Shown here one piece after another: positions 1 through 58,659 of a stretch of DNA of 58,659 nt. The first letter of the stretch is position 1, and each line of letters begins with the position of its first letter. The notes beneath the pieces are model-generated. The model did no database searches and was not told the DNA's origin. It saw nothing but the letters and a program-made list of their open reading frames with translations. Position numbers and translations under genes: made by a program. Source of the DNA: Planctomycetaceae bacterium (GTDB taxonomy: Bacteria > Planctomycetota > Planctomycetia > Planctomycetales > Planctomycetaceae); assembly GCA_002726205.1 (NCBI GenBank), contig PBSL01000014.1, forward strand, positions 1 to 58,659, in the 5' to 3' direction.

Positions 1-201
1 CTACCGACGATTGTCCAGGCCAGGGCCGTGTTTGAATCAGGGATGGTCGATGACACCGGCTTGCCCATCCCGATTCGTGATGATCGCCGCCGTCTGATGA
101 TGCCGGATGGTCGATTGGTGTATGTCGGCGACCTGGATGAACCGGGAGCGGCGACCAGTCGTTTGGCACTGGTGGCTGTCCGCGAGTTGGCGACTGGATG
201 A
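1..201 (+). CDS. C-terminal fragment of an unidentified protein
   Basis: An open frame enters from the left edge and stops with TGA at 199-201, giving about 66 residues ending in VAVRELATG. The visible part has a short acidic/basic segment (VDDTGLPIPIRDDRRR) followed by a beta-like stretch (GRLVYVGDLDEPG). Codon use resembles the neighbours. I do not recognise a family. It lies 252 nt upstream of the reverse transcriptase pair on the same strand, so it could be an unrelated gene or a lost partner of that cassette; the window edge prevents a decision. Confidence 0.55.
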   Translation, partial: LPTIVQARAVFESGMVDDTGLPIPIRDDRRRLMMPDGRLVYVGDLDEPGAATSRLALVAVRELATG

Positions 202-212
202 ACGCGGGCCAC

Positions 213-241
213 TTGACACCCTGTCACGGCATTCAGAGAAT
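213..241 (+). promoter_or_regulatory. Putative sigma70-type promoter upstream of the RT pair
   Basis: A perfect TTGACA (213-218) is followed after 17 nt by GAGAAT (236-241), which matches 4 of 6 positions of the -10 consensus including the key A at position 2 and the final T. Transcription would start near 248. A short dyad (TGACA-ccc-TGTCA, 214-226) overlaps the -35 box and could be an operator. The site lies just downstream of the previous gene's stop codon and directly before the folded region and the two RT genes. Confidence 0.4.
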
Positions 242-415
242 CGGGCTCACTCGTGGGCTGGCGACCGGTGCGGACAACCCTTTTGACTTCTGCCATTACC
301 CAGCACCGGCGATTGGCAGGCCGGGAGTTCCCGGATCGTGGCCCTCGCTTTCAGTGGATGAAACGAGCTCTAAGGGAAAAGGATTGATGGAGTGATGCCC
401 GGGGTATCCTCGGGC
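242..415 (+). ncRNA. Candidate structured RNA upstream of tandem RTs
   Basis: This untranslated stretch contains nested inverted repeats. CGGGC-TCACTC (242-252) pairs with GAGTGA (390-395) plus GCCCG (397-401), giving 11 bp with one bulged T at 396. Inside lie CCGGTGC/GCACCGG (265-271 with 303-309), an alternative CTGCCA/TGGCAG (290-295 with 314-319), the tight hairpin CCGGGA-gt-TCCCGG (321-334) and an 8-bp hairpin with one bulge (344-367). The right arm can alternatively pair locally (GCCCG 397-401 with CGGGC 411-415). A closing long-range helix around hairpins, just upstream of an RT, is how retron msr-msd RNAs are organised (a1/a2 repeats). The assignment is inference; with the promoter proposed at 213-241 the first few bases of the left arm might not be transcribed. 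Confidence 0.4.
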
Positions 416-453
416 TTCTGGGCACGCCGTTTGGGTTCGGGTCGATTGAGGCT

Positions 454-1467
454 ATGACTGTGATCACGATTCCCGACCCGCTTTCTGATGATTGTCGAGT
501 GGCCCTGTCGGATCTGCTGCGGTTGCCGGTCGAGCAGGTCATGGCGGCGTGGAAGGTGTCCCAGACTGACCGCGGTTACGACTGGAACCTGTACGGCGAC
601 CGCGTGATCCATGTTCCTCAGCCCCTGCTGAGCGAAGTTCAGCGGCAGATTCTTGATCGAGTCCTGCGGACCGGTCCGATTTCTCCGGCCGCTTTTTCCG
701 GTGTCTCTGGACGATCTTACGTCTTGGCGGCCACGAGACACTTGAGTGGTCCTCCGGCCGAGACCGCGGCGTTGGATATTGCTGACGCCTTTGGATCGAC
801 CACCTACGGTCACGTCCGTGGGGCGTTGTGGAAACGGCTCAAGCAGGAGTTGTGGATTCTCGGACTCAGCGGCTCCGAATCGACTGCAATCGTGAAGGTC
901 CTGTCTCACCTGGCGACGGTGGCCGACAGGGCGAGGACGAGACGGTTGCCGCTGGGGTCTCCATCGAGCGTGGCGATGTTCAACCTGATTCTGTTGCCGT
1001 TGGACGGCGAGATGCTCAGGTGGTGCAGTGAATACGGAATCACCTACACCCGTTACGTGGACGACATGGTGTTTTCGTGTCCCGACGGCCTGCCGCCTGA
1101 CCTGGAATCTCGTGTCGAGGCCGTTGTCAGGCGCCATCGCTATCGCCTGAATCACGGCAAGACAATCCGTCATGCGGCCGGCAGTGCGAGGGTACACGGG
1201 TTGGAGCGGACGACCGAAGGGGTTGTTCCGGGAGCGGACGCTGTTGAGCGGTTTGCCGCCCGGGCTCGCTGGCACCAGGGGAAGGCTGTCGATGAGACGT
1301 CCTCGAGATCCCAGCGTGAGCGAAGCTATGGTTTTCTCAGGGGGCTCGACGTCTTTCTGAGGCAGTTCTACGAAGCACAAGACCTGCAGCGTCCCGATTC
1401 ATTGCGGATTGTTGTCCCCGAAGGAGCGGAAAGGCCGGTGCCACCGATCGATCTGTTGTGGAATTGA
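454..1467 (+). CDS. Reverse transcriptase, diverged retron-like (first of tandem pair)
   Basis: This 337-residue protein has the ordered RT blocks in compact form: HVPQPLLSEVQRQILDRVL (53-71), a degenerate block 2 (GRSYVLAATRHL, 86-97), block 3 LDIADAF with catalytic D108, block 4 RLPLGSPSS (164-172), block 5 YTRYVDDMVFS with D203/D204, block 6 RLNHGKT (231-237) and block 7 RVHGLE (246-251). All three catalytic aspartates are present, so polymerase activity is expected. Compared with ordinary retron RTs the QG of block 4 is replaced by LG and the NAxxH motif is lost. ATG 454 is the first start after an in-frame stop at 385-387. Its end overlaps the next RT by 10 nt, implying coupled translation and equal dosage. 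It could be a UG/DRT-type RT; exact class is undetermined. No intron-maturase X or endonuclease domain is present. Confidence 0.85.
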   Translation: MTVITIPDPLSDDCRVALSDLLRLPVEQVMAAWKVSQTDRGYDWNLYGDRVIHVPQPLLSEVQRQILDRVLRTGPISPAAFSGVSGRSYVLAATRHLSGPPAETAALDIADAFGSTTYGHVRGALWKRLKQELWILGLSGSESTAIVKVLSHLATVADRARTRRLPLGSPSSVAMFNLILLPLDGEMLRWCSEYGITYTRYVDDMVFSCPDGLPPDLESRVEAVVRRHRYRLNHGKTIRHAAGSARVHGLERTTEGVVPGADAVERFAARARWHQGKAVDETSSRSQRERSYGFLRGLDVFLRQFYEAQDLQRPDSLRIVVPEGAERPVPPIDLLWN

Positions 1468-2495
1468 ATCGTCCCGCCGACACGGCGTTCGCGATGTTGG
1501 CTCGCCTGCTGTCGACCGACAACGAGGTCGTGCGTGCCGGACACGAGGCCCTTTCCGGTGGCGACGCTTACCGTTCGTGGGAGGTGCCCAAGGGAAACGG
1601 GAAGACGCGACGGATCGATGCGCCTGTCGAGGAGTTGAAGCAGGTCCAGTCACTGCTGCTCACCCGCTTGTTTTGTCACGCTCCGACGTCTCCCTTTGCT
1701 CACGGTTTCGTTCCCGGTCGCAGCATCGCGACCAATGCGGCAGTTCATCAGCAGACGGGCCGGTCGCTGGTGTCGCTGGATTTGGAGGACGCCTATCCTT
1801 CCGTCAGTCGGCAGCGGGTGGTCAAGACTCTCGAGTGGGGACTGGGATATTTTCTCAAGCACGTTGCCCCCTGCTCGTCGCGGGAGTCGCGCGACGAGCT
1901 CTACGAACTGATCGCCGACCTGTGCTGCTTCCGCCAGTGCCTGCCGCAGGGGGCGCCGACTTCGGGCCTGCTGCTGAACATGGCCTGCTGTTCACTGGAT
2001 CGGCGCTGTGCCCGATTGCTGCGACGTTGTCGCGATCAGTTCCCGGAACTGAGATACACGCGGTATGCTGACGACCTCAGCTTCACCTCCTCCGAGGAAT
2101 TGTCGCACGAGTTCCTGGAACAGGCGATCGGCTGTGTGGTGCAGGCGGGATTCCGTGTTAATCGTCGCAAGGTGAAGCGGTATTCGGTTCGAAACGCTGA
2201 TCTGGTCATCTGTGGAATCCGCCTGCACGAGGGCCAGTTGACCCTGCCGCGACGGGTCCTGAGACGCTATCGCGCCCTGCTGTTCCAGTCTCTAGCCTAC
2301 GGGCCCGACGAGATCTCCGAAGAGAACCGTCAGTTCCTGCTGGGGCACATCGGTTTCCTGACGATGGCCAGTTCGGTTTGTCCGCCACAACTGGAACGGC
2401 TGCTTGAAGAAGTGCTTCAGCAGCACGGATCATGGCTGCGGTCCGGTGTGGCATCACACATTCTGCCTAGCTACGGCGAGGTCGGCCGGTCCTGA
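1458..2495 (+). CDS. Reverse transcriptase, retron-type (second of tandem pair)
   Basis: This 345-residue RT carries clear retron-type motifs: KGNGKTRRIDAP (45-56) followed by a block 1 helix, HGFVPGRSIATNAAVH (82-97) with the NAxxH signature, LDLEDAYPS with D108, LPQGAPTSGLLLNM (162-175), YTRYADDLSF with D205/D206, GFRVNRRKVKR (231-241), and ICGIRL (251-256) where retrons usually have a VTG motif. The C-terminus continues as a thumb-like helical region to residue 345. The GTG start at 1458 lies inside the last codons of the upstream RT and has no obvious ribosome site, so it probably depends on translational coupling. A 6-bp inverted repeat (2480-2485 with 2497-2502) straddles the stop codon. 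Base composition matches the flanking genes, so there is no compositional sign of recent transfer. Confidence 0.9.
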   Translation: MELNRPADTAFAMLARLLSTDNEVVRAGHEALSGGDAYRSWEVPKGNGKTRRIDAPVEELKQVQSLLLTRLFCHAPTSPFAHGFVPGRSIATNAAVHQQTGRSLVSLDLEDAYPSVSRQRVVKTLEWGLGYFLKHVAPCSSRESRDELYELIADLCCFRQCLPQGAPTSGLLLNMACCSLDRRCARLLRRCRDQFPELRYTRYADDLSFTSSEELSHEFLEQAIGCVVQAGFRVNRRKVKRYSVRNADLVICGIRLHEGQLTLPRRVLRRYRALLFQSLAYGPDEISEENRQFLLGHIGFLTMASSVCPPQLERLLEEVLQQHGSWLRSGVASHILPSYGEVGRS

Positions 2496-2622
2496 ACCGA
2501 CCGCCCGGGAAGTCGGGCCGGAAGCGGAGAATCGGCGGCCAACTGGCAAGGTGAGTTTGCAGGAGGCGCTTGGGTGTTTTCCTGGGGACCGTCCCGGCGA
2601 TTCACGATGTTATCTTTGGCGT

Positions 2623-4155
2623 TTAGTGCCCGTTGGTGAACTGGAACGAATACAGGTCGGCGTCCTTGATCACAAACCGCAGCCTGACGGGTCGGTCGGC
2701 CAGTTGACTGACCGCCGGTTGGCCTTGCCAGCGAATGGTTCGATTCAGGGAATCCCCGAAAATCTCGGGGCAGTCTTCCAACCGGAATCCATCGATCGGT
2801 TTTCCTGTGGAATCCTGTATTTCCACGCGGACGCTACCGGCGGCTGATGTCGAAAAGTTCATTGTCAACGCATCGCCCCGGAAGGTGATCGGCCTGGTCA
2901 CGATTTCTCCACCGCTCAGCGGCGCCTGCAGCGACACGAATCCGTCGATTCGCAACGAATAGCGGCGAAATCGCTTGGCCTTGCCGCCGGAACTCCAACT
3001 TCCACCGTCGTCGACATACAGGGAGAGTTCGTTGGGCGTGTCGGCCGTTTCGGATCTGGTCTCGAGCAGACCGTAGCCTGGCATGGTACCGGCATAGATC
3101 CAGCGAGTCCTGCGGGGGCCGGGTCGGACGAAGGCCTCACCCCATCGCCGAAAATTCACTCCATCCCGACTGGTCATGAACAGGGTCTCGGTGATCGACC
3201 CGAACTTGTAGGAAGGGTGTTTGGTGATCGGCAGCCCCTTTTCAATTTCCCTCCCGGCCATGAATCGGCAGGGAAAGCCCACGAACAGGTGCGGAGCACG
3301 GTAGTAGGGGCGAATCTGGTTGACGTAGATCTGCATGCGTGGGGAATCGGGATAGTCGATCCATCGGGGCTGGGTCCAGTGCCGAAAGTCCGCTGATGTC
3401 GATGTCAACACGTCACGAGCCGGTCCCTTGTCATCGAGACCGAGTTGGGGGCCCTTTGCTCCGAACTCGTCGTTGGGTCCTCGCATTTCGCGGAAGAAGG
3501 CCACATAACGGCCCCGTACCGAGTCCCAGAATGCCAGGTTCTGCGAGTCGAATTTTCCCTTGGTGATCAATGGTTGACTCCCGAGTTGTCGCCAGCGGAT
3601 CGCGTCGCCTGATGCAAACGCGTAGAGTCCCCTGGTCGGCTTGTCTAGAACCGCCAGGGCCTTGAACCGTTGATCGGGCTTGCAGGCCGGGTTGGTGTCC
3701 AGGAAGGGGACGAAGGTCAGCGAGACATCTCCGGTGAGAATGATGTTGTTCTTCCTGGAGCCGTTGAACTCGACCAGTCCCAGGTCCGGCCTCGTCCAGT
3801 GAATGCCATCCCGACTCTCGGCATAACAGGTGAAGTCCTGGTGCGTTTGTTGTCCGAGTGCTCGCCAGTTTCCTGCCCGGTAATACATGCGGTAGGTCTT
3901 GCCATCCTGGAAGAAGACGGGGTAGCCAGAGACATTGCCTTCCCATGGCTTGTTGCAGATGAAAGCGTCGCTGCGTTCGGTCGGTCTGTGCAGACGCAAT
4001 TCCGCCCTGCCCACGAAGCGGTCAATCAGGTGGGTGTCCACGAACAACTCTCGCCGCGAGCCGATGTCGATGGCGTCGGCGGCGGATGATTCGCCGGGAC
4101 CTGTGGCCTGTGAACAGGCAAACAGCATTGTCAGGACGGTGGCGAGTGTCTTCAT
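2623..4155 (-). CDS. Secreted glycosidase/sialidase-like beta-propeller protein
   Basis: A 510-residue exported protein with an N-terminal signal (MKTLATVLTMLFACSQ); LFAC could be a lipobox with C14 as the lipidated residue. The body contains repeated Asp-box-like blade elements (ESRDGIHWTRPD, TSADFRHWTQPRW, TSRDGVNFRRWGEAF) typical of five-bladed propellers related to GH32/GH43/GH33 proteins of planctomycetes. The C-terminal part ends with a beta-sandwich-like signature (RLRFVIKDADLYSFQF) found at the end of many such proteins. The likely job is binding or cleaving glycans outside the cytoplasm; no specific substrate or catalytic residue can be assigned. It is convergent with the RT pair, with 127 nt between them. 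Confidence 0.7.
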   Translation of the reverse strand: MKTLATVLTMLFACSQATGPGESSAADAIDIGSRRELFVDTHLIDRFVGRAELRLHRPTERSDAFICNKPWEGNVSGYPVFFQDGKTYRMYYRAGNWRALGQQTHQDFTCYAESRDGIHWTRPDLGLVEFNGSRKNNIILTGDVSLTFVPFLDTNPACKPDQRFKALAVLDKPTRGLYAFASGDAIRWRQLGSQPLITKGKFDSQNLAFWDSVRGRYVAFFREMRGPNDEFGAKGPQLGLDDKGPARDVLTSTSADFRHWTQPRWIDYPDSPRMQIYVNQIRPYYRAPHLFVGFPCRFMAGREIEKGLPITKHPSYKFGSITETLFMTSRDGVNFRRWGEAFVRPGPRRTRWIYAGTMPGYGLLETRSETADTPNELSLYVDDGGSWSSGGKAKRFRRYSLRIDGFVSLQAPLSGGEIVTRPITFRGDALTMNFSTSAAGSVRVEIQDSTGKPIDGFRLEDCPEIFGDSLNRTIRWQGQPAVSQLADRPVRLRFVIKDADLYSFQFTNGH

Positions 4156-4507
4156 CTGAGGGACTCCTCAACAGATCAGGAGGGCGTGAGATCGCCGGCG
4201 GTTCCCGTCGGGTTGGAGACCCGCGGCGTTGCAGGTTTCTTATACAAGTGCGTCGTGACGATCCGCAATCGTCGCAGTTTCCTGGAGGCATTCGTCGAGA
4301 GCGACTCCTTTTCCTGGCGGATTCCACGGTCCGGACGTGTGCCGTGGAAAGTGCAGCCGTCTTGACTGTTCGTGACGGCATCAGCATAGTGCCGTGGTCA
4401 TGCGGGCGCCGTCGGGATTGCGAGTCCGTGTCGTTGGTTTGTCTTGCTCTTGGCCATTGTGATGTCCGGGCGGGTGAACGTGGAATCGGGAATGGTAAAC
4501 GCGGGTC
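4156..4507. other. Divergent intergenic region with an 8-bp inverted repeat
   Basis: A 352-nt gap lies between the divergently transcribed propeller gene and the DadA-like gene, so it should hold both promoters. The only distinct structure seen is TTCCACGG (4322-4329) with CCGTGGAA (4342-4349), separated by 12 nt. It could be an operator or an RNA hairpin. No convincing coding sequence, tRNA or consensus promoter pair was found. Confidence 0.3.
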
Positions 4508-5755
4508 ATGGCTGAACGTTGCCAGGATGTCGTGATTGGCGGTGGGGCAATCGGTGTCAGTTGCGCCGAGGCACTGGCCACCGCCGGTCGGGACGTGGTG
4601 TTGCTGGAGCAACACGCGATGGCCAGTGGGTGTTCTCACGGGAACGCCGGTTGGGTGACGCCGTGTCATTCACTGCCGATCCCGGGACCTGGCCTGGTCA
4701 GGCAATCGTTGCGATGGATGCTGCGCAGCGATTCACCACTGTACATCAAGCCATCCCTGAGACCTTCGCTGCTGGGATGGTTGTGGCGGTTCTATCGTCA
4801 CTGCAACGAGAAGCGGCAACGGCAGGGACTGGCGGCCGTGGCTGCACTCAACCGGGACGTTGTCTCCATGACCGGCGGCCTGGTCGAGCGATACTCGCTG
4901 GACTGTGAGTATCAGCCCCGCGGCCTGCACTATGCCTTCCTCAGCGAACCCGGTTTTCAGAAGGGACGTCGAGAGTGCCGTCTGCTGAATGAGCACGAGA
5001 TTCCTGGTGAGGAGTTGTCGGCAGAGGAGCTGCTTGCCCGCGAGCCGGCGTTGACCAGGGATGTCGTTGGTGGCGTGTTTTACCCGGCAGAAGCCGACTT
5101 CGTCCCGGATCGATTCGTCGAGCAGCTGGCCGCCCAGCTGCCGGGGCTGGGAGTCGATGTCCGGACGGGGTGCCGCGTGACCGGTTGGCGGCTCAGTGGG
5201 CGAAAGATCGAACAGATCGAAACTGCCGGTGGGCCACTGGTCCCTGAAACCGTGATCCTGGCGGCCGGAGCCTGGACGGGGCGACTGGCACGGCAACTGG
5301 GCATTCGTCTGCCAATGGAACCGGCCAAGGGCTACAGCATCACGCTGGATCCGCAGGCGGGCCTGCCCACGCGGCCGCTGAATGTCTCGGAATCGAAATT
5401 CGGGGTGACACCCTGGGAAGGCGGTGTTCGGCTGGCCGGAACACTCGAACTGGCGGGGTTGCAACGAGAGATCAACCAATCCCGGGTTGAGGCCATAGTC
5501 CGTTCGGCCCGTGAGGCTTTGCCCGAGTTTTCCGCGACGGGAGTGCAGGAGGTCTGGACCGGGATGCGTCCGCTGGCTGCCGACGGCCTGCCAATCATTG
5601 GGAGATCACTTCGCTGCTCCAACCTCGTCATGGCCACCGCCCATGGCATGCTGGGGCTGACCCAGGCGGCGATCACCGGGCGATTGGTCAGCGACATTAC
5701 GACCGGACGGTCACCCACGCTGGATCCGGTCCCCTTCTCTCCTGACCGGTTCTAG
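4508..5755 (+). CDS. FAD-dependent D-amino-acid dehydrogenase family oxidoreductase (DadA-like)
   Basis: A 415-residue DAO-fold flavoprotein. The N-terminal FAD site is VVIGGGAIGVSCAEALA (8-24) followed by the acidic end of the second strand (VVLLEQ, 30-35), then SHGNAGW (43-49), as in DadA and D-hydroxyproline dehydrogenases. The C-terminal flavin motif GMRPLAADGLPIIG and the segment MATAHGMLGLT fit the same family. The predicted reaction is oxidative deamination of a D-amino acid or an imino acid such as D-proline/D-hydroxyproline, with electrons passed to the respiratory chain. The exact substrate cannot be read from sequence. It converges with the VOC gene, leaving only 6 nt between the stops. 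Confidence 0.85.
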   Translation: MAERCQDVVIGGGAIGVSCAEALATAGRDVVLLEQHAMASGCSHGNAGWVTPCHSLPIPGPGLVRQSLRWMLRSDSPLYIKPSLRPSLLGWLWRFYRHCNEKRQRQGLAAVAALNRDVVSMTGGLVERYSLDCEYQPRGLHYAFLSEPGFQKGRRECRLLNEHEIPGEELSAEELLAREPALTRDVVGGVFYPAEADFVPDRFVEQLAAQLPGLGVDVRTGCRVTGWRLSGRKIEQIETAGGPLVPETVILAAGAWTGRLARQLGIRLPMEPAKGYSITLDPQAGLPTRPLNVSESKFGVTPWEGGVRLAGTLELAGLQREINQSRVEAIVRSAREALPEFSATGVQEVWTGMRPLAADGLPIIGRSLRCSNLVMATAHGMLGLTQAAITGRLVSDITTGRSPTLDPVPFSPDRF

Positions 5756-5761
5756 TCGGCC

Positions 5762-6193
5762 TCACCGACCTGCGGGACCAACCGCTCGCTGGGCCCATTC
5801 CTTCGAGCAGGGATAGGTACCGAGTTCGATGTGGTTGCCGTCGGGGTCCTTGAAGAACACCTGGGTCACATCGGTATCCTCGACGTAGTTGGTTGCGAAG
5901 GGGATACCGCGTTCTTCGAGTAGCCGTTGCGATTCCTGGATGTCGTCGACGTGAAAGGCCACATGATCGGTCCTGAGCGAGATTCCGCAATCCTCGGGAT
6001 CGGTTTCGTCAGTCGCAGCGATCAGATGAATTTGCAGGTCGTAATTGTACAGCCACGCGCCGGGAAACCCGAAATCCGGTCGATCGATCGGTTGAAACCC
6101 GAGCACGTCGCGATAGAACTCGGTACTGGCCTCGAGATCGCGTGTCACCCGGGCCACGTGATTGGTCGAGTGAATCGGAAGGGCGGGCGGCAT
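5762..6193 (-). CDS. VOC (glyoxalase/bleomycin resistance/dioxygenase) superfamily protein
   Basis: A 143-residue single-domain protein with paired beta-alpha-beta-beta-beta modules. The candidate metal ligands are H12 (NHVARV), H56 (QIHLI), H77 (DHVAFHV) and E123 (GNHIELGTY), in the positions used by glyoxalase I-like and fosfomycin-resistance-like proteins. KDPDGNHIEL is the usual C-terminal signature. It could isomerise a hemithioacetal or act on another small carbonyl compound; the substrate is unknown. It follows the cytochrome gene on the same strand, but a strong terminator lies between them, so it is probably transcribed separately. Confidence 0.8.
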   Translation of the reverse strand: MPPALPIHSTNHVARVTRDLEASTEFYRDVLGFQPIDRPDFGFPGAWLYNYDLQIHLIAATDETDPEDCGISLRTDHVAFHVDDIQESQRLLEERGIPFATNYVEDTDVTQVFFKDPDGNHIELGTYPCSKEWAQRAVGPAGR

Positions 6194-6209
6194 CGCTGTG
6201 CTCCGGGAG

Positions 6210-6258
6210 AAAAAAAAGGAGGATCGAACTACCGCCTCGGCGGGTAGCCCGATCCTCC
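6210..6258 (-). terminator. Intrinsic terminator after the cytochrome c gene
   Basis: On the minus strand GGAGGATCG (6258-6250) pairs perfectly with CGATCCTCC (6226-6218). An inner arm pairs GGTAG/CTACC elements (6243-6247 with 6229-6233), and the stem is followed by eight T residues (6217-6210). This is a textbook Rho-independent terminator 45 nt beyond the cytochrome stop codon and just upstream of the VOC start. Confidence 0.85.
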
Positions 6259-6303
6259 CTTCGGGACATTCTCGATGAACATCCCATTGTCAGCTCACGT
6301 TGT

Positions 6304-6720
6304 CTACTTTCCCTTGTGAGCCTTGTGGCACGTCGCGCAGCCACCGGTCAGCGCTTTGAACGCGCCACTGGCACCCGCGACATCGCCGGCTTTCAGCTTG
6401 GCCAGGACAACCACGCTGCAACCCTGCAGGGTCTTGGCGCCTTTTGCCCAGTCGCCACTGGGGCAACGGCCATCGGCCATCAGAATATGGCCTGATTCGT
6501 TGAGCAACGCAGCGGCGATGGTTGCCTTCTTGATGTCCTTGGCCTTCAGCGCCTTCGACAGCGCGCCGCACTGAGCAGCCACCAAGCCACCCATCAGCTG
6601 CTTGGTCGTCGCCGATCGTGTCTTTCCCTTTTTCTGGGCCGACACCGTGCCGTATTGCAGTGCCAAAACTGCGATGGCAAGTACGGCGGCAGCCGCTCCA
6701 AGATTTCTGAGTCTCTTCAT
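6304..6720 (-). CDS. Exported cytochrome c'/c-556-like protein
   Basis: A 138-residue protein with a signal peptide (about 1-28, ending TVSAQ) and a mostly helical mature part. A single haem-binding CATCH motif (C128-H132) sits six residues from the C-terminus, as in cytochromes c' and c-556, where haem is attached to the last helix of a four-helix bundle. M43 in the first mature helix could be the distal ligand, which would favour a low-spin c-556-like protein. The start was placed at ATG 6720 because GGGAGA lies at good spacing; the ATG six bases upstream abuts the ribosome site. It probably carries electrons in the periplasm. It is monocistronic, with its own terminator. Confidence 0.8.
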   Translation of the reverse strand: MKRLRNLGAAAAVLAIAVLALQYGTVSAQKKGKTRSATTKQLMGGLVAAQCGALSKALKAKDIKKATIAAALLNESGHILMADGRCPSGDWAKGAKTLQGCSVVVLAKLKAGDVAGASGAFKALTGGCATCHKAHKGK

Positions 6721-7172
6721 GCCCATTCTCCCTGAAACAAAACGCACCCTGTTGACAACTCGGCGGAATGCACGAGCACGGCCTCCTGGCGGTCTCGACA
6801 CGAAAAGTCGAATCCACCACGACACTCAACCGTGGCAACCGCGGACAAGATTACTAACGCGCCCGTCGATCGCGGGTCAATCTAATCGACACGGATTGAT
6901 GTGTCAAACGAACCGCTCGTCAAGTTTCTGGATGCGAGGTTGGTTTTTCTGGAGACCTGCGAAGGGCGTGGATCGGTTCGTTGTCTTGTCAGCATTTTGA
7001 TCCCTGGCGGCGGTGGCTGTAATCGACTGGGACCGGCGCGGCGAGCCTGGCAAGACCGTACACTGTGGCGAGGAGCCGGTCGGCTTTGACTCCGAAGGGC
7101 CGTGGAGAACGGTCCAGCGGTTGGTCGAGCCTTCGGCGATCCTGAAGTCAACGCGCACCAGGGATTTCCACC
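6721..7172. other. Divergent intergenic region, 452 nt
   Basis: The gap between the cytochrome gene and the phosphoesterase/propeller gene should contain both promoters. A small inverted repeat TCAATC/GATTGA (6877-6882 with 6894-6899) is the only structure noted. No convincing promoter consensus, RNA gene or small coding sequence was recognised. Confidence 0.3.
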
Positions 7173-9809
7173 ATGCCCAGTCAGCATCATCTGCTGCGAT
7201 TGTCGTTGATGGTCGCCATGTTGTTTTTGTCCGGTTCGACGAGAAATGTTCGGTCCGATGATGGCCGGCCGCCGGACGTGATTTCCGATTCGGACCTGAG
7301 TAGCACGCGGGATCTGCTGCGAGGATACAGCGATGCGGAACTCCGTGAGGCCACCCGGGCGATTCCTCGACGGCCCGAGCCGGCTTTGGGGAAACCGCGA
7401 CCGCGTCTGTGTGTTGTCATGGGTGCCGTGTATGTGGACCGCAATGCCAACGGTCGACGTGATGCGGGTGAACCGGGTCTGCCCGGGGTGATGGTCAGCG
7501 ATGGTGAAAAAGTGGTGCGGACATCGGCCCTGGGAGAATTCCGTTTCCGCATTCGCTTCGACGAGAATCCGCATCATCGGTTTGTTGTTGTCACACGTCC
7601 GACGGGGTACCGGCCGACCGGTGACTTCTTTCTGCGGATCCCATTCGACAAACCTGGGACCGAGTTCACTTTCAATTGTGGTTTTGCGGTGGATCCGGCC
7701 TCGGCAAAACGCGAGTTCTGGTTCATGACCGCCAGTGACAGCCAGTTCACCAGCATCGAGCAGATGATTCCCATCGCCAAGGACTACGCGCAGGTCACCG
7801 CGGCACCGGGGGGGCCGGCCTTCCTGGCCACGGCCGGGGACCTGACGATGACCGGGTCGCAGTTTGAATGGGACATGTACGACCGGATCCGTGGTTCTTC
7901 GAAGATTCGCGTCTATGAGGGGTTTGGCGGACACGACGGCAACTGTCTTGATCCCCGTTGCACGGTCAGTTTCGAGCAACGGATTGGTCCGCCCTTCTAC
8001 TCGTGGGATTACGGAGGCGTGCATTTCATCCAGTTTGTCACCGAGACATACTACCTCCGCTCTGCGGCTCAGTTACGGCAACGGGACTGGCTGAACGCGG
8101 ACCTGAAGGCGCTTCCACGGGGGATGCCCGTGATCGCGATCTCTCATTATCCACTGTCGGCGGCGTGGTTCGACCAGCGGAAGGCCGAAGGAATCAACGT
8201 CATCTGCCAGATCGGTGCGCACTACCATGTCGTTCACGCCGGCAGTCGACGCCAGGTACAGATCCTCAACAGTGCACCCGCTCGTGGCCACGACTGGGGT
8301 GCCTACACCCGCACCTACCGCTGGGTCTACGTTGGTCCCAAGGGGATTCGCAGCAGGCTTCGCGTGGCGGGCCAGTACAAGCGGTTGCGGGTTGTTGCTC
8401 CTGGACCACGTGCTGTCGCCGGTCGGCAACCACTGGTGGTTCTGGCCTACGACAGTTCCCTGCTCGTGAAGTCGGTCATCTGCCGATGGACCGCGCCCGA
8501 CGGCAAGGTCACCATGTCGAAACTCAACCCACAGGGCGACTGGTCCTGGCACGGTGTCTTTGAGCCGGCAACAGCGGGTCGCTGGCTGTGCGAGTTGCGG
8601 GCGAAGGATGTCACCGGCAAGGAATGGCGGCGACAGCAGGCCATTGAGGTTGGATCGAAAGTGGCACCCCGGCCGCGGTGCGGTGACGACTTCCCCTGGA
8701 TCCTCGCCGGTTCGCCACCGCGGCGCCTCGAGAGCGGTCCCTCGGCTCCGCTGGTCCCGGTGTGGGTGACCCACACCGGCAGCGTCCACGTACTGCACAA
8801 TTCACCGGTGGTTGCCGGCGGCCGCGTTTACGTTTCCATCGGGAATCCCAACGCGGGGACTCCCGGCACCGGTGTGCTTTGCCTGGACGCGAATACGGGC
8901 AAACGCATCTGGCGGACGGCGTCCCCGCGGGGGGACATCCGCGGCCCGGTCTCTGTCCACAAGGGCGTGGTCTACGCGTCACTCGCGGAAGGATGGGTTG
9001 CTGCCTTTAACGCCGACTCCGGCAAACTGCTCTGGGCCAAACCATTGAATTCCTCCTACCGGGAAGGTCGGCCACTGGCGATCATCAACACGCCACCGGT
9101 ACCCACACGGCACGGGTTGCTTGTCAATGACTGGCAGAAGCCGCTGGTATTGCTCGACTATGCGACCGGTCAACAACTCTCACGCCCGCCAGGCAATGTC
9201 GGCAGCTACGCCGCTTTCGCGACGGTCTTCGATGATGTTCTCTACAGCGTTCGGCGGGGCGGGGGGATGGCCGTTCGTTTTCCCGGAGGCCAGCCGGTCT
9301 GGACGATCGACGAGACGTCACGATCGACATCGGCACCGATCGTGGTCGACGGCAAGCTCATCTACACGGGTTCCTCGGGAATCCGTGTCCGAGACGCGGC
9401 CACCGGCAAGCTGATCTGGCAGAAGGGCCTGTTGAATTCGGGCTACCAGAACGCGGTGCCGGTCGTCTGGGATGACCAGATCCTGGCCAACGCAGCGGAC
9501 ATGCACCTGTTGGACCTCAGCACCGGTGCGACCAGGCACACGGTGCCGTGTGGTCGCGAGGCGGATCGTTTTCTTCGTTCTCGACGCCAGGCACTGGCAG
9601 GCAGTTCGGCTCCGATCATCGCCGGCGACCTTGCCTGGTTCGGCCACGATGACACATCAGTTCGCGGCATCAATCGCGAGGGGAAGGTGGTCTGGGAGCA
9701 CCGGTTGGGGACTCCGATCAAGACGGCACCGGTGATCAGTGGCAACCTGTTGCTTGTTCACGACTATGCAGGAAACCTTTGGTGCTTTGCCGGGACCCGA
9801 TCCCCGTAA
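7173..9809 (+). CDS. Exported calcineurin-like phosphoesterase fused to PQQ-like beta-propeller
   Basis: An 878-residue protein with an N-terminal signal (hydrophobic stretch in residues 8-22). Residues 85-120 form an SdrD/B-type segment (VYVDRNANGRRDAGEPG), the usual N-domain of secreted planctomycete and Bacteroidetes metallophosphoesterases. The phosphoesterase domain (about 185-400) shows SDSQFT, TAGDLTMTGSQ, ISHYPLS and GAHYH. The usual GNHD block appears as GGHDGN near 252, so the Asn that normally binds metal and phosphate is replaced by Gly. From about 530 to the end are PQQ/Trp-docking propeller repeats (CLDANTGKRIWRT, AFNADSGKLLWAK, VRDAATGKLIWQK). It may act on a phosphodiester or phosphorylated polymer outside the cytoplasm; activity is uncertain. 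The next gene starts 22 nt downstream. Confidence 0.75.
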   Translation: MPSQHHLLRLSLMVAMLFLSGSTRNVRSDDGRPPDVISDSDLSSTRDLLRGYSDAELREATRAIPRRPEPALGKPRPRLCVVMGAVYVDRNANGRRDAGEPGLPGVMVSDGEKVVRTSALGEFRFRIRFDENPHHRFVVVTRPTGYRPTGDFFLRIPFDKPGTEFTFNCGFAVDPASAKREFWFMTASDSQFTSIEQMIPIAKDYAQVTAAPGGPAFLATAGDLTMTGSQFEWDMYDRIRGSSKIRVYEGFGGHDGNCLDPRCTVSFEQRIGPPFYSWDYGGVHFIQFVTETYYLRSAAQLRQRDWLNADLKALPRGMPVIAISHYPLSAAWFDQRKAEGINVICQIGAHYHVVHAGSRRQVQILNSAPARGHDWGAYTRTYRWVYVGPKGIRSRLRVAGQYKRLRVVAPGPRAVAGRQPLVVLAYDSSLLVKSVICRWTAPDGKVTMSKLNPQGDWSWHGVFEPATAGRWLCELRAKDVTGKEWRRQQAIEVGSKVAPRPRCGDDFPWILAGSPPRRLESGPSAPLVPVWVTHTGSVHVLHNSPVVAGGRVYVSIGNPNAGTPGTGVLCLDANTGKRIWRTASPRGDIRGPVSVHKGVVYASLAEGWVAAFNADSGKLLWAKPLNSSYREGRPLAIINTPPVPTRHGLLVNDWQKPLVLLDYATGQQLSRPPGNVGSYAAFATVFDDVLYSVRRGGGMAVRFPGGQPVWTIDETSRSTSAPIVVDGKLIYTGSSGIRVRDAATGKLIWQKGLLNSGYQNAVPVVWDDQILANAADMHLLDLSTGATRHTVPCGREADRFLRSRRQALAGSSAPIIAGDLAWFGHDDTSVRGINREGKVVWEHRLGTPIKTAPVISGNLLLVHDYAGNLWCFAGTRSP

Positions 9810-9831
9810 TTGCGCCGGCAAGGGCGGCTCG

Positions 9832-11124
9832 ATGAAAAACACGTGGAGTGGGATATTGGTCCGCTGGTGTGTGGGCGTGATGATCGCAGCCAGCGGTCTG
9901 TTGTTTGTGGGCCTCACCGATGCGCGGTTGCCGTCGGCAGTCGGGCCAGTGCAATTCTCCGAAGAGTTGCTTGTCGGCAAGCTCGGCTACGTGTTCGGTG
10001 TGGCAGCGGCGGATCTGGACGGCGACGGTGATCTGGATCTCACCAGCCCGGATATCCAGAACAAGTCGATCTCGACGTTGTACCTGTTTCGCAACAACGG
10101 TCGCGGAAAGTTCAATCGCGAGGTGCTGTTTGCCGGTGAGCCCGGCTGGTTCGAACGACACGCCATCGCCGATATCGACGGCAATGGCACGCCCGATGTG
10201 GCGATCGTCAATAACCAGAAGAGCAACGTGGTCTGGTTTGCCAACCCGGGGACGGTCATCGACAGACCGTGGCGACGCCACGTGATCACGGACAACTGTC
10301 CCCGGGCCTACAACGTCGCGTTGGCCGATCTGGACGGTGACGGGGATCTCGATGCGGCGACGACCGGCTACACCTCGCACCTGGTCACGTGGTACGAACA
10401 TCCGGGGAAGGGGAGGCTGGATCGCGGATGGACTCGCCGGGTGATCGATAAGGAGATGAGAGAGGCCCGTAGCCTGAGCGTGAGTGATTTTGACAGGGAT
10501 GGACTTCCAGATCTGCTGGTCACTGCCGTCGGACTCATGCCGCGGGGACAGCCCGAATCGCCCGATCACAACTCGCGGGTGGTGTGGTATCGCAACCCGG
10601 GCAAACCGGCCAGTGGCAAGTGGTCGCGGCACGTGATCGAAGATCGGTTGCCCGCGGCAATTCACGGGCAGCCAGTCGACCTGGATGCTGACGGCGACCC
10701 GGACGTTGTGATGGCTCATGGAATGCGAGTGGAATCCGATCCGAAGATCTCGCGGCACCAGGTTGCCTGGTACGAGAACATGTCGACGGGGAAGGGGGTT
10801 CCCAGGTGGCGGCGACACCAGGTGGGACGGTTGCCGTTTGCTTTCGAGGCGACTGCCGGTGACATCGATGCCGACGGAGATATCGACATCGCTGCCACGG
10901 CCTGGTCGAAGGGCGACCGCGTCGTCTGGTTTGAGAATGCCGGCAGCGGTCGATGGATCCAGCACGTTGTTCGGACTGACTTCCGCGCAGCCAACCAGGT
11001 GATCCTGGCTGATCTGGATGGTGACAGACGGCTCGACATCGTCGCAGGTGCCGACGATGGTTCACGACGAGTCAAGGGCTCGCTGGAACTGCGTTGGTGG
11101 CGAAATACCGGTACGCGGAGGTGA
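9832..11124 (+). CDS. Secreted VCBS/FG-GAP repeat beta-propeller protein
   Basis: A 430-residue exported protein with a signal segment (residues 1-30). Seven calcium-loop repeats of the form DxDxDGxxD are visible, including [48 protein letters not shown] and [12 protein letters not shown], which matches an integrin-alpha-like seven-bladed propeller. Such proteins bind glycans or proteins and are abundant in planctomycetes. An earlier in-frame start at 9739 would overlap the upstream gene; ATG 9832 is preferred because it sits after that stop, has GGGCGG upstream and yields a signal peptide. It is probably co-transcribed with the phosphoesterase fusion. Confidence 0.8.
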
Positions 11125-11224
11125 TTTGTCGGATCGGTTCGGCTGTCGCGTTGCGTTGCGTTGGGTCCCGGCGCGTCCTACCGTACTAGCTCGCTTTTGC
11201 CAACGTCTCCGAGAAAGGTGTGTC

Positions 11225-13462
11225 ATGTCCACTGCACTCCCCGTGATCATCTACACGAAAACTGACGAGGCGCCCGCGTTGGCTACTCGTTCGTTGTTGC
11301 CAATCGTGCAGGCGTTCACCCGCTCATCGGGCATCGCCGTGGAATTGCAAGACATCTCGTTGGCGGGTCGGATCATCGCCAACTTTCCCGAGAAACTTCG
11401 CGAGGATCAAAGACAACACGATGCGTTGGCGGAACTGGGCGAACTGGCCAAGACGGCTGATGCGAACATCATCAAGCTGCCCAATATCAGTGCCTCGATC
11501 CCACAATTGCAGGCGGCGATCCAGGAATTGCAGGCCCATGGATACGATGTTCCCGATTACCCGGAGGAACCAGAAGACGAGGCCGCCGAGGCGTTGAAGA
11601 CTCGCTACGCCAGGGTACTCGGCAGTGCGGTCAATCCAGTTCTCCGCGAGGGAAACTCGGATCGCCGGGTGGCGACGGCGGTAAAGGAATACGCTCGCAA
11701 CAACCCGCACCCGATGGGTGCCTGGAGCAGTGACTCAAAATCACATGTCGCGCACATGGATCACGGCGACTTCTGCGGCAGTGAACAGTCGCACGTGATG
11801 CCGGTGGCCGGCACTGTCCGGATTGAACTCGAAACTCCCACCGGGCAAACGACGGTGCTCAGAGAGAACCTGCCGTTGCAGGCCGACGAGGTCATCGATG
11901 CGTCATTGATGAGTCGGACGGCCTTGCGTGAATTCCTGGCCTCCGAGATCGACGATGCGGCAGCCCAGGACGTGCTCTGCTCGCTGCACCTGAAGGCGAC
12001 GATGATGAAGGTCTCGGACCCGATCATCTTCGGGCACGCCGTCGAGGTGTTTTTCGGAGAGGTGTTTGAAAAACATGCCGGGGTCTTCGGCGAACTGGGC
12101 GTGGATCCCAACAACGGTCTGGGGGACCTCTTGTCGAAGATCGAGAGTCTCGACGAGTCGCAGCAGGATGAGATTCGCGCCGACATCGATGCCGTGTACG
12201 CGTCGCGGCCACGCCTGGCGATGGTCAACTCCGATCTCGGCATCACGAATCTGCATGTGCCCAGTGACATCATCATCGATGCGTCGATGCCCGTCGTTGT
12301 CAGGGACTCCGGAAAAATGTGGGGACCTGACGGCGAGTTGCACGACGTGAAGTGCCTGATTCCCGATCGCTGCTACGCCGGCGTCTACCAGGAGGTGATT
12401 CGTAGTTGTAAGGAATTGGGGGCTTTTGACGTGCCCACCATGGGAAACGTGTCCAATGTCGGGTTGATGGCCCAGAAGGCCGAAGAATATGGATCCCACG
12501 ACAAGACCTTCGAGATCTCTGAGGCCGGCACGGTGCGTGTGGTGGATGACGAGGGCCAACCGTTGATGGAGCATACGGTCGAACCGGGCGACATCTGGCG
12601 GATGTGCCAGACCAAGGACGTGGCGATCCGTGACTGGGTGAGGTTGGCTGTCAGTCGCGCCCGCGCCACCGGCGCTCCGGCCATCTTCTGGCTCAATCCC
12701 AACCGTGCACACGATGCAACGCTGATCGAAAAGGTCGAGCAGTATCTTTCCGACCACGACACCGCGGGGCTGGAAGTCCAGGTGCTGTCGCCGGTCGAAG
12801 CGACGAAGTTGACCTGTCAACGGGCCCGCGATGGACTCGACACGATCTCGGTGACCGGAAACGTCCTGCGGGATTACCTGACCGACCTGTTCCCAATCCT
12901 GGAACTGGGCACCAGCGCCAAAATGCTCTCGATCGTCCCCCTGCTGGCCGGCGGGGGCCTCTACGAGACGGGGGCAGGTGGCTCGGCTCCGAAACATGTC
13001 CAGCAGTTCGAGGCCGAGGGGCACCTCAGGTGGGACTCGCTGGGCGAGTTTCTCGCACTGGGGGTCTCCTTGGAAGACCTGGCCGAGACGTCCGGGAACA
13101 ACCGGATCAAGATTCTCGCCGAGACGCTCAATCAGTCCATCGGGGAGGTGCTTTCCAACCGCAGGTCACCCTCGCGGAAGGTCAACGAACTCGACAACCG
13201 TGGCAGCCATTTTTACCTGACCCTGTTCTGGGCCCAGGCACTGGTCTCCCAGACCGATGATGCGGGGTTCCAGGAGGAGTTTCGGGGACTGGCCGAGGTG
13301 CTGGCCGAAAACGAGACAAGGATTGTCGACGAGATGAATGCCGCGCAAGGAGAGCCGATGGAGATCGGTGGCTACTATCATCCCGACGACAACCGAGCCG
13401 ATGCGGCGATGCGGCCGAGCCAGACCTTCAACAAGGCTCTCGCTGCTCTCTGTTCGGACTGA
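11225..13462 (+). CDS. icd: Isocitrate dehydrogenase, NADP-dependent, monomeric type
   Basis: A 745-residue protein matching the monomeric IDH family in length and motifs. The N-terminus reads [19 protein letters not shown], and the substrate/metal site contains [16 protein letters not shown]. Additional family blocks are [45 protein letters not shown] and [10 protein letters not shown]. It catalyses oxidative decarboxylation of isocitrate to 2-oxoglutarate in the TCA cycle in the cytoplasm. ATG 11225 was chosen over upstream in-frame codons because GAGAAAGG precedes it and the protein then starts like its family. No truncation is seen. Confidence 0.95.
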
Positions 13463-13508
13463 ACGTCATCTCGTCGAGTCGCATTCAGGAGCGAAGAGGA
13501 GAATCGTG

Positions 13509-14684
13509 ATGCGAGGTCATGTCGTCTTTAACTTCGGGCGGATCCGCTGGTTCCTGGTTCTTTGCGCCACCGTTTTTACCGTGGAGATGGTTGAGGCGGC
13601 CAGGATTCGGACCGGATCGTTGTCGGCGGAGATCGCCGAGGAATACGGGTTGGATCCCGGGTTCTACAAGAAGATCACCCGGGTGGAAGACATTCTGATC
13701 GCCACCTCGGAGCGGGTTTCGGACCTGGCCCATCGTGAGACGGCCTACCAGTTCAAGATGGTCATGAAGCGGATCAAGAAGAAGATTGCCGAACGGATTC
13801 GTGCGAAGAAGGTGCTCTGCATCCTGATCGGTCACTCCGAGTTCACCTCGCAGCTTCCCCAATTCGGAACCGACAAGACCGGCAAGGAACTGGATTTCTA
13901 CAACTGGCGCAGCCGTGGTTTCCTGACCCACAAGGGAGGGCGTCCCACGGTCGTGTTTGCCGAAGAAGACGTGATGGAGTACGAGGGCGGCATGCGAAAG
14001 GAGAGTATCCTGATCCATGAGTTCGGTCACGTGATTCATGGGGCCGGTTTCGATGCCGCGCTGCAGAAACGACTCAGCGACACTTTCGAACAGGCAAGGA
14101 CCAGGGAAATCTGGAACGACGGGCGCGCGGCCCAGCGGTTTCGCCGGATCAAGAGCAAAACACCCGTGTCACTGATCGACGCACTGGCCAGTTCCTTTCC
14201 CGACCAGCCGGTGGAATTGCTCAGGAAGTGTCTCGACGGCGGCGACATTCTGATCAACGGCAGGCCGGGCAACGCGAAGGTCAAGGTGACCGGCCAGGAC
14301 AAGGTACTGATCGTGTTTGGTGGCCCGAAGCAGTGCTATGCCGCAAAAAACCGGGCCGAATACTGGGCCGAAGGGGTGCAATGCTGGTTTGATACGAATC
14401 GCACCATGGATCATGACCACAATCACATCCACACGCGGAAGCAGCTGAAGGCCTATGACCCCGCGCTCGCCAGGCTCTGTCGTGAAGTGCTGGATGACTC
14501 AAAATGGCGGTTCGTATCGCCTCGCCAACGCGCGGGCAAACGTCATCTCAAGAGCTTCGACCCGGCCAGGGCGCCCAGGGTGGTGGACCCTGACCACATA
14601 AAGGGAGCGGCAAACGACTACTACGACAAGTACTGGAAGAGTTACTGGAAACGGCTGCACGAGAAACACGCAGCCAAACGCTGA
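13509..14684 (+). CDS. Exported putative zinc metallopeptidase (HExxH)
   Basis: A 391-residue protein with a signal peptide (hydrophobic 12-25). The active-site candidate is ILIHEFGHVIHGAGF with H170, E171 and H174; E288 in YWAEGVQCWFD is a good candidate for the third zinc ligand, giving a gluzincin-type arrangement as in lethal-factor-related peptidases. DHDHNHIHTRKQL further along is also histidine-rich. The AGAGGAGAA ribosome site supports the start at 13509 (a GTG immediately before is an alternative). It lies 46 nt after isocitrate dehydrogenase and may be read from the same transcript, though no functional link is evident. The specific peptidase family is not recognised. Confidence 0.6.
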   Translation: MRGHVVFNFGRIRWFLVLCATVFTVEMVEAARIRTGSLSAEIAEEYGLDPGFYKKITRVEDILIATSERVSDLAHRETAYQFKMVMKRIKKKIAERIRAKKVLCILIGHSEFTSQLPQFGTDKTGKELDFYNWRSRGFLTHKGGRPTVVFAEEDVMEYEGGMRKESILIHEFGHVIHGAGFDAALQKRLSDTFEQARTREIWNDGRAAQRFRRIKSKTPVSLIDALASSFPDQPVELLRKCLDGGDILINGRPGNAKVKVTGQDKVLIVFGGPKQCYAAKNRAEYWAEGVQCWFDTNRTMDHDHNHIHTRKQLKAYDPALARLCREVLDDSKWRFVSPRQRAGKRHLKSFDPARAPRVVDPDHIKGAANDYYDKYWKSYWKRLHEKHAAKR

Positions 14685-14731
14685 CGCGGCCTTCTCCTGT
14701 GTCTACCGGAGAGGCCGTTGCCGCCGCGTCA
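14682..14731. terminator. Bidirectional hairpin between convergent genes
   Basis: TGACGCGGC (14682-14690) pairs with GCCGCGTCA (14723-14731), and a second inner pairing joins GGCC-t-TCTCC with GGAGAGGCC. The outer arms contain both stop codons of the converging genes (TGA on the plus strand, and TCA, which reads TGA on the minus strand). There is no T-tract, so termination may need Rho or rely on the strong stem. Confidence 0.5.
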
Positions 14732-16036
14732 GAGCTTGAAGCACATCAGGACGCCGTTCCAGTCCTTGCAGAACAGTCTCTGGTCGGACAACACCAGGTG
14801 CGGCCAGGCATCACTTTTCATCAGTCGTGATTTGCGAGCGAGTTGCTTGTAGGCCTTCGGTGACTTTCCGGAAGATTCGACCAGGACCAGGTCTCCGCGG
14901 TTGGCCCAGATGATCAGGCGGTGATCCGAGGTGACGACGCACGAGGCCGTCAGGCCAAAACCGGGGGCTCGCCAGATCAGCTTCCCGGTCCGGTAGTCGA
15001 GGCAGCAAAGGCCCTGGCGAATCAGGTACAGGCGACCCTGGTGCAAAACGGGTGAACAGGCGTCGGCCGCGTAGGGGGCTTTCCACAATTGCCGAATTCC
15101 CTTGCGGGAGACCTCGAGACGGACGACCGAGTACTTGTTGTATGCCGAGGTGATCACCACCGATTGTCCGTCGATCACCGGGGTAGCGATGTTGTTGGCA
15201 AAGTCGGTGATCCAGGGGAAAGTCGCCAACGTCTGCCCCTCGTGCCCCTTATCGAGCCTTGCCACGAGCAGGTTGCGGATCGTCAGGACGGCCACGCAGG
15301 GGATCCCCTCGACGGTCAGGGGGGCCAGTCCACCGGAATGGCCGGCTGGCTGTTTACTCTGGGATGTCCAGACCCGCTGCCCGGTTTTCGTCGAGAAGGC
15401 CATCAGGTTGCCCTCGTCGTCACCGACCTCGACGATGACCCAGTCACCGTACACCAGGGGGGCTGTCGTGTAACCGTAGTCTCGGAGCCGACGCCGTCCC
15501 ACCAGCGGCCGTTGAGCGACGTCGTAGGTCGCGTAGAAATTCAGACCCCAAACGTGGTGACCCGACTTGCGGGTGTCCCAGCAGTTCAGGTCGCCGTCGG
15601 TACTCAGCGTAAACAGGTAACCGGTCCGTTTGTCGAATGACGGACACGAGGATGGTCCCGAATAAAGCCCCTTGTCGCCCTCGCTCTTTCGACCGTAGAG
15701 GGGGCAGGGATAGGACCGGGTCCAGAGCCGTTTTCCGGAAGCCGCCTCCAGGCAGTAAACCCACTCGCGATCGTCTTTCCAGCCCATCGTGTACAGTCGA
15801 CCGGCGACGACGATCGGGGCGCTGCCACTGAGTCCGAGATCGGCGGTCCAGGCCGGTTTCTTGGGAGGCCATGCGCCGCGGTCGAATCCCGAGTCCTCGC
15901 TGATGACTCCGCTGCGGGCAGGTCCACGCCAGTGTGGCCAGTCGGCCGCTTGGGCCGTGCCCGTCAGAGGGCCAACCAGAGTGGCAAGCAGCAAAATGGT
16001 GGGTCGCGTCAGCCCGACCGGTGGTCGATGGGTCAT
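14729..16036 (-). CDS. Exported PQQ-like beta-propeller protein
   Basis: A 435-residue protein with a signal peptide of about 30 residues ending GTAQA, followed by DWPHWRGPARSG, the characteristic opening of planctomycete outer-membrane-assembly-like PQQ propellers. Repeats such as CLEAASGKRLWTRSY, AFSTKTGQRVWTSQ and CLDYRTGKLIWRAPG define blades with tryptophan docking motifs. There are no clear quinoprotein catalytic residues, so a structural or binding role in the envelope is more likely than dehydrogenase activity. The long upstream extension in the same frame was rejected because it overlaps the oppositely oriented MlrC-type gene; ATG 16036 gives the signal peptide. Confidence 0.8.
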   Translation of the reverse strand: MTHRPPVGLTRPTILLLATLVGPLTGTAQAADWPHWRGPARSGVISEDSGFDRGAWPPKKPAWTADLGLSGSAPIVVAGRLYTMGWKDDREWVYCLEAASGKRLWTRSYPCPLYGRKSEGDKGLYSGPSSCPSFDKRTGYLFTLSTDGDLNCWDTRKSGHHVWGLNFYATYDVAQRPLVGRRRLRDYGYTTAPLVYGDWVIVEVGDDEGNLMAFSTKTGQRVWTSQSKQPAGHSGGLAPLTVEGIPCVAVLTIRNLLVARLDKGHEGQTLATFPWITDFANNIATPVIDGQSVVITSAYNKYSVVRLEVSRKGIRQLWKAPYAADACSPVLHQGRLYLIRQGLCCLDYRTGKLIWRAPGFGLTASCVVTSDHRLIIWANRGDLVLVESSGKSPKAYKQLARKSRLMKSDAWPHLVLSDQRLFCKDWNGVLMCFKL

Positions 16037-16144
16037 GGGGTTCGAGACGAAGTCGGTTGCAAACGGAGGGCTGGCGATTGTATCAGGAAACGAGATCGGG
16101 GAGCACAGAACCGGCAAGAGTCGAATCAACGGGAGAATCACGCT

Positions 16145-17641
16145 ATGAGAATTGCTGTCGGCGGGATCCTGCACGAAACGAGTACGTGCGTGCGGACGGT
16201 GACGACGATGACCGATTTTCAGCACGGGCGAGGCATCGTCGGTGGTGCCGAGATGATCGAACATTTTCGCGGAACGAATGTCTGTTCCGGTGGATTCATC
16301 GATCGCCTCGAGGAAGAAGAGGAAGTCGAGATTGTCCCGTTGTTGAGGGCTTCGGCGTTCCCGGGAGGCTTGATCGATTCCGCGGATTACGCGGAGATCA
16401 AGAATGACCTGCTGGGCAGGTTGGTTGAGTCCGAACAGGCCCGAGGACCGGTGGACGGTGTGTTGCTGGACCTGCATGGGGCGATGGTGGTTGACGGCAT
16501 CGACGATGCCGATGGAGACATGACCGCAGCGGTTCGTGCGGTGGTCGGTCCAGAGCGGCCGATCGTCGTGACCTACGATCTGCATGGCAACCACACGTCG
16601 TTGCGAGTCAAGTCGGCAACGGCGGTCGTGGGTTTCGACACGTTTCCGCACGTGGACATGGCTGAACGTGGACGCGAGGCGGCAGAGATCGTGTTGGCGA
16701 CGATCCGGGGCGAGATGGCCCCGGTCGGTGCCATCCGCAACCTGCCGTTGTTCTGGGCGACCCGCAAGCAGGTGACCGCTCATCCCCCCATGGATGACGT
16801 CCTTCGCCGTGTTCACGAAATTGAACAGCGTCCCGGAATCGTCTGCATGACGATTGCCACCGGGTTTCCCTGGGCGGATGTGCCGGATGTCGGTTCGTCG
16901 GTCATCGTAGTCGCCGACGGCGATGAAGACCTCGCGCAGGCAACTGCCGACGAATTCGGCGAGTGGGTCTGGGAGAACCGCGAGACCTGGTTTTCAGCTC
17001 CCGTTTCCGTGCGGGAGGGGCTCGATGCGGGTCATGCTGCCGGAGAATTTCCGATCATTCTCGCCGATCATTCCGACAACACCGGGGGTGGTTCGCCGGG
17101 TGATTCGACCGAGGTCCTGCGGACCTTCCTGGAACTTGGCCTCGAGGATGCCCTGCTGCTTTACCTTGTCGATCCCGAGGTCGCCGTGCAGGCACACGCG
17201 GCCGGCGCCGGGGAGGAAATTGCCATCTCGCTGGGAGGAAAATCGGATCCGGTCCAGGGGCCCGCGATTGACTGCACCGCCGAAATCGTCGCCGTGACGG
17301 CCGGCGAATTCGCCTACGATGGGCCGATGTTGGCGGGCCTGACGGGCACGATGGGCCTGTCGGCGTGGCTGCGGATCGAGGGAGTGAATGTCGTCGTGGT
17401 CACGGCCCGCGAGCAGCCTTACGACATGGCGTTTTGTCGCACGCTTGGCATCGACTGCGCGACGATGAAGTACATCTGTGTGAAGTCCGCCGCACACTTC
17501 CGCGCCGCCTTCGAATCGCTCGCCGGTTCGATCCACAACGTCGACGCCGCCGGGATCCACACGCATCGGTTCAAGGAACTGGTATTCGAAAAAAGGAAAC
17601 GTGACGTGTTTCCCGTCGAGATCTCACCCGACGAGTCGTGA
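16145..17641 (+). CDS. MlrC/M81 family metallopeptidase-like protein
   Basis: A 498-residue protein of the family named after microcystinase C. It opens with RIAVGGILHETSTCV, has two DLH motifs (LLDLHGAMV near 109 and TYDLHGNH near 145) that with the following histidines supply zinc ligands in MlrC structures, and carries the hallmark LADHSDNTGGGSPGDST near 310. Known members hydrolyse a linear microcystin peptide; most homologues, probably including this one, act on other small amides or peptides. GGGAG lies at suitable spacing before ATG 16145. It is divergent from the PQQ-like gene with about 108 nt between starts and converges with the aminotransferase gene, 24 nt apart. Confidence 0.85.
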   Translation: MRIAVGGILHETSTCVRTVTTMTDFQHGRGIVGGAEMIEHFRGTNVCSGGFIDRLEEEEEVEIVPLLRASAFPGGLIDSADYAEIKNDLLGRLVESEQARGPVDGVLLDLHGAMVVDGIDDADGDMTAAVRAVVGPERPIVVTYDLHGNHTSLRVKSATAVVGFDTFPHVDMAERGREAAEIVLATIRGEMAPVGAIRNLPLFWATRKQVTAHPPMDDVLRRVHEIEQRPGIVCMTIATGFPWADVPDVGSSVIVVADGDEDLAQATADEFGEWVWENRETWFSAPVSVREGLDAGHAAGEFPIILADHSDNTGGGSPGDSTEVLRTFLELGLEDALLLYLVDPEVAVQAHAAGAGEEIAISLGGKSDPVQGPAIDCTAEIVAVTAGEFAYDGPMLAGLTGTMGLSAWLRIEGVNVVVVTAREQPYDMAFCRTLGIDCATMKYICVKSAAHFRAAFESLAGSIHNVDAAGIHTHRFKELVFEKRKRDVFPVEISPDES

Positions 17642-17665
17642 AATCGGTCGAGGAAACGAAGATCT

Positions 17666-18577
17666 CTACGACCCGGTCACTTCGCGGTGGATGTCCTTTT
17701 CGACAATCTCGCTCCAGCGATCGATGATCTTTCGCCACAGCGGGCCGGGCGTGCCGTCGCCGATCGGGACCCCGTTGAAGCGGACGACCGGGCCGAGACA
17801 GTAAGGGGTTGTCGGCAGCCAGGCCTCGTCGGAGTTAGCGACGTCATAGGTCTGAATATCCTGCTCGACAAATGGGATGCCCATCTCCTCGAGGATCTCG
17901 GTGAGCACCGTCAGGCTGATCCCCCAGAGGATGTTGTCGCGGCGGGGTGAGACGACCTGGCCGTCGCGATAGATCACGAAATTCGAGCCGCCCGTCTCGG
18001 TGATGTTGCCATTAATGTCCAGATACAAGGGCGTCGCCGCGGGATCGAGTTGCTTGATCTCCTGTTCGCCAATCCACATGTGCAGGCGGTTGCGGTTCTT
18101 GATCTTCGACGAGAGACATTGTGGTGGCCAGTGCCGGGGAGCCGGGGTGATGCAGTGAACGCCTTCGACGAAGACGTTGCGAAAGAGGGGAAACCGGATC
18201 GGGAACGTGTGTTGAACGTAACTGGGCGTCAGTGTCTCGGGCATCCCGGCCGCGCCGGCATAAACAGCGTTTTCGCCGGCGGTGATATAGAAGACCAGGC
18301 CAAGTTCTTCGCCGGGAACCAGCTTGCCATTCTCGGCGATCAATTTCTCCGATATGGCTCGGCTTTCCTCCAGGCTGACCGGCGGTGTGATTCGCGTATA
18401 ACGGCAGGATCGATAGAGCCGCTGGAGGTGATCATCGAGACGGTAGGGAACCTGGTGGAACGTGCGGAAGAAATCGGTCACGGCCGCTCCGATGACAATT
18501 CCCAGGTCATAGATCGGCAGCACGCATTGCGAGGCCGGGACGAATTCGCCCTTGAGGTATGCGATCGGTTCGGTCAT
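17666..18577 (-). CDS. Class IV aminotransferase (BCAT/D-amino-acid aminotransferase fold)
   Basis: A 303-residue PLP enzyme. The lysine segment is SSKIKNRNRL, and the PLP-phosphate region reads YLDINGNITETGGSNFVIY, equivalent to the GxxTExxxxNxF signature of branched-chain and D-alanine aminotransferases and aminodeoxychorismate lyases. The N-terminus MTEPIAYLKGEFVPAS is typical. TGAGGA sits about 8 nt before ATG 18577, which was therefore chosen over an upstream in-frame codon. It is the last gene of a minus-strand group with PhyH and Gfo/Idh/MocA genes. Substrate specificity is unresolved; transamination of a branched-chain or unusual amino acid is plausible. Confidence 0.85.
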   Translation of the reverse strand: MTEPIAYLKGEFVPASQCVLPIYDLGIVIGAAVTDFFRTFHQVPYRLDDHLQRLYRSCRYTRITPPVSLEESRAISEKLIAENGKLVPGEELGLVFYITAGENAVYAGAAGMPETLTPSYVQHTFPIRFPLFRNVFVEGVHCITPAPRHWPPQCLSSKIKNRNRLHMWIGEQEIKQLDPAATPLYLDINGNITETGGSNFVIYRDGQVVSPRRDNILWGISLTVLTEILEEMGIPFVEQDIQTYDVANSDEAWLPTTPYCLGPVVRFNGVPIGDGTPGPLWRKIIDRWSEIVEKDIHREVTGS

Positions 18578-18670
18578 GGCGTGATCCTCAATGGTGATGT
18601 TTGCGGCAGACACATCCTACGTTCCGCGGACAAGAATCGCCCGGCTTGCGGTCAAATCAGGAACCTCAAT

Positions 18671-19444
18671 TCAATGGTTGACCGGTCCGGGTTGCAGCGG
18701 GGTGAAGTCACGGTTGTTCTGGTACCAGGGTCGCGACGTCCCGGTGCAGGCATTACTGACGGCGTTGTAGATCAGGTAGAGAATCGCCCGTCGCCACGGT
18801 GAAACGTTGTTCGCTGAACCGTGAACAACGTTGCAGTGAATCAAGGCCACCGATCCTGCAGGTCCCACCAGGGGCTCGATCCCGTGTTCCGCTGCCAGGC
18901 GTTTCAGATCGGCAGTTGTGATCTGGTGCAGATCATACCCGTGAGTGTTCGAGTCGGTTTGCGGGTGTGATTCGAGCAATCCGTGCTGTTGTGAACCGGG
19001 CATCAGCAGCAATGGCGAATTGACCGGACTGCAGTCGTCGAGGAACACGGTGGCCATGACGCACCGCGGCCGGGGCATCCCGTCGATGGACTTCCAGGGA
19101 GGATAGTCCTGGTGCCAGGTCCACGAGCCTCCCTGTCCCATCCCCAGCTTCGGGTTGATGCGGCTCTGGTGGAGATAGATCTCGTCGCCAAGCAGTTGGC
19201 GGACAGGCAGCACCAGATCCGCAGATGTCGACAGGCGACCGAAGGGCTCCGAGTACGTGTGTGCCCCAAAGACCAGTCGTGCCGCCTCACCGTCCTGCTC
19301 GCGGATCACCTCGGGCCCATCACGGTCCATGACCGAGGCGAGTGAGTCTTGCAGGTCGGAGATGTGCGATGTGTCGATCAGGCCGGGGAAGAACAAAAAT
19401 CCGCGGTCGTTGAACTCGACCAGTTGTGATTCGGTCAGGAGCAT
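18671..19444 (-). CDS. Phytanoyl-CoA dioxygenase (PhyH) family protein
   Basis: A 257-residue Fe(II)/2-oxoglutarate oxygenase. The iron site is WTWHQDYPPW (HxD), with the second histidine in IHCNVVHGSANNVS and R in PWRRAILYLIYN for 2-oxoglutarate. The N-terminal FNDRGFLFFPGLID is the usual PhyH opening. Such enzymes hydroxylate diverse small molecules; ectoine, halogenated and phytanoyl substrates are known in the family, but the substrate here cannot be inferred. It lies 23 nt after the Gfo/Idh/MocA gene and 93 nt before the aminotransferase, so the three are probably one operon. Confidence 0.85.
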   Translation of the reverse strand: MLLTESQLVEFNDRGFLFFPGLIDTSHISDLQDSLASVMDRDGPEVIREQDGEAARLVFGAHTYSEPFGRLSTSADLVLPVRQLLGDEIYLHQSRINPKLGMGQGGSWTWHQDYPPWKSIDGMPRPRCVMATVFLDDCSPVNSPLLLMPGSQQHGLLESHPQTDSNTHGYDLHQITTADLKRLAAEHGIEPLVGPAGSVALIHCNVVHGSANNVSPWRRAILYLIYNAVSNACTGTSRPWYQNNRDFTPLQPGPVNH

Positions 19445-19467
19445 GATTGATCGTTGGTGCCGGGGTG

Positions 19468-20514
19468 TCAGAGAGCCGGTTCGACAGGCTGTTGGGTTTG
19501 GATCGACTCGAGGACCGCGTGGGCAACGGCCAGGGTTCGTGCCGCATCGCGAGCGTCCAGAAGAGATTCGGCATCTCCGCGAACAACATCAAGGAAGTGC
19601 CGGAGTTGCAAATCGAGCGGATCCACCTGTTGAGTCGTCCGGGAGTGGTGAGCCAACGGGTGTTGCCAGCCGACGGCGTTCGGGTCGTCGTACCTCCAGA
19701 TGTCGAGGCGGGGAAAGGCCAGCCCGCCTTCGGTGCCCAGGAAGTGATAACAGTTCTCGCACGTCTCGAAATAGAGCGGGTTCTCGTGAGTCGTGGCCTC
19801 GTAGGACCACGGGGCCGGCGTGTTGTCGCAGGCCAGGAGTGTGGCGATCACACCGGATTCGAGTGACAACGAGATGGCGACGGAATCCTCGACCTCCAGT
19901 TGTCGTGTCGGAGAACCGGCCTGGGCATAGACACGGTGAATCTCGCCACAGAGAAATCGAAGCGTGTCGAGTTCGTGAACCAGGTTGATCATGACCGGGC
20001 CACCGCCGGGTCGTCGACAACGCCAGTCGGCCTCGAAGTAGTCGTCTGGTTTCTTCAGGGTCCACAGCAGCGAGACGGCGATCAACTCGCCGATCGCGCC
20101 CTCCTGGAGCAGGGTGCGTGCCTGTTGGATCGCGCTGCTGTGTCGACGATGATGCCCTACCAGCACGGGAACGCCCGTTTCCTCGGCGACGGCGACAATC
20201 GCCAATGCCGCCTCGGTCGTGTCGGCAATCGGTTTCTCGATCAAAACCGGCAGCCCCCGTCGCAGGCAAGTGGTGGCCAGAGCAGAATGGGAGGCGTTGG
20301 GTGTGGCGATGATTACCCCGTCAAGTGTCTCCTGCTCAAGCAGTTCCTCGGCGTCGAGAAAAAAACCGGTGTTGAGTTCAGTTGCCAGGGATCGGCAGCG
20401 TGAGTCGCTGTCACAGACGGCGACGAGCAAACACGAAGAATCCCGGGCGATTCGTCGCGCATGGGCCTGCCCGATCACGCCGGTGCCGATCACGGCCAAC
20501 CTCAGGGAAGACAT
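19468..20514 (-). CDS. Gfo/Idh/MocA family NAD(P)-dependent oxidoreductase
   Basis: A 348-residue two-domain oxidoreductase. The Rossmann motif is VIGTGVIGQAHARRI near the N-terminus, and the catalytic EKP appears in VLIEKPIADTTEAAL. The C-terminal domain has the expected beta-sheet with LVHELDTLRFLCGE containing the histidine/aspartate pair often used for catalysis. Family members oxidise or reduce sugars and inositols. As first gene of the minus-strand group with PhyH and class IV aminotransferase genes it may feed a small pathway that oxidises, hydroxylates and transaminates a common intermediate. Confidence 0.88.
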   Translation of the reverse strand: MSSLRLAVIGTGVIGQAHARRIARDSSCLLVAVCDSDSRCRSLATELNTGFFLDAEELLEQETLDGVIIATPNASHSALATTCLRRGLPVLIEKPIADTTEAALAIVAVAEETGVPVLVGHHRRHSSAIQQARTLLQEGAIGELIAVSLLWTLKKPDDYFEADWRCRRPGGGPVMINLVHELDTLRFLCGEIHRVYAQAGSPTRQLEVEDSVAISLSLESGVIATLLACDNTPAPWSYEATTHENPLYFETCENCYHFLGTEGGLAFPRLDIWRYDDPNAVGWQHPLAHHSRTTQQVDPLDLQLRHFLDVVRGDAESLLDARDAARTLAVAHAVLESIQTQQPVEPAL

Positions 20515-20663
20515 CAGCGACTCTCAGGACGTGCAAGAAGGAAATCACGGCGCCGCAATGGCATTGATCATGGCTCAACGGTCGGGCGATGTCACGGACA
20601 GCCGACTGTAGAAGGCAGGATCGGGGATCGCGGGAACCGGGTGTTCGTGTGTACTATCGGGAA

Positions 20664-20677
20664 CTGATCCAGATCAG
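20664..20677. promoter_or_regulatory. Short palindrome upstream of the LRR lipoprotein gene
   Basis: CTGATC-ca-GATCAG is a perfect 6-bp-arm dyad about 67 nt before the lipoprotein start, in a 229-nt divergent gap shared with the Gfo/Idh/MocA operon. It could be a regulator binding site, but a 12-bp palindrome can occur by chance. Confidence 0.25.
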
Positions 20678-20743
20678 GTGGTCTGAATGTGTTGGGCAAT
20701 GGGGTGACGGGCGGCAAGCGTCGGCCGGGGAAAGAGAAACCTT

Positions 20744-21880
20744 GTGAAATTATTTTCGTGTTACGGAATGTTGGCCCTGGCCTGTTGTCTTTTGTGTGGG
20801 TGTGGTTCCGATCGCCGCGGCGAGGTTGTGGGTACACCGGATGGTGACAAAGCGGTGGTCGCCCAGCCAACAGTTGCCCCGGGTGGAGATGATGCCGGGT
20901 CGTTGGCTGCACTGAAGAAACTGGGAGCGAAGCTCAAAAGTGACGGCGACGGCAGGGTGTCGGAAGTGAATTTCCGAGGCCTCGATGCGTCGGATGCGGA
21001 TCTCGAACCGTTGCTGGAGCTGACCAGTCTCAAGTCGGTCTTGTTGAATGAAACGGCGATCACGGATGTGGCCCTCGAGCAACTCGGCAAGATTTCGACG
21101 CTCAGAAATCTCGATCTGCGGGGTTGCGGAATCAGCAATGCCGGGCTGGCCCACCTGACGGGCTTGTCATCCCTGCGGGCGCTGCGACTGTCGGGCAAGA
21201 ACAACAAGACCCAGGTCGATGACGAGGGCCTGGTACACGTCGGCAAGCTCGTCGGTCTCAAGGCACTGCTGCTGGATTCGCTGTTCGTCAGCGAAATCGG
21301 ACTCGAGAAGCTCTCCGGCCTGAAGGGGCTGGAGGAGATTTACCTGGCCGGGACATTGGCCGGAGACGACGCGGCGGAAGTGCTCAAGAAGTTCCCATCG
21401 TTGAAAAAGGTTCGCCTTTCCCAGACACAGGTTTCTGACAGGGGCCTGCTGTCGTTGCAGGCGATTTCGACGCTCGTCGAACTGGATCTCAGCGAGAACA
21501 GCCTGATCTCGGATGCGGGGATGGTCCACTTCGCCGGGATGAAGAACCTGGAAAAACTGAACCTGTGGCGGGTCCAGATCAGTGATGCCGGCCTGGAACC
21601 ACTCGGCCAACTGGAGAATCTCGTGTGGCTGAATCTCGACAACACGCTGACCAGCGACGCCGGCCTGGTGTCACTTTCGAAGTTGGTGAAACTTGAGTTT
21701 CTTCACCTGGGATCGACGGCAATCACCGACGAGGGGCTGGTGCATCTCGGGGGACTCAAGGCGTTGAAGGACCTGAAGGTCACCCGGACGAATGTCACCG
21801 CCGCCGGCGTCGCTTTGCTCCAGAAGAAGTTGCCGGAGACGACAATCCAGTTGCGGTACGTTGATCCCGCTGGCGGTTAG
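20744..21880 (+). CDS. Leucine-rich-repeat lipoprotein
   Basis: A 378-residue protein with a lipoprotein signal: hydrophobic stretch followed by LLCGCGSD, where C20 or nearby cysteine would be lipidated. After a linker, residues about 50-370 consist of 24-residue leucine-rich repeats of the ITDxGLxxLxxLxxLxxLxLxxT type (for example ISNAGLAHLTGLSSLRALRL, ISDAGLEPLGQLENLVWL, ITDEGLVHLGGLKALKDL). The repeats resemble the plant- and planctomycete-type cysteine-poor LRR class. It probably mediates protein binding at the membrane surface. The start is GTG 20744, preceded by a GGGGAAAGAG-like site. Confidence 0.82.
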   Translation: MKLFSCYGMLALACCLLCGCGSDRRGEVVGTPDGDKAVVAQPTVAPGGDDAGSLAALKKLGAKLKSDGDGRVSEVNFRGLDASDADLEPLLELTSLKSVLLNETAITDVALEQLGKISTLRNLDLRGCGISNAGLAHLTGLSSLRALRLSGKNNKTQVDDEGLVHVGKLVGLKALLLDSLFVSEIGLEKLSGLKGLEEIYLAGTLAGDDAAEVLKKFPSLKKVRLSQTQVSDRGLLSLQAISTLVELDLSENSLISDAGMVHFAGMKNLEKLNLWRVQISDAGLEPLGQLENLVWLNLDNTLTSDAGLVSLSKLVKLEFLHLGSTAITDEGLVHLGGLKALKDLKVTRTNVTAAGVALLQKKLPETTIQLRYVDPAGG

Positions 21881-21892
21881 CGTCCCGGTCGT

Positions 21893-23200
21893 TCAGGCAA
21901 CCTCCCAGCCCGGGCGGTATTCCTTGCGGATGTACCGGTCGGCCTGGCTGCAGTTGGGTGCCTCGAGTGCCTTGGCGTCCCACTCGAGCGCCTGGCCGGT
22001 GCGGAAGGCGACATTGCCCAGCAGGACCGTTTCGGTCAGCGCGCCGGAGTAGTCGAAGTTGCACGTCGTCGGAGTTCCGTGCTTGCAGGCATTGATCCAT
22101 TCCTGGTGGTGACCCACCGACTTGGGGATCGATTGCTTGGGCGGTTTGAAGCCCTGGAATTTCTCCTGCGGGTACAACTTGTAGCGGCCGTAGTCTGCGA
22201 ACATCTGGCCCTCGGTCCCCACGAACATCACGCCACTGCCGGGAACCCGGTGGCCGGCCACTTGCCGGGGGATCATGTTGCCGTCGTACCAGGTGAACTT
22301 GACCGGCGGCAGCTTGCCGCGTTTCGGGAACTGGTATTCGACCTTCAGTCCCAGCGGACAGGTCTCCGGATGAACCTTCGGCCCGGTTGCCTGGCAGTGA
22401 ACCGGGTGCCGCAGTTTGAGGGCCCAGAAGGGCAGGTCCATGTAGTGGCAGGCCATGTCACCAAGTGTGCCCTGGCCGAAGTCCCACCAGCGACGCCACT
22501 GAGCGGGATGGTAACGGCCGGCAGCGTAGGGACGTTGCGGGGCGGGGCCGATCCAGAGGTCCCAGTTGAGGTGCTTCGGAGCCGTCTGGCCTTTCTTGGG
22601 CCGGTCGCCACCACCCCAGCCTTTGCCGACCCAGACGTGGGCCTCGGTCACGTCACCGATGGCTCCCGACTGGATGATCTCGACGACCCGTCGGTAGTTG
22701 TTCCCGGCGTGGATCTGTGTTCCCAGTTGTGTCGCCACGCCCTTCTTCTTGGCGGCTTCGGCCAGAACACGCGCTTCGTGAACCGTGTGCGTCAGTGGTT
22801 TCTCGCAATACACGTGCAATCCCTTGTTGATCGCACGGATGGCGGCCGGGGCATGGTTGTGATCGGCCGTGGCGACCACAACCGCATCGATTCGGTTGGC
22901 CTCCGCCTCGATCAACTCCCGGTAATCGGAGTAGGTTCGGGCGTCCTTGAAACGGGCCTTGGCGCGTCCGAGGTAGTTCGAGTCGATGTCACACAAGGCG
23001 ACGATGTTCTCGCGGGCGACACCGTTGATATCGGCTGAAGCCCGGTTGGCCGTGCCGATGCAGGCGATCTTCAATTTCTCGTTGGGCGACCGGCTTGCCG
23101 CCGATGCACCACCGGTAAAGACCCCCGTAGAAACCGCAACGGCACCCGCACTGGTGGTCTGGAGAAACTCGCGGCGATTCACTTGTTGGGAACGAGTCAT
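21893..23200 (-). CDS. Tat-exported Gfo/Idh/MocA family oxidoreductase
   Basis: A 435-residue protein starting with a twin-arginine signal (QVNRREFLQTTSAGAVAV), so the folded protein with bound nucleotide is probably exported. The Rossmann segment LKIACIGTANRAS and catalytic YCEKPLTHTVHEA follow. The later part carries LWIGPAPQRPYAAGRYHPAQ and WRRWWDFGQGTLGDMACHYMD, marks of the large exported planctomycete branch that acts on glycans (GH109-like relatives are known). The reaction may be oxidation-assisted cleavage or modification of sugars. ATG 23200 was chosen because it places the RR motif near the N-terminus. Confidence 0.85.
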   Translation of the reverse strand: MTRSQQVNRREFLQTTSAGAVAVSTGVFTGGASAASRSPNEKLKIACIGTANRASADINGVARENIVALCDIDSNYLGRAKARFKDARTYSDYRELIEAEANRIDAVVVATADHNHAPAAIRAINKGLHVYCEKPLTHTVHEARVLAEAAKKKGVATQLGTQIHAGNNYRRVVEIIQSGAIGDVTEAHVWVGKGWGGGDRPKKGQTAPKHLNWDLWIGPAPQRPYAAGRYHPAQWRRWWDFGQGTLGDMACHYMDLPFWALKLRHPVHCQATGPKVHPETCPLGLKVEYQFPKRGKLPPVKFTWYDGNMIPRQVAGHRVPGSGVMFVGTEGQMFADYGRYKLYPQEKFQGFKPPKQSIPKSVGHHQEWINACKHGTPTTCNFDYSGALTETVLLGNVAFRTGQALEWDAKALEAPNCSQADRYIRKEYRPGWEVA

Positions 23201-23377
23201 GGGTGGAGGTCCATTTTCGTGATGAGTTTGGCTGGATTGATTCGGTGAATCGTGGAAAGACTCGACGTGGCCGCACACGGTGCCGGGACCACAAGCGGCC
23301 GGCCCGGCAGAGTCCTAGGATACCCGGGCAACCGGTGATTGGGGAAGGCGGCTTGGATTTCTGGAAAAAAAAGCTCG

Positions 23378-23737
23378 CTACTGGATCAACTGCCGGACAT
23401 TTTCCGGTGGTCGTCCCAACACGGCGGTCTGGCCCCTGACAACAATCGGTCGTTCGATCAGGATCGGGATTTCGGCCATGACTTCCAGTAGTTCACGACG
23501 GGATCGAGTGTCGCCAGCCGGTGCCAGTTCCCGGTAGGCGGCTTCTTTCTTTCGGATGAACTCCGACGGTTCCAGGCCCAGGCAGGTTGCCAGTTGTTCC
23601 AGTTCATCGGCCGTGGGCGGGTCGTCCAGGTAGAGGATGATGCGAGGTTCGACACCGGATTCCTGCAGGATCGCCAGGGTCTGGCGGCTCTTGGAACACC
23701 GTGGGTTGTGATAGATCGTGATCGGGCCGGTGGCCAT
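23378..23737 (-). CDS. ArsC/Spx family arsenate reductase-like protein
   Basis: A 119-residue thioredoxin-fold protein. The N-terminal ITIYHNPRCSKSRQTL holds catalytic C14 with the following S/R residues in the ArsC pattern, and IERPIVVRGQTAVLGRPPE near the C-terminus contains the arginines used for arsenate binding in glutaredoxin-linked reductases. It would reduce arsenate to arsenite using glutathione/glutaredoxin, or act as a YfgD-like relative. No arsenite pump or ArsR regulator is adjacent, so a role in arsenic resistance is plausible but not confirmed. GGAAGA lies before ATG 23737; an upstream extension in the same frame is not family-like. Confidence 0.85.
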   Translation of the reverse strand: MATGPITIYHNPRCSKSRQTLAILQESGVEPRIILYLDDPPTADELEQLATCLGLEPSEFIRKKEAAYRELAPAGDTRSRRELLEVMAEIPILIERPIVVRGQTAVLGRPPENVRQLIQ

Positions 23738-23953
23738 CGGGGTCTTCCGCGAGGTGATTGTGGAGCCGGATGAAATGGGTCTCCTGCGGGGCAACTCTAG
23801 CAATCGTCGGCCGGGAAGTCTGCCCGGTGGCGACTTGCCGGATCCTGAAAAATTGTTCGGGATTTGGTCCCGATGACTTCTTTCTCTAGAATCAGTCAGG
23901 GACGACGACACACTCGGGATTGTTTGATCCCAAGCTTCGACGGGGACTCGGTC

Positions 23954-26503
23954 ATGCGGGGAGTATTGCGGACGAGGCATCGCGGCCGGATGGCGGTGAT
24001 GATTGTTGTCGTCCTGTCATCAACGCAACCGCTTGTGAGCGTCAGTGCCGACGATTCGCCAGCGACGAGGTTCTTCGAAAAGAAGATTCGTCCGGTGCTG
24101 GTCAGCCGCTGCTACGGCTGCCATTCGGCCAAGGCCGGCAAGCTCAAGGGCAAGTTGCTGCTGGATACCCGGGTGGGGATGCGTCGCGGCGGAGAGAATG
24201 GGCCGGCCGTCGTTCCCGGAAAACCGGCCGAGAGCCTGCTGATCGCCGCGATGCGGTACGAGTCGTTCAAGATGCCGCCGAAGGGCCGGTTGTCCAAGAA
24301 AGTGATCGCGAACTTTGTGACCTGGATCGAGAGGGGGGCCCCTGATCCTCGGCAAGGCAATTCCAGCGGAGCCTCTCCTCGGGACGTGTCGGCGGCTCGA
24401 AACCACTGGGCCTTTCACGGGCCGGCTCGGCCTGTTGTTCCCGCCGACCTTGGCGACCGCAAATGGCCACGCGGTGACCTCGATCGTCTTGTGCTCGCCC
24501 GACTCCAACAGCACGGATTGGCACCGGCAGCCGAAGCCGGTCGGCAGATCCTGATCCGCAGGGCGTCCTACGATCTGCTGGGACTGCCACCGACGCCTGC
24601 GGAAATTGCGATGTACCTCTCCGATCGAAAACCCGGTGCGTTCCGTCGCGTGGTGGATCGTTTCCTGGCGTCGCCAGATTTTGGCATCCGTTGGGCACGC
24701 CACTGGCTCGATAATGTCAGGTACTCGCTCGATGACCCCACCTGTGCGGCCAACAACAACGGCAGCTTTTCGATCGGCCCCTATCGCGACTGGGTCGTGG
24801 GGGCTTTGAACCAGGATCTGCCGTATGACCAGTTTGTCCGGCTGCAGGTTGCCGGAGACCTGTTGCCGGTCGATCGGCCTGGAGCCTTTGCCGCCGACGC
24901 GTTGACGGCGACCGGGATCTGGGGTTTGGCACACCTGGTTGAAGGCAATGACAAGGAAAAGATCCTGGCCGACTGTGTCGATGAGCAGCTCGACGTGCTG
25001 GGTCGTACGTTTCTGGGCCTGACAATTTCATGTGCTCGGTGTCATGACCACAAGTTCGACCCGATTTCCCAGCAAGACTATTACGCCCTGGCCGGGATCT
25101 TCTACAGCAGCCACATCTTCACGTTTCGGGGAAGTGCCCGGCTTCGAAATCGCGTCGAGCAGCCGCTGGTGCAGAGCGAGGGGGCCTTGTACGAGTGGCG
25201 AGTGCGAAAGAAGGTTCTCGAATCGCTGGAATCCACGATCAAGACTCTCGCGAAAAAACATACCTCGGCCCGTGAATTGGTCGGAGTCCGTCGCGATCTC
25301 AGGGCACTTGTGTCCCAGCAGAAGAAGCGACTCGACGGGAAGAAAAAGGCCGAGATCGACAAACGGGTTGCGGCACTGCGAAAGCGGGAAGCGGATCTGT
25401 TGTCCGACCAGAAAAAGAATGGATGGGCCGTCGTTCCCGGGGAGTTGGACCGGTGGGAGGCCCTGGCCGCCGAGCGCGATCGATTGAAACCGTCGGTCGA
25501 GGCAGTGGTTTCGCGAATGGTAATGCAGGAAGGGCCGGTTCCGGGGACGCGGCACAGGAAGGTCGGCGACGTGCCACTTTTCATCCGTGGCGATCACCTG
25601 GTGACCGGTCGGCCGATCCCTCGTGGTATCCCGCGAGTATTTCAAGACGGCTTGCGACCCTGGGTGATTGGGGGCAGTGGACGCCGTGAACTGGCGCTGT
25701 GGCTGACCAAACCCGATAATCCGCTCACGGCCCGGGTGATGGCCAACCGCATCTGGCAGCATCTCTTCGGCGTGGGCATCGTCGAAACGCCCAGCAACTT
25801 CGGTCGTCTCGGTCGTCCTCCGACAAACCCCGAAGTGCTCGACTGGCTGGCGATCCGTTTTGTCGAAAACCGTTGGTCGGTGAAATCTCTGATTCGTTAC
25901 ATCATGACCTCAAGCGTGTATCGGCAGACCAGTTTCTCGACAGCCGCAGCACGTCAACGCGATCCTCAGAATCGTTGGTTGGGTCGGATGAATCGCAAGC
26001 GGCTCGATGCCGACGCATTAAAGGACACGTTGCTGTGGCACCGAGGGCAGGTCAAGCGAGCAACCGATGCTCGTCCGGTCGGCTCGGCGCGGTCGTTGTT
26101 TGCGGCGCCCAGTCGCAAGACGCCCGACACTTTTCTGAGCCTTTTCGATGGCCCGGATCCCCACCTGGTGGTTCCGAGACGAGCCGATTCAACATCGGCC
26201 CCCCAGGCACTGTTCATGATGAACAACAAGCTGGTCTTGTCGACGGCGAAGTCACTGGCGACAAGTCTGGGGAAAATGAAGGAAAGTCAGCAGGCGTCGG
26301 TCACGTCGTTGTATCACAGGTTGTTTTGCCGTTTGCCGACGGCCGAAGAACATCAATTGGCGGCAGAGACGTTGCGGCAATCCGGTGTGGTACGTCGTCG
26401 GCTGGCCGAGGCCGGCTCGGAGACGGCCGGTGAAGTCAACGGAACCTGGGAAGACCTGTGCATGGCACTGCTGTGCAGCAACGAGTTCCTGTATATCGAT
26501 TAG
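23954..26503 (+). CDS. PSCyt1-DUF1549-DUF1553 protein (pair 1)
   Basis: An 849-residue exported protein of the planctomycete-specific cytochrome type. After a signal segment, PSCyt1 carries CYGCH near residue 53 with MPPKGRLS as the possible axial-Met segment. DUF1549 includes LLGLPPTPAEI and FGIRWARHWLDNVRY, and a second haem motif CARCHDHKFDP near 360. Residues about 420-500 are charged and probably coiled coil. DUF1553 includes WLTKPDNPLTARVMANRIWQ and QALFMMNN. These proteins are thought to be periplasmic dihaem proteins partnered with DUF1501; their reaction is unknown. The next gene starts 8 nt after its stop. ATG 23954 follows GGGGA; earlier in-frame starts are possible. Confidence 0.85.
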   Translation: MRGVLRTRHRGRMAVMIVVVLSSTQPLVSVSADDSPATRFFEKKIRPVLVSRCYGCHSAKAGKLKGKLLLDTRVGMRRGGENGPAVVPGKPAESLLIAAMRYESFKMPPKGRLSKKVIANFVTWIERGAPDPRQGNSSGASPRDVSAARNHWAFHGPARPVVPADLGDRKWPRGDLDRLVLARLQQHGLAPAAEAGRQILIRRASYDLLGLPPTPAEIAMYLSDRKPGAFRRVVDRFLASPDFGIRWARHWLDNVRYSLDDPTCAANNNGSFSIGPYRDWVVGALNQDLPYDQFVRLQVAGDLLPVDRPGAFAADALTATGIWGLAHLVEGNDKEKILADCVDEQLDVLGRTFLGLTISCARCHDHKFDPISQQDYYALAGIFYSSHIFTFRGSARLRNRVEQPLVQSEGALYEWRVRKKVLESLESTIKTLAKKHTSARELVGVRRDLRALVSQQKKRLDGKKKAEIDKRVAALRKREADLLSDQKKNGWAVVPGELDRWEALAAERDRLKPSVEAVVSRMVMQEGPVPGTRHRKVGDVPLFIRGDHLVTGRPIPRGIPRVFQDGLRPWVIGGSGRRELALWLTKPDNPLTARVMANRIWQHLFGVGIVETPSNFGRLGRPPTNPEVLDWLAIRFVENRWSVKSLIRYIMTSSVYRQTSFSTAAARQRDPQNRWLGRMNRKRLDADALKDTLLWHRGQVKRATDARPVGSARSLFAAPSRKTPDTFLSLFDGPDPHLVVPRRADSTSAPQALFMMNNKLVLSTAKSLATSLGKMKESQQASVTSLYHRLFCRLPTAEEHQLAAETLRQSGVVRRRLAEAGSETAGEVNGTWEDLCMALLCSNEFLYID

Positions 26504-26511
26504 GAGACCAA

Positions 26512-27906
26512 GTGAGACCGGGAATCGCCTGGGAAGCTGGACGGGTTGCTCGCCGCGACGTTCTGCGTTGCGCGTCGGCGGGCTTTCCCCTGCTGTCGCT
26601 GGCCGGTCTGTTGGCCGAGGAATCGCGGACCGAGACGGTCCGGTCCCGCAATCCGTTGGCACCGCGTCGGCCGCATCATCGACCCCGGGCGACAAGCGTG
26701 ATCTTCCTGTTCATGGGGGGCGGGCCTTCCCAGGTGGACCTGTTCGATCCGAAGCCGAAATTGGCCGAGCACAAGAAGATCCCGATCAAATTGCCGCGGA
26801 TCACCCGGGACGCCACACCCAATTGCCGGCCGTCGCCGTTTCGGTTTCGACAGCACGGCGACTCGGGTGCCTGGTTCAGCGAATTGATGCCGCACCTGGC
26901 CGGACACGCCGACGACCTGTGCGTGGTTCGATCGATCCACTGTGACCAGATCGAACACAGTGGGGCCATTCGTCAGCTGACAACCGGGGACGGTGTGTTG
27001 CCTCGCCCGAGCGTGGGGTCCTGGGTCCTGTATGGGCTGGGAAGTGAAAACGACAGCCTGCCTGGATTCGTCTCGATCAGTCGGCAGGGCAACCTGGCCG
27101 GCAAGGGGATTTACGGTTCGTCGTTTCTTCCGGCGGCTTTCGAGGGAACGTCGCTGGCGGATGCCAAGCGACCGATCGAGAACCTGGCGATGCCTGTTGC
27201 CCGAGAGATCCAGTCGGCTCGTCTGGCAGCGATTCGTCGGCTGGGCCGGTTGTACCGCCGCAATCGTGAAGACGACAGCCGATTGGACGCACGGATTGCC
27301 GCCTACGAACTGGCTTTCCGGATGCAGACGCGAGCCCCGGAGGCCTTCGACCTGTCTGGCGAGAGTCGTGCGACACAGAAACTCTACGGACTCGACGGGG
27401 GCGAGACCGATGAATACGGCCGCCAGTGCCTGCTGGCACGACGTCTCGTCGAACGAGGTGTTCGCTATGTGGTCGCCAACGTCGACAACAAGTGGGATGC
27501 GCACGGCAACGTACGGGAGCACGAGAAGACCTCGCGGCAATCCGATCAGCCGGTGGCGGCGTTGCTGACGGACCTGAAGTCACGCGGAATGCTCGACCAG
27601 ACGCTTGTGGTGTGGGGTGGGGAATTCGGCAGGACGCCGACCGGGCAGGGTGGGGGGCGTGACCACCACCCGTATGGTTTCACGATGTGGTTGGCCGGTG
27701 GAGGAGTGCGGGGTGGGATGACCCACGGGGCGACAGACGATTTCGGTTTCTTTGCCGTCGAGAACAAGGTCCACGTTCACGACCTGCACGCGACGATGTT
27801 GCACCTGCTGGGCCTGGACCACGAGAAACTGACTTACCGGTTCAGCGGCCGCGACTTTCGCCTGACCGACATCCACGGTCGCGTGGTCCAGGAGATCCTC
27901 GCCTGA
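26512..27906 (+). CDS. DUF1501 protein (pair 1)
   Basis: A 464-residue protein of the sulfatase/alkaline-phosphatase-like DUF1501 family. The start is GTG 26512, with AGGAG overlapping the stop codon of the preceding gene, a clear coupled arrangement. The N-terminus has a Tat-like ARRDVLRCASAGFP segment. Family blocks include FLFMGGGPSQVDLFDPKP, WGGEFGRTPTGQGG, RDHHPYGFTMWLAGGG and LHATMLHLLGLDHEKLTYRF. The conserved acidic and histidine residues resemble the metal site of alkaline-phosphatase-superfamily enzymes, but no substrate is known. It is partnered with the upstream dihaem protein. Confidence 0.88.
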   Translation: MRPGIAWEAGRVARRDVLRCASAGFPLLSLAGLLAEESRTETVRSRNPLAPRRPHHRPRATSVIFLFMGGGPSQVDLFDPKPKLAEHKKIPIKLPRITRDATPNCRPSPFRFRQHGDSGAWFSELMPHLAGHADDLCVVRSIHCDQIEHSGAIRQLTTGDGVLPRPSVGSWVLYGLGSENDSLPGFVSISRQGNLAGKGIYGSSFLPAAFEGTSLADAKRPIENLAMPVAREIQSARLAAIRRLGRLYRRNREDDSRLDARIAAYELAFRMQTRAPEAFDLSGESRATQKLYGLDGGETDEYGRQCLLARRLVERGVRYVVANVDNKWDAHGNVREHEKTSRQSDQPVAALLTDLKSRGMLDQTLVVWGGEFGRTPTGQGGGRDHHPYGFTMWLAGGGVRGGMTHGATDDFGFFAVENKVHVHDLHATMLHLLGLDHEKLTYRFSGRDFRLTDIHGRVVQEILA

Positions 27907-27910
27907 GGTT

Positions 27911-27932
27911 TGCCTTTACTGGCTTCAAGGCA
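27911..27932. terminator. Weak hairpin between convergent genes
   Basis: TGCCTT (27911-27916) pairs with AAGGCA (27927-27932) in the 18-nt gap between the DUF1501 gene and the sialidase-like gene, overlapping the latter's last codons. The stem is only 6 bp with no T-tract, so a terminator role is only suggested. Confidence 0.25.
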
Positions 27933-29145
27933 GCGCGGGAAGCTGCCAGCGAACCACCTCGGCGTGCTTGACGTTCTTGGCGTCGCGGTAGGTGTAGGCG
28001 GTAATCAGCGTGCCGTCTTTCAACACGATTGTCGGCCCGAATCCTCCTCCACTGGCTTTACCCTTGGGGGTCCTGGTTTCCAGCAGCAACTCGTCGTGTG
28101 CCATGTCAAACCGGAACCCGTCACGGGTCTCACGACCCAGAACCGCCCGGACACCCAGTTGGGCAGCGATGGCTCGTTGCGTGAAGGTCAACAGCAGACG
28201 TCCCTTGCCGACACGCGCGACCGACGGATACATCTGGCCGTACTTGCCGAGGTTGTCGACAAAGGTCCACTTGTGACCCCCATCAGCGGAGGTGTAGGTC
28301 AGCATGCGTTCCGACTGGTCGTTGTTGCCCGGATCCTTGGTGCCTTTGATCGGCCACGAGTTGGCCGATCCGACACGCAGGATCGCGTGCAGCCGTCCCG
28401 AACGGGCCTGCCAGAGATGGGCTTCACCGAGGATGGTGTAGGGATAGTTGGCTGGCACGTCGGCGAACCGGGCTGGGAAGCGTTCCGGCCACGTCTTTCC
28501 TCCATCGGTGCTCTTCCAGAACACGTTGCGGCTCTGGGGCGCGTGTTCGCTGATGCCGATCATCAGTGAACCGTCAGCGAGTTCGATCACGTTGCGGGCC
28601 GTGAGAACGGTCTTCCCCTTGCGGAAAGACCTGGGCTGGAGCCGGATGCTGGTCCAGGTCCGCCCCGCATCGGTCGAACGGTGCAGGAAGCTGCTGGTAA
28701 AGCCGAACGTGTTGCGGATGTCCTGTGAGAGCAGGTGGCCGGTGATGAACAGCGTGCCGTCACGAGTGATCGACAGGTACGGTTCACGTCCCAGCAGCTC
28801 GGGTTTCAATTCGGGGGCGGACCATGTCAGGCCCAGATCCTTCGAGCGATACAGCCGGGTGATCTCGCGGATCTTGCCTCCACCAACCCGTTCGCCGGAA
28901 AACACCACCAGCAGCAGTTCGCCGGAGGGCAGTTGTACGATCGAGGGCTTGTAGTCTTCGGGTTGGCCCAACGCGATTCGGCGACAGGGAATTGTCTTGC
29001 CGGCGATCTGCTTGCGGTTGCGAACGACGATGGGGGCGTCGGCGGCACGGGCCAGCCGGGGAGCGATGTCAGCGTGCCCGCCGGTGATCACCGCGAGTGC
29101 TGTCGCCAGCATGGCGGTGGAAGGTCGCTGCGAGGTCGGTTTCAT
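27925..29145 (-). CDS. BNR/Asp-box sialidase-like exported protein
   Basis: A 406-residue protein with an N-terminal signal. Four Asp-box elements are visible (RSKDLGLTWSAP, RSTDAGRTWTSI, KSTDGGKTWPER, TSADGGHKWTFV), defining a six-bladed sialidase-like propeller. The RxP motif expected near the start of true GH33 sialidases is not clear, so it may be a glycan-binding or exo-alpha-sialidase-like protein. It lies 30-40 nt downstream of the EamA transporter gene on the same strand, possibly co-transcribed. ATG 29145 is preferred over a GTG three codons upstream. Confidence 0.8.
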   Translation of the reverse strand: MKPTSQRPSTAMLATALAVITGGHADIAPRLARAADAPIVVRNRKQIAGKTIPCRRIALGQPEDYKPSIVQLPSGELLLVVFSGERVGGGKIREITRLYRSKDLGLTWSAPELKPELLGREPYLSITRDGTLFITGHLLSQDIRNTFGFTSSFLHRSTDAGRTWTSIRLQPRSFRKGKTVLTARNVIELADGSLMIGISEHAPQSRNVFWKSTDGGKTWPERFPARFADVPANYPYTILGEAHLWQARSGRLHAILRVGSANSWPIKGTKDPGNNDQSERMLTYTSADGGHKWTFVDNLGKYGQMYPSVARVGKGRLLLTFTQRAIAAQLGVRAVLGRETRDGFRFDMAHDELLLETRTPKGKASGGGFGPTIVLKDGTLITAYTYRDAKNVKHAEVVRWQLPALP

Positions 29146-29184
29146 GGAAGTCACTCGAAAAGGAACCCTGAGCGGACCGCGGAG

Positions 29185-30039
29185 TCATGTCAATGCCAGG
29201 GCAATCGACACGCCAATCAGAATAGCACCGGCGAGCCGTTTGAGCATCAGTGTCGTGCTTGGCGAGGTGGGCGTCAGGCCCAGTGATCGTGAGAGCGTCC
29301 ATGTCAGCAACACGCCCCAGAGACCTCGCGCTGAATACACGATGTTGGCTCGGGTGGCGTCTCCGAACCTGGCGATCGTGTAAGTCATGCCGAAGGCCTG
29401 CACGGCCATCAGTAACGACCCCGCGATCAGTGGCCAGCAAAGCTGTGATCGAATGGTCTGTTGCCCCGACCTGCGTCTGTACGGATGCAGGCGACGGGCC
29501 ATCGGCAGCAATCCCAGTGAGAGCAACGCGGTGCAGGCGAACGAGAGAGGCAGGAAGTAGCCGGCGCCCCATGCCGGCGCCCACCGCTGGATGAACAGGT
29601 CGAAAAATGTCAACGAGACCGCCGCCAGCAGGGCACAACCGACCGAGAAGCGGACCTTCGATCGCTCGACTGACCCGTCGGTCGACTGGACGAACCAGAT
29701 TCCACACAGGGCAACCAACGCCGCAATCCAGATGCGGGTGTCAGCCTCATCGTCGACAACCAACAGGGCCATCGCCGGCACCAGCAGGACCTTGACACCC
29801 TGGACCGGTGCGACGACCGAGACGTCTCCAATCTCGACACCCAGGAACGTGAATCCCAATCCGGCCAGGAACAGGGCTCCGACGACCGCCGGTTGCCACA
29901 GCAGAGATGCCGGTTGCATCGAGCCGCCGATCAGGGTCAATGCCGAAAATGACAGGGCCGTGATCCAGGTGACCACGATCAGCGTGGTCCAGGTGGAAGT
30001 TCCCAGGGTCTGGGCCCGCTTGAGCAGCAGGAGTCCCAA
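29185..30039 (-). CDS. EamA/DMT-family membrane transporter
   Basis: A 284-residue integral membrane protein with about nine or ten hydrophobic helices arranged as two EamA-like halves, for example GALFLAGLGFTFLG followed by VSVVAPVQGVKVLLVPAMALL and a second half with AGSLLMAVQAFGMTYTIARFG. It probably exports or imports a small metabolite. The listed start is TTG 30039, but the frame continues upstream with IHLLLPFASSILTV, which completes the first helix, and AAAGGA at 30096-30091 sits 9 nt before an ATC codon at 30081. The true start may therefore be a rare ATC, or the start is misread. It follows the DUF1501 gene of pair 2. Confidence 0.75.
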   Translation of the reverse strand: MGLLLLKRAQTLGTSTWTTLIVVTWITALSFSALTLIGGSMQPASLLWQPAVVGALFLAGLGFTFLGVEIGDVSVVAPVQGVKVLLVPAMALLVVDDEADTRIWIAALVALCGIWFVQSTDGSVERSKVRFSVGCALLAAVSLTFFDLFIQRWAPAWGAGYFLPLSFACTALLSLGLLPMARRLHPYRRRSGQQTIRSQLCWPLIAGSLLMAVQAFGMTYTIARFGDATRANIVYSARGLWGVLLTWTLSRSLGLTPTSPSTTLMLKRLAGAILIGVSIALALT

Positions 30040-30115
30040 GACAGTCAGAATGCTCGACGCAAACGGAAGCAGCAGGTGGATCGTGAAATTTCCTTTTGTG
30101 GAACCGATGCGCGGT

Positions 30116-31579
30116 TCAGGCGAGGACGTCCCGGATGACGTGTCCGTGCACGTCGGTCAGTCGGCGATTCAGTCCGTTGTGGTAGTAGGTGAGACGGGTG
30201 TGATCGATTCCGAGCAGGTGGAGCCAGGTGGCGTGGAAATCGTAGACACTGGTCGGATGTTGTACCGGTCGGTAACCCAATTCGTCACTCGCGCCGTGGT
30301 GATGTCCCCTCCGCAGTCCTCCGCCGGCCATCCAGGCGGTGAAGACCAACGGGTGGTGGTCGCGGCCCTTGCCGTTTTCACCCTGTGTGAACGGTGTTCT
30401 GCCAAACTCCGACGACCAGACGACCAGGGTGTCGTCGAGCATGCCGCGTTGCTTCAAGTCCTTCAGCAACGCGGCGCAGGGCTGGTCGAGCAGCGGGGCC
30501 TGGTTGTCGTGGTTGCGGACGAGGTCCTCGTGCGCGTCCCAATTGATGCGAGGTGATCCGAGAGCGCCGCCATTATAGATCTGGACAAAACGAACACCAC
30601 GCTCCAGCAGGCGGCGTGCCAGCAGGAAGTTGGCAGCTGACGATTTGATCCGCTTGTTGTCCAACCCGTACAACTTCTGGGTGGCCCGGGTCTCGCCGGA
30701 GAGGCTGACGGCCTCGGGGATGCTTGTCTGCATCCGGGCGGCGAGTTCATAGGAGCGGGCGCGGGCGACCAGTTCGTCGTTGCCCGGGTTGGAGCGGGCG
30801 AACGAGTCGTTGAAACGGGCCAGCAACGTGAGGCCGGCACGTCGTTGTTCGGCAGAAACCGAGGAAGGAGTCGCCAGATTGGCAATCGGTTCGCTCTTGC
30901 CATCGGTGGCAAGCGCGGTGCCCTGGTGACGGGCCGGCAAGAATCCCTGGCTCCAGTTGCTCGAACCGCCGTTGGGACGGCCGCGCGGATCGGGAAGGAC
31001 AACGAAGGTCGGAAGCTGATCGGCGAGTGATCCGAGACCATAAGACAGCCAGGAGCCAAGGCTGGGAAACCCGGTCTGGGTGTACCCGGTGTTCATCTGG
31101 AAACAGGCCGGGGTATGTGAGGAACTCTTGGTGGTCAGGGCATGAAAGTAGGTCAGGTCATCGGCACAGGTTGCCAGGTGAGGCAACAGCGAACTGACCC
31201 AGCTTCCGCTCTCGCCGTGCTGCTGGAAGCGGTAGAAACTGCGACGAAGCACCCCGATCTTGCCGAAAAACGTATCAACCTTGCCCTTGCCGGTCAGGCG
31301 TTGGCCGTCGAGGCGTTCCAGGGCCGGCTTGTAATCGAATGTGTCGACGTGGCTGACTCCGCCCGGCGAGAAGATGTGAATGCAACGCCTTGCGCGAGCG
31401 AGGAGATGGGGGTTGTGGCTGGCAGGGCGGGCGAGGCAGTCATCGCGGTCCAACAGGCTGGCCAACGCGATACCGCCAAGCCCGGTCGCCAATTGGCCAC
31501 AGAAATCACGGCGTGGTTGCCCGCCGTCGTGCCGTCCACGGGCGTCGACAGGACAGGTTGGTGTGGTTTCGCTCGTCAT
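30116..31579 (-). CDS. DUF1501 protein (pair 2)
   Basis: A 487-residue DUF1501 protein. The N-terminus has PRRDFCGQLATGLGG, a Tat-like signal. Core blocks are IFSPGGVSHVDTFDYKP, WSSEFGRTPFTQGENG, RDHHPLVFTAWMAGGG and FHATWLHLLGIDHTRLTYY. It starts 6 nt after the stop of the DUF1549/1553 gene, so the two are translated together. The body resembles the pair-1 DUF1501 but is clearly diverged, consistent with old duplication or separate specialisation. Confidence 0.88.
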   Translation of the reverse strand: MTSETTPTCPVDARGRHDGGQPRRDFCGQLATGLGGIALASLLDRDDCLARPASHNPHLLARARRCIHIFSPGGVSHVDTFDYKPALERLDGQRLTGKGKVDTFFGKIGVLRRSFYRFQQHGESGSWVSSLLPHLATCADDLTYFHALTTKSSSHTPACFQMNTGYTQTGFPSLGSWLSYGLGSLADQLPTFVVLPDPRGRPNGGSSNWSQGFLPARHQGTALATDGKSEPIANLATPSSVSAEQRRAGLTLLARFNDSFARSNPGNDELVARARSYELAARMQTSIPEAVSLSGETRATQKLYGLDNKRIKSSAANFLLARRLLERGVRFVQIYNGGALGSPRINWDAHEDLVRNHDNQAPLLDQPCAALLKDLKQRGMLDDTLVVWSSEFGRTPFTQGENGKGRDHHPLVFTAWMAGGGLRRGHHHGASDELGYRPVQHPTSVYDFHATWLHLLGIDHTRLTYYHNGLNRRLTDVHGHVIRDVLA

Positions 31580-31585
31580 GGCAGT

Positions 31586-34555
31586 TCAGGGAGAAAAGAG
31601 AAATTCACTGCTGTTGACCAGGACCCAGCAGGCGTTGGAGAGTCCGTGTTGTCGGATCAGTGTCGTGATCTGTCGCTGTTCTTCAACGGTCGGGTCGCGT
31701 GTCAGTGCCAGTTGAAATGCCCGCCGTGCCTGGGCGTCGGGATCGTCTCCAACGTCTTGTCGAATTCGGGTTGCGAACGTTCGGGATTGGCGGAGAACAA
31801 AGGAATTGTTCATCAGGGCCAGGGCCTGGGCGGGAGTCACCGTGGATCGACGCCGGGGTGTGGCTACCGAGGGTGAGGGACAGTCGAATGCGTCCAGCAG
31901 AGGGTCACGGCCTGTGATCACGTTGGCCCGGTAGATGGTGCGGCGATTGAATGCCGCCTTGGAGCTGTCAAAGAGGTGGTAGAAATGAGTATTGAAGACG
32001 GTGACGGTGAAAGGGCGAAAACTCGGGCCCGACATTGTCCGGTTCAGTTCCCCGCTGACGGTCAGCATTGCGTCCCGAACGACCTCGGCATCGAGGCGAC
32101 GGGGCGAAAAACGCCAGAGCAACCGGTTGCCGGAATCGATTCGGGCCGCTTGTTCGTTGTAGGTCGATTGCTGGTGATAGGTGGCCGAGAGCATGATCAG
32201 GCGGTGAATGTGCTTCAGGCTCCATCCGGATCGAATCAGTTCGGCAGACAACCAGTCCAACAGGCCCGGGTGTGATGGCTGGCCTCCGTTGAATCCCAGG
32301 TCACTGGGCGTCTTGATCAGTCCCTGGCCAAAATGGGACTGCCAGATCCGATTGACCATCACGCGGGCAGGCAGGGGATTGTCACGGTGTGTGACCCAGG
32401 CGGCGAATTGTCGTCGCCTGGCAGCTTCTGGCGCGTCGAATCCAAGACCGAGATCCGCGGAGAGACCGGCAATGGCCGACAGGCTGCCGGGAGGAGTTCG
32501 TGGTCCTTCGGCCGCGATGTCGCCTCGAAACAGGAGATGGGTCACGGGAGGCTGTCGTCGAAAACCGATATACCCGATCGGGGGAGTCAGCGAGGAGATT
32601 CGTTTCTGGACCGTGGCCAGTTGTTCGAGCAGAGAATCACGCCTCAGCTGGATTGCTCGACGTTTGGCCGGATCGGCTGGCTGGGAGAGGTCGGGGAATG
32701 TTCCCGATTTCAATCGGTCAAAGCTCCAAAGGCCGACCGTATGTTTGTCGCTGCGGAATGGCTTGGGCGCCGGTTCGGTGATTGGTCGGATCGTATGTGA
32801 AATCCGTACATCATCGATGGCACCGTCGCAGGTGATCGATTGCGGCCTGTAGCCGCCGAAGTCGAGTGTCCCCAGGGTGCCGGGCGGACGGATCCGGCGA
32901 ACCGGTTGCTGCTTGACCTGGCGGCCATCGACAAACAAGTTGACGACCGACCCGTCAAATTGCATGGCCAGGTAGTGCCAGCGGCCATCGGTGACGACGA
33001 CTCCCGACCGAATGGTGGATGGTTCGTAGCCGGGCATGTAGACGCTGTAATCGCCGACGGACGTGAACGAATAGAGTTCCCAGTGCTCGCCGGAACTCTT
33101 GAGGTTGTTGGCGACGAAGACGTTGAACCGGTCTTTGCCATGCGCCTTGGCCCAGCACTCGACTGTCAGCGGCGGGGCATGGTAGACCGCCTTCGAGGGC
33201 GTACTGGCTTGAGTCCGGAGAGAATTCAGAGCCGCGCCGTGTCGGCCCTTGACCTGGCAATCGGTGACCGAATCGGGTGTCGCATGACCGGAAAGATGTT
33301 TTCGACATTTTGCGAGGTCGGCTTCGATTTGGGATTGTTGTTTCCGCAATGGTGCCTGGAGGGCTGCGATCCGACGGGCCTCAGCGGCCGGTAGAATCGA
33401 ACGATTTCCCACGGTCTTTCCTTGACTGTGGTCGACACCGTCGAAGACCGCCTTGATCCGGTAGTAGTCGGTCTGAGAAAGCGGGTCGAACTTGTGGTCG
33501 TGGCAGCGGCAGCAATTGACCGTGAGCCCCAGGAGGGTTCCCGTGACGGTTCCGATCAACTCGGCAACCTGTTCCTCGTGAGCACGCTGCATTTCACTCT
33601 TGCTGGCGCCGACATTCTGGATTTCATCCCATGCACCCGAGACGAGAAAACCCGTTGCGGCAATGCTGTGGCGACTTGGCTGGGGCTGGGCGTCGCCGGC
33701 GAGTTGTTCGCGGATGAAGCGGGCGTAGGAAATGTCATCGTTGAGACTGTCGATGACATAGTCACGGTACCGCCAGGCATGCGGGCGAAATTTGTCGTGC
33801 TCGTAGCCGTCACTTTCAGTGAAGCCGATCACGTCCAGCCAGTGTCGTCCCCAGCGTTGGCCGTAGTGCGGTGAAGCGAGCAGGCGGTCGATCAGGCGAC
33901 GATTGGCATCGGCCGACCGGTCGGAAAGAAATTCCGTCAGTTGTTCGGGGGTGGCAGGCAGCCCCAGCAGGTCAAAGCTGGCCCGCCTCAGGAAGCGCCT
34001 TCGGTCGGTGGGCCGATTGGGGCGCAGGCCGTTGGACTCGAGTCGGGCGAGGATCCACTGGTCAACGGGGTTGCTCGACCATGTGGTGTCTGTGGTCCCG
34101 GGAATCGGGGGAACGTGAATTGGTTGCAGTGACCACCAGTCGCGGCCAGCCCGGGAACTGGTCGTAACATCAAAACGGCTGAGCCGGTGACCGGTCGGCC
34201 AGCGGGCGCCCTGGCGGATCCACCGACTCACGTTCTGAATGTCACGACTGTTCGGGCGAGGGCGAATCTTGCGAGGTGGCATCGAACCATCGACGATTCG
34301 CTTCCACATCGAGCTTTGATCGGGTTTGCCTCGGACAAGGCGGACCCCGTCCTCTCCGGGCTGAAAGGCTGCTGACGCCGAGGTCAGGTCAAATCCGCCT
34401 TTCTTGTCAGAGGGGTTATGACAACCGACACATGATCTCAGCAGTAGCGGTGCAACGTCGCGTTCAAATGACACAACCGGAGAAGGCTCTGCAGAACCTC
34501 CCGACCGGCTCGACAAAATTATCGCGAACGTCAAGAAAATTAGTCGCAAAGGCAT
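31586..34555 (-). CDS. PSCyt1-DUF1549-LamG-DUF1553 protein (pair 2)
   Basis: A 989-residue exported protein. It has a signal peptide (1-22), PSCyt1 with CVGCH (C42-H46), DUF1549 with a second haem motif CCRCH (C348-H352) followed by DHKFDPL, then an inserted concanavalin/LamG-like domain (about 440-600; LTVECWAKAHGKDRF, DGRWHYLAMQFDGS, VNLFVDGRQV), and DUF1553 with WVTHRDNPLPARVMVNRIWQ. The LamG insert suggests glycan binding coupled to the haem domains. It is the first gene of the pair with the DUF1501 gene 6 nt downstream. Confidence 0.87.
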   Translation of the reverse strand: MPLRLIFLTFAIILSSRSGGSAEPSPVVSFERDVAPLLLRSCVGCHNPSDKKGGFDLTSASAAFQPGEDGVRLVRGKPDQSSMWKRIVDGSMPPRKIRPRPNSRDIQNVSRWIRQGARWPTGHRLSRFDVTTSSRAGRDWWSLQPIHVPPIPGTTDTTWSSNPVDQWILARLESNGLRPNRPTDRRRFLRRASFDLLGLPATPEQLTEFLSDRSADANRRLIDRLLASPHYGQRWGRHWLDVIGFTESDGYEHDKFRPHAWRYRDYVIDSLNDDISYARFIREQLAGDAQPQPSRHSIAATGFLVSGAWDEIQNVGASKSEMQRAHEEQVAELIGTVTGTLLGLTVNCCRCHDHKFDPLSQTDYYRIKAVFDGVDHSQGKTVGNRSILPAAEARRIAALQAPLRKQQSQIEADLAKCRKHLSGHATPDSVTDCQVKGRHGAALNSLRTQASTPSKAVYHAPPLTVECWAKAHGKDRFNVFVANNLKSSGEHWELYSFTSVGDYSVYMPGYEPSTIRSGVVVTDGRWHYLAMQFDGSVVNLFVDGRQVKQQPVRRIRPPGTLGTLDFGGYRPQSITCDGAIDDVRISHTIRPITEPAPKPFRSDKHTVGLWSFDRLKSGTFPDLSQPADPAKRRAIQLRRDSLLEQLATVQKRISSLTPPIGYIGFRRQPPVTHLLFRGDIAAEGPRTPPGSLSAIAGLSADLGLGFDAPEAARRRQFAAWVTHRDNPLPARVMVNRIWQSHFGQGLIKTPSDLGFNGGQPSHPGLLDWLSAELIRSGWSLKHIHRLIMLSATYHQQSTYNEQAARIDSGNRLLWRFSPRRLDAEVVRDAMLTVSGELNRTMSGPSFRPFTVTVFNTHFYHLFDSSKAAFNRRTIYRANVITGRDPLLDAFDCPSPSVATPRRRSTVTPAQALALMNNSFVLRQSRTFATRIRQDVGDDPDAQARRAFQLALTRDPTVEEQRQITTLIRQHGLSNACWVLVNSSEFLFSP

Positions 34556-34924
34556 GTACGCGGTCTTTGGGGGGAGCGGAAACGCGCCGAAAGCGGGAAT
34601 GAGGGCAGTAATAGATGAAGATTCTCAGCTAATTTTACGCTCCGTGCAACATCGTCGCTGTCGGCGGTGAGCGCAATAATGCCAACATCTGCCCTGGGAG
34701 GACCGGTAAACGATTTTGGGTCGAAATCCGATTTTTGAAAAAAAAAGGCGTCGCGAGTTGAACAATTTCGTGTCTATCGTAAATAATAACATCGTAGGGC
34801 CGACTGATGGCTCCATCTGTGTGATGGATGTTCGAAGGGAAGCCCAAGTGTGAGTGTGGCCAGCCGGGCACCAATGGCGAGTGTCGGCGGAGCCACGAAT
34901 CCTTTTTGAGGTTGAGTAGAGACA
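34556..34924. other. AT-rich divergent region and cold-shock leader
   Basis: The 369-nt gap separates the divergent DUF1549 gene and the cold-shock gene. Its centre is much more AT-rich than the surroundings (poly-A run 34740-34746 and the stretch 34757-34790). Between the proposed promoter and the gene lies a leader of about 130 nt with a small GATGG-ct-CCATC hairpin (34806-34817), reminiscent of long 5' leaders of cspA-type genes. Confidence 0.4.
34758..34785 (+). promoter_or_regulatory. Putative promoter of the cold-shock gene
   Basis: TTGAAC (34758-34763) matches 5 of 6 positions of the -35 consensus. After a 16-nt spacer, TAAATA (34780-34785) is a plausible -10 element in an AT-rich island. 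Transcription would begin near 34792 and leave a leader of about 130 nt before the start codon. Confidence 0.4.
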
Positions 34925-35122
34925 ATGGCAGAAGGCACGATCAAGAGGCTGACGGACCGAGGTTTTGGATTCATCGACAATGGGACGGGCACTGACATGT
35001 TCTTCCACAGTTCGGCGCTCGAAGGCGTTTCCTACGACGAACTGCAGGAAGGACAGCGGGTCTCGTACGAGGAAGGTCAGGGCCCCAAGGGTCCGCGGGC
35101 CGAGAACGTACGCCCGATCTGA
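34925..35122 (+). CDS. Cold-shock domain protein (CspA family)
   Basis: A 65-residue single OB-fold protein. The RNA-binding motifs are RGFGFID (RNP1) and DMFFHSSAL (RNP2), with AEGTIKRLTDRGF at the start and GPRAENVRPI at the end, all in canonical positions. It binds single-stranded RNA/DNA and probably acts as an RNA chaperone in the cytoplasm. The long AT-rich leader suggests post-transcriptional control as in other csp genes. It is monocistronic: a hairpin terminator follows 50 nt downstream. Confidence 0.93.
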   Translation: MAEGTIKRLTDRGFGFIDNGTGTDMFFHSSALEGVSYDELQEGQRVSYEEGQGPKGPRAENVRPI

Positions 35123-35171
35123 ACGGTGACCACAGTGGACTGCTCGCCTGGCGAGTGATCCAACAAATTCG

Positions 35172-35209
35172 ACAACGCCGAGTCGCCTGCAAGGGCGTCT
35201 CGGCGTTGT
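35172..35209 (+). terminator. Hairpin terminator after the cold-shock gene
   Basis: ACAACGCCGAG (35172-35182) pairs perfectly with CTCGGCGTTGT (35199-35209), and a small inner CGCC/GGGCG pairing extends the stem. The downstream side is T-rich only for a few bases, so it is a strong stem with a weak T-tract. Confidence 0.7.
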
Positions 35210-35356
35210 TCGTATCAGCGACCCCATTCGTCGCGAAACCGTGCGCTGCCGGTGTGTGGCCACGGCCGCGACGGGTCGCGCCGTCGGTGGTCGAGATGTG
35301 TCGAGCACCACGGAAGTTGATTTAGGGAAAGTGTGCTGTCCAGGAACGAGCGAGTG

Positions 35357-36451
35357 ATGACTGGTCGATTTGTGATCGGGGTTGTGGTCGTCGGCCTGGT
35401 ACTGACCGGCGGTGGTCCGGCGGTGGCCGAATCCAGCTCGTGGTTGTTCCTGTCGCTGTTACGGGAAAAGAAGATCGTCACCTACCAGCGGTTGCCGGTT
35501 TCGGGACGGCTGGTTCGCCTCGACGAGATCCAGACTTCGGCCGAGCCGGCCCATCTGAACGTGTCGCCGGACCGGCGAACGCTGTTCGTGTCATACCGCT
35601 CGACCGGTCAGCTGGCCAGTTTTCGTATCAATCCGGCCAACGGGAAGTTGACACCCTTGAGTGTTGTGGCCGGCGGTGAGGATCCGGCGTTCATGCAGCC
35701 GGATTCATCGGGCCGGTTCCTGATCTCGGCCTACTATGTCTCGAACAAGGTGACTGTCCACGCCGTTGACCGGCAGGGTCGGATTTCCGGGAAACCACTG
35801 CAAACGATCCCGACGGCCGAGAAGGCTCATGGCGTGGCCATCGATTCAAAGGACCGCTTCGTGTTCGTGCCTCACACGGGTGGAAACCGCGTCCACCAGT
35901 TCTCTTTCGACCGGGACCGCGGGCGTCTGCGGGCCCTTGATCCACCATTCGTGTCTCGGCCCAAGGGCGAGCATCCTCGGCACATCGTGATGCACCCGAG
36001 TGACCGTTGGGCATACACCAGCAACGAGGCGGGAAGTTCACTGGGCGTCTATGCCGTTGATGGCCGGTCCGGGGCGCTAACGCCGCTGCAGACGCTCAGC
36101 AGCCTGCCCGAGAACTTCAACGGGGCGAACAACGCGACGGCACGCTGCGAAATGACACCGGACGGCCGATTCGTCTATGTCGCCAATCGTGGCCATCAGA
36201 GCATTGCCTGTTACTCGATCAACGCCAAGACCGGCCGGGCCACGACGCTGGGTCAGGTGCCGACCGAGAAGACGCCACGTTCGTTCACGATTGATCCGAC
36301 CGGTCGATACTTGTATGCGGCCGGCCAATCCAGCGGTCGAATCGCCTCGTTCCGTATCCTCGACGACGGGTTGCTCGAACGGTTTGCGACTGACGAGGCC
36401 GGTCCGGTGGCCTGGTGGGTCATCGCCGTGGACACGCCGTTGCCGCGGTGA
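35357..36451 (+). CDS. Exported lactonase-type seven-bladed propeller protein
   Basis: A 364-residue protein with a signal peptide (FVIGVVVVGLVLTGG, cleavage near AVAE). Repeats such as LNVSPDRRTLFVSYRSTGQ, MQPDSSGRFLISAYYVSNK, VMHPSDRWAYTSNEAGSS, MTPDGRFVYVANRGHQS and IDPTGRYLYAAGQSSG match the lactonase/6-phosphogluconolactonase (YbhE-type) propeller. It may hydrolyse a sugar lactone in the periplasm. An alternative GTG start eight codons upstream (35333) has a better AGGGAAA ribosome site, so the N-terminus is uncertain by eight residues. It converges with the DUF1501 gene, 7 nt apart. Confidence 0.85.
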   Translation: MTGRFVIGVVVVGLVLTGGGPAVAESSSWLFLSLLREKKIVTYQRLPVSGRLVRLDEIQTSAEPAHLNVSPDRRTLFVSYRSTGQLASFRINPANGKLTPLSVVAGGEDPAFMQPDSSGRFLISAYYVSNKVTVHAVDRQGRISGKPLQTIPTAEKAHGVAIDSKDRFVFVPHTGGNRVHQFSFDRDRGRLRALDPPFVSRPKGEHPRHIVMHPSDRWAYTSNEAGSSLGVYAVDGRSGALTPLQTLSSLPENFNGANNATARCEMTPDGRFVYVANRGHQSIACYSINAKTGRATTLGQVPTEKTPRSFTIDPTGRYLYAAGQSSGRIASFRILDDGLLERFATDEAGPVAWWVIAVDTPLPR

Positions 36452-36458
36452 GTGCCGG

Positions 36459-37931
36459 CTAACCAAACAGCCCGATCAAGGGATGCCCGTTTTCGACCAG
36501 CGGGGCCGGGCGGTCCTGGGCATCAGGGATCCGCAGGTCCGGCGAGATGCCCAGTGAATGGTAGACGGTGGCGGCCAGGTCACCGGGGGTGACCGCGTGA
36601 TTGGCCGGGTAGGCGGCGTGCTGGTCCGAGTCGCCAAGGATCATGCCTCCCCGGATTCCGGCCCCGGCCAGCAGGCAAGGGAAGCAATACGACCAGTGGT
36701 CGCGACCATCCTGGGACCCACGGTTTTCGAACTTGGGAGTGCGGCCCATCTCGCCGGCGGTCATCACCAGCACTTCGTCGAGCAGGCCGGTCTGGCCCAT
36801 GTCGTCGAGTAATGCCGACAGCCCGACGTCGAGGCCGGGCAGCAGATGGTCACGGTTGATCCGGGTCAGTTGGCGATGGCTGTCCCAGCTGGTGGTGTCG
36901 TCGCCACGGACGGTCATGTCCCATCCGACCGTGACAAATCGGGCGCCCGATTCGATCAGCCGTCGTGCCATGATCAGCGACTGCCCAAAGAGGTTGCGGC
37001 CATAGGTGTCCCGGAGCCGGTCGGGTTCCTGGCGGATGTCGAAGGCACGGGCGATGTCTGTTGAGGTAATCAACGCGAGCGCCTGCTGCTGTTGAGCAGT
37101 GTAGGTACGCGTCGCCGTGGACCGGTCGAAGTTCCTCCGCCGTGACTCGAGTTGGGTGAGCAATTGCTGGCGTGTGTTGAGACGATCGAGTGTGATGCCT
37201 GGGAGCGGATCGAGTCCGGTGAGACGGAAGTCGAGTTCCTTGTCGCTGCAATCACGGAAGAACGGGTTGTCCTGCGCGTGCTGCTTGGGGATGGCGGTGG
37301 CCATCGGGTCGTAGGCTTTGCCGAGCCAGCCGGCATACTGTCCGTTGATGTCGTACCCGGCATAGTGTCCGAGACGTTGCGGCAGATAGATGTAGGGCGG
37401 GAACGGGAGTTGCCCGGTGGGGGAAGCCTGGGTGTCAAGGTAAGAGATGACCGAGCCGAAGGCGGGCCAGTCGACGTTGGTGGCTGCCACATTGGCCGCT
37501 CCCCGGTTGGCCGGCGGGAGGGCGTGGCCGGTCTGAATGAAGTGTGTGCCGTTGTGGTCGTTCTGCGGGTGCGTGACAGTGCGGATGGTGGCGTAACGAT
37601 TCGAGCGAGCGGCCAGGCGGGGCAGGTGTTCGCAGATTCTCAAACCAGGAGTCGCTGCGTCGATTGTCTGGAATGGTCCCCGATAGCCCCGCGGAATGTC
37701 GGGTTTCATGTCGAAGGTGTCGAGTTGGCTGGGGCCTCCATAAAGAAAAACAAACAGCACGGCCTTGGCCCGGCCGCCGGTGGAATGTCCGGAAATCGGG
37801 TCGGCGAGTGCCTTGGCCGTCCGTGCGGTCGCGGCATGGACACCGAACATGCCGGCACCGCCCACCCGTAGCCACTCGCGGCGGCTGAGGCCCTGACAGG
37901 TGGGGCGGGGATTTCCCAGGACGTTGAGCAT
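36459..37931 (-). CDS. Solitary DUF1501 protein
   Basis: A 490-residue DUF1501 protein without an adjacent DUF1549/1553 partner. The N-terminus has a Tat signal (GLSRREWLRVGGAGMFG). Family blocks include FVFLYGGPSQLDTFDMKP, MTAGEMGRTPKFENRG, RDHWSYCFPCLLAGAG and LAATVYHSLGISPDLRIPD. It has an internal region (TYTAQQQQALALI) unlike the paired copies. It is divergent from the Gfo/Idh-MFS pair. No clear Shine-Dalgarno sequence precedes ATG 37931. Confidence 0.85.
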   Translation of the reverse strand: MLNVLGNPRPTCQGLSRREWLRVGGAGMFGVHAATARTAKALADPISGHSTGGRAKAVLFVFLYGGPSQLDTFDMKPDIPRGYRGPFQTIDAATPGLRICEHLPRLAARSNRYATIRTVTHPQNDHNGTHFIQTGHALPPANRGAANVAATNVDWPAFGSVISYLDTQASPTGQLPFPPYIYLPQRLGHYAGYDINGQYAGWLGKAYDPMATAIPKQHAQDNPFFRDCSDKELDFRLTGLDPLPGITLDRLNTRQQLLTQLESRRRNFDRSTATRTYTAQQQQALALITSTDIARAFDIRQEPDRLRDTYGRNLFGQSLIMARRLIESGARFVTVGWDMTVRGDDTTSWDSHRQLTRINRDHLLPGLDVGLSALLDDMGQTGLLDEVLVMTAGEMGRTPKFENRGSQDGRDHWSYCFPCLLAGAGIRGGMILGDSDQHAAYPANHAVTPGDLAATVYHSLGISPDLRIPDAQDRPAPLVENGHPLIGLFG

Positions 37932-38103
37932 GGAGGGAGGGGTGGTGCGAGGTGAGGAGATGGTTGTTCGGTGAACCCAGTCTACCGGCCAGAGGCTGCC
38001 GAGGACCAGTTTTCGTGATGGCAGGTGATTCGGAAGAGAAAGCTCACATAGTTGCTCGGCGATTGTCTTCTGCAGTACCGTACCACGATCAGCTGCAACA
38101 GCA

Positions 38104-38120
38104 GGGACCGTTCTCCGGTC
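38104..38120 (+). other. Hairpin in the leader of the Gfo/Idh gene
   Basis: GGACCG (38104-38109) and CGGTCC (38115-38120) form a 6-bp stem with a 5-nt loop, about 46 nt before the next start codon, in the 234-nt divergent gap. It could affect mRNA stability or be an operator; no other signal was seen in this gap. Confidence 0.25.
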
Positions 38121-38165
38121 CTGGATCGAACAAAGAACCGGCCGGCAGAGAAGATCGGAGCAATC

Positions 38166-39203
38166 ATGGACAGTGTTGGAATCGGGATGATCGGCAGCGG
38201 CTTCATGGGGATCACCTACAGCGAGGCCGTCAAAAGTCACACCGAGGGGTGTCACCTGGTCGCGATCGCCGGGGGAAGCCGGGCATCGGATTTGGCGGCT
38301 GATTACGAAGTGCCAGCCGAAGCGGATATCGATGCGCTGCTGGCTCGAGACGATGTCGATGCGGTGGTGCTGGCGACTCCCGACCAGAATCGTCTCGAGT
38401 TGACTCGGAAGGCCGCCGCGGCGGGCAAGCACGTGCTGGCCGAGAAACCAATGGCTCCGACCATCGCCGAGTGTGACGGGATGATTGCCGCGTGCGAGGA
38501 GGCGGGAGTCAACCTGGGTGTGGTCAAGACCGAGCGGTATCGCAAGATCACGATGAAGGCCAAGGCACTGATCGACGACGGAGTGATCGGACCCGTCCAG
38601 ATGATGCGGACGGTCTCAGCCTTCCCCTTGCCGACGACCCGCGAGTTGTTTGACGACCGGCAGTGGATGTTGGACCCGGCCGGCGGCGGTTTGTTCATGG
38701 GCATGGCCTCGCACAACACGGATTTCCTGCGGTGGTTGACCGGTCGTGAGGTGACTCGTGTCTATGCCCAAACAACGACCTTCAGCGACCTGGCCGCTCC
38801 GAATCTTTCGGTCATGGCCCAGATCAGTTTCGAAGATGACATCCAGGCCCACATGTGGATCACCTGCGAGTTGCCGGCTCCCAGCCTGCCGTCCAGTGAG
38901 GTTCGGTTTCAGGTCTTTGGCCGTGACGCGATGTTCGATCTGGAGAACTTCGAGTTTCTGGACCTGGGGCAGGGCGAGTCGTGGGAGCGGATCTACGAGC
39001 CAGAGCGGTTCGACTATCTCAAGGAGCCCAAGTCTCCAATTCGGCTGTTCCCTCATGCGGGAGTCATCCAGGACTTCGTCGACAGCATCCGTGAAGGTCG
39101 GCCACCTCACGTGGGTGGCCTGGAGGGTCGCAAGGCGGTGGAGATCTGCGAGGCGTGCCTGTTATCGGCCGAGTCCGGCCAGGTCGTGACATTGCCGCTG
39201 TAG
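38166..39203 (+). CDS. Gfo/Idh/MocA family oxidoreductase
   Basis: A 345-residue cytoplasmic-type oxidoreductase with Rossmann GIGMIGSGFMGITYSEAV at the start, catalytic VLAEKPMAPTIAE and the downstream GGGLFMGMASHNTDFLRW segment bearing the conserved histidine. It lacks a signal peptide, unlike the homologue at 21893-23200. GGAG lies just before ATG 38166. The MFS transporter gene begins 28 nt after it, so the pair probably imports and oxidises one sugar or inositol compound. Confidence 0.88.
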   Translation: MDSVGIGMIGSGFMGITYSEAVKSHTEGCHLVAIAGGSRASDLAADYEVPAEADIDALLARDDVDAVVLATPDQNRLELTRKAAAAGKHVLAEKPMAPTIAECDGMIAACEEAGVNLGVVKTERYRKITMKAKALIDDGVIGPVQMMRTVSAFPLPTTRELFDDRQWMLDPAGGGLFMGMASHNTDFLRWLTGREVTRVYAQTTTFSDLAAPNLSVMAQISFEDDIQAHMWITCELPAPSLPSSEVRFQVFGRDAMFDLENFEFLDLGQGESWERIYEPERFDYLKEPKSPIRLFPHAGVIQDFVDSIREGRPPHVGGLEGRKAVEICEACLLSAESGQVVTLPL

Positions 39204-39231
39204 AGCGGGGATCCGGAATCGAGTCAAGCAG

Positions 39232-40752
39232 ATGAGTGAGTCGGAAATCAGCCCGGTTGTGGACACGAGCAGTCAGTGCCCGTTGCCGTCGCGGGTGCAA
39301 CTGGCCAATCTTGTTCTCTTTGCCCTGTGCACCGGTATGCAGTACCTGGCCGCGCCGGTGCTCTACGTGGGGATCACCCAGGCTTCGCTTTGCAAGGCCC
39401 TGGGTGCGGATGCGCGGGTGTCGAACCTGCCGGCCACAATGTTTTTTGCCCTGACGGCGGTGCCGGTGCTGTTGGCGTGGCTCTCGCCGGGCATCGGGTC
39501 GCTGCGTCGCAATCTCAGCATCTGCTACGCGTCGACCGCCTTGATGCTGCTGGTGACCGCGTTGGTCCTGGCGCTGCCGGTATCCAATGAGATCAAGATC
39601 GGCGTGGTGATCCTGCAGGGGGCGGTTTCGGGTGCGGCGGGGCCGACGGCGATTGCCCTGCTGTGGGAGATGGTCGGGCGAGGGTCGGACGAGAAACGGA
39701 GGGGGTTGGCACTGGGGCTGGCCTTTGGTGCCGGGCCGATACTGGCGGTGATCGGGTCGTTCGGGCAGACGGTGCTGTTGGGCGGTAGTTTCTTCGGACT
39801 CGAACTGGCCGGACTCGAGGGCCTGGACGGGTTCGTGGTGCTGTTTGCCTGCGGCGGACCGGTGATGGTGCTGGCCGCGGTGCTGTCGTGGTTTTTCCGG
39901 TTGCCGGAAGTGAAGACCGAGCCGACACGCGAGCCGGTTGGCAGCGTGATGGGTCTGTTGGTCGGGCTTCCGCTGATGCTGGCATCGATCGCGCTGGTCC
40001 AGGCCGGCGTTTTCACCAACGCGTCTGTCTTGAAATTCGCTGGTTACGCCGCGGCAGCAGTCTCGGCGGTGGCCTTCGTGTACCACTTCCGACCCATCCT
40101 GACCCAGCGGGTGCTGTTGCTGGCGACGGTTGTCACGGTACTGGTCTATTCGGGCAACACGATCCCCTCGAACATGAATCTTTTCACGCCCGAGGTCCTG
40201 GGCGATGAACCGGCCAAATACGCCGGGATGCAAAACGCCTTGCGTTTCGCTTTCAAGGTGATTGCCGGGGCCGTCCTGGGTTGGTTGTTGACCCGATCGC
40301 ATCCTCGCCAGGGGTTGGTGGCGACGGCGACCGTCTTCTTGCTGGCCCAGGTTTGGGCGATCTTCGCTACGGGGACCGCCTACCTGCTGGCTTTCGGTTT
40401 GTACGGGGCCGGCGAGTTGATCGGGGTCTATGCTCCTAACTACATCCTTTCGGCTTCAGCTCCCGGCGATATCCGACGCAACATGGCATTCGTGACGCTG
40501 CTGATGGTCCCAGCGGCACCGACCGGCTACCTGTTTGGATCGATCGCCGAATCGGTCAAGGAGGCCGGTTGGCAACTGGGGGAGATGACGAGTGCGGCGT
40601 TGGGATTCCGGGTCAGCTTTGGTGTCTGCGCGGTGTTGATCCTGCTGGGGATCATCGTGGCGGTTGTGGCGTTGCCCCGGCGGCCGGGAATCGAGAGTGC
40701 CGGTGAGGTTCGGGAAATGACGTTCCCCGAACGACCGACCTCGGACAGCTAG
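39232..40752 (+). CDS. Major facilitator superfamily transporter
   Basis: A 506-residue polytopic membrane protein with about twelve hydrophobic helices (for example LVLFALCTGMQYLAAPVLYV, MFFALTAVPVLLAWL, IKIGVVILQGAVSGAAG, VLSWFFRLPEV at the mid-loop). A central loop of about 30 residues separates two halves. The arrangement fits MFS; the substrate is likely a sugar or sugar-derived molecule given the upstream Gfo/Idh/MocA gene. The C-terminal tail is hydrophilic. Confidence 0.8.
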   Translation: MSESEISPVVDTSSQCPLPSRVQLANLVLFALCTGMQYLAAPVLYVGITQASLCKALGADARVSNLPATMFFALTAVPVLLAWLSPGIGSLRRNLSICYASTALMLLVTALVLALPVSNEIKIGVVILQGAVSGAAGPTAIALLWEMVGRGSDEKRRGLALGLAFGAGPILAVIGSFGQTVLLGGSFFGLELAGLEGLDGFVVLFACGGPVMVLAAVLSWFFRLPEVKTEPTREPVGSVMGLLVGLPLMLASIALVQAGVFTNASVLKFAGYAAAAVSAVAFVYHFRPILTQRVLLLATVVTVLVYSGNTIPSNMNLFTPEVLGDEPAKYAGMQNALRFAFKVIAGAVLGWLLTRSHPRQGLVATATVFLLAQVWAIFATGTAYLLAFGLYGAGELIGVYAPNYILSASAPGDIRRNMAFVTLLMVPAAPTGYLFGSIAESVKEAGWQLGEMTSAALGFRVSFGVCAVLILLGIIVAVVALPRRPGIESAGEVREMTFPERPTSDS

Positions 40753-40792
40753 ATCAAGTCGACGCTGTGCTGCGGGCGGCTGAGAGGGCTGC

Positions 40793-42499
40793 CTAGTAGC
40801 CTGCGGCCAGCCCGTTCCGCCGCCAGTCGGCCACGCCATGAAACTCTCCGGTCTTGGCGTTAATGAGAATCGAGTGCGCGTCGCCCTGATAACTGGTCCG
40901 TCGTCTTGCCGAGAGCCGGTGTCCCATGGCCTTGAGCCTGGTGGCCGTCTCGGCGGTGATCGCTCCGTCATGCGTTTCATAAAGTAGCCGGTCGGGAAAC
41001 CACTGGTGGTGAATGCGAGCCGCCTTCATGGCGGTTGGCAGATCCTGTTCGAACTCGACGATCCCCAACACCATCTGCAGCGAGGTGTTGATGATCGTGC
41101 GGCCACCGGGACTGCCGGTGATCAGGACCGGGCGGCCGTCACGGGCGACAATCGTGGGGGTCTGGGAACTGAGCATTCGCTTACCGGGTCGGATCCGGTT
41201 CGCGGGAGTCCCGATCCGTCCGCGGCGATCGGTTGTGCCGGGGAACCAGTTGAAGTCGCCCATCTCGTTGTTGAGTACGAAACCGGCCCCCTTGACGACG
41301 ATGCGGGCCCCCCAGCTGCCCTCCAGCGTCGTGGTGTTGGAGACGGCCAGTCCCCCGGCATCGACCACCGAGAAGTGGGTCGTTTCGGGAGATTCACCGG
41401 CAAGCTGAATCTCGGGAGCCAGGGACGCGCTGGGGGTGGCCTTGGCAGGATCGATTTGTCCGGCGAGTGTTCTGGCGTATTCCTTGCTGGTCAGTCGCGG
41501 AGGAATCTTCACGAAGTCGGCGTCGCCCAGGTACCGGGCCCGGTCGCAGTAGGCCCGTTTCATTGCCTCGGTCAGCACGTGGACATTGCGGACCGAGAAA
41601 CGTTCGTGTTTGCGGAGCTGGAGATGTTCGAGCACGTTGAGCATCTGGACCAGGCAGATGCCTCCGGAACTGGGGGGGGGAGGGCCATAGACGTCATGCC
41701 CGCGAAACGTTCCGTGGACGGCCGGCCGGATCCTGGCACGGTAGGCCGCCAGGTCTTTCTCGGTAATCAATCCGTCACCACTGGCCATTTCCACGGCGAG
41801 CAGACGTGCGGTCTTTCCCTTGTAGAAACCATCGGCTCCCTGGTTGGCGATTCGCTCGAGCGTAGCGGCCAGGTCGGGCAGGACGAGTTTCTGACCGGTC
41901 GTCCAACTCCGGCCTTCGCTGGGGCCGTAGACGCGGATCAATTCCTGGTGCCGCTTGGCGGACCTGGTACTTCGGCTTCTGAGCACACTGTTGATCGAGC
42001 TGGCCAGGGAACGGTCGATCGGGAAGCCATCACGAGCCAGGATGATGGCCGGTTGGAGGAGCTGTTTCCAGGGGAGCTTGCCGAATTTCTTGTGAGCGGT
42101 GACCATTCCATGCACGGTGCCGGGTACGCCGACGATCTTGTGGCTGTAACGGCCGTCGTTGCGAGTGAACATGGTTTCGGTGGCCGCGCCGGGAGCAGTC
42201 TCACGGTAGTCGATACAGACGACATCACCGCCGCCGGCGGGATGGACCATCATGAAACCGCCGCCGCCGATGTTTCCGGCGGCCGGCCAGGTGACGGCCA
42301 GAGCAAACTCGACCGCGACCGCCGCATCGACTGCATTGCCTCCGGCCTTGAGAATCTCCAGTCCCGCCCGTGTTGCTGGTGGGCTGACGCTGACAACCAT
42401 CCCGCGGCGACCGGTCGCCTGCGACAGTGGTCGCTGGGAGTGGGCCACGGACGTGACGAGCAGACCAATCGCGATGGCCAGAAACTGGAGCCTTTTCAT
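40793..42499 (-). CDS. ggt: Gamma-glutamyltransferase
   Basis: A 568-residue exported Ntn-hydrolase with signal peptide (FLAIAIGLLVTSVAHS). The start of the mature fold reads GRRGMVVSVSPPATRAGLEILKAGGNAVDAAVA, as in GGT. The autoprocessing site is TTHFSVVDAGG, whose first threonines include the catalytic nucleophile, followed by NTTTLEGSWGARIVVKGAGF and FVLNNEMGDF. It cleaves gamma-glutamyl bonds such as in glutathione in the periplasm. ATG 42499 follows AAGGGAA; an in-frame upstream codon is less likely. Convergent with the MFS gene. Confidence 0.92.
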   Translation of the reverse strand: MKRLQFLAIAIGLLVTSVAHSQRPLSQATGRRGMVVSVSPPATRAGLEILKAGGNAVDAAVAVEFALAVTWPAAGNIGGGGFMMVHPAGGGDVVCIDYRETAPGAATETMFTRNDGRYSHKIVGVPGTVHGMVTAHKKFGKLPWKQLLQPAIILARDGFPIDRSLASSINSVLRSRSTRSAKRHQELIRVYGPSEGRSWTTGQKLVLPDLAATLERIANQGADGFYKGKTARLLAVEMASGDGLITEKDLAAYRARIRPAVHGTFRGHDVYGPPPPSSGGICLVQMLNVLEHLQLRKHERFSVRNVHVLTEAMKRAYCDRARYLGDADFVKIPPRLTSKEYARTLAGQIDPAKATPSASLAPEIQLAGESPETTHFSVVDAGGLAVSNTTTLEGSWGARIVVKGAGFVLNNEMGDFNWFPGTTDRRGRIGTPANRIRPGKRMLSSQTPTIVARDGRPVLITGSPGGRTIINTSLQMVLGIVEFEQDLPTAMKAARIHHQWFPDRLLYETHDGAITAETATRLKAMGHRLSARRRTSYQGDAHSILINAKTGEFHGVADWRRNGLAAGY

Positions 42500-42716
42500 T
42501 GATCGAGTTCCCTTGGACAGTTCTTGTCGGCGGTGCAAAGAGGGAGTTCCGGGTCGAAAACAGGGTGCATGGTACCGGACCCGGACCCAAGGAACAGGCC
42601 GATTCGATTGACGGGTCGGGGAAAACGAGGCAAAGTCAGGTGAGTCCCTTGGCCGACGAAACGGGTCGTCGCAATGCGGGCTGGAATCGATTCGCCCTGT
42701 CGGAAGGCGTCAAGTC

Positions 42717-43772
42717 ATGATCAACCTGTCACGATCCCGCGAGGCCTCGCCGGCCATACACGAGATGTCGAGTGATCCCGGAGTGAACTGGGACAAGTGG
42801 CCGACGGTGGCGATCGAGGCGGCTCCGGATGACGATGCGTCACCACATCCGGAATCGCGATGGGCACCCGAGGCGATTCGGACTGGCGTGTGCGGTTCGG
42901 TCAGTCCACGGGTCGTCGTGTTACCAGGTGGACGGTACAGGATGTACTACAGCCAGCTGTTGCCACGACCGGGATTTCCCGCCGGTGCCAACGATTACGA
43001 CAACGCGATGTCGCGAATCCTCAGTGCGGTTTCCGAGGATGGTCTGACATGGTCCCCGGAACCGGGTGTGCGACTGGGACCCCAGCAGGGAGGCGCGGGT
43101 GATTTTCGGGTCGTCTCTTCCGAGGTGGTACCCCTGCCTGACGGAAGTGGGCGCCTGAGGATGTACTACGAGTGTTGTCGGGGGTCGCAGACGACGCGGA
43201 ACTCGATCAACAGCGCACTGTCGGACGATGAGGGACTGAAGTGGCAGGTGGAAACCGGTGAACGACTGGGGTTGGAGGACGCAAATTTGTCGGGGCCACG
43301 GATTGTCTACCTCGAGGATGGCCGTTGCCGCCTGTACGTCAGTCGCCGGGGTACGGGAATCATCAGCGCAATTTCCAGCGACGGTGGCACGACATTCGAG
43401 ATCGAGCCAGGGGTGCGAATTGCCCAGAGCCCGCCCTTGACGGCCCATGCGGCATTTGCGCCTGAAATCATCAGGCGGGGCCCGTCGGACTACCGGATGT
43501 ATTTTGCCGCTTACAGCACCGCGGAACGGACAGACATCCTGACGGCCGAATCCGCCGATGGGCTGGATTGGACGATTCAAGCGGAACCGGTTCTCTCGCC
43601 AGGTGGCGGTGGTTGGGACGACGCGAAGTCCTCGGAGATGTGTGTCTTCGAATTGCCGGACTCGACCGCCGAAACCCCGCGTTTTGCGATGGTCTACGAG
43701 GGCTGCGACGGAACCGCCGTGGGCGTCCGCGGCGTCTGGCGCGTGGTGTGCGCGGTCTCGGCACCCCGCTGA
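42717..43772 (+). CDS. Asp-box/glycosidase-like beta-propeller protein
   Basis: A 351-residue protein without an obvious signal peptide. Four blade elements are evident: SAVSEDGLTWSPEPG, ALSDDEGLKWQVETG, SAISSDGGTTFEIEPG and TAESADGLDWTIQAEP, each followed by an RxxxPxxV- or RIV-type strand. This resembles five-bladed GH32/GH43/sialidase-like proteins. Glycan binding or hydrolysis is expected but not specified. GGAAGG precedes the start. It is 90 nt upstream of the giant multidomain gene on the same strand. Confidence 0.65.
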   Translation: MINLSRSREASPAIHEMSSDPGVNWDKWPTVAIEAAPDDDASPHPESRWAPEAIRTGVCGSVSPRVVVLPGGRYRMYYSQLLPRPGFPAGANDYDNAMSRILSAVSEDGLTWSPEPGVRLGPQQGGAGDFRVVSSEVVPLPDGSGRLRMYYECCRGSQTTRNSINSALSDDEGLKWQVETGERLGLEDANLSGPRIVYLEDGRCRLYVSRRGTGIISAISSDGGTTFEIEPGVRIAQSPPLTAHAAFAPEIIRRGPSDYRMYFAAYSTAERTDILTAESADGLDWTIQAEPVLSPGGGGWDDAKSSEMCVFELPDSTAETPRFAMVYEGCDGTAVGVRGVWRVVCAVSAPR

Positions 43773-43862
43773 AAATCTGTTGGGCGTGTTGTTACAATCG
43801 ACGGGATCAGTACGCCTAGCCGGTGTTGCAGAAACCTGGTTGCCCGCCGAGCGGAGACAAGA

Positions 43863-46800
43863 ATGACCCAGTTCACGAGACGTGTGCTTCTGTTGCTGCT
43901 TTTGGCGATGGCGGTGCCGGCCGGGGCACAACCGGTCGTCTACGAGGGAACCGGGGGGCCGGGCAAGGGGAAACACATCGTCTTTCTGGCCGGCGACCAC
44001 GAGTACCGCTCCGAGGAAACACTGCCCGCGATGGCTCGTCTGCTGGCAAAACACCACGGTTTCAAATGCACGGTGCTGTTTTCGGTCGATCGCCAGAATG
44101 GTGAGATCAAGCCGGGATCGAGTTGGATGCCGGGCACCGGGGCACTGAAGTCCGCGGACCTGATGGTCATTTTCCTGCGGTTTCAGAATTTCCCGAAGGA
44201 GCAGATGCAGCCGATCGTCGACTATCTCGACCGGGCCGGGCCGGTTGTCGGGTTGAGAACATCAACGCACGCATTCCGAATTCCCGGGAAATCCGAGTTT
44301 GCCAGGTTCGACTTCAAATTTTCGGGAAAGGAATTCCAGGGCGGTTTCGGTCGCCAGGTTCTCGGGGAGACCTGGGTGGGGCATTACGGTCGGAACCATC
44401 GAATGAGCACGCGGCTCAACCTGGTGGCCAAGGCCGGGGCGCATCCCGTCCTGCGTGGAGTCCGCAAACCGTGGGTCTACTCCGGTGGTTACTGGGCTGA
44501 TCCGATGCCGGACAGCGAGGTTCTGGCGATGGCACAACCGCTCAACGGCATGAAGCCCGACTCGCCGGTAGCTGAAGACAAGAAACCATGTCCGGCCGTC
44601 TGGGTGCGATCCTACAAGAACCGCCAGGGCAAGTCGGGCCGGGTCTTCACGACCACCTGTGGTGCCTCGCAGGACATCCTCAACACGGGTTTTCGCCGGA
44701 TGCTCGTCAACGCGTGTTTCTGGGCCTGCGGGCTGGAGGAGCAGATTGTTGCCGACGCGAAGATTGACCTGGTCGGTTCCTATCGACCGTTGACCTTCCG
44801 CAATGGTGGACACCGTCGCGGGGTCAAACCGGCCGACATCGCTGACTGGGACTCTCCGATTCTTCCCGGAAAGGACCCGACGAAGCCGAAAAAGAAAAAA
44901 CGAGGAAAGAAAAAGAAGGGGAAAAGGCCGGCCTCAAAGGACGCAAGAAACACGACAACTGGTAAACCGGCCCCGCCACGGGACCCGAGGTTCGCCAGGT
45001 TTGGTGTCTATCACAAGACCGCACCGCGCGCGAAACCGGCCAAACCGGTGCCAACGACGCTTCCGCTGCAAGTCCACAGTGGCGATCGCATTGCGCTGAT
45101 CGGGAATTCCCTGTTGGATCGACTACGACACGTCGGGCACATCGAGACATTGTTGCACCAGCGGTTTCCGGATCATCGATTGCGTGTTCGCAACCTCTCG
45201 TGGCCTGGTGATGAAATCACACAGCAACCGCGCCCGGCCAATTTTGCCGATGCCGAACAGCACCTGACACACGAGAAGATCGACATCATCATCGCCGCGT
45301 TCGGGTTCAACGAGTCCTTTCTGGGCAAGCGTGGCCTGGTCGCATTTCGCTCGAATCTGGACAGCTACCTGGGTGGACTGAAGACCAAGGCGTTCAACGG
45401 GAAGAGCGCGGCGCGGATCGTGCTGCTTTCACCGATTGCCAACGAAAACCTGGATGGAGTGGCGGCCGGCGAGTGGAACAACGCGAGGATCAGGCTCTAT
45501 CTCGACGTGATGCGACAGGTTGCCGCTGAACACAAGATCGCCTTCATCGACGTGTTTTCCCGGACCGAGGAAGCTATGCGGAGTCCTGGTTCCGACCTGA
45601 CGATCAACGGTTGCCACTTGAATGAGGCCGGTTATGCCCTGCTGGCCGCGACGGTCTACCAGGGGTTGTTCGATGAACGACCTCCCAAAATCAACCGGCG
45701 AATACGAAAAGCGGTCATCGAAAAAAATCGTCAGTACTTTCGCCGCTACCGACCGTTGAACACGTTCTACTACACCGGCAAGCGGAACAAGACCTACGGT
45801 TACCTGGACTTTCTGCCGGCAATGCAGAACTTCGACCTGATGGTCGCCAATCGCGACCGTCGGATCTGGTCGATTGCCAGCGGAGAGAAGGTTCCGATGA
45901 AAATCAACGATGCCAACGTGCCGCCATTGCCCAAGACTTTCGAGAGTCGTGGGGCAAACCAGTGGATGTCGGCTGCCGACGAATTGAAGATGTTCAAGAT
46001 TGACCCGCGGTTCGAGGTCAACCTGTTTGCCGGTGAAGAACAGTTCCCCGACATCGCCGCTCCGATCCAGATGCGATGGGATTCGAAGGGGCGGTTGTGG
46101 GTCAGTTGTTCGACCACGTACCCACACGTCTATCCGGGCAAGGAGCCCAACGACAAGCTGGTCGTTCTTGAAGATACCGACGGTGACGGCCGGGCGGACC
46201 GGTCCTCCGTGTTTGCTGAGGACCTGAGGATTCCGTTGTCGTTTGAGTTCGGTGACGGCGGCGTCTATGTCTCGGAAATGCCCGACCTCACGTTCCTCAA
46301 GGACACCAACGGTGACGGCCGGGCGGATCTCCGTCGCCGCGTGCTGACCGGATTCGGGACCGAGGACTCTCATCACGCCTTGCATGATTTCACGTGGACA
46401 CCTGATGGAGACCTGGTGTGGCGCGAGTCGGTGTTTCATCACTCGCAGGTTGAAACTCCCTACGGCCCGGTCCGTCAGCAGAACAGTGGCTGGTTTCGAT
46501 TTCAGCCGCGGACACAACGATTGCTCAGCTTCGGGAGTTACGGCAGTACAAATCCGTGGGGCGTCACTTTTGATGACTGGGGACAGCACGTCGCCAGTCA
46601 TCCGGTCTACGCGGCGGCATTCCATTCGCTCGATCCACCCTACCCCCAGCAACATCCTCGCCCGACCGGCCTGAGGGCGTACTCGGGTGTCTGTGGTCAG
46701 GAGTTTCTGGATTTCGCGACCTTTCCCGACGAACTGCGAGGAGGGTTCGTCAAGGTGCGGTACAAACCGACCAATCGTGTGGAAATCCACAAGTGGGTCG

Positions 46801-48680
46801 AAGGCGAGTTCGGTTACGACGAGCAATACGTCGGTGACCTGATCTTCTCGCGCAACCTCAGCTTCATTCCCGTCGATCTTCGGTTCGGCCCTCGTGGCGC
46901 GCTGTACGTCTGTGACTGGTACAACCCGATCAAGGGCCACATGCAGTATTCGTTGCGAGACGAACGCCGTGATCGGCATTCCGGCCGGATCTGGCGGATC
47001 ACGACGAAAGGCAAGCCATTGCAGAAACCGCCGAGGATTGACGGTGTCGGCATTGCCGAATTGCTCGAGATTCTCAAACGTCCGGAGTACCGTTATCGCT
47101 ACTGGGCAAAGCGAGAACTGCGGGGACGGGACCCGAGCAAGGTCAAGCGAACTCTCGACGGCTGGGTTGCCGGACTCGATTCTCGCGATTCCCGTTTCCG
47201 GCATCATCAAACCGAGGCCGTCTGGACCTATCGCTGGATCGGTCGGGCCGACATCGGCAGCCAGGTTGTGGCCCGGAATGTCCGCGGCAGTGCCGAGACG
47301 GCACTGCTCAAGGAGTTGCTGTCGTGTGAAGATCACCACGCCCGTGCGGCTGCCACGCAACAGCTTCGCTACTGGCATCACCAGTTGCCCGATGCCATCT
47401 CGTTGCTGCGGACGGCCGCCAACGATGCCAACGGCATCGTTCGCATGCAAGCTGCCATTGCGGCCAGTTACATCGGCACCAGGCCAGCCCTGGACGCGAT
47501 GCTCGATGTCTTCAAGCACCCGCGGAAAGGGCACGTGGCTTACGCCATCACTTGTGCGCTGGGGTCACACACTCTGCGGCGGCACTGGGAACAGGACAAG
47601 AACCTTGGCATCGCCAGGCTGCTGAAACAGGCCAGTCGCTCCGAAGGGCTCAGGGAACCGACGCCCAATGCCCGGCAGGCCCAGTTCGATTCGCAGACCG
47701 ATCTCAAACTGGTTCGCATCGGCTGCGTCCCGGAACGAATGAAGTACACCGTCGCCCAGTTTGCCGTCCTGGCCGGACAACCGGTCAAGGTCGTGTTCGT
47801 GAACCCAGACGCCACCGATCACAACCTGCTTTTCGTTCGACCGGGAGCACTGGAAGAGGTCGGCCTGGCGGCCAACCAGATGGCCAAGGATCCCCGCAAT
47901 GCCAATTCGGACTTCATTCCGTCGGAGAAGCGTCAGCTGATTATCGAGGCCGCACCGATGATCGGGCCCAATCGCAAGGAACAGGTGCACGTACTGCGAT
48001 TCCAGGCACCGACCGAGGCGGGAATCTACCCCTATGTCTGCACGTTTCCCGGTCACTGGGTGATCATGAAAGGACTGATGGTCGTCGCGGACGATCTCGG
48101 TGATGTCGAGGCAATGCTGGCCGCGGCCAAGCCCAAAATCGTCAAGGAATGGAAACTGGCCGATCTTACCGACGTGAAGCTCCGCAGCGACGAACGCGCG
48201 ATCATGCGGGGCATGCAGGCCTACGCCAAGGCCCGCTGCAACCAGTGCCACCTGCACTCCGGTCACGGGGTCAATCTCGGCCCGGACCTGACCAAGATCG
48301 GAGAGCGGTTCAAGGGGCAGAAGTTGTTGCGTCAGATCCTGGAGCCCTCGCACGAAATCAACAAGAAGTACCAGACATGGCAGTTCATCACCGCCGAGGG
48401 AAAAGTCGTGACCGGGGTCGTGCACAAGGAGGATGCCAAGTCAATTCGGGTGATTCCCAATCTGCTCACACCCCAGGTCGTGACCACCCTGTCACCGGCC
48501 GACATTGAACTTCGCAGGGCATCGAACATTTCCTCGATGCCGGCGGGACTGGCCAACATGTTGACCAGGGAGGAGATCGGGAACCTCGTCGCATTTCTCC
48601 AGAGCGGCGGATACAAGCTTCCCGATCACCTCAAGCACAAGCACCCCCGCAAGCACCAGAAACATGACAACAAGAAGTGA
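43863..48680 (+). CDS. ThuA-SGNH-PVC propeller-HEAT-cupredoxin-cytochrome c multidomain protein
   Basis: A 1605-residue exported protein with a signal peptide (MTQFTRRVLLLLLLAMA). Domains in order: ThuA-like fold (about 36-300), a lysine-rich linker (338-360), an SGNH/GDSL-type hydrolase (about 405-600; IALIGNSLLDR, AAFGFNESF, INGCHLNEAGYALLA with the terminal DxxH-like site), a PVC-type/sorbosone-dehydrogenase-like propeller (about 700-1045), HEAT-like helices (1060-1260), a cupredoxin (about 1290-1410; H in ATDHN, C/H in YVCTFPGHW, M in VIMKG as type-1 copper ligands), and a C-terminal cytochrome c (RCNQCH near 1459, with SSMPAG as candidate Met ligand). PVC-propeller/cytochrome proteins are common in planctomycetes; adding ThuA and SGNH modules is unusual. 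It is followed by a sulfatase 7 nt away. Confidence 0.88.
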   Translation: MTQFTRRVLLLLLLAMAVPAGAQPVVYEGTGGPGKGKHIVFLAGDHEYRSEETLPAMARLLAKHHGFKCTVLFSVDRQNGEIKPGSSWMPGTGALKSADLMVIFLRFQNFPKEQMQPIVDYLDRAGPVVGLRTSTHAFRIPGKSEFARFDFKFSGKEFQGGFGRQVLGETWVGHYGRNHRMSTRLNLVAKAGAHPVLRGVRKPWVYSGGYWADPMPDSEVLAMAQPLNGMKPDSPVAEDKKPCPAVWVRSYKNRQGKSGRVFTTTCGASQDILNTGFRRMLVNACFWACGLEEQIVADAKIDLVGSYRPLTFRNGGHRRGVKPADIADWDSPILPGKDPTKPKKKKRGKKKKGKRPASKDARNTTTGKPAPPRDPRFARFGVYHKTAPRAKPAKPVPTTLPLQVHSGDRIALIGNSLLDRLRHVGHIETLLHQRFPDHRLRVRNLSWPGDEITQQPRPANFADAEQHLTHEKIDIIIAAFGFNESFLGKRGLVAFRSNLDSYLGGLKTKAFNGKSAARIVLLSPIANENLDGVAAGEWNNARIRLYLDVMRQVAAEHKIAFIDVFSRTEEAMRSPGSDLTINGCHLNEAGYALLAATVYQGLFDERPPKINRRIRKAVIEKNRQYFRRYRPLNTFYYTGKRNKTYGYLDFLPAMQNFDLMVANRDRRIWSIASGEKVPMKINDANVPPLPKTFESRGANQWMSAADELKMFKIDPRFEVNLFAGEEQFPDIAAPIQMRWDSKGRLWVSCSTTYPHVYPGKEPNDKLVVLEDTDGDGRADRSSVFAEDLRIPLSFEFGDGGVYVSEMPDLTFLKDTNGDGRADLRRRVLTGFGTEDSHHALHDFTWTPDGDLVWRESVFHHSQVETPYGPVRQQNSGWFRFQPRTQRLLSFGSYGSTNPWGVTFDDWGQHVASHPVYAAAFHSLDPPYPQQHPRPTGLRAYSGVCGQEFLDFATFPDELRGGFVKVRYKPTNRVEIHKWVEGEFGYDEQYVGDLIFSRNLSFIPVDLRFGPRGALYVCDWYNPIKGHMQYSLRDERRDRHSGRIWRITTKGKPLQKPPRIDGVGIAELLEILKRPEYRYRYWAKRELRGRDPSKVKRTLDGWVAGLDSRDSRFRHHQTEAVWTYRWIGRADIGSQVVARNVRGSAETALLKELLSCEDHHARAAATQQLRYWHHQLPDAISLLRTAANDANGIVRMQAAIAASYIGTRPALDAMLDVFKHPRKGHVAYAITCALGSHTLRRHWEQDKNLGIARLLKQASRSEGLREPTPNARQAQFDSQTDLKLVRIGCVPERMKYTVAQFAVLAGQPVKVVFVNPDATDHNLLFVRPGALEEVGLAANQMAKDPRNANSDFIPSEKRQLIIEAAPMIGPNRKEQVHVLRFQAPTEAGIYPYVCTFPGHWVIMKGLMVVADDLGDVEAMLAAAKPKIVKEWKLADLTDVKLRSDERAIMRGMQAYAKARCNQCHLHSGHGVNLGPDLTKIGERFKGQKLLRQILEPSHEINKKYQTWQFITAEGKVVTGVVHKEDAKSIRVIPNLLTPQVVTTLSPADIELRRASNISSMPAGLANMLTREEIGNLVAFLQSGGYKLPDHLKHKHPRKHQKHDNKK

Positions 48681-48687
48681 AGATCTC

Positions 48688-50340
48688 ATGAAACCGATTG
48701 CCGGTTCGTTGTGGCTGCTGGTGATGGCCTGCCTGGTGCCATCGTTGGAGGCTGCTCGGCCGAACATCCTGTTCATCATGTCCGACGACCATTGCGCCCA
48801 GGCAATCGGTGCCTACGGGGGCCGTCTGGCGAAGTTGAATCTCACGCCGACGATCGATCGTCTTGCAAGAGAGGGCATGCTGTTCGAGAACGCGTTCTGC
48901 TCCAATTCGATATGCACTCCCAGCCGTGCCACCATTCTTACCGGCCAGTACGCACACAGAAACGGGGTCTATGACCTTCGTGGTCGGCTCGCCTCGCAGC
49001 AGCAATTGCTGCCCAGGGAAATGAAGAAGTCCGGATACCACACGGCGATGATCGGCAAGTGGCATCTGAAACGAGAACCTGCCGCGTTCGACTACTACTG
49101 TGTCCTTCCGGGACAGGGAAAGTACTTTGATCCGGTGTTTCGTACACGCGGCGAAAAAAAATGGCCCAACAACACACGGCAGGCCAGGGGCAAGCACTCG
49201 ACCGATGCGATCACCGACATCACGCTGGAATGGCTGCGGGCGGGTTGGAATCGGGAGAAGCCCTTCTTTCTGATGCACCATTACAAGGCACCACACGATT
49301 TCTTCCAGTACGCGCCGCGGTATGAAGACTATCTCGCTGACGTGGAGATTCCCGAGCCGAAGAACCTGTGGAAACAACCGGGGTTTGGGTCGATTGCTAC
49401 CCGCGGGGCCAACGACGAATTGCTTCCACATATCGGTACGTCGATCGGGCGACGCAACCCGAGGCGAAACTACGTGAAGCACTACCGGGTCGATCCCAGG
49501 CTGGCCGACGATGCGGCCAAGCGAATCGCCTACAACACCTACCTGAAACACTACCTGCGGTGCGTCAAGGGCATCGACGACAACCTGGCCCGGCTGTTTG
49601 CCTACCTCGACAAGACCGGCCAGATGGACAACACGCTTGTCATCTATACTGGCGACCAGGGATTCATGCTCGGCGAGCACGACTACATGGATAAGCGTTG
49701 GATGTACGACGAGTCGATGCGGATGCCGTTCCTGGTCCGCTATCCGAAGAAAATTCCGGCCGGGACGCGATCGGACGCGATCATCGAAAACGTCGACTAC
49801 GGACCGACGATGCTGGATTTTTCTGGGGCCAAGGTGCCGGCCGCGATGCAGGGACGCAGTTTTCGCGAGATCTGTGAAACTGGCCGGGAGCCGAAGGGCT
49901 GGAAGCAGGAAGCCTATTACCGCTACTGGATGCACATGGCCCACCACGACAATCCCGGCCACCTTGGCATTCGCACCAAGCGGTACAAGCTCGTCTTCTT
50001 TTACGGATGCGACTACCAGGGAAAACAACGCACACCACCGGGCTGGGAACTCTACGACCTGAAGAAGGACGCTGCCGAGGTGGTCAACCAGTACGACAAT
50101 CCCCGCTATGCAGACGTCATCAGCGACTTGAAGACACGGCTCGACAGGCTGCGGACACGGGTCGGTGATACCGGCAAGGATTTTCCCGCCGTGGAGGCTG
50201 TCGTCGACGAGTTCTGGGACTACGATGCGGTTGACCGGGCCAGGGCTGTCGAGATCTCTCATCAATTCCTGAAGATCCGAAAAATGAAGGGGCCGACGAA
50301 GGCACCGAAAAAGAAACGAAAAGCGAAAAAACAGAACTGA
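48688..50340 (+). CDS. Sulfatase (type I, formylglycine-dependent)
   Basis: A 550-residue exported arylsulfatase-like enzyme. RPNILFIMSDDH at the start holds the metal-binding aspartates, and CTPSRATILTG contains C76, the cysteine converted to formylglycine (CxPxR). GDQGFMLGEHDYMDK supplies the later metal ligand region, and the C-terminus includes the expected YRYWMHMAHHDNPGHLG. It hydrolyses sulfate esters on polysaccharides such as algal glycans. The first signal residues follow MKPIAGSLWLLVMACLV. It begins 7 nt after the fusion gene stop and precedes the third cytochrome pair by 43 nt. An FGE is not in this window. Confidence 0.92.
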   Translation: MKPIAGSLWLLVMACLVPSLEAARPNILFIMSDDHCAQAIGAYGGRLAKLNLTPTIDRLAREGMLFENAFCSNSICTPSRATILTGQYAHRNGVYDLRGRLASQQQLLPREMKKSGYHTAMIGKWHLKREPAAFDYYCVLPGQGKYFDPVFRTRGEKKWPNNTRQARGKHSTDAITDITLEWLRAGWNREKPFFLMHHYKAPHDFFQYAPRYEDYLADVEIPEPKNLWKQPGFGSIATRGANDELLPHIGTSIGRRNPRRNYVKHYRVDPRLADDAAKRIAYNTYLKHYLRCVKGIDDNLARLFAYLDKTGQMDNTLVIYTGDQGFMLGEHDYMDKRWMYDESMRMPFLVRYPKKIPAGTRSDAIIENVDYGPTMLDFSGAKVPAAMQGRSFREICETGREPKGWKQEAYYRYWMHMAHHDNPGHLGIRTKRYKLVFFYGCDYQGKQRTPPGWELYDLKKDAAEVVNQYDNPRYADVISDLKTRLDRLRTRVGDTGKDFPAVEAVVDEFWDYDAVDRARAVEISHQFLKIRKMKGPTKAPKKKRKAKKQN

Positions 50341-50383
50341 CCTGTTTGTTCTCGTAAGCTGCGATAGACAGGCAACAGAAGCG

Positions 50384-53260
50384 ATGTTGAAAGAATTTGG
50401 GATGGTGAAACACATCGAGTCGAGTCGTCACCCGGGCGGGCAATTGCCTATCGTCCTGGTGATGTTGCTGGGAATCGTGGCCCGAGGAATGGCCGACGAG
50501 AAACGCGTCGTGGAGAAGCCCGACCGCGAGTCGTCGGTCGATCTTGCCGAACGCCACTTCGCCGTCCGTGTGTTGCCGCTGTTGAAGCGAAAGTGTCTGG
50601 GTTGCCACGGCGGAGAGTCGAAAACCCTCCGCGGCAATTTCGATGTTCGCAGCCGTGTTGCTCTTCTCCGGGGAGGTGAATCGAAAACGGCCGCCCTGGT
50701 TCCCGGCAAGCCCGAAAAAAGTCCACTGCTGTCGGCGATTCGCTGGGACGGACTCGAGATGCCGCCGAAGAAAAATGACCGCCTGTCTGCCGAGCAGGTC
50801 AAGTGGGTCCGTGACTGGATCCAGGCCGGCGCCCCCTGGCCCGACGAGAAGACAATTGCCAGGTACCGCGAGCAGGAGTACGGTGCGGTTCGAACCGCGG
50901 AGGGGATCCTGATTTCCACCAGCGGTGGCCTGAGCGACGAATGGACGTACCGCCGCTACAAGCCCGAGAACACCTGGGCATTCCAGCCGATCTCGAAGCC
51001 GGTTGTTCCCGACAGCGCGCCACATCCGATTGATGCTTTTATTCGTGCCAGGCTCAGTGCCGCAGCGATCACACCGGCCAATCTCGCCGATCCGCTCACG
51101 CTGATCCGACGGGCGAGTTACGACCTGACAGGGTTGCCGCCCACTCCCGGCCAGGTGGATGCGTTCAGTGCCGCCTGGGAAACCGGGCCGGAGATGGCCT
51201 GGAGCCGTTTGATCGATCGGTTGCTTGCCAGCCCGCAATACGGAGAACGCTGGGGCCAGCACTGGCTGGATGTGGCCCGCTATGCCGACAGCAGCGGGTA
51301 CTCCAACGACTGGGAGCGATCCAACGCATGGCGGTACCGCGATTACGTGATCCGTTCCTTCAACAACGACAAGCCTTACGACCAGTTCATCGTTGAGCAA
51401 CTGGCCGGTGACGAGTGGAAGCCAAATGATGCGGAGATGCGGGTGGCCGTCGGCTTCCTGAGGATGGGGCCCTGGGAGCACACGGGAATGAGTCCCAACA
51501 AGGTGAGTCGGCAGATCTTTCTCGACGACATGGTCAACAGTATTGGTCAGACATTTCTGTCGACTGCGCTGCGATGCTGCCGGTGTCACGACCACAAGTT
51601 CGATCCGATTCCGACCCGAGATTACTACCGGTTCTATGCCGCGTTGGCGACGACACAACCGGCCGAGCGACCGGTCGCATTTCTTTCGTCGGAGAAGACG
51701 TCCGATTTCCGAGAGAACCGCAAGCATGTCGAGGCGTTGCTGCAGTTCGCGACTGACCAGTTGGCCATCTTGACCGGCAAACGCGAGGCGGCGGCTCGCA
51801 AGTGGTATGCCGAACGAGGCCGCGAGAATGAGTACGTTCCCTTCAATCGGCGGCGAAAAATTCGAGACAAGGAAAAGCCCAAGCGGTTTGTCGGGCTGAC
51901 GACGGCCGAGCAGGGCATGCTGAAGATCCGCGAGCAGGATGTCCGGATCTGGAAGAGGCGTCTCGAACGGTTCCTGCCGATGGTCCAGGGCGTTTACTCG
52001 GGTGGAGATCTTTACCAGCAATCGGTCAGTCTGCGACTGCCGGACCCGAAGAAGAAGTGGGAGATCACGCGCAGTCAGAAGTTGCCGGAGTCGACGATCT
52101 ACGCCGTTGGTAGCGTGTTCGCCTCGACGGAATCGGTGACACCCGGGGTGCTAAGTGGCCTGCAACTGGCGGTTGCTTCCGCCAGCAAGGAGGACCCCTA
52201 CGCGCTGCCTCGTGGAATTGACGGCCGTCGACTCGCGCTGGCCCGCTGGATTGCTGATCCGAAAAACCCCCTGACAACCCGCTCGATCGTCAATCGGATC
52301 TGGCAGCATCACTTTGGCCGGGGGCTGGCGGGCAATCCCAACAACCTGGGTATGACCGGCGGGAAACCGACCCACCCGAAACTGCTCGACTGGCTGTCGG
52401 CCGAACTGGTGGACCGCGGCTGGTCGTTGAAGTCCATGCACCGGTTGCTGATGACCTCTCGGACTTACCAGCAGGCGAGTCGACACGAGGCAATCGAGGC
52501 GATCCGCAAGCAGGATCCCGACAACGACCTCCTGGCCAGTTTCCGGCCCCGGCGATTGACTGCCGAGGAACTCCGCGATGCGATGCTTGCGGTTTCCGGT
52601 GAATTGAACCTCGACGGGGGTGGGCTGCCGATCAGTCCGGAGATCAACATGGAAGTGGCATTGGCACCACGAATGCTGCAGTCCTCGCTTGCCCCGGCCT
52701 GGCAACCGTCGCGAACTCCCCGCGAACGCAACCGGCGTTCGATTTACGTCTACCGTCTTCGTGGGCTGGCCGATCCATTCCTGGAGGTCTTCAACAAGCC
52801 CGGGGCCAATGTGTCCTGCGAACGTCGCGACGCGCCCAGCGTCACACCACAGGTCTTTTCGCTGATGAACAGTGACGTGGTCACCAGCCGGTCGATCGCA
52901 ATGGCGGTTCGCCTGGAAAGGGAGAGGCCGTCGACAGCCAAGCGAATCCGACGTGGATTCCGACTGGCACTTGGGGAAACACCCGGGCCGCAGATGATGC
53001 AAAGACTGCTGCAGCACTACGAGGCCATGGTTGTCTATCACCGTGCCCACCAGCCGCGGCCGCCGGGCTATCCGACGCGGGTCACGCGGTCGGTGGTCGA
53101 GGAACTCTCGGGCGACCCGTTCGAGTACCAGGAGTTGCTCGACATCTACCAGGATTACGTTCCCGATCGTCAGGCGTCTGACGTGGGTGCCGAGACAAGA
53201 GCACTGGCCGACATCTGTTTGCTGTTGTTCAACTCCAACGCGTTCATCTACCTGTACTAG
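50384..53260 (+). CDS. PSCyt1-DUF1549-DUF1553 protein (pair 3)
   Basis: A 958-residue exported protein with signal peptide (about 20-36). PSCyt1 holds CLGCH (C71-H75); MPPKKND near the domain end offers a possible axial Met. DUF1549 includes LTGLPPTPGQVDAF, YGERWGQHWLDVARYAD and the second haem motif CCRCH near 397 followed by DHKFDPIPTRDYY. DUF1553 carries WIADPKNPLTTRSIVNRIWQHHF and VFSLMNSD. It lacks the LamG insert of pair 2. The DUF1501 partner begins 22 nt downstream. The start could instead be ATG 50402. Confidence 0.88.
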   Translation: MLKEFGMVKHIESSRHPGGQLPIVLVMLLGIVARGMADEKRVVEKPDRESSVDLAERHFAVRVLPLLKRKCLGCHGGESKTLRGNFDVRSRVALLRGGESKTAALVPGKPEKSPLLSAIRWDGLEMPPKKNDRLSAEQVKWVRDWIQAGAPWPDEKTIARYREQEYGAVRTAEGILISTSGGLSDEWTYRRYKPENTWAFQPISKPVVPDSAPHPIDAFIRARLSAAAITPANLADPLTLIRRASYDLTGLPPTPGQVDAFSAAWETGPEMAWSRLIDRLLASPQYGERWGQHWLDVARYADSSGYSNDWERSNAWRYRDYVIRSFNNDKPYDQFIVEQLAGDEWKPNDAEMRVAVGFLRMGPWEHTGMSPNKVSRQIFLDDMVNSIGQTFLSTALRCCRCHDHKFDPIPTRDYYRFYAALATTQPAERPVAFLSSEKTSDFRENRKHVEALLQFATDQLAILTGKREAAARKWYAERGRENEYVPFNRRRKIRDKEKPKRFVGLTTAEQGMLKIREQDVRIWKRRLERFLPMVQGVYSGGDLYQQSVSLRLPDPKKKWEITRSQKLPESTIYAVGSVFASTESVTPGVLSGLQLAVASASKEDPYALPRGIDGRRLALARWIADPKNPLTTRSIVNRIWQHHFGRGLAGNPNNLGMTGGKPTHPKLLDWLSAELVDRGWSLKSMHRLLMTSRTYQQASRHEAIEAIRKQDPDNDLLASFRPRRLTAEELRDAMLAVSGELNLDGGGLPISPEINMEVALAPRMLQSSLAPAWQPSRTPRERNRRSIYVYRLRGLADPFLEVFNKPGANVSCERRDAPSVTPQVFSLMNSDVVTSRSIAMAVRLERERPSTAKRIRRGFRLALGETPGPQMMQRLLQHYEAMVVYHRAHQPRPPGYPTRVTRSVVEELSGDPFEYQELLDIYQDYVPDRQASDVGAETRALADICLLLFNSNAFIYLY

Positions 53261-53282
53261 TCAAGTGATTCGAGAAGCAGCA

Positions 53283-54689
53283 ATGGACCAGTTTCCTGAT
53301 CTTGATCGACGCCAGGCCCTGTTCGGCCTGGGAGCGTCGCTGGGGCCGGTGGCTCTGGCCGGCTTGCTGGCCGAAGAAAAAAAACGCGGGCCATTGGCTC
53401 CCCGGCCTCCACACCACCAGCCGAAGGCCAAGGCGTGCATCATGTTGTTCATGGAGGGGGCCCCGAGCCAGATCGACACGTTTGACCCCAAGCCTCGTCT
53501 TGGCGAACTGCACATGAAGAAGTTCGTCAACAACAGCGAGAAGATCTCGGGGATGACCAACGGCAACCGGTTTTACGTTCAAAGTCCTTTCAAGTTTCGT
53601 CGTAACGGACGAGCGGGCATCCCGATGAACGAGCATTTCGTCCATATGGCCGCAGCCGAGGTGGCTGACGAGATGTGTGTTTTTCGTGGTTGCCAGGCCG
53701 ACTCGGTCAATCACCCGACCGCCCTGTTTCACATGAATACCGGAAGCCGGTTTCGTGGAGACCCGGCGATTGGTGCCTGGTTGAACTACGGGCTGGGGTC
53801 GGAAAACCAGGACCTGCCTGGCTACGTGGTGATGACCGAACTGGCCGCGCCCCAGGGCGGCAGCGGAAACTGGTCCAACGGTTTCCTGCCGGCCAACTAC
53901 CGGGCGACGCAATTGCGATCGACCGGGTCGCCGATTCTCGATCTGTCTCCACCGGCCTGGAAGACCCGTTCTCACCAGCGAGCCAATCTCGACATCCTGC
54001 AGCAACTCAACCAGGAGCACCAGCAACGGAATCCGCAACACCGGGAATTGGTCGCCCGGATGGAAAACTACGAACTCGCGTTTCGCATGCAGGCGCAAGT
54101 GCCGGAGATCATCAACCTGAAGGACGAGCCCCGCCACATCCAGGAAATGTACGGGCTGGGCGACCCGGTGACAGAGTCTTTCGGCAGACGCTGCCTGTTG
54201 GCCCGTCGGCTTATCGAAAAGGGTGTTCGTTGTGTCCAGATCTTCTCGGGGGGATGGGATTCGCACGATTACATCGCCCGGGCCCATGCTCAACGAATCC
54301 GTTCGGTCGACAAACCCATCGCGGCGTTGATCCGGGACCTGAAAGCCCGGGACCTGTTGGACGAAACACTGGTTGTTTGGACCGGCGAGTTCGGTCGTAC
54401 GCCGGACAACAATATTCGCGGGGGCGAGGCCGCAATCGGTCGTGATCACAACGCCGACGCCATGGCCATGTTTTTTGCCGGAGGCGGAATCAAACGCGGG
54501 GCGGTTGTCGGTGCCACCGACGACATCGGGGCCAAGGCGGTCGAGGTCGTTCATCCGATTCGCGACGTCCACGTGACGATGCTGCACCTGCTGGGCCTGG
54601 ATGACAACAAGTTGACCTATTTTCACGGCGGTCGCTTCAAGCAGTTGTCGCAGTTCGGCGGCGAGGTGATCCAGGACCTGATCGCCTGA
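53283..54689 (+). CDS. DUF1501 protein (pair 3)
   Basis: A 468-residue DUF1501 protein with an N-terminal DRRQALFGLGASLGPV signal-like segment. Blocks include IMLFMEGAPSQIDTFDPKP, WTGEFGRTPDNN, RDHNADAMAMFFAGGG and VHVTMLHLLGLDDNKLTYF. It is partnered with the upstream dihaem protein and probably forms a periplasmic complex with it. ATG 53283 lies after AGAAG; the longer upstream frame overlaps the previous coding region and was rejected. Confidence 0.88.
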   Translation: MDQFPDLDRRQALFGLGASLGPVALAGLLAEEKKRGPLAPRPPHHQPKAKACIMLFMEGAPSQIDTFDPKPRLGELHMKKFVNNSEKISGMTNGNRFYVQSPFKFRRNGRAGIPMNEHFVHMAAAEVADEMCVFRGCQADSVNHPTALFHMNTGSRFRGDPAIGAWLNYGLGSENQDLPGYVVMTELAAPQGGSGNWSNGFLPANYRATQLRSTGSPILDLSPPAWKTRSHQRANLDILQQLNQEHQQRNPQHRELVARMENYELAFRMQAQVPEIINLKDEPRHIQEMYGLGDPVTESFGRRCLLARRLIEKGVRCVQIFSGGWDSHDYIARAHAQRIRSVDKPIAALIRDLKARDLLDETLVVWTGEFGRTPDNNIRGGEAAIGRDHNADAMAMFFAGGGIKRGAVVGATDDIGAKAVEVVHPIRDVHVTMLHLLGLDDNKLTYFHGGRFKQLSQFGGEVIQDLIA

Positions 54690-54701
54690 ACGTGGTTGCA
54701 C

Positions 54702-54865
54702 CTGGAAAAGGGCTCCGGCGTCACCGACTGCATGGAGATCCGCGAGAACTGCTTCGAGTACGATGTGCAGTTCAAGCCCGCGTCGCTGGAGAAACTGCTG
54801 GGAAAGACCGTGAGCTTTATGTCGTGGTGCAGACCGCCGACCTGTACGGGTTTCACTTCAAATAG
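54702..54865 (+). pseudogene. Frameshifted remnant of a glycosidase-like C-terminus
   Basis: Directly after the DUF1501 stop, one frame reads GSGVTDCMEIRENCFEYD and on to LLGKTV. After a single-base loss at about 54812 (GTG followed by AGC, where GTG GAG CTT would continue the match) the next frame reads ELYVVVQTADLYGFHFK and stops at TAG 54863-54865. The joined product aligns with the C-terminus of the propeller protein at 2623-4155 (DC-EI spacing, then a V-L-V ... ADLYxFxF ending). Only this 55-residue tail remains; the rest of the gene is missing. It overlaps the end of the opposite-strand Tim44-like gene by 8 nt. Confidence 0.6.
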
Positions 54866-56822
54866 AAGCAGCGGCGCCGCCGTCGGGTTTGGACCGCTGG
54901 CGGCGGTCTGCCCGGCGTTTGGCGCGATGGTGTTCGGCCCGCCGCTTGGAAAGCAATAGCCGGACATCGTATTTCTTGAAACCGACGTGCTCTCCCAGTT
55001 CCAGCAGCAGCTCTTCCTCGCCGGCTGCAACCATCTCGTCGCCGACGGCCATGTCGGCCACCAGGGTCAACCAGTTGTGTGCGGTCTCTCGGTTCGCGGG
55101 GACGGGCATCTCGAGTTCCCCTCGAGTCGCCATCGTCATCATCGACTGAAGTTCCTTGCGAGCCAGACCCTGCCGATCGGCAAAGTGGTTGAGCGCGTGT
55201 TGTTCCTGCTCGCTGATCGTTCGATCGGCAATGACAACCTGGACCAGCCAGGCCAGTGCCTCGGAGGAACTGGGGACGTTGGGCGCGGTGCTGGATGCAC
55301 TTGTGACCGCTGTTGTGGGTTGCAGTCGTTTGATCCAGTCCCGGGCCGAAGGGGAATAGACCGGGTGCAATTCGTGCAGTACCCAGTCCTGTTGACCGTC
55401 ATTGAGGACTTCGTGGCAGTAGGAACAGTTGTCGGAGGTGACATCTGATTCCGGGGCACCGCAGGCGGGACAGTGCGCCGAGGTGAGAATCCGTTCCAGC
55501 CGCGAGGTCACGCCCTTTTTCCGCATCAGCACAAACAGGGTGCGTAATCGTTTCCAGTTGTCGAGGTCGGTCAGGGTTCCGTCGGCCGAGATGCGGTGTT
55601 GGTTGCCGGACCAGCGGATTTCCAGCAGCAGGTAATCGGCCCTGTCCTGGGAGACGACTCCCATGCAGTCGACCGACCCGACCGAACAATCGTGCCAGAA
55701 CGTCCGGCCCTTCTCCAAAGTCGTCTGGCGAAGTTCGTCGACGTAGGTGCTGCAGAACTCGTCGGTAGCCATCTTCCGCAGGTGATCAATCGAGCCGCTG
55801 CGGTCGGCCATGGCTTTCCGCCAGAAGACGACCGAGCCCCGATCCTCGGCATGCTGGACCGTGAAACCGGCGTCGTGACTGGCACGATATCCTGCCATCA
55901 GGTCCGTGGTGTCGTGCGGCCGCCATTCGGCCGACTGCGTGATTTCGGCCAGGACCCAGTCGTGTTCGCCACCGCGCAGCACCGCCTGGCAGGATCCGCA
56001 CTGTCCGACCTGATTGAGTGCCAATTCGGCGGCACAGTTCGGGCAATTGCCCTCGATCAGGCCCATGCTATCGGGCCGGGAGATCACACCGCGGCGACGC
56101 AGGAACGACCAGAATTCGACAAACGGCTCGGCGCCGGATTTTCCAGAGATCGGTTTGCCCGTTTCCAGCGACACGCGGTAGTCGACGGCGGTACAGGGGA
56201 TGCACACGTCGACCGTTTCGAAATGGTCGGTCATCTTCAGCGACGCCAGTTGCATCCGGTCCCGGTGGACAACGATCTCGGGCATATGATCACGATAACC
56301 GGCGTGTATTTGTTCCTGGATCTGCAACGAGAAGCGTTCCAGGATGCTGTCGGAGACGTAGGACTGGACAGGTCGAAGATCCTGTGCGGACCAGGCTCCC
56401 TGGATCTGCAGAAACGCCTTTTCGACGCGGAGGGCGAATCCAGGAAAGTCGAAGTTGGAGTCGTGCTGTTGTAGTTTGGCGATATTCTTGCGGTGATCTC
56501 CGTGACTGGGCCTGTAAGAGGCCTCGAGGTGACGCGGTTTCTGTTTCGATGCGAGGTAGACTCGCAAGCATGAGACGACACCGAAAATCAACAAGAAGAC
56601 AACAAGAGCGACAGGATCGACGTCGCCACCGCCACTGAAGCCACCACCACCGCCGCTGAAGCCACCACCACCGCCGCTGAAGCCACCACCACCGCCACCG
56701 CTGTAACCGCCACCGCCACCGGCGCGGCCCCAGGCGTTGACTGCCCACACGGCCTGGAGTCCCAGCACGGAAAGGGCGGGCAGTACGGCCCGGAATCGGG
56801 GAATTGAGGATCTAGGACACAT
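54858..56822 (-). CDS. Tim44-like/zinc-ribbon duplicate membrane protein with TerB-like tail
   Basis: A 654-residue protein. A Gly-rich segment with FSGGGGG repeats precedes a membrane helix (VALVVFLLIFGVVSCL, about 70-86). Two similar modules follow: a Tim44-like domain and then a zinc-ribbon-like cluster with four cysteines (C260, C263, C275, C278; and C451, C454, C466, C469). Each cluster is followed by a WVL-xE segment (HDWVLAEI, QDWVLHEL). Residues about 517-625 form a TerB-like helical domain (LVQVVIADRTISEQEQHALNHF). Tim44-like domains bind membranes; TerB-like domains occur in stress systems. Its start overlaps the DUF350 gene end by 11 nt, implying coupling. Function is unknown. Confidence 0.65.
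   Translation of the reverse strand: MCPRSSIPRFRAVLPALSVLGLQAVWAVNAWGRAGGGGGYSGGGGGGFSGGGGGFSGGGGGFSGGGDVDPVALVVFLLIFGVVSCLRVYLASKQKPRHLEASYRPSHGDHRKNIAKLQQHDSNFDFPGFALRVEKAFLQIQGAWSAQDLRPVQSYVSDSILERFSLQIQEQIHAGYRDHMPEIVVHRDRMQLASLKMTDHFETVDVCIPCTAVDYRVSLETGKPISGKSGAEPFVEFWSFLRRRGVISRPDSMGLIEGNCPNCAAELALNQVGQCGSCQAVLRGGEHDWVLAEITQSAEWRPHDTTDLMAGYRASHDAGFTVQHAEDRGSVVFWRKAMADRSGSIDHLRKMATDEFCSTYVDELRQTTLEKGRTFWHDCSVGSVDCMGVVSQDRADYLLLEIRWSGNQHRISADGTLTDLDNWKRLRTLFVLMRKKGVTSRLERILTSAHCPACGAPESDVTSDNCSYCHEVLNDGQQDWVLHELHPVYSPSARDWIKRLQPTTAVTSASSTAPNVPSSSEALAWLVQVVIADRTISEQEQHALNHFADRQGLARKELQSMMTMATRGELEMPVPANRETAHNWLTLVADMAVGDEMVAAGEEELLLELGEHVGFKKYDVRLLLSKRRAEHHRAKRRADRRQRSKPDGGAAASI
56634..56696. 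repeat. 21-nt tandem repeat inside the Gly-rich coding region
   Basis: Three head-to-tail 21-nt units start at 56634, 56655 and 56676 and differ only at the first base. They encode the repeated FSGGGGG peptide of the Tim44-like protein. The array could expand or contract by slippage and change linker length. Confidence 0.85.
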
Positions 56823-57714
56823 CGACGGGAACTCTCTGGATGGCGAATGCAACCAGCAGGGCAATCGACAGCGTGACAGCGGCATCGACAAGACTGACCG
56901 CCATGTTGCCGTGCATGTCCACTTCCTCCTCGGATGACTGGCCGAGGAGCGTCAGTTGTCGGCCGAACGGATAAAGGATCACAAACGTCAGCAGACCTCC
57001 CAGCGCCAGCAGCAGGGTCTGCGGGCCATGGAGTTTCAGGTCGATCATCGGGGCTCGGACCAGGGCACCACGGAGCACCAGTCCGAGGGCGGCCAGGTAG
57101 GTCCCAAATCGCAGCCCGGCGGCGGCATTGTCATCGAACTGGATCAACTGATGGATGTCGAAGTCTGCCAGACGACGATACAGCAACGCTCCGACGACAA
57201 GGATGATTTGGCCGATAACCCACAGCAGGATGGTGTCGCGGAGCGCGAGAAACAGCCCGCTGCTGTAGCCGGTCAATGCCCCGTTGAGGATCAGTCCTCC
57301 CGCCAGACAGGAGCCGCCGACACAGAATGCGGCACCACGGTTGTGGTCTTCGGAGATTTCCCTGGCGAGGCTGAAGCCGAACAGGATCAGGCGGTCGTTG
57401 ATCGAGATGCTCAAACGCAACAGGGCGATCAGTAACAGGCCTTCACAGAGCATGTTCCCCAACGCCGGCAGCAGCGGTTCGGCCTGGCGGCCAAAGAGTG
57501 TGCCGGCCAGGGCAATCGCCGTACCAGCCAAAAACCCCCCCAGGTAGATCCCGTAGGCGGAATTGGTGTGATCAATCAACTCGGCGGACGGATCCAGTGC
57601 GGTCGTTCGTGTGAAGACCAGTCGTGCAAGCAGCAGCAGGGACACCCCGAGCAGGCACAGCACCAGACCGTGGAACAGGTGAACGAAAACTAGTGGTGAA
57701 CTGGCGATCAACAT
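56812..57714 (-). CDS. Tandem DUF350 membrane protein
   Basis: A 300-residue integral membrane protein with about eight hydrophobic helices in two DUF350 repeats. Each repeat has the family hallmark of an acidic stretch followed by Asn and small residues in the membrane: EISEDHNRGAAFCVGGSCLAG in the first and QSSEEEVDMHGNMAVSLVDA in the second. DUF350 proteins (YjfL-type) are linked to envelope stress operons. It ends with the codons in which the Tim44-like gene begins. ATG 57714 was chosen; the upstream in-frame extension is not hydrophobic. Confidence 0.75.
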   Translation of the reverse strand: MLIASSPLVFVHLFHGLVLCLLGVSLLLLARLVFTRTTALDPSAELIDHTNSAYGIYLGGFLAGTAIALAGTLFGRQAEPLLPALGNMLCEGLLLIALLRLSISINDRLILFGFSLAREISEDHNRGAAFCVGGSCLAGGLILNGALTGYSSGLFLALRDTILLWVIGQIILVVGALLYRRLADFDIHQLIQFDDNAAAGLRFGTYLAALGLVLRGALVRAPMIDLKLHGPQTLLLALGGLLTFVILYPFGRQLTLLGQSSEEEVDMHGNMAVSLVDAAVTLSIALLVAFAIQRVPVDVS

Positions 57715-57778
57715 GTTTGGCTGAACGTCTCTTCCAGGTCGAATCGGTCGAGCGGGATGCCCTGTGACGGGCTGTGTT

Positions 57779-58659
57779 TTATCGGCTGGTTGTTGGGGAC
57801 GAAACCAGACCGGCACTGTTGATTGTGCGGACTCCGTAGGCGGGCAGTCTACCGGTGGTGACTGTTTTGTCCAGAAATCGCATGGCGGCCAGCGGGGCCT
57901 GGGGAGTGTCGTGGTAGGTCATTCCCTGGAAAAGCGGGCGACCGTACGGGTTGCGGGGTTTTTCGGGCGACTGTCCGATCCGTTTTCCGTCGCGTTCCAC
58001 CACGAAGGCTCGGATCCCGCTTTCGAAGTCGGCACGGGCTTGCCAGGTGATGACAACATGCCCGTCACTGTTTCGTTTTGCGATGACCCGTTGTGGGGCC
58101 GGAGGAGGTGTTGTGTCAGTGACAGCGCCCGTTCTGATGTATTCGGCCAGTTTCTCGGCCATCCGTTTCTTCCATTTCCCGGCGCCGGCCTTGGCGGAGC
58201 CGAGTGCTTGCGCCGGATTACCAGGTGCCGGAAGACGATGTTTCAACCAGAAGTCAAAGAAGGGGATGGCCATGTAACGCGAGTCGCCACACTGGTGAGC
58301 GGTTCGAGGGTCCGGGGCAAATTCGAAGAAGGCCGCACCGCGGGCAAGATATTCGGCCTGCATGGCCTTCAGCCCGTCCCAGGCGGTGTGGAAACGGGCG
58401 TCCCCTTTCTCTTTCAGCCCGGGATTGCCCATCATCGGAACGCCGAAGGCCGCGGGCGGCAGTCGTGGCGATTTGATCTCCCCCTTTTTCCAGTAGCCAA
58501 AGGCCGTGCCGGAGCGGAACCAGATGGCGACAATTCGTTCGGGGTGTCGCGCCTGGACCAGGCTGGCCCAGAAGCCACCCCCGGAATGCCCCCAGAGACA
58601 CCACGGCACGGTGTCGAGTTCGGCGTGACCGGTGGCCCCGGCGAAGTGAGCGAGTGCCT
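57779..58659 (-). CDS. Alpha/beta hydrolase with C-terminal Fn3-like domain (N-terminus outside window)
   Basis: The frame is open to the right edge, so the N-terminal part is missing; at least 292 residues are present. WGHSGGGFWASLVQ is a nucleophile elbow with catalytic Ser. The later H of DPRTAHQCGDSRYMAIPFFDFWLK could be the catalytic histidine. After the hydrolase domain, VVITWQARADFESGIRAFVV is a fibronectin-III-like segment. It probably hydrolyses an ester outside or at the cell surface. It lies 64 nt upstream of the DUF350 gene on the same strand. Confidence 0.7.
   Translation of the reverse strand, partial: ALAHFAGATGHAELDTVPWCLWGHSGGGFWASLVQARHPERIVAIWFRSGTAFGYWKKGEIKSPRLPPAAFGVPMMGNPGLKEKGDARFHTAWDGLKAMQAEYLARGAAFFEFAPDPRTAHQCGDSRYMAIPFFDFWLKHRLPAPGNPAQALGSAKAGAGKWKKRMAEKLAEYIRTGAVTDTTPPPAPQRVIAKRNSDGHVVITWQARADFESGIRAFVVERDGKRIGQSPEKPRNPYGRPLFQGMTYHDTPQAPLAAMRFLDKTVTTGRLPAYGVRTINSAGLVSSPTTSR

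Follow-up and report, generated by a model that had tools for sequence, protein, structure and literature searches.

The ncRNA of a retron comprises an msr and an msd part with a1/a2 pairing of its ends, and reverse transcription is primed from a G. To our knowledge, known retrons operate with one reverse transcriptase (RT) and one ncRNA. In a published comparison (PMC6868368), the NAxxH motif is present in 14 of 16 verified retron RTs and the VTG triplet in 14, with two varying. Cooperation of two RTs is described for DRT3, a system of Drt3a and Drt3b in which an ncRNA template is reportedly used by Drt3a (PMC13174585). The pair of overlapping RT genes analyzed in this study seems to represent a previously undescribed system in which two enzymes make DNA on an RNA template, and no description of such a two-RT system was found in the open-access PMC literature, outside whose scope most subscription papers lie.

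The window, that is, the whole stretch of DNA analyzed here, covers bases 1 to 58,659 of contig C14 (126,141 bases) in a genome of 76 contigs (G000). Two forward-strand genes encode RT1 (454–1467; 337 aa, ATG start) and RT2 (1458–2495; 345 aa, GTG start), which share 10 nt (1458–1467, forward strand), bearing out the original prediction of two overlapping RT genes of these lengths; the overlap suggests that translation of RT1 and RT2 may be coupled. Both proteins exceed the Pfam RVT_1 cut-off of 29.6 bits (RT1, 32.7; RT2, 62.4) and, as had been predicted, retain the three catalytic aspartates, namely the block-3 Asp and both block-5 Asp in YVDD of RT1 and YADD of RT2. RT1 is an N-type subunit with YVDD, LPLGSPSS in block 4, AATRH, and VHG, and without Lys in block 1 or Asn in region X. 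RT2 is a C-type subunit with YADD, NAAVH, and ICG; the NAxxH motif previously noticed in the second RT is therefore present as NAAVH, RT1 having AATRH at the equivalent place. The G+C contents of RT1 (0.607) and RT2 (0.618) are near the value of the window (0.611). A 510-aa ORF on the reverse strand (2623–4155) adjoins RT2 and has no Pfam match at E 0.1. A third retron-like RT of the same genome (L035:4619–5194) is cut off by the end of contig C7.

Among solved structures, RT2 is closest to Ec86 (6e-18) and RT1 to Ec78 (4.3e-10), both of which are retron RTs. The NCBIfam scores of RT1 and RT2 are all below cut-off, the best of the curated retron RT models being St85 (95.6 and 153.8 bits; cut-off 235), and PADLOC matches are scattered across numerous retron RT models and point to no clear type. 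The VTG triplet with which region Y starts in retrons is absent from both proteins, RT1 having VHG and RT2 ICG in its place. Identity with DRT3 is ruled out by sequence, as the original prediction had anticipated, since the Drt3a model gives 13.3 and 16.1 bits, far below its cut-off of 200. The DRT3 template motif ACACAC is absent from positions 1–453 of the window, the sequence before the contig start lying outside this range.

RT1 and RT2 were each searched against 392 genomes of the GTDB phylum of the window, and neighboring RT ORFs were sought in the listed loci, at most the best 30 per search. Among the matches listed, an adjacent RT ORF pair besides that of G000 occurs only in a second planctomycete (G065; locus L034), in which RT1b and RT2b have the same order as in the window and a 4-nt overlap. 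Window RT1 shares 28% identity with L034:2513–3508 (reverse strand) and 33% with the N-terminal half of the RT fusions described below, and window RT2 shares 38–39% with RT2 of three other systems. A third ORF follows the G065 pair (L034:1–1479, reverse strand; 493 aa), which is open at the contig end and has a weak kinase match (E 0.077). With an RT2 profile, E 1e-60 was reached by G000 alone among 327 genomes of the class of the window, and the next best match in 59 near relatives of the window organism scored 186 bits versus 562; near this organism, the pair is rare.

When genome contigs were scanned for two RT1 motifs, 61 stretches matched, and these gave 23 loci; because the scan was made with these two motifs, fused RTs with other motifs would escape it. 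One locus is the G065 contig again, and in two others (L079 and L081) both RTs lie in one frame of 720 and 723 codons. The fused gene is present in all five genomes examined of the phylum of L081 (G392, G393, G397, G398, and G399), encoding proteins of 717–721 aa with the catalytic motifs intact in both halves (5/5). Adjacency of the two RTs thus recurs, in the same order in G065 and as a fusion in another phylum, and the two-RT unit, far from being confined to the genome in which it was predicted, was found in three lineages. Of the genes beside the fusion, Pfam identifies AdoHcyase in G392 and, after the fused gene of G399 and G398, an outer-membrane efflux protein; in G392 the fused gene is followed by an HNH gene, and in G393 the contig stops at the fused gene. 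RT frames interrupted by a stop codon were seen at L089:6443–7261 and L091:6569–7204.

Residue signatures distinguish the subunits in all seven systems, the window included: Y[VLI]DD is found in RT1/N (7/7), and YADD together with [IL]CG, the latter sitting where retrons have VTG, in RT2/C (7/7). These seven systems are also the ones on which the tandem-RT family (Y[VLI]DD-type RT1, then RT2 carrying YADD and [IL]CG) was defined. Further changes, SPSS in block 4 and a shortened block 1, are common to RT1 of the window and RT1 of G065. The seven RT1/N, seven RT2/C, and eight single RTs form one 22-row clade with an SH-aLRT value of 95 in a 93-row tree and 98/95 in a 47-row tree, the latter being a hand-chosen subset of the 93 rows. 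RT2/C proteins lie on one side of a branch with support of 94/90. RT1/N proteins are monophyletic in only 26% of 200 bootstrap trees, although their monophyly is not rejected (AU p 0.349); neither a clade of RT1 and RT2 excluding the single RTs (AU p 0.354) nor a sister relationship of the two G000 RTs (AU p 0.177) is rejected, and the end branch of window RT1 is long (2.93). Phylogenetic placement, which the original prediction had proposed as a check, therefore unites both RTs in one retron-like clade but does not settle the grouping of RT1/N. Mainly because of the subunit signatures and gene order, RT1 and RT2 appear to have come from one old, ancestral duplication.

The eight single RTs belong to the same clade and the same ncRNA family as the pair and fused systems. 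An alignment of all eight reveals an N-terminal CPxC...CPxC, YADD, and VTG; the motif suggests a zinc ribbon, with no Pfam zinc family above cut-off. In five of eight loci (L052, L054, L055, L056, and L057), pnp is located about 0.5 kb or less downstream of the single RT, with rpsO between them in L057; one of the eight loci stops at the RT. For a retron-like RT, this location resembles that of a core gene. A single RT is detected at E 1e-80 in five of the six genomes examined of that class.

An ncRNA is present in every single-RT locus with complete upstream sequence (7/7), the upstream sequence of G123 being cut by the contig end. In these seven loci, it measures 261–296 nt between a GACTGGCYACCTARCC-like 5′ motif and a 3′ GCGCA[AG]T motif, and both ends pair; a conserved 5′ domain of approximately 110–130 nt is followed by a variable stretch, and a terminator-like hairpin comes after the ncRNA in the loci read further. 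RNAalifold predicts 32 pairs on a plain MAFFT alignment of the seven ncRNAs, 20 of which show double changes in one or more sequences. No match to the family was found in Rfam. The presumed branch-site column holds G in four and A in three of the seven ncRNAs and is predicted to be paired.

For the 5′ part, a covariance model (R1) was built from the seven single-RT ncRNAs alone; over 262 kb, with E allowed up to 10, it gave one match beyond its own rows. This match (L034:3731–3834; 19.5 bits, E 0.011, or 0.00025 when the locus is searched alone) lies directly upstream of the G065 RT pair, where the upstream region folds better than its shuffles (z −4.75); a search of the whole G065 genome with R1 did not list it. 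The conserved upstream RNA of the original prediction was consequently recovered with the single RTs and immediately before the G065 pair, but only as a marginal candidate in the window and not beside the fused-RT genes.

Structural support was assessed on two larger alignments. A12 contains 24 rows (14 from G392, one each from G393 and G065, and eight single-RT loci, L150 included); 91.5% of its cells are paired versus 40–53% in slid controls, and none of 500 shuffles attains any of five measures. In A13 (31 sequences), 90.6% of cells are paired and 19 pairs have double changes, a count attained by 12 of 500 shuffles, the other measures being attained by none. Each alignment had been fitted to the model, which favors these statistics. 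The end stems were kept outside the model: an exact match of each sequence to its own CG+revcomp(a1) occurs in 13 of 28 sequences versus a permuted mean of 0.76 and a maximum of 5 (500 rounds). Several of the 15 sequences without an exact match are one mismatch off, and among the misses a1 was placed differently in L034 and L223 than in the reading of individual ends below and was probably misplaced in L187 and L227. Differing ends pair with their own partners (GGTAG/CTACC, AGTAG/CTACT, TCTTG/CAAGA, and, in G065, AGCAG/CTGCT), but the CGTAG copies do not match theirs (CTACC, one mismatch). An upstream ncRNA with an end stem of the a1/a2 type is seen in the single-RT relatives and G065, the window having a marginal ncRNA match only.

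Copies of the ncRNA are dispersed in the fused-RT genomes. R1 matches 15 scattered places in G392, with E from 1.3e-6 to 0.57. A second covariance model, R2, was trained on A12, which has no rows from G397–G399, and was applied at E up to 1; its matches to the 24 A12 rows are by construction, as these are its training rows. R2 found 25 matches in G392, all at E 3.3e-5 or better, of which 11 are new and four lie at contig ends; two strong matches (one new) and one weak in G393; two each in G397 and G398, all new; and, in G399, new matches throughout, of which one is strong (E 7.8e-9) and four are weak. The strong matches in G397–G399 range from E 5.8e-14 to 7.8e-9. Two matches (one new) were obtained in G107 and one known row each in G065, G006, and G123, with one additional weak match in G123. 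The R1 matches in G392 and G065 and the R2 matches in G397–G399 are independent of training rows. The second ncRNA of G107 (L230, approximately 725–834) is solitary and lies far from the RT; it carries the two end motifs but has a different inner part.

None of the strong matches in fused-RT genomes is on the contig of the RT gene, and no conserved ncRNA was found beside the fused RTs, whose upstream sequences are unconserved save in the close pair G397/G398 (94.9%). The G392 copies read (L161–L171, L173–L176, L220–L224, L227, and L228) are located between ordinary-looking genes and have a common 5′ domain and differing inner parts. Between G397 and G398, the 5′ domain is 99.1% identical and the preceding 60 bases are 93.3% identical, compared with 77.6 and 86.5% for the inner part and 78–87% for the wider flanks; the 5′ domain is thus under constraint, whereas no constraint is visible on the inner part. 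Beyond chance, eight inner regions searched against the five fused-RT genomes matched only themselves (eight self-matches; next E 0.026).

Codon periodicity in 99-nt windows was tested on 18 of the 25 G392 copies, and 12 of them gave p ≤ 0.015 (10 of 11 and two of seven in two batches), compared with none of six copies in other genomes. Of 18 stretches intended as element-free controls, three reached p 0.02; their coordinates place two of these inside cassettes and the third at the edge of a locus. Long ORFs were rejected as an account of the cassettes, which hold none longer than shuffles do (Fisher p 0.17), and no source of the cassette peptides was found in PHROGs (best E 0.23), by phage tblastn, or in a viral scan. 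As regards their origin, the codon-periodic cassettes are a lead and not a result.

Viral scans with RT1/RT2 patterns were unproductive, and a further scan gave nine viral loci with a single RT each. In plasmids and phages, tblastn yielded RT matches, none with one place spanning 80% of the fused protein, and blastn with one ncRNA 5′ domain gave no match. In 25 viral stretches with exact ncRNA motifs, covariance model R3 confirmed none (best E 0.9, elsewhere) and no RT ORFs were found.

Upstream of RT1 in the window, the original prediction had placed a folded, untranslated stretch with a promoter. The folding was not borne out: positions 202–453 give z = +0.19, and 113 of 200 shuffles fold equally well or better. 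A promoter-like consensus match is present at 213–241 on the forward strand (TTGACA-17-GAGAAT, 10 of 12) but is near chance, as shuffles of 2700 bases average 0.5. The gene said to be cut by the window edge is indeed truncated; its ORF (1–201, forward strand) is open at the 5′ end where the window begins contig C14, stops at 201, and matches nothing in PADLOC, Pfam, or NCBIfam at E 1.

Searches of the window with R1, R2, and R3 point to a marginal candidate for the ncRNA 5′ domain at 279–399 (forward strand). With filters off, R2 gives it 9.5 bits (E 0.042 per 3 kb), the top match in 3 kb; with R3 it is again the top match (5.5 bits, E 1.3 per 6 kb), the runner-up scoring 5.2. R1 scores 280–396 at 3.0 bits, ranking seventh, and an unrelated stretch (2701–2817) at 9.5 bits. 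The candidate is absent from covariance searches run with default filters, and its inner part would have little space before the RT1 start at 454. The ncRNA 5′ motif with up to three mismatches matches three times in the window versus 3.7 expected, never near the RTs, and no a1/a2-like matching ends were found there by eye. We consequently regard 279–399 as a candidate and not as an established ncRNA of the window. No secure ncRNA was detected by R1 or R2 in the rest of G000 either; its weak R1 and R2 matches fall at different places, and the R2 one (E 0.35) reads as coding by eye.

Taken together, these results make it probable, in our judgment, that the pair goes back to an old duplication and forms a heteromeric retron-like RT, which recognizes a structured ncRNA and copies its variable stretch into DNA. 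RT1 and RT2 would be two subunits of one RT, encoded by overlapping genes in two planctomycetes and fused elsewhere. A heteromer is favored because the pair occurs in the same order in G065 and as a single fused protein in 5/5 genomes. We infer that this enzyme would recognize the ncRNA, with its msr-like 5′ domain, msd/template-like variable stretch, and short end stem, that the variable stretch may be copied into DNA by the RT, and that the two active sites may have different tasks, for example, first- and second-strand synthesis. The original prediction of a two-RT element making DNA from an upstream RNA is accordingly strengthened in its heteromeric part and by the ncRNA of the relatives, but not by the RNA of the window itself. 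A broader, speculative and rather unlikely proposal is a new class of RT systems in which a heteromeric or fused tandem RT, found in all five genomes examined of one phylum, acts in trans on dispersed ncRNAs, each linking a 5′ domain recognized by the RT to its own cassette. Many G392 cassettes have codon-periodic stretches, and the eight searched match nothing else in that genome, as if the ncRNAs stored a library of templates of foreign or captured origin.

The antiphage role raised in the original prediction found no support, as no shared effector was detected and the identified neighbors of the fused genes are ordinary genes. The kinase-like gene of G065 and the HNH gene of G392 were dismissed as a general effector, neither being common to the systems. 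That the locus is a two-RT antiphage system analogous to DRT3, of which the cut upstream gene is a further component, seems unlikely to us; such a system would agree with two different RTs in one operon, with the truncation of the upstream gene by the contig edge, and with the precedent of cooperating RTs in DRT3 (PMC13174585), but the Drt3a model scores only 13.3/16.1 bits against 200 and the neighbors differ among a kinase-like ORF (G065), an HNH gene (G392), and an efflux-protein gene (G399 and G398). Defence is possible, without a specific pointer to it here, and the fused-RT genomes would agree equally well with a role in chromosomal regulation or one resembling a memory.

The very long branch of RT1, its lack of the block-1 Lys and region-X Asn, the lack of a secure ncRNA in the window or G000, and the isolation of G000 among the 327 class genomes at E 1e-60 would also be expected of a decayed or highly diverged retron, with an active RT2, a degenerating duplicate RT1, and a lost window ncRNA. 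We consider this quite improbable, since the RT1 frame is open with its three catalytic Asp kept, Y[VLI]DD is found in RT1/N of 7/7 systems, and both domains are kept in the fusion in 5/5 genomes. Chance adjacency of unrelated retron-like RT genes, with which the weak grouping of RT1/N would agree, is extremely improbable and was rejected given the same-order pair of G065, the order, overlap or fusion, and residue signatures common to three lineages, and above all the fused proteins of 5/5 genomes, which speak strongly against it.

If the heteromeric reading is true, an RT with two active sites and a genome-scattered ncRNA family would represent a new organization of cellular reverse transcription. 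The purpose of such DNA becomes testable with defined parts, as a single genome offers a fused RT together with about 25 natural ncRNAs.

Compared with DRT3, the system proposed here would likewise have two RT genes acting together, but both RTs fall inside one retron-like clade. The tandem family has two RTs and [IL]CG in RT2/C, whereas its single-RT relatives have one RT and VTG. The ncRNA of the relatives is like that of retrons in its conserved 5′ part, variable part, and stem closing both ends, and RT2 shares NAxxH with retron RTs, unlike RT1. Retrons differ in having one RT instead of two RTs or a tandem RT and VTG instead of ICG or VHG; a conserved effector was not found here, and in the fused-RT genomes the ncRNA would act at a distance (in trans), unlike in retrons. 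In Nannocystis exedens, msDNA-like sequences are reportedly dispersed in the chromosome and possibly retrotransposed, to go by the titles of Lampson and Rice from 1997. Their chromosomal dispersal, as the titles have it, resembles that of the ncRNA copies described here, whereas the present copies have a common 5′ domain and end motif and an inner part that varies from copy to copy.
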